12,490 nucleotides of DNA, taken from Anaerolineales bacterium (GTDB lineage: Bacteria > Chloroflexota > Anaerolineae > Anaerolineales > Villigracilaceae). A program made the position numbers and the translations under genes. This document shows, piece by piece, positions 1 to 12,490 of this stretch (position 1 is its first letter; each line of letters starts with the position of its first letter). The notes beneath the pieces were generated by a model. It did not search any database and had not been told where the DNA came from. It worked only from the letters and a program-made list of their open reading frames with translations. The stretch lies in contig JAQTWR010000040.1 of the NCBI GenBank assembly GCA_028689195.1, positions 1 through 12,490 on the forward strand, read 5' to 3'.

Positions 1-1
1 G

Positions 2-436
2 CTGACCGACGAGGGCATGGAGCATTTTCCGACGCGCTACCTGCGCCTGACGACGCGCCTGCTTGCCCAGATGAAGGAATCTATGCCCGGACCGATAGTC
101 AGCAAGTTATTCGGTCAAATTGCCGAAGACCTCGCAAACGAATACGCCAGCGATATGGAAAACCTGAGCATGGAAGAACGGCTGGATTTCGTCAAAGATA
201 TGCTGGCGCAGGAAGGGTTTACCGTCGAGTGGGAGAAGAAAGACGGCAATTACCAGATTCATGAAATATCATGCCCGTATTATCAAATCGGCGCGGCGCA
301 TCCTGAAATTTGCACGGTGGATCAAACTCTGATTTCAAAGATGTTAGCCCTGCCTGCCAATAAAGTGCAGTGCATTTTAGACGGCGGCTCGCATTGCACC
401 TACGTTGTGCAGCCCGCTGAAACGAAACAAAAATAA
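2..436 (+). CDS. sufR: SufR-like [Fe-S]-sensing transcriptional regulator, C-terminal part (5' end outside window)
   Basis: The frame is open from base 2, reading LTDEG before the first internal ATG at 17, so the N-terminal winged helix-turn-helix lies upstream of the window and the Met at 17 is not the start. The visible part begins in the 'LTDEGMEHFPTRYLRL' segment that follows the HTH in SufR-type DeoR/ArsR-like regulators. Counting from that Met, the C-terminal half has cysteines at 86 (ISCPYY), 99 (EICTV) and 127 (SHCTY). Their spacing of 13 and 28 residues equals that of the three cysteines I recall as essential in cyanobacterial SufR (C164, C177, C205), which bind the cluster. A fourth cysteine sits at 119. 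SufR represses suf genes when it carries its cluster, so suf assembly genes probably lie upstream. The SufT-like gene follows after 17 bp. Family assignment is strong; the exact regulon is inferred. Confidence 0.85.
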   Translation: MTDEGMEHFPTRYLRLTTRLLAQMKESMPGPIVSKLFGQIAEDLANEYASDMENLSMEERLDFVKDMLAQEGFTVEWEKKDGNYQIHEISCPYYQIGAAHPEICTVDQTLISKMLALPANKVQCILDGGSHCTYVVQPAETKQK

Positions 437-453
437 TAAACAGAGGTCTTATT

Positions 454-795
454 GTGAACGACGAAATCAAAGAAATTCAATGGACGATTCATACTACCCA
501 TCCTGAACGCGTTGCGGAAGTTCGGGCAAAACTTTCCGAGGTGGTCGATCCTGAGATCGGGATGACAATTATTCAATTAGGGTTGGTGCGCGATGTTCAG
601 ATCGAAAACAATATTGCCCGCTTAAAGATGATTCTCACGACGCCATTCTGTCCTTACGGTCCCGCAATGATCGAGATGACCAAAGCCAAAGCCACCGAAG
701 GACTCAACATGCCCGTCACGGTGGAGATGAGCATGGACATGTGGGATTTCTCGATGATGGAAGACCCGTCTGCTTTGGACTGGGGAATGTATTAG
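454..795 (+). CDS. sufT: MIP18/DUF59 family Fe-S cluster assembly protein (SufT-like)
   Basis: This 113-residue protein matches the single-domain MIP18 (DUF59) family, whose SufT-type members help mature Fe-S proteins in the cytoplasm. It has the family signature D32-PEIG and the conserved cysteine C66 in TTPFCP, followed by the predicted long helix and a C-terminal 'WDFSMMEDP...GMY' tail that resembles the usual WxPSMM ending. The start is GTG at 454, with AGAGG about 8 bases upstream; no better ATG lies nearby. It follows the SufR-like gene by 17 bp and is very likely co-transcribed with it, which supports a role in Fe-S biogenesis rather than in phenylacetate oxidation (PaaD is a related MIP18 protein). 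The symbol is used in the sense of SufT-like; the precise client proteins cannot be read from sequence. Confidence 0.85.
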   Translation: MNDEIKEIQWTIHTTHPERVAEVRAKLSEVVDPEIGMTIIQLGLVRDVQIENNIARLKMILTTPFCPYGPAMIEMTKAKATEGLNMPVTVEMSMDMWDFSMMEDPSALDWGMY

Positions 796-828
796 AAATT
801 AGCAGAAAACAATTTATGGATAAAAAAA

Positions 829-848
829 CGTCACTGAAATAGATGACG
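829..848. terminator. Weak bidirectional hairpin between convergent genes
   Basis: CGTCA (829-833) pairs with TGACG (844-848) around a 10-base loop. A run of A (822-828) precedes the left arm and ATTTTAT follows the right arm. It lies between the stop of the SufT-like gene (795) and the stop of the minus-strand XRE-cupin gene (887), where a shared terminator is expected. The 5-bp stem is short, so this is tentative. Confidence 0.35.
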
Positions 849-886
849 ATTTTATATCCCGTATCTACATAAAACGCGCTTGCGGT

Positions 887-1498
887 TTACGCGCCTTTTC
901 CCAAGTGCATGACGTGAGGCTGCTCGCCTTCGGCAAACCCCGAAATAATAACCAACGCATTGGTCACGGTATTGCCGGGGTTTTTCCACTTATGTTGCAG
1001 GTTAGAAGAAAACAACAAGCTGTCTCCCGCTTCCAATAAAAAAACGTCTTTATCAACTTGATATTCCAATTTTCCGCGCAGGCAAAATACGAATTCATGC
1101 CCAGAGTGAACCATGCTGTGCGGACCACATGCCGCGCCCGACTCTAACGTAAGCATAAACGGTTCGACCCGCCCGATAAACTGCTCGCCGCCCAACGCCT
1201 CAAACACGCCGCGCGTAAACGGCATACGCGAACGCTCATCCGATTTCAAAAACACAATCCGTTTTTTTTCCGTCTCAGCGCCAAAAAAGGCTGTGATCGA
1301 AACCCCCAACGCGTCAGCCAATTTATAAAGCGTGCTGACCGATGGAGACGTCTTACCGCGCTCGATCATCGAAAGCGCGTTCGCAGACAGTCCGCTTTTT
1401 GTAGCAAGCGTTCGCATGGATATGTTACGCGCCTCGCGCAGTTCTCGCAGATGCGTCGCAACATTTATCGACGCCGCCTCGCGTCCAAACGATGTCAT
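887..1498 (-). CDS. XRE-family transcriptional regulator with C-terminal cupin domain
   Basis: The product is a cytoplasmic DNA-binding regulator of about 203 residues. An XRE-type helix-turn-helix occupies roughly residues 15-70, with the typical 'LATKSGLSANALSMIERGKTSP' pattern. A cupin_2 barrel occupies roughly 110-195, with H132 and H135 in 'VHSGHEFVFCLRGKLEY' and the second motif 'AGDSLLFSSNLQHKWKNPG'. This layout is standard for small-molecule-responsive regulators of amino-acid, polyamine, sulfonate and similar pathways; the ligand is unknown here. Two adjacent ATGs exist, at 1501 and 1498. GGAGG at 1505-1509 lies only 3 bases from the first and 6 from the second, so the second is preferred. 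The gene is divergent from the ArsR/octaheme operon and shares its 171-bp control region, so it may regulate itself, that operon, or both. Two cysteines (C125, C140) lie in the cupin. Confidence 0.85.
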   Translation of the reverse strand: MTSFGREAASINVATHLRELREARNISMRTLATKSGLSANALSMIERGKTSPSVSTLYKLADALGVSITAFFGAETEKKRIVFLKSDERSRMPFTRGVFEALGGEQFIGRVEPFMLTLESGAACGPHSMVHSGHEFVFCLRGKLEYQVDKDVFLLEAGDSLLFSSNLQHKWKNPGNTVTNALVIISGFAEGEQPHVMHLGKGA

Positions 1499-1548
1499 CA
1501 TTTACCTCCAGATTTCGATACCCGTGTAATTTACCTGAAACTTATCCG

Positions 1549-1554
1549 ATTATA
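1549..1554 (-). promoter_or_regulatory. Candidate -10 box for the XRE-cupin gene
   Basis: Read on the minus strand these bases are a perfect TATAAT, about 50 bases before the preferred start at 1498. The nearest -35-like hexamer, TTGCCC (1575-1580, minus strand), would give a 20-bp spacer, which is too long for an unaided promoter and would suit activation. One copy of the 12-bp direct repeat lies within that spacer. Confidence 0.45.
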
Positions 1555-1561
1555 CGCCAAA

Positions 1562-1595
1562 TTTATATGACATTGGGCAACACTTTATATGACAT
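1562..1595 (+). promoter_or_regulatory. Tandem 12-bp direct repeat in the divergent control region
   Basis: TTTATATGACAT occurs exactly at 1562-1573 and again at 1584-1595, a 22-bp period, close to two helical turns. Each copy contains ATGNCAT, a small palindrome, so two dimers could bind on the same DNA face. The pair lies between the -10 of the XRE-cupin gene and the presumed promoter of the ArsR-type gene. An operator for the XRE-cupin protein is the simplest reading, by inference from position. Confidence 0.5.
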
Positions 1596-1599
1596 ACCG

Positions 1600-1627
1600 T
1601 ACTATTGTGACAGTTTGTACAATAGTA
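1600..1627. promoter_or_regulatory. 28-bp inverted repeat, probable ArsR-type operator
   Basis: TACTATTGT (1600-1608) is exactly the reverse complement of ACAATAGTA (1619-1627), giving 9-bp perfect arms around a 10-bp centre. The repeat lies 45 bp before the ArsR-type start and overlaps a possible promoter: TTGTGA at 1605-1610 and TATGAT at 1626-1631, with a short 15-bp spacer. Position and symmetry fit autorepression by the ArsR-type regulator. The promoter hexamers are weak matches. Confidence 0.55.
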
Positions 1628-1672
1628 TGATGAGGCGGCAAATATGCGTTTATACGAATGTAGGTAATTATC

Positions 1673-2002
1673 ATGATTGTAGCCACTCTTCAGCAAGAAA
1701 TCACCCAACTCGAAGCGAACTTCTGCGCGGCGCTGTCAGACCCCAACCGTTTGCTGATACTTTACGCGCTCAACGAAGGCGCGCGGAATGTGACCGAGCT
1801 TGCAAACGACCTTGGTCTAAATCAGCCCACCACGTCGCGCCACCTCAAAGTCCTGCGCGAACGCGGTCTTGTCCACACCGTCCGCACGGGGACAGTCATT
1901 ACCTACCACCTTTCGGATTCAAGACTCATTCAGGCGCTTGACCTGTTGCGAAATGTTATGCGCGAACGACTTACGCGTCAAGCAAACCTGATCAAAAACT
2001 AA
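1673..2002 (+). CDS. ArsR-family winged-helix transcriptional regulator
   Basis: This small (109-residue) cytoplasmic regulator has the ArsR/SmtB fold: helix 1 region 'FCAALSDPNRLLILYAL' (17-32), HTH with recognition helix 'QPTTSRHLKVLRERGLV' (51-67) and a beta-wing 'HTVRTGTVITYHL' (68-80). AGGT at 1662-1665 lies 7 bases before the ATG. The next gene, the octaheme cytochrome, starts 11 bp after its stop, so it is almost certainly co-transcribed with and probably controls the cytochrome/transporter operon. ArsR proteins usually repress and release on binding a metal or on thiol modification. Only one cysteine is present (C18, in helix 1), and the position where sulfide/persulfide sensors of the BigR/SqrR type carry a cysteine reads 'ILYAL', so the two-cysteine mechanism of that group is not available. 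It also lacks a CXC metal site. The inducer is therefore unknown. Confidence 0.88.
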   Translation: MIVATLQQEITQLEANFCAALSDPNRLLILYALNEGARNVTELANDLGLNQPTTSRHLKVLRERGLVHTVRTGTVITYHLSDSRLIQALDLLRNVMRERLTRQANLIKN

Positions 2003-2013
2003 GGAGAATGTGA

Positions 2014-3450
2014 ATGAAGAAACGCTTTCCACTCTGGATTGTAGGACTAGTCGGCATTTTGGCGCTGATCCTTGTCCCAGTCCTTTATTTCATGCCGCGC
2101 GCCCAATCGAAGAACGACCCGGCGGCGCACATACCCGTCAAAGCCGTACACGTAGACCATAAAGATATTATCAAAGGCGAGTTCAAAACGGGACAAGACG
2201 TTACCCGCGCCTGCCTTGAATGTCACGAAGATTCGGCGACGCAGTTTATGAAGACCACGCACTGGACATGGGAATCAAAAGCATTCGACGTCCCGTGGCG
2301 CAACGAGCCTGTCACCATCGGCAAAGTCAACCAGATCAACAACTTCTGTATCGGCACGCAAGGCAATGAGAACAAGTGTATGTCCTGCCATGCGGGCTAC
2401 GGCTGGGAAGAGGGTAAAAAAGCCGAGCAATCTAATCCAGAAAACGTAGACTGTCTCGCCTGCCATGCGGATACCGGCGCGTACGGCAAGGGTCTGTTCG
2501 GCAATCCCGCCGAGGGCGTTGACCTTTTAGCCGCCGCGCAAAGCGTTCGCTCTACCACGCGCGAAAACTGCGGCAAATGCCACTTTGACGGAGGCGGCGG
2601 TAACGGCGTCAAACACGGCGACCTTGACGAAAGCCTGTATTTCCCCGACAAGAATCTCGACGTCCACATGGGCGGCGAAAACAATATGCAATGCACCGAT
2701 TGCCACTGGACAAAAGATCACCAAATCTTAGGTCGCATGGTCGCGGACAACTACACTATTGACCCAACAGAACAAGTTTCGTGCGAAGAGTGCCACGTCA
2801 ACCAGCAGCACAAGGACGAGCGCATCAATACGCATCTTTCGGCGGTGGCGTGTCAAACTTGCCATATTCCCGCCGTCGCGCTCGAAGACCCGACCAAAGT
2901 CTATTGGGACTGGTCGCAAGCCGGGCAGGAAGGACGCGAAGAAGATCACTTCACTTATCTCAAAATCAAGGGCGAGTTCATCTACGAAAAGAATTTCACC
3001 CCCACCTACCTTTGGTTCAACGGCAATAACGAATATCGTTACATCCTCGGCGACCCGCTGGGGAAAGACGGAATCACTTACATCAACAAACCTGCGGGCG
3101 ATATCAAAGATAAGACCGCGAAGATATTCCCCTTCAAAGCCCATATCGCCAAGCAGCCGTATGACGTAAAAAACAATTACCTGCTTCAGCCCATCACTTC
3201 GGGCAAAGGCGGCTTCTGGACAACCTTTGAATGGGACAGCGCCTTCAAACTCGCCGAACCCATCGTAGGACTTAAATACAGCGGTCAATATGATTTCACC
3301 ACAACTTATATGTACTGGGCGACCACGCATATGGTACAACCCGCCGATCAAGCCTTGCAATGCGATTCGTGCCACAGCGCATCTGGACGCCTGGATTGGG
3401 AAGCGCTCGGCTACCCCGGCGACCCAATTGAATGGGGCGGAAGGAAGTAA
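2014..3450 (+). CDS. Octaheme c-type cytochrome, tetrathionate reductase (OTR) family
   Basis: This 478-residue multihaem enzyme has eight CXXCH motifs, starting at C67, C122, C147, C186, C227, C257, C280 and C450. Motif spacing, the segment 'NNFCIGTQGNENKCMSCHAGYGW' near haem 2, and the long haem-free stretch between motifs 7 and 8 match the octaheme tetrathionate reductase family known from Shewanella. That enzyme reduces tetrathionate, and also nitrite and hydroxylamine in vitro, at a haem with a lysine ligand; K158/K159 after motif 3 are possible equivalents (K159 is my guess). Residues 7-27 form a hydrophobic helix without a clear AXA cleavage site, so the protein is probably anchored with its haems outside. 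AAGGAG lies before the ATG. A fused cytochrome c/b gene follows after 18 bp and is the likely electron donor. The family is confident; the physiological substrate is not proven by sequence. Confidence 0.88.
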   Translation: MKKRFPLWIVGLVGILALILVPVLYFMPRAQSKNDPAAHIPVKAVHVDHKDIIKGEFKTGQDVTRACLECHEDSATQFMKTTHWTWESKAFDVPWRNEPVTIGKVNQINNFCIGTQGNENKCMSCHAGYGWEEGKKAEQSNPENVDCLACHADTGAYGKGLFGNPAEGVDLLAAAQSVRSTTRENCGKCHFDGGGGNGVKHGDLDESLYFPDKNLDVHMGGENNMQCTDCHWTKDHQILGRMVADNYTIDPTEQVSCEECHVNQQHKDERINTHLSAVACQTCHIPAVALEDPTKVYWDWSQAGQEGREEDHFTYLKIKGEFIYEKNFTPTYLWFNGNNEYRYILGDPLGKDGITYINKPAGDIKDKTAKIFPFKAHIAKQPYDVKNNYLLQPITSGKGGFWTTFEWDSAFKLAEPIVGLKYSGQYDFTTTYMYWATTHMVQPADQALQCDSCHSASGRLDWEALGYPGDPIEWGGRK

Positions 3451-3468
3451 AGAAGGAATTGGCTAATT

Positions 3469-6159
3469 ATGAATAAATATAAACTCCTCACAATTATTGG
3501 ACTTCTGCTCCTCATCCTTGCGCTTGGCATCGGGACGGCTCTCGCCTCGCCCGAACCTGCGACAACGACGCAGGCATCCCCATTTCACCCGAATTTCAAG
3601 TTGCTCGACAAAGACGGCGCGAATGTTTTAGAAAGCGCAAACGCCGTTTCGACCATGAAAACTTGCGGGCAATGCCACAATACAGACTTCATCGTATCTC
3701 ACGCGTTTCACTCCGATCTCGGTTTGAGCGAGTACGACGCGAAAAGCAAGACGCTCGATACCAGCAACGGACTCTTCGGTCAGTGGAATCCGCTTTCCTA
3801 TCGCTATCTTTCGGCGGCAGGCGACGAGCGCCTCGACCTCTCTACCGCCGAGTGGCTCATGCTTAACGGCGACCGCGTCGTCGGCGGCGGACCCGCGACC
3901 ACATCCCGCGGCGGAAAATCGCTCGCCGAAATAAAAGCGGACAAGACGAATCCCGAAGCCGCGATTCTAAACGCGGGAGGGGATTCCTCCGCGTGGGATT
4001 GGAACAAATCAGGCACGATGGAAATGAACTGCTTCCTGTGTCATCTTGAAACGCCCAACACCGCCGCGCGCGCAGAAGCGATCCACGCGGGAGATTTTGG
4101 CAACGCCAACACCGCCACGCTGCTGGATTTGAAAGTCGTCAGCAAGTCTGCCGATGGCTGGGTCTGGAGCGCGGACGCGTTCAACGAAAACGGCGAACTT
4201 AAAAGCGAGATGATTGGTCTTCAAGACCCGACCAACGCAAACTGCGCGGCGTGCCACGGCGAAGTTCATCCGAATTCAGGCGACCCGCTTACCGTCAGTC
4301 AATGCGACTTGAATTATCCGCAAACCGCGACGACAGGTCAGGTTGTCAGCGGACAGCGCATCAACGCGTCGGGTATGAATATTTCAGGCAAAGACGAACT
4401 GAACCGCTCGTGGGACATCCACGCGGAGCGCGAATTGCAATGCACCGACTGTCACTATGCGTTGAACAATCCTTCGCACGCGAGCGAGATGCAGAGTTCC
4501 AACCCCAAGCATCTCATCTACGACCCGCGCTCTCTGGAAATTGGCGAATACCTGCAAAGACCAGATCACAACTTCGCGCGCGGACAAAGCGCGCAGTTCA
4601 ACGTCGCGCCTGAATATAAAGGCACCATGCGCCGCTGCGAAAACTGTCACGATGCAGGCACGGGTCACGCAGATTGGCTGCCCTATGTAGATACGCACAT
4701 GGAAGTAATCGCCTGCGAAACCTGCCATATCCCGCAGATGTACGCTCCCGCGATACAAACTTACGATTGGACAGTGATCGCCACCGACGGTCAAGCCATC
4801 GAGTCTTGTCGCGGCGTGGAAGGCGCGCCCAACCAGACGACTTCGCTCGTCACGGGGTACAAACCCATCCTGCTGAATCGCACAAATATTGACGGCAAGA
4901 CATTGCTCGCGCCGTACAACTTGATCACATCCTTCTATTGGGTTTACGACGACGCGAACGGAAGCAAACGCCCTGTCCGCGTAGTTGATCTCAAAGCCGC
5001 GTATTTGGATAACGGAAATTACGCGAAGGATATTGTCGCCGCGTTCGACGCGAACGGCGATGGAAACTTGAGCGGCGCGGAACTCGTGATCGACTCGCCG
5101 GAAAAAGAAAGCGCGGTCAAAACCAAACTTGCCGCGCTCGGGTTGAACAATCCGCGCATCGAAGGCTTGACGCAGCCGTACAGCATCAATCACAATGTCA
5201 CGCGCGGCGAAAACGCGGTCAATGATTGCAAATCCTGCCACAACGAAGAATCGCGCATGACGCAATCCATCAAACTCGCAGACCACGCCCCCGTCATGCC
5301 TGTATTCGATACGGGCAACAACGTCAACGGGTCGGGCGAATTTGTGAAGGGCGAAGACGGCGCGCTGTACTACCAGCCCAGCCCCGCAAAAGACAAGATT
5401 TACGTCTTCGGCTCCAGCCGCATCAATTGGATTGACTGGCTCGGCGCGTTGATGTTCGCGGGCTCGTTATTAGGCGTGCTGGGTCATGGAACCATGCGCT
5501 ACATGGCGGCGCGCAAACAAAATAAACCGCGCGGAAAAACCGAACGCGTTTATATGTACGAACCCTATCGCCGCTTCTGGCATTGGCTGCAAACCGCGTC
5601 CATCGTATTCCTGCTTTTCACGGGTTTGGTCATTCACCGCCCCGATATTTTTGGCGCGTTCTCGTTCCGCGGCATCGTGACGGTGCATAACGTACTGGCG
5701 GTTATTTTGGTAATCAACGCCGCGCTATCCCTGTTCTATCACGTTACGACGGAAAAACTCCGCGAGTTCATCCCGCATCCTTACGGTTTCTTCGACGACG
5801 CGATTGTGCAGGCGAAGTATTATGTCGGCGGAATATTCAAAGGCGAAGAGCATCCGTTCGAGAAGTTGCCGAGCAGCCGCATGAATCCCATTCAGAAGGC
5901 TACGTATTTCGTCATCTTGAATGTGCTGCTGCCGCTTCAAATTATCACCGGCGCGTTGATGTGGGGCGTGCAAAAGTTCCCGGCATTTGCACACGCGCTC
6001 GGCGGATTGCCCTTCCTCGCGCCTTTCCATTCCTTTGTCGCGTGGGCGTTTGGAACGTTCATCCTCGTCCATGTATATATGACCACTACAGGCGCGACCC
6101 CGCTGGAGGCGATACGCGGCATGGTGACTGGATACGAAGAAGTGGAAGTGCATGAGTAA
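3469..6159 (+). CDS. Fused heptaheme cytochrome c - membrane cytochrome b (thiosulfate reductase/b561-like) protein
   Basis: This 896-residue protein combines an exported multihaem part with a membrane quinol-oxidising part. Residues 5-26 form a signal peptide with a likely cut after ALA (26). Seven CXXCH motifs begin at C66, C188, C259, C325, C390, C416 and C587. Between motifs 6 and 7, residues 527-538 read DANGDGNLSGAE, a complete EF-hand calcium loop. From about 652 there are five hydrophobic helices (about 655-673, 703-723, 735-757, 811-833, 854-875) with histidines H705, H723, H740, H758, H854 and H868 available as haem b ligands. The ending 'HVYMTTTGATPLEAIRGMVTGYEE' is typical of the Ni,Fe-hydrogenase/thiosulfate-reductase cytochrome b family. 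The likely role is transfer of electrons from the quinone pool to the octaheme enzyme encoded 18 bp upstream. AAGGA at 3453-3457 serves as the ribosome site. No eighth CXXCH exists. Confidence 0.88.
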   Translation: MNKYKLLTIIGLLLLILALGIGTALASPEPATTTQASPFHPNFKLLDKDGANVLESANAVSTMKTCGQCHNTDFIVSHAFHSDLGLSEYDAKSKTLDTSNGLFGQWNPLSYRYLSAAGDERLDLSTAEWLMLNGDRVVGGGPATTSRGGKSLAEIKADKTNPEAAILNAGGDSSAWDWNKSGTMEMNCFLCHLETPNTAARAEAIHAGDFGNANTATLLDLKVVSKSADGWVWSADAFNENGELKSEMIGLQDPTNANCAACHGEVHPNSGDPLTVSQCDLNYPQTATTGQVVSGQRINASGMNISGKDELNRSWDIHAERELQCTDCHYALNNPSHASEMQSSNPKHLIYDPRSLEIGEYLQRPDHNFARGQSAQFNVAPEYKGTMRRCENCHDAGTGHADWLPYVDTHMEVIACETCHIPQMYAPAIQTYDWTVIATDGQAIESCRGVEGAPNQTTSLVTGYKPILLNRTNIDGKTLLAPYNLITSFYWVYDDANGSKRPVRVVDLKAAYLDNGNYAKDIVAAFDANGDGNLSGAELVIDSPEKESAVKTKLAALGLNNPRIEGLTQPYSINHNVTRGENAVNDCKSCHNEESRMTQSIKLADHAPVMPVFDTGNNVNGSGEFVKGEDGALYYQPSPAKDKIYVFGSSRINWIDWLGALMFAGSLLGVLGHGTMRYMAARKQNKPRGKTERVYMYEPYRRFWHWLQTASIVFLLFTGLVIHRPDIFGAFSFRGIVTVHNVLAVILVINAALSLFYHVTTEKLREFIPHPYGFFDDAIVQAKYYVGGIFKGEEHPFEKLPSSRMNPIQKATYFVILNVLLPLQIITGALMWGVQKFPAFAHALGGLPFLAPFHSFVAWAFGTFILVHVYMTTTGATPLEAIRGMVTGYEEVEVHE

Positions 6160-6167
6160 ATAGTTAT

Positions 6168-6259
6168 CGTCACTGCGAGGAGGGCTTTAGCCCGACGAAA
6201 CAATCTCATAAATGATTGAGGAGATTGCATCGTCGCAACAAACGCTCCTCGCAATGACG
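6168..6259. repeat. REP-like 92-bp imperfect palindrome inside the operon
   Basis: The outer arms CGTCACTGCGAGGAG (6168-6182) and CTCCTCGCAATGACG (6245-6259) pair at 14 of 15 positions. Inside them, CAATCTC (6201-6207) pairs with GAGATTG (6221-6227), and GGGCTTTAGCCC (6182-6193) forms its own small hairpin in the left arm. The GTCATTGCGAGGAG...CAATCTC wording is that of dispersed intergenic palindromes seen in many environmental bacterial genomes. It fills nearly all of the 118-bp gap between the cytochrome fusion and the first YeeE/YedE gene. In RNA it would form a long stem that could protect the upstream mRNA or lower downstream expression; there is no U-run, so it is not a classic terminator. 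Confidence 0.75.
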
Positions 6260-6277
6260 TAGGAAAAAGGAGTATCA

Positions 6278-6823
6278 ATGACTACTCAAACAAGAAAATC
6301 AATATTCAACCGTCCCGAAAAAGCCTATGTACATCCGTACTTTGGCGGGATCGTTCTGGGAGTTGTCCTGTTCCTCGCGTTCTTACTAACGGGCAACGGA
6401 CTTGGATCTTCAGGCGCGACCAGCCGCCTCGACGCGGCTCTCGTAGACGCGATTTCGCCCTCGCATGTAGACAATAATCCCTACCTGCTAAAAATGGCGG
6501 GCGGAGATAAAAATCCGCTGGATGACTGGATCGTCCCTGTGTTCTTTGGCGCGCTGTTCGGCGGCTTCACGTCCGGCGCATTCAACGGGCGGCTCAAACT
6601 AACGACAACCAAGGGACCCAATATCTCCGACCGCACGCGCTGGTTGATGGCTTTCCTCGGCGGCGTGATCTTCCTTTACGGAGCGCGCATGGCGCGCGGA
6701 TGCACGTCGGGTCAGGCGCTTTCTGGCGGCGCGACGCTCTCGGCGGGTTCGTGGGTGGTGATGTTTGCCATCTTCGGCGGCGCGTACGGCGTTGCATATT
6801 TTGTGCGGAAGTTCTGGTTGTAA
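6278..6823 (+). CDS. YeeE/YedE family sulfur transport protein, first half-size subunit
   Basis: This 181-residue integral membrane protein belongs to the YeeE/YedE (sulfur transport, TsuA-like) family. Hydrophobic helices lie near residues 22-45, 84-101, 122-138 and 155-176. The family signature 'ARMARGCTSGQALSGGATLSAGSW' places a conserved cysteine at C142, of the kind that handles thiosulfate in characterised TsuA. Full-length members contain two such halves; here the halves are separate genes, this one and the next, 32 bp apart, so the working transporter is probably a heteromer. AAGGAG at 6267-6272 sits 5 bases before the ATG. Co-location with a tetrathionate-reductase-type enzyme suggests movement of thiosulfate or a related sulfur compound. 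Direction of transport and exact substrate are inferred only from family and context. Confidence 0.88.
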   Translation: MTTQTRKSIFNRPEKAYVHPYFGGIVLGVVLFLAFLLTGNGLGSSGATSRLDAALVDAISPSHVDNNPYLLKMAGGDKNPLDDWIVPVFFGALFGGFTSGAFNGRLKLTTTKGPNISDRTRWLMAFLGGVIFLYGARMARGCTSGQALSGGATLSAGSWVVMFAIFGGAYGVAYFVRKFWL

Positions 6824-6855
6824 CGTAGAACGCGCAAACATTCAGGAGAATCAAA

Positions 6856-8157
6856 ATGAACTTTCCCCTCCCATCTTTTATAGCGGTCAGCGCAGCCAAC
6901 CCGTGGACGTATGTCCTCTTCGGCGCGATTGGCTTTGCGTTTGGCTTCACGCTCGAAATGTCCGGCTTTGGCGATTCGAGAAAACTCGCGGCGCAATTCT
7001 ATTTCACCGAGATGACCGTTCTCAAGGTCATGTTCACCGCGATTGTCGTAGCGATGGTTTTGCTCTTCGGCGCGGCGGGACTCGGCATCCTCGATTTCAG
7101 CCAGGTCTGGGTCAACCCCACTTATCTCGCCTCAGGCATTTTAGGCGGACTCATCATGGGCGTTGGATTCATCATCGGCGGGTTCTGCCCCACCACCTCG
7201 CTCGCGTCCGCTTCCACAGGCAAAATTGACGGTATGTTCTTCATGCTCGGCGGATTTGTCGGCGCGTTCCTCTTCGGCGAAACGGAACAATACTTCACCA
7301 ACTGGTACAACAACGCGGGCTATTATGGTCGCGTTACGCTCGACCAGGTTTTCGGAATTCCCGTCGGCGCGGTGGTTGTGCTTGTCATCCTCATGGCGCT
7401 CTTCATGTTCTGGGGCGGCGAACAGTTGGAACGCATCTTCGGGAACAAGGATTTGAGCAAAGAGCCAAAAATCCGCCCGATTGGCGCGGCGGTTTTGGTT
7501 GTCGCGGCGCTGGCGGTCTTCTTCATTGGCAGCCCTTCGCTCGAACAAAAGTACAACAAGGTCAAATTCACGCGCACCGAAACCATTCCGCAGGAAAACG
7601 CAGACCCCATCGTCAACACATTGATTTACAGCGCGGATGATATGCTCGCGAATCGACTCGCGTTCGTCACGCCCGCCGAAGCCTTCAAAACGAAATACAT
7701 CCAATCCTTGAACCCTGTGTACCTCGATGTGCGCCCCGAAGCGGATTACAACTTGTATCACATCGAAAACGCGGTCAACGTGCCGCTGGATCGTCTCGCG
7801 GAAGTTATCCCCGTTTTGTTGACCGAACCGCCTGCGAATACGGTCTTCATCTTGATGAGCAACGACGAAGCCGCCGCCGTGCAAGCGTGGAAAACGCTCG
7901 TCGCGTCGAGCGTGCAAAACGTCTACGTTCTTGAAGGCGGCGTAAACAACTGGATCGCGTTCTTCGGCAAGGACGACAAGACGCTTCAAGCCAATCCGAA
8001 CGCGGGCAGCGACCAACTTGGATACACCTTCCCTGCGGCGCTGGGCAACCGATATGAATCATGCGACCCCAATCCGCAAGAATACGAAACGCTGGAATTT
8101 GAAACCAAGATCATCTTGCAGTTGAAACGCGATAAATCAGGCGGCGGCTGCGGATAA
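6856..8157 (+). CDS. YeeE/YedE second half fused to an extracytoplasmic rhodanese-like domain lacking the active-site cysteine
   Basis: The 433-residue protein has two parts. Residues 16-190 form a YeeE/YedE half with helices near 17-37, 55-79, 91-117, 125-142 and 165-187 and the conserved 'GGFCPTTS' motif (C111), complementary to the RGCTSG motif of the preceding gene. A further helix (about 207-225) follows a lysine-rich loop, which by the positive-inside rule puts the remainder outside. Residues 272-372 are a rhodanese fold: 'VYLDVRPEADYNLYHIENAVNVP' and 'VYVLEGGVNNW' are clear, but the position of the catalytic cysteine loop reads 'FILMSNDEAAA', with M334 where the cysteine is expected. 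It is therefore unlikely to be a sulfurtransferase and may bind or gate substrate. Cysteines remain at C403 and C432, the latter in a GGGCG C-terminal tail. AGGAG lies 7 bases before the ATG. It is the last gene of the operon. Confidence 0.85.
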   Translation: MNFPLPSFIAVSAANPWTYVLFGAIGFAFGFTLEMSGFGDSRKLAAQFYFTEMTVLKVMFTAIVVAMVLLFGAAGLGILDFSQVWVNPTYLASGILGGLIMGVGFIIGGFCPTTSLASASTGKIDGMFFMLGGFVGAFLFGETEQYFTNWYNNAGYYGRVTLDQVFGIPVGAVVVLVILMALFMFWGGEQLERIFGNKDLSKEPKIRPIGAAVLVVAALAVFFIGSPSLEQKYNKVKFTRTETIPQENADPIVNTLIYSADDMLANRLAFVTPAEAFKTKYIQSLNPVYLDVRPEADYNLYHIENAVNVPLDRLAEVIPVLLTEPPANTVFILMSNDEAAAVQAWKTLVASSVQNVYVLEGGVNNWIAFFGKDDKTLQANPNAGSDQLGYTFPAALGNRYESCDPNPQEYETLEFETKIILQLKRDKSGGGCG

Positions 8158-8163
8158 GGCGGC

Positions 8164-8204
8164 GAGCAGTGAGCAATAAGCAATAAGCAGTGAGCAGTAA
8201 GCAG
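8164..8204 (+). repeat. Six tandem 7-bp repeats, consensus RAGCART
   Basis: After the stop at 8157 the sequence runs GAGCAGT, GAGCAAT, AAGCAAT, AAGCAGT, GAGCAGT, AAGCAG: five full units and one that lacks its last base, varying only between A and G at two positions. It lies directly before the terminator stem. No function is evident; it looks like a slippage-prone microsatellite-type array. Confidence 0.7.
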
Positions 8205-8238
8205 AAAAAAACCGTGCGAGGTTCGCGCGGTTTTTTTT
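8205..8238. terminator. Strong bidirectional rho-independent terminator
   Basis: ACCGTGCG (8211-8218) pairs with CGCGCGGT (8224-8231), an 8-bp GC-rich stem with one G-T wobble and a 5-base loop. A run of seven A (8205-8211) precedes it and eight T (8231-8238) follow, so it works on both strands. It ends the plus-strand sulfur operon (stop 8157) and the minus-strand MFS gene (stop 8242). Confidence 0.9.
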
Positions 8239-8241
8239 CTT

Positions 8242-9546
8242 TCATCCTTTATCCTTCATCATTTCACTTGACGATAATATCGGCTCTACCAGGGGCTTCA
8301 ATTCCCATTGACGTAAACCGTTTCTGAAGATCAACATCAACGCCGCGCCGGTGATGAGACAAATGGAATTAATCATGATGATCGTCTGCGCGCCAAAAAA
8401 TTCCGCGGTGTAGCCAATAAAAAGGGACGAGAGCGGCTGCAAGCCAAAGGTCAGCATGGTGAACAGGCTAATGATGCGCGCGCGCATATCGCCGGGCGCG
8501 AGGAGTTGCATCACGCCGAGTCCTGTGGTCAACACCAACGGCGCGCCGAGACTGACGAGGAAAATAGAAGCCATCGAAAGCGGCAGCCATGTGGAACGCG
8601 AAAGCAGCAAATAGAATGTTCCCATCCATATCGCCGCGCCGCCGACAATCTGCCCGATGCGCTTGGCAGATTGGGAAAGCGGAAGCAAAATCAAGGTAGA
8701 GATAAGCGCGCCCGCACCCGACGATCCAAACAGCAGACCGAAGGTTTGCGAATCGCCGTGCAAAACGTGGTCGGCGATTGCGGGAAGGATATTCATAATC
8801 GAGAGTCCGAAAAACGTTACGAGCGACGCGAAGATCAACAAGTCCACCATGCGCGGCTGTGAGCGGACATAATCCAACGCCTCGCGGAATTGACCGCGTC
8901 CGCTGCTGCGTTTATGAATCGCCTGCTGGTGAGATTTCACCATAAAGATGCTCAACAGCACGAACATAAAACTCGTTCCGTTAATCCAAAAAGCCGCCGC
9001 AGAGCCGACCGCCTTCAGCAGGAAGCCCGCCAAAGCGGGACCAATCATCCGCGCAACCTGCAAGCCCATGATGTTAAGCGTAACCGCCTGCCGCACCTGA
9101 CTCATGCCTGAGAGATCGCCAATATATGCCTGCTGCGCGGGGAAATCAAGCGCGCTGATGACGCCGAGAATAAAGGCGAGCAGGTAAATGTGCCAAATCT
9201 GCACAAGATGAGTCTGGACGAGAAACGCGAGCGTGAAGGCGAGCAGCATCGCAATGGTTTGCGTAACCAGAAGAATCATACGGCGATTGAAGCGATCTGC
9301 AATGCCGCCCGCCCACGGAGCGAGCAGGAAGAGCGGAAGGCTGTTGAGCATAACCACAATGCCCAGCGAACTTTCAGATTGGGTCAGTTCCCACACCACC
9401 CAACTTTGCGCGGTGGCTTGCATCCATGTGCCAAGCAGGGAAATTGCCTGCCCGCCGAGGTAAATGCGGAGGTTGTAGTTTTTAAGCGGATTGAAACTGC
9501 GCGTATAAGTTTGAATAAGAGAAGGGCGTTCGATAGAGTCAGGCAA
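8242..9546 (-). CDS. MFS transporter, EntS/MFS_3-like exporter
   Basis: This is a 434-residue membrane protein with about twelve hydrophobic helices and the major facilitator loop motif 'GGIADRFNRRMIL' between helices 2 and 3. The opening 'LRIYLGGQAISLLGTWMQATAQSWVVWELT' and 'LDFPAQQAYIGDL' are characteristic of the MFS_3 (enterobactin exporter-like) group, many of which are drug or siderophore effluxers. The substrate cannot be named. The reading frame extends up to a TTG at 9585, but that codon has no ribosome site. The TTG at 9546 has AAGGA at 9554-9558, 7 bases upstream, and gives the N-terminus MPDSIERPS, so it is chosen. A TAGAAT hexamer on the minus strand (9592-9597) could be a -10 box, without a convincing -35. 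The gene is convergent with the sulfur operon across a shared terminator and divergent from the phosphatase gene; nothing links it functionally to either. Confidence 0.85.
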   Translation of the reverse strand: MPDSIERPSLIQTYTRSFNPLKNYNLRIYLGGQAISLLGTWMQATAQSWVVWELTQSESSLGIVVMLNSLPLFLLAPWAGGIADRFNRRMILLVTQTIAMLLAFTLAFLVQTHLVQIWHIYLLAFILGVISALDFPAQQAYIGDLSGMSQVRQAVTLNIMGLQVARMIGPALAGFLLKAVGSAAAFWINGTSFMFVLLSIFMVKSHQQAIHKRSSGRGQFREALDYVRSQPRMVDLLIFASLVTFFGLSIMNILPAIADHVLHGDSQTFGLLFGSSGAGALISTLILLPLSQSAKRIGQIVGGAAIWMGTFYLLLSRSTWLPLSMASIFLVSLGAPLVLTTGLGVMQLLAPGDMRARIISLFTMLTFGLQPLSSLFIGYTAEFFGAQTIIMINSICLITGAALMLIFRNGLRQWELKPLVEPILSSSEMMKDKG

Positions 9547-9675
9547 GCGGATTTCCTTTTTAGTCGGGGATAGGATGTGAAACAAAAGCGTATTCTACTA
9601 CTCGACAGACGGGACGCGGCATTTCTTACCAGAAAATTAACCCGCTTTCGTAACGTCGTAAAGCCGCGTTTGGGC

Positions 9676-9688
9676 TACACTCGGCGCA
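9676..9688 (+). promoter_or_regulatory. Candidate -10 box of a possibly leaderless phosphoesterase mRNA
   Basis: TACACT (9676-9681) resembles TATAAT and ends only 7 bases before the ATG at 9689, and no Shine-Dalgarno-like purine run is present in the intervening or preceding bases. A transcript starting at normal distance from this box would begin at or next to the ATG. There is no good -35. The rest of the 9547-9688 intergenic stretch holds no other clear signal beyond those noted for the MFS gene. Confidence 0.3.
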
Positions 9689-11044
9689 ATGAAAACTTTA
9701 TCCATCCACGCAAAAGTAATTATCCTGATTGCTATTATTTCCTTGCTAAGTCTCGGCGCAAGCGCGCCCCGTCAAGCGGATAGGATTGTATTCGCAGTCA
9801 TCGGCGATTATGGATTGGCGGGACAACCCGAGGCGGACGTCGCAAACCTCGTCAAAAGTTGGAATCCCGACTTCATCGTCACCGTTGGAGATAACAATTA
9901 TCCGAACGGCGCGGCGTACTCAATTGACCAAAATATCGGTCAGTATTATCACAATTATATTTTCAAATATAAGGGGAAGTACGGCGGAGGCTCGGACACA
10001 AGACGCTTCTTCCCCGCGCTGGGAAATCACGATTGGCATGAAAGCAGCGCAAACGCGCACACAAACTATTTCAATTTGCCGGGCAATGAACGGTTCTATG
10101 AGTTCACATACGGCAGTCTTCACTTCTTTATACTAGACAGCGTCAAAGACGAACCCGAAGGCAATTCGCCAACCTCACCGCAAGCGAAGTGGCTTCAAAA
10201 AGCGTTGACCGCCTCCACATCACAGTTCAACATTGTGGTTACGCATTACGCGCCGTACTCTTCGGGCGAGCATGGCTCGGTATCCTTCATGCAGTGGCAG
10301 TACAAAGAGTGGGGCGCGGATGTTGTCCTCGCGGGGCACGACCATATTTACGAAAGGCTGATAGTTGACGGACTGCCGTACTTTGTGAACGGAGCGGGCG
10401 GAGATTCTCTTTACGGATTTAGACCCGCCCTGCCCGAAACCCAATTCCGCTATAACCAGAACTACGGCGCGATGCGTGTGGAAGCAAGCGGCGCGTCGCT
10501 GAAATTTCAGTTCTTCACGCGCGACAATATCTTGATGGACGAGTATACGCTCGGCGAAATTTTGCCAGCCACGCCCACGGAATTCCCCGCCCCCACCGCG
10601 ACGATAACGCCCACAGACTTCTTCACATCCACGCCGACGACAGTCCCGCCCACAGATTTCCCCACACCCACCGCGACCATTGCGCCCACAGAATTCATCG
10701 CGCCGACCGCAACGATAGCGCCCACCCTTTTTGTCCCGCCGACAGAAACCAGTTCGCCCGCGCGAATTCTTCCGCCTGTTTTATTCAGCCCGCCCGACAA
10801 TGCGACCATGAGCGCGCATTATAAATTTAATTGGGAAAGGGTCTATAACGCGACGAGGTATCACATCGAGATTGACAACCACGCGGATTTTTCCAGCCCC
10901 GAATGGTCTTCATGGAGACGCGACCCCGAATACCCGATTTCATCCATGAACAGAAAGACAACCTACTACTGGCATGTCCGCGCGAAAGACATGGATGGGA
11001 ATTGGAGCGAGTGGTCGGCGGTCTTCAAAATGAGCGTGCCGTAG
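9689..11044 (+). CDS. Secreted purple acid phosphatase-like metallophosphoesterase with PT-rich linker and Fn3-like domain
   Basis: This 451-residue exported protein begins with a signal peptide (residues 1-26, ending ASA). The calcineurin-like metallophosphoesterase domain spans about 32-288 with the full set of metal and catalytic motifs: GDYG (D40), GDNNY (D68 to Y71), GNHD (N113, H114), the VVTHYAP histidine H186, and AGHDH (H217, H219). The GDNxY and GHDH forms resemble tartrate-resistant/purple acid phosphatases, which hydrolyse phosphate monoesters outside the cell. Residues 293-357 are a proline-threonine-rich linker made of about five 12-residue units. Residues 360-451 form a beta-rich fibronectin type III-like domain ('THYHIEI'-type strand at 'ATRYHIEID', 'TTYYWHVRAKDMDGNWSEWS'), which usually mediates binding to surfaces or sugars. 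It is divergent from the MFS gene and convergent with the VWA gene. The substrate is inferred from the fold. Confidence 0.88.
   Translation: MKTLSIHAKVIILIAIISLLSLGASAPRQADRIVFAVIGDYGLAGQPEADVANLVKSWNPDFIVTVGDNNYPNGAAYSIDQNIGQYYHNYIFKYKGKYGGGSDTRRFFPALGNHDWHESSANAHTNYFNLPGNERFYEFTYGSLHFFILDSVKDEPEGNSPTSPQAKWLQKALTASTSQFNIVVTHYAPYSSGEHGSVSFMQWQYKEWGADVVLAGHDHIYERLIVDGLPYFVNGAGGDSLYGFRPALPETQFRYNQNYGAMRVEASGASLKFQFFTRDNILMDEYTLGEILPATPTEFPAPTATITPTDFFTSTPTTVPPTDFPTPTATIAPTEFIAPTATIAPTLFVPPTETSSPARILPPVLFSPPDNATMSAHYKFNWERVYNATRYHIEIDNHADFSSPEWSSWRRDPEYPISSMNRKTTYYWHVRAKDMDGNWSEWSAVFKMSVP
10565..10759 (+). repeat. Degenerate ~36-bp tandem repeat encoding the PT-rich linker
   Basis: Five consecutive units encode PTEFPAPTATIT, PTDFFTSTPTTVP, PTDFPTPTATIA, PTEFIAPTATIA and PTLFVPPTETSS: a 12-residue period with one 13-residue unit. 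It joins the phosphoesterase domain to the C-terminal beta domain. The linker boundaries are approximate. Confidence 0.75.
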
Positions 11045-11065
11045 GACAGGATTAATCCGTTCTAC
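11041..11065. terminator. Hairpin spanning both convergent stop codons
   Basis: GTAGGAC (11041-11047) pairs with GTTCTAC (11059-11065) including one G-T wobble, and GGATTAATCC (11049-11058) forms an inner palindrome, with A11048 as a bulge. The stem contains the TAG of the phosphoesterase (11042-11044) and the minus-strand TAG of the VWA gene (11062-11064). No T-run follows on either side, so it is a plausible but non-classical bidirectional transcript end. Confidence 0.35.
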
Positions 11066-12490
11066 TTACGATGAAACGCCTGCCATTCGAGCATTAATAT
11101 CAGCAGGGCAAACCCCGCAAGCCACTTCCACAATTCAAGCAGACCCGTTTGTTTCGACGCGGCGGGAGCGATAATATTCTGCGCGCCGAGGCGTAATTCG
11201 GCGCGCGGACGTACATCGGATTCCAAAGCGTCAAAGAGGTTTACCGTAAAATACTCGGCGCGGTTTGAATTCTCCCCAACAAAGTTGACCGCATAGAAGC
11301 CAAGTTCGTTCGTCTGGCTAAAGACGTTTTGACCGGGAGCAAGCGTATAAACCTGATTCGACGGGGAAGCGATTATGATTTGACGAGCGTCCATTTGCGG
11401 CGCGATAAGCAGCCTTTCCCCAACTTGCAAGGACTGCGACGAATCAAACGCGCTGGGCGGCGCAAGATAATTGACGAGGTTGGAAAACAAGATAGGGTAA
11501 GCCACCTGCAAAGGCAGGTCGCTTTCGCGCAAATCAAAACTCAGGGCGGCTACGCGCCGACCGCCTTTTTCTCCGGCAAACACCAGCGGATTCGCGTCGG
11601 AGGCAATCAAAACGGTCATCCAATCGGGGGCGGTAATCTTATGCGCCTGTAGAACATGGACGGTCTTCCAGTCCACATAGCGCGTAAGCGCATTGTCTTT
11701 TACTTGAACATTGCCGACTTCTTTGAAAACCTCCCCTACCTCAAACAGGGAATTGCTGGACGGGTTGATAAACAGCAAGTTCGAGTTGGGCAATTCGGCA
11801 GGGGTAAATCCATCAAAGATATACAAATCGAACAACTCATTCGGGAGTTGCAGACTGCCGTCTGCGGCGGGCAAGGCGCGGAAGGGCTGAATTCCGGGCA
11901 GGGAAGCCAGCAGCTGTTCCAGAAATAGATTGCCCTTAGAGACAAGCAGCGCGCGTCTGGCAGACGAGGCTTGATACGCGGCGAAGGCGGTATCGTCGAG
12001 AGAAAGCGAATCCAAACGGGATTGAGAATCCACGTTGGAAATCTGCGCTTTGTAAATTGCGGTCGCAGTCGGAAGGTTATCCAGCGAAATACTATTTTGC
12101 CCGCCGGCGGGAACATCCATTTGACGCGCCATAAAAAGTTCGCTGCCAATGTATAAAGAGAAAATAACCTTGCGGTCTTTGCCGCCGTAGTTCCGCACTT
12201 CGGCAAACAAGTGGGGTTTTCCTTTGGACGGGCGCAGGGCAAACGCCGAAATGGCAAGGTTTTCATCCGAAGCGCCTACGGGGATGTAACGCGCATCGCC
12301 CGTCAAGGGAGGCAGTCCGCTTTCGGGGAGTCCGCCGTCAGAGATGATGACGGTCGTTGATTTCGCGTTGCCGCGCAGCGCGCCTGCCGCCAAAGCGAAC
12401 GCGGCGTTCCAGTCCGCCTGCCCCTGCGTAACTTGCGCGGTATTCAACGCGGACTTCAATATGGATTTATCGGTTTCGGAAGCAGCCAAC
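11062..12490 (-). CDS. VWA-domain (BatA-type) membrane protein, C-terminal part (5' end outside window)
   Basis: The minus-strand frame is open to the window edge, so this is the C-terminal part (475 full codons) of a longer protein; the first codon seen (TTG, 12489-12487) is internal. The first 80 residues end a von Willebrand factor A fold: 'AKSTTVIISDGGLPESGLPPL' has the strand-SDG turn typical of VWA, followed by 'YIPVGASDENLAISAF'. The middle contains beta-rich extracytoplasmic segments and an amidotransferase-like stretch around 'ARRALLVSKGNLFLEQLLASL' and 'LFDLYIFDGFTP'. A single transmembrane helix ('WKWLAGFALLILMLEW') sits near the C-terminus, ending in a short basic tail. Full-length relatives have two N-terminal helices, a VWA domain and this kind of tail, and usually neighbour MoxR ATPase and DUF58 genes; those would lie beyond the right edge. 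The function is not established; a role in envelope or chaperone-like complexes is usual. Confidence 0.75.
   Translation of the reverse strand, partial: LAASETDKSILKSALNTAQVTQGQADWNAAFALAAGALRGNAKSTTVIISDGGLPESGLPPLTGDARYIPVGASDENLAISAFALRPSKGKPHLFAEVRNYGGKDRKVIFSLYIGSELFMARQMDVPAGGQNSISLDNLPTATAIYKAQISNVDSQSRLDSLSLDDTAFAAYQASSARRALLVSKGNLFLEQLLASLPGIQPFRALPAADGSLQLPNELFDLYIFDGFTPAELPNSNLLFINPSSNSLFEVGEVFKEVGNVQVKDNALTRYVDWKTVHVLQAHKITAPDWMTVLIASDANPLVFAGEKGGRRVAALSFDLRESDLPLQVAYPILFSNLVNYLAPPSAFDSSQSLQVGERLLIAPQMDARQIIIASPSNQVYTLAPGQNVFSQTNELGFYAVNFVGENSNRAEYFTVNLFDALESDVRPRAELRLGAQNIIAPAASKQTGLLELWKWLAGFALLILMLEWQAFHRK

Follow-up and report, generated by a model that had tools for sequence, protein, structure and literature searches.

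An operon linking an OTR-family octaheme cytochrome to a split YeeE/YedE transporter in Anaerolineae-type Chloroflexota, with a possible role in sulfur-oxyanion respiration and uptake

Within the window, by which is meant the whole stretch of 12,490 nucleotides analysed here, five genes form an operon encoding an ArsR-type regulator, an octaheme cytochrome of the OTR family, a fusion of a heptaheme cytochrome with a cytochrome b, and two proteins that are halves of one YeeE/YedE transporter; the identities of this operon and of its parts are well supported. We are inclined, with somewhat more confidence than doubt, to read it as a combined respiratory and uptake module for a sulfur oxyanion, in a scheme running from quinol oxidation through to import. 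The features concerned are the following.

1565..1665, + strand: conserved regulatory region (consensus of 49 upstream regions)
1673..2002, + strand: ArsR/SmtB-family regulator, 109 aa, with the single Cys18 (PF01022; NF033788, 82.4 bits, cut-off 55)
2014..3450, + strand: octaheme cytochrome c, OTR family, module subclade (TIGR04315, 1sp3 alignment, clade and residue census)
3469..6159, + strand: heptaheme OTR-related cytochrome c domain with cytochrome b, PhsC/FdnI-like (CXXCH count, PF01292)
6160..6262, no strand: dispersed palindromic repeat in the gap between cytochrome and transporter genes (52 match rows in its own genome)
6278..6823, + strand: half YeeE/YedE of the C-terminal-half type, PmpA-like, pore Cys142 (PF04143 positions 165-309)
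6856..8157, + strand: half YeeE/YedE of the N-terminal-half type, PmpB-like, with a last membrane helix, a pseudo-rhodanese and a GGCG tail
8143..8154, + strand: codons of the GGCG tail, aa 430-433, a candidate sulfur-carrying arm
8204..8238, + strand: intrinsic terminator (hairpin folding at -21 kcal/mol, z -5.05; none of 200 shuffles did as well)

In the proposed scheme the fusion would oxidise quinol in its cytochrome b portion and pass electrons outward through its heptaheme domain to the octaheme enzyme. There the active-site heme, with its Lys ligand, would reduce tetrathionate, or else a closely related polythionate or thiosulfonate, to thiosulfate. The Cys of the GGCG tail, on an extracytoplasmic pseudo-rhodanese, would catch the product, be it thiosulfate or sulfane sulfur, and hand it into a pore formed by the two YeeE halves. 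The electron path, the substrate, the direction, the arm chemistry and the cargo, with tetrathionate, reduction and thiosulfate as the preferred choices, are what we infer from the genes and residues described below. A bolder version, offered only tentatively, is that the built-in SoxY-like arm might accept sulfur straight from the octaheme enzyme, bound covalently as a thiosulfonate or persulfide, and swing it into the YeeE pore, so that reduction and import would be a single channelled step; this OTR clade would then naturally act on an arm-bound sulfur species instead of free tetrathionate, and an Asp-to-Asn change in the enzyme would be explained.

All five genes claimed in a first-pass annotation are present, at the positions and on the strand listed, and each belongs to a recognisable family as it had held, Pfam and NCBIfam domains and CXXCH counts agreeing with the claimed identities. 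The gaps between successive genes are 11, 18, 118 and 32 bases, an RBS-like sequence precedes each downstream gene, and the strong terminator said to end the unit was confirmed by folding the 8204-8238 hairpin against shuffles (a separate pattern scan did not have this hairpin among its results). A conserved break ahead of the YeeE genes was rejected, because the 118-base gap there has the dispersed repeat inside it, an element that does not belong to the module's conserved parts, and because the gap is below 100 bases in 54 of 61 loci (ORF starts were there taken as the first possible, so some gap values are negative). The promoter search in the gaps covered the two operator-like motifs described at the end. 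An origin in Chloroflexota had also been suggested, and this is supported by the three nearest OTRs, since they come from Anaerolineales, Anaerolineaceae and a Chloroflexi MAG, with 86-87% identity.

Dozens of genomes show the same order of genes, which places the module beyond chance. That it is one conserved unit, as proposed, is borne out by the four-gene core in 48 of the 57 named OTR loci, contig ends cutting seven of the other nine; these loci were collected in a single scan whose patterns were taken from the window's own OTR and which therefore finds close relatives only, and among the 48 complete ones a contig end cuts the last gene in L054, L060 and L065 (L060 having a 958-base gap between OTR and fusion). 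Rare co-occurrence of the YeeE pair with the cytochromes had been named as the finding that would speak against a link; a full fused half-YeeE and an OTR over the cut-off occur in the same 12 of 301 genomes of the phylum, and the one genome (G096) with module remnants but no OTR has those remnants in a decayed state. The association of the YeeE pair with the cytochromes applies to one OTR subclade, but not to OTR in general: the YeeE pair is absent from 22 of the 23 OTR-bearing genomes met among 250 drawn from the order of Parasulfuritortus, and the OTRs of those 22, unlike the module's, do not lie beside a heptaheme/cytochrome b fusion and a YeeE pair, so that a general tie was rejected. The module is present in Anaerolineae-type Chloroflexota; proteobacteria have it too, apparently through transfer. 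Counts of rows given below refer to alignments of 55-66 rows and to 64 module OTR rows, in both of which five contigs, recognised by their equal lengths, were reached twice (L036/L053, L037/L064, L038/L055, L039/L098 and L041/L077); alignments A1, A2, A3 and A4 hold 25, 28, 23 and 19 chosen rows.

The octaheme protein has eight CXXCH motifs and scores 548.4 bits against TIGR04315 (cut-off 375), aa 48-467 covering profile positions 2-440. Its solved relative is OTR SO4144 (PDB 1sp3, E 3e-135), which is like it in its eight CXXCH hemes and its active-site Lys and Cys: C112, N197 and K200 of the window's protein align with C64, D150 and K153 of 1sp3, of which K153 and C64 are the active-site Lys and Cys. 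Both are kept in 64 of 64 module rows. A Lys ligand on the OTR active-site heme is described in the part of PMC11024163 drawn on here. Unlike SO4144, the module OTRs form a clade of their own (64 of 64 rows; a quick tree, with long branches flagged, covers 58 rows, namely 30 of the 54 Chloroflexota and all ten proteobacterial module rows together with the 18 non-module ones), and at the position of Asp150 they have Asn in 63 of 64 rows, the window included and L034 (Asp) excepted. Asp stands there, beside the active-site Lys, in 17 of the 18 non-module rows (L123, with Asn, is the exception), a criterion that is a comparison made in this analysis and not a published test for the family. Judging from this substitution, activity on tetrathionate may have changed. 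An OTR paired with a membrane cytochrome b is described for Thermosulfurimonas dismutans (TDIS_1882/1883), although the sections of PMC4911364 cited mention no heptaheme fusion, YeeE pair or arm; for Caldithrix abyssi, predictions including Otr-based tetrathionate respiration were, in the part of PMC5317091 cited, not confirmed when growth was tested, a result that counts against the proposed scheme. Plasmid searches returned five distant OTRs (38-39%) and two partial YeeE matches.

The fusion protein combines seven CXXCH motifs with a C-terminal PF01292 cytochrome b561 domain, and has an EF-hand-like loop at aa 527-538. Its heptaheme domain, a point missing from the first-pass annotation, is related to OTR, as is MmcA of Methanosarcina, a seven-heme electron-carrying protein (PMC11024163, in the part cited), but it differs from the latter in being fused to a cytochrome b, and it reaches only 51.3 bits against the MmcA model TIGR04314, where the cut-off is 250. 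The structure model of this protein is poor where hemes are missing (mean pLDDT 64.6).

The two transporter proteins, of 181 and 433 aa, keep one pore Cys each, Cys142 of the shorter in 59 of 60 rows and Cys111 of the longer in 58 of 58; the latter matches PF04143 (positions 10-186) and PF00581 (rhodanese), with six hydrophobic stretches ahead of the rhodanese. PmpA/PmpB and YedE1E2 are likewise pairs in which each protein is half a YeeE with one pore Cys, and import of zero-valent sulfur has been reported for YedE1E2; as described in the cited parts of PMC11582611 and PMC10812762, however, those proteins have about 130 aa and four helices each, with no extra domain, whereas one module half adds an extra helix, the pseudo-rhodanese and the GGCG tail. 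There is a weak profile match to TsuA (YeeE, PDB 6leo; A1 positions 23-115 to 6-95, E 0.013), but that is one chain with three conserved Cys working with TsuB (PMC11582611, in the part cited), and no TsuB-like gene was found in the window. Against the TsuA models NF052577 and NF041049 the shorter half scores 27.0 and 22.6, below cut-offs of 400 and 645, and the longer has no listed match to either in the NCBIfam scan. Also unlike the YTD cluster of sulfur disproportionators, where TusA-/DsrE-like genes are described beside YeeE (PMC13047784 and PMC8528874, in the parts cited), the module is without such genes, no match to them appearing among ten window proteins scanned with Pfam and NCBIfam.

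A rhodanese fold had been assigned to one YeeE half, and while the fold is indeed there its catalytic Cys is not. Of 240 homologues, 235 show a pattern running from the DVR motif to GG-N, and none of these 235 has a Cys in between, and in the rhodanese loop no column has Cys in at least 15% of 58 rows, so that the domain is not to be read as an active sulfurtransferase, and an active rhodanese handling thiosulfate was rejected. The tail, likewise missing from that annotation, has its Cys, Cys432, in 57 of 58 rows (the remaining row is cut short), and GGCG is terminal in 237 of 240 listed database homologues. In the structure model the tail (423-433) has pLDDT <50, and the structure matches of this model were filled by rhodaneses, making them uninformative on the membrane part. 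The pseudo-rhodanese is probably extracytoplasmic, and charges would place the tail on that side; the outside placement is not clear-cut, because Lys+Arg average 3.2 in the loop that follows the last membrane helix as well. A YeeE-like importer, an ArsR-type regulator and a GGCG-type tail come together in SoxT, the repressor SoxR and SoxYZ (PMC11582611 and PMC10451225, in the parts cited), from which the module differs in that the transporter itself bears the tail, one Cys instead of two is conserved in the regulator, and the Chloroflexota hosts are without a SoxY match.

It is rather unlikely, though not far-fetched, that the tail has nothing to do with sulfur carriage, being a metal site or a tail for partner docking that resembles the SoxY arm by chance. 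Short Gly/Cys tails can have independent origins, the fused protein has no match to the SoxY domain (PF13501, TIGR04488) in the Pfam and NCBIfam scans, and its end lacks the last Gly of SoxY's GGCGG (an end seen in six of seven SoxY-region frames of module hosts). Against this, even rows with identity as low as 41% keep the tail unchanged while the residues preceding it vary, and it is carried by a relative of sulfur transporters, probably on the outer side of the membrane and next to a sulfur-type reductase. A still more doubtful proposal would make the cytochromes a nitrite/hydroxylamine reductase chain, with the YeeE pair serving a separate sulfur-supply function in the same operon; the Shewanella OTR reduces both compounds in vitro (PMC11024163, in the part cited), but the tight linkage to the transporter and the single case of joint decay argue otherwise, as does the nearness of sox genes in two hosts, and no nitrogen gene was found among the few flanking proteins scanned. 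That the neighbours are unrelated genes, kept together only through common descent in one bacterial family, is scarcely credible: of the 12 module-bearing genomes in the phylum, 11 do come from a single family, yet proteobacteria have the core intact, as does L034 from a different family of the class (OTR 50% identical), and the sole rearranged case (L080/L140) still has the fusion and both YeeE halves together.

The same machine might also run backwards, thiosulfate or arm-bound sulfur being oxidised outside to tetrathionate or a sulfonate, with electrons going to quinone and the YeeE pair importing or sensing sulfur as SoxT does; as an account of the module in general this seems unlikely. 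SoxT, which is YeeE-like, brings in sulfur for oxidation (PMC11582611, in the part cited), SoxY is present in ten of ten proteobacterial module hosts, and in two gammaproteobacterial loci (L076 and L079) soxA, soxX and soxB are found 3-4 kb upstream of the module, a proximity that favours a sulfur role as such. Proteobacterial hosts, having SoxY, could use the opposite direction. In the 12 Chloroflexota module genomes, on the other hand, SoxY had no match in any, so that these show no Sox pathway through which imported sulfur could be used. Menaquinone has a potential of about -80 mV. Because the tetrathionate/thiosulfate couple lies at +198 mV (PMC8528874, in the part cited), oxidation with menaquinone as acceptor would be uphill. 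Import into a TusA/TsuB route was rejected as a requirement, TusA not being found in four of the 12 hosts (two of these being single-contig genomes) and being found in five of seven non-module relatives. Pfam scans found no sulfur gene among ten flanking proteins of L081, L074, L087 and L096, nor in the two proteins at the window's edges.

Although OTR has had a solved structure since 2004, its natural job is unsettled, the cited part of PMC11024163 terming it an enzyme of cryptic function that also reduces nitrite and hydroxylamine; a conserved operon makes the question testable. In it, one OTR clade is joined by a partner that would oxidise quinol and by a sulfur transporter whose Cys tail is SoxY-like, and two genomes have sox genes close by; this names partner proteins, a substrate class, and in Cys432 a residue whose chemical state should report the substrate. 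On the preferred, reductive reading, uncultured Anaerolineae-type Chloroflexota would gain a sulfur respiration, and the fused protein suggests that YeeE-family transporters can carry their own sulfur-handling arm.

As to regulation, Cys18 of the regulator is present in 54 of 55 alignment rows (the other has a gap), and no other column has Cys in at least 15% of the 55 rows. The sulfane-sulfur repressors BigR, SqrR and SoxR have two conserved sensing Cys (PMC10451225, in the part cited), and an identity of that two-Cys type was rejected for the regulator with its one. Its scores of 51.9 bits against the BigR model and 64.4 against the TsoR model NF045707 lie below the cut-offs of 155 and 115 (a literature search for a paper on a regulator TsoR found none). 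The regulatory region contains two TGACA elements, at 1568 and 1590, and at 1600-1627 the palindrome TACTATTGT-N10-ACAATAGTA, whose counterpart in relatives is CACTATTGTAC-N6-TCACAA and which we take to be CRP/FNR-superfamily-like; its exact form was rejected as a general operator, a looser form being matched in 15 of 70 loci. Just ahead of the regulator gene, at 1642-1662, lies the ArsR-type inverted repeat ATATGCGTTTATACGAATGTA, from which the ArsR protein would repress the module operon alone until released by some signal, perhaps through its one invariant Cys. This putative operator is found only at the module operon, the site occurring once each in eight of the 12 module genomes and always at the module.

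Five genes were found on the plus strand where the first-pass annotation had placed them, and family searches agreed with it as to an ArsR/SmtB regulator followed by an octaheme cytochrome of the OTR family. In the third product a cytochrome b561 domain at the C terminus accompanies seven CXXCH motifs; the last two genes encode a YeeE/YedE transporter split in two halves, with a rhodanese domain on the second. These genes and those flanking them in the window are:

17-436, upstream of the operon: protein preceding the PF01883 gene, matching SufR weakly (24.3 bits against a cut-off of 178.8)
454-795, upstream of the operon: Fe-S assembly-type protein (PF01883)
887-1501, minus strand, divergent to the operon: HTH-cupin regulator (PF01381, PF07883)
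1673-2002, plus strand: ArsR
2014-3450, plus strand: OTR
3469-6159, plus strand: heptaheme/cytochrome b fusion
6278-6823, plus strand: half-YeeE
6856-8157, plus strand: half-YeeE with rhodanese (fused half-YeeE)
9689-11044: metallophosphoesterase (PF00149), with a Thr/Pro-rich linker in translation

The strong terminator noted after the last gene is matched by a fold of -21 kcal/mol (z -5.05), and the suspected Chloroflexota origin by the three nearest named OTRs (86-87% identity), which come from Anaerolineales, Anaerolineaceae and Chloroflexi MAGs. Residues 527-538 of the fusion form an EF-hand-like loop within a multiheme cytochrome, its key Asp, Asp/Asn and Glu being kept in 28/28 rows. 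Between the cytochrome and transporter genes (6160-6262) lies a palindromic dispersed repeat, with 52 match rows in its own genome, itself included, from the 40 scored out of 70 candidates; several copies are counted on each strand.

That the genes form one unit had been proposed with the proviso that the YeeE pair should not prove rare beside the cytochromes in relatives, and the outcome was the opposite of rarity. Among 301 genomes drawn from the phylum, OTR exceeded its cut-off in 12, and the full fused half-YeeE occurred in exactly those 12; with the window's own genome excluded this gives 11/11 vs 0/289 (Fisher p 2.7e-20), although one family contributes 11 of the 12, which makes these genomes non-independent samples. 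Three further genomes gave weaker OTR-model matches (best 283.6 bits, in G106) and had no fused half-YeeE. The module was present in 11 of the 18 drawn members of the main family, and the seven module-free members lack both full genes, three of them (G297, G028 and G248) having a separate half-YeeE. In G096, another of the seven, a decayed fusion and both YeeE halves survive in pieces (L139, G096:C18:20000-36000), with no OTR match. Of 250 genomes drawn from the order that includes Parasulfuritortus, 23 had OTR over cut-off, and Parasulfuritortus alone had the fused half-YeeE (E up to 1e-30); since 22 of these 23 OTR-bearing genomes lack it, the transporter accompanies one kind of OTR.

Gene order tells the same story for close relatives, 57 named loci having been obtained by scanning named genomes once with the window OTR as query. 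The four-gene core of OTR, fusion and both YeeE halves lies on one strand in 48 of them, bearing out the claim of a single unit, and ArsR stands directly 5' of it in 34 of the 48. Seven of the nine incomplete loci run into a contig end (L059, L075, L079, L084, L086, L088, L099); L080 is rearranged, its fusion and YeeE halves adjoining an OTR stub elsewhere in the same genome (L140), and L095 (Planctomycetota, OTR 50%), whose OTR the trees place outside the module clade, ends 271 bases past OTR. Fourteen complete loci have no adjacent ArsR: eight of them are proteobacterial, and two (L065, L094) start at or within the OTR gene. In L058 ArsR is present, overlapped by an over-long OTR reading frame; ArsR matches lie downstream in L089, L091 and L100, with a second, upstream match in L089 cut by the contig start.

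All 64 module OTRs fall into one clade, separate from 18 others (FastTree support 1.0; 92 SH-aLRT in a quick IQ-TREE tree of 58 rows). Active-site Cys and Lys are present in 82/82 rows. The position of Asp150 (Shewanella numbering, 1sp3) is Asn in 63/64 module rows, the deepest, L034, retaining Asp, and Asp in 17/18 others, L123 having Asn. The ten rows from proteobacteria group together (support 1.0 and 100 respectively), nested among Chloroflexota rows, their exact place there being weak (FastTree support 0.282 for the closest node, 0.907 for the next out), and constraining the 30 Chloroflexota rows together was rejected (p-AU 0.021, IQ-TREE, 58 rows). Both results fit acquisition of the proteobacterial module OTRs from a Chloroflexota-like source. 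Four of the ten proteobacterial hosts (G301, G307, G309, G310) have an additional OTR scoring above that of the module (629-641 bits), and G305 has one of 530 bits; with G313 and G315 added to the four, second OTRs score 624-646 bits vs 541-550 for module OTRs; the two in G315 share a contig, no more than 1 kb apart and in opposite orientation. On plasmid pFER4 of Paracoccus ferrooxidans (L122) an OTR-family gene stands immediately 3' of a suf/cysteine desulfurase cluster; neither cytochrome b nor YeeE is annotated in the surrounding 13.4 kb.

As to function, the most natural electron path would run from quinol through cytochrome b and the heptaheme to OTR, the reduction product then being handled by the pore and the arm (the Gly-Gly-Cys-Gly tail of the fused half-YeeE); we lean slightly towards this scheme. 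The potential of menaquinone, assumed for these hosts, makes tetrathionate reduction favourable at +198 mV, if it is the donor. That value is given for tetrathionate/thiosulfate in the accessible text of PMC8528874. The main rival is operation in the oxidative direction in SoxY-bearing hosts. SoxY was found in 10/10 proteobacterial module genomes. At two loci, L076 from a Lysobacterales MAG and L079 from a MAG labelled Xanthomonas, soxA, soxX and soxB (all over NCBIfam cut-offs) precede the module by 3-4 kb on the same strand, with a FadL-type gene in both, half-YeeE-type genes and unassigned reading frames between; soxY is over cut-off in L076, and the L079 contig has a SoxY match further upstream. 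Lucinid symbionts, with soxY-S3/soxZ downstream of otr (PMC11237559, in part), provide another tie between OTR and a SoxY-type carrier. Ten proteins flanking the module in L081, L074, L087 and L096 include no sulfur gene, so the sox neighbourhood is seen at two of the proteobacterial loci rather than at every one. The SoxY model matched none of 19 Chloroflexota genomes (12 with the module, 7 without), its working being shown by the proteobacterial matches alone, as all 14 control genomes were blank.

A strongly conserved stretch is common to 49 upstream regions. Its middle element has what we take to be a likeness to a CRP/FNR-superfamily site, and the last, just 5' of the start codon, is an ArsR-type inverted repeat. 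With at most one mismatch this repeat occurs in 8 of the 12 module genomes, a single time in each and, judged by position, at the module in every case; it was not found in the other four, and the reversed pattern, as a control, gave one match in all 12 together. Because the pattern was derived from the very regions matched, the informative point is the absence of a second site. ArsR has one conserved Cys (54/55 rows), which is at odds with a sulfane-sulfur sensor of the two-Cys type (PMC10451225, in part).

Every part of the module has known kin, and OTR adjoining cytochrome b, as paired here, is already published for Thermosulfurimonas dismutans (PMC4911364, in part); in the accessible portions of the open-licence literature we found no account of the module's gene set, nor of any YeeE protein ending in GGCG. 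The separate, PmpB-like half YeeE of G028 and G248 (L115, L116) has an in-frame TGA exactly at the pore-Cys position of its relatives (GY-stop-PGT vs GYCPGT in L119 and L120), making it a candidate selenoprotein; the match to that of G297 (L117) also shows one TGA. YeeE/YedE selenoproteins have already been listed (PMC13188914, in part).
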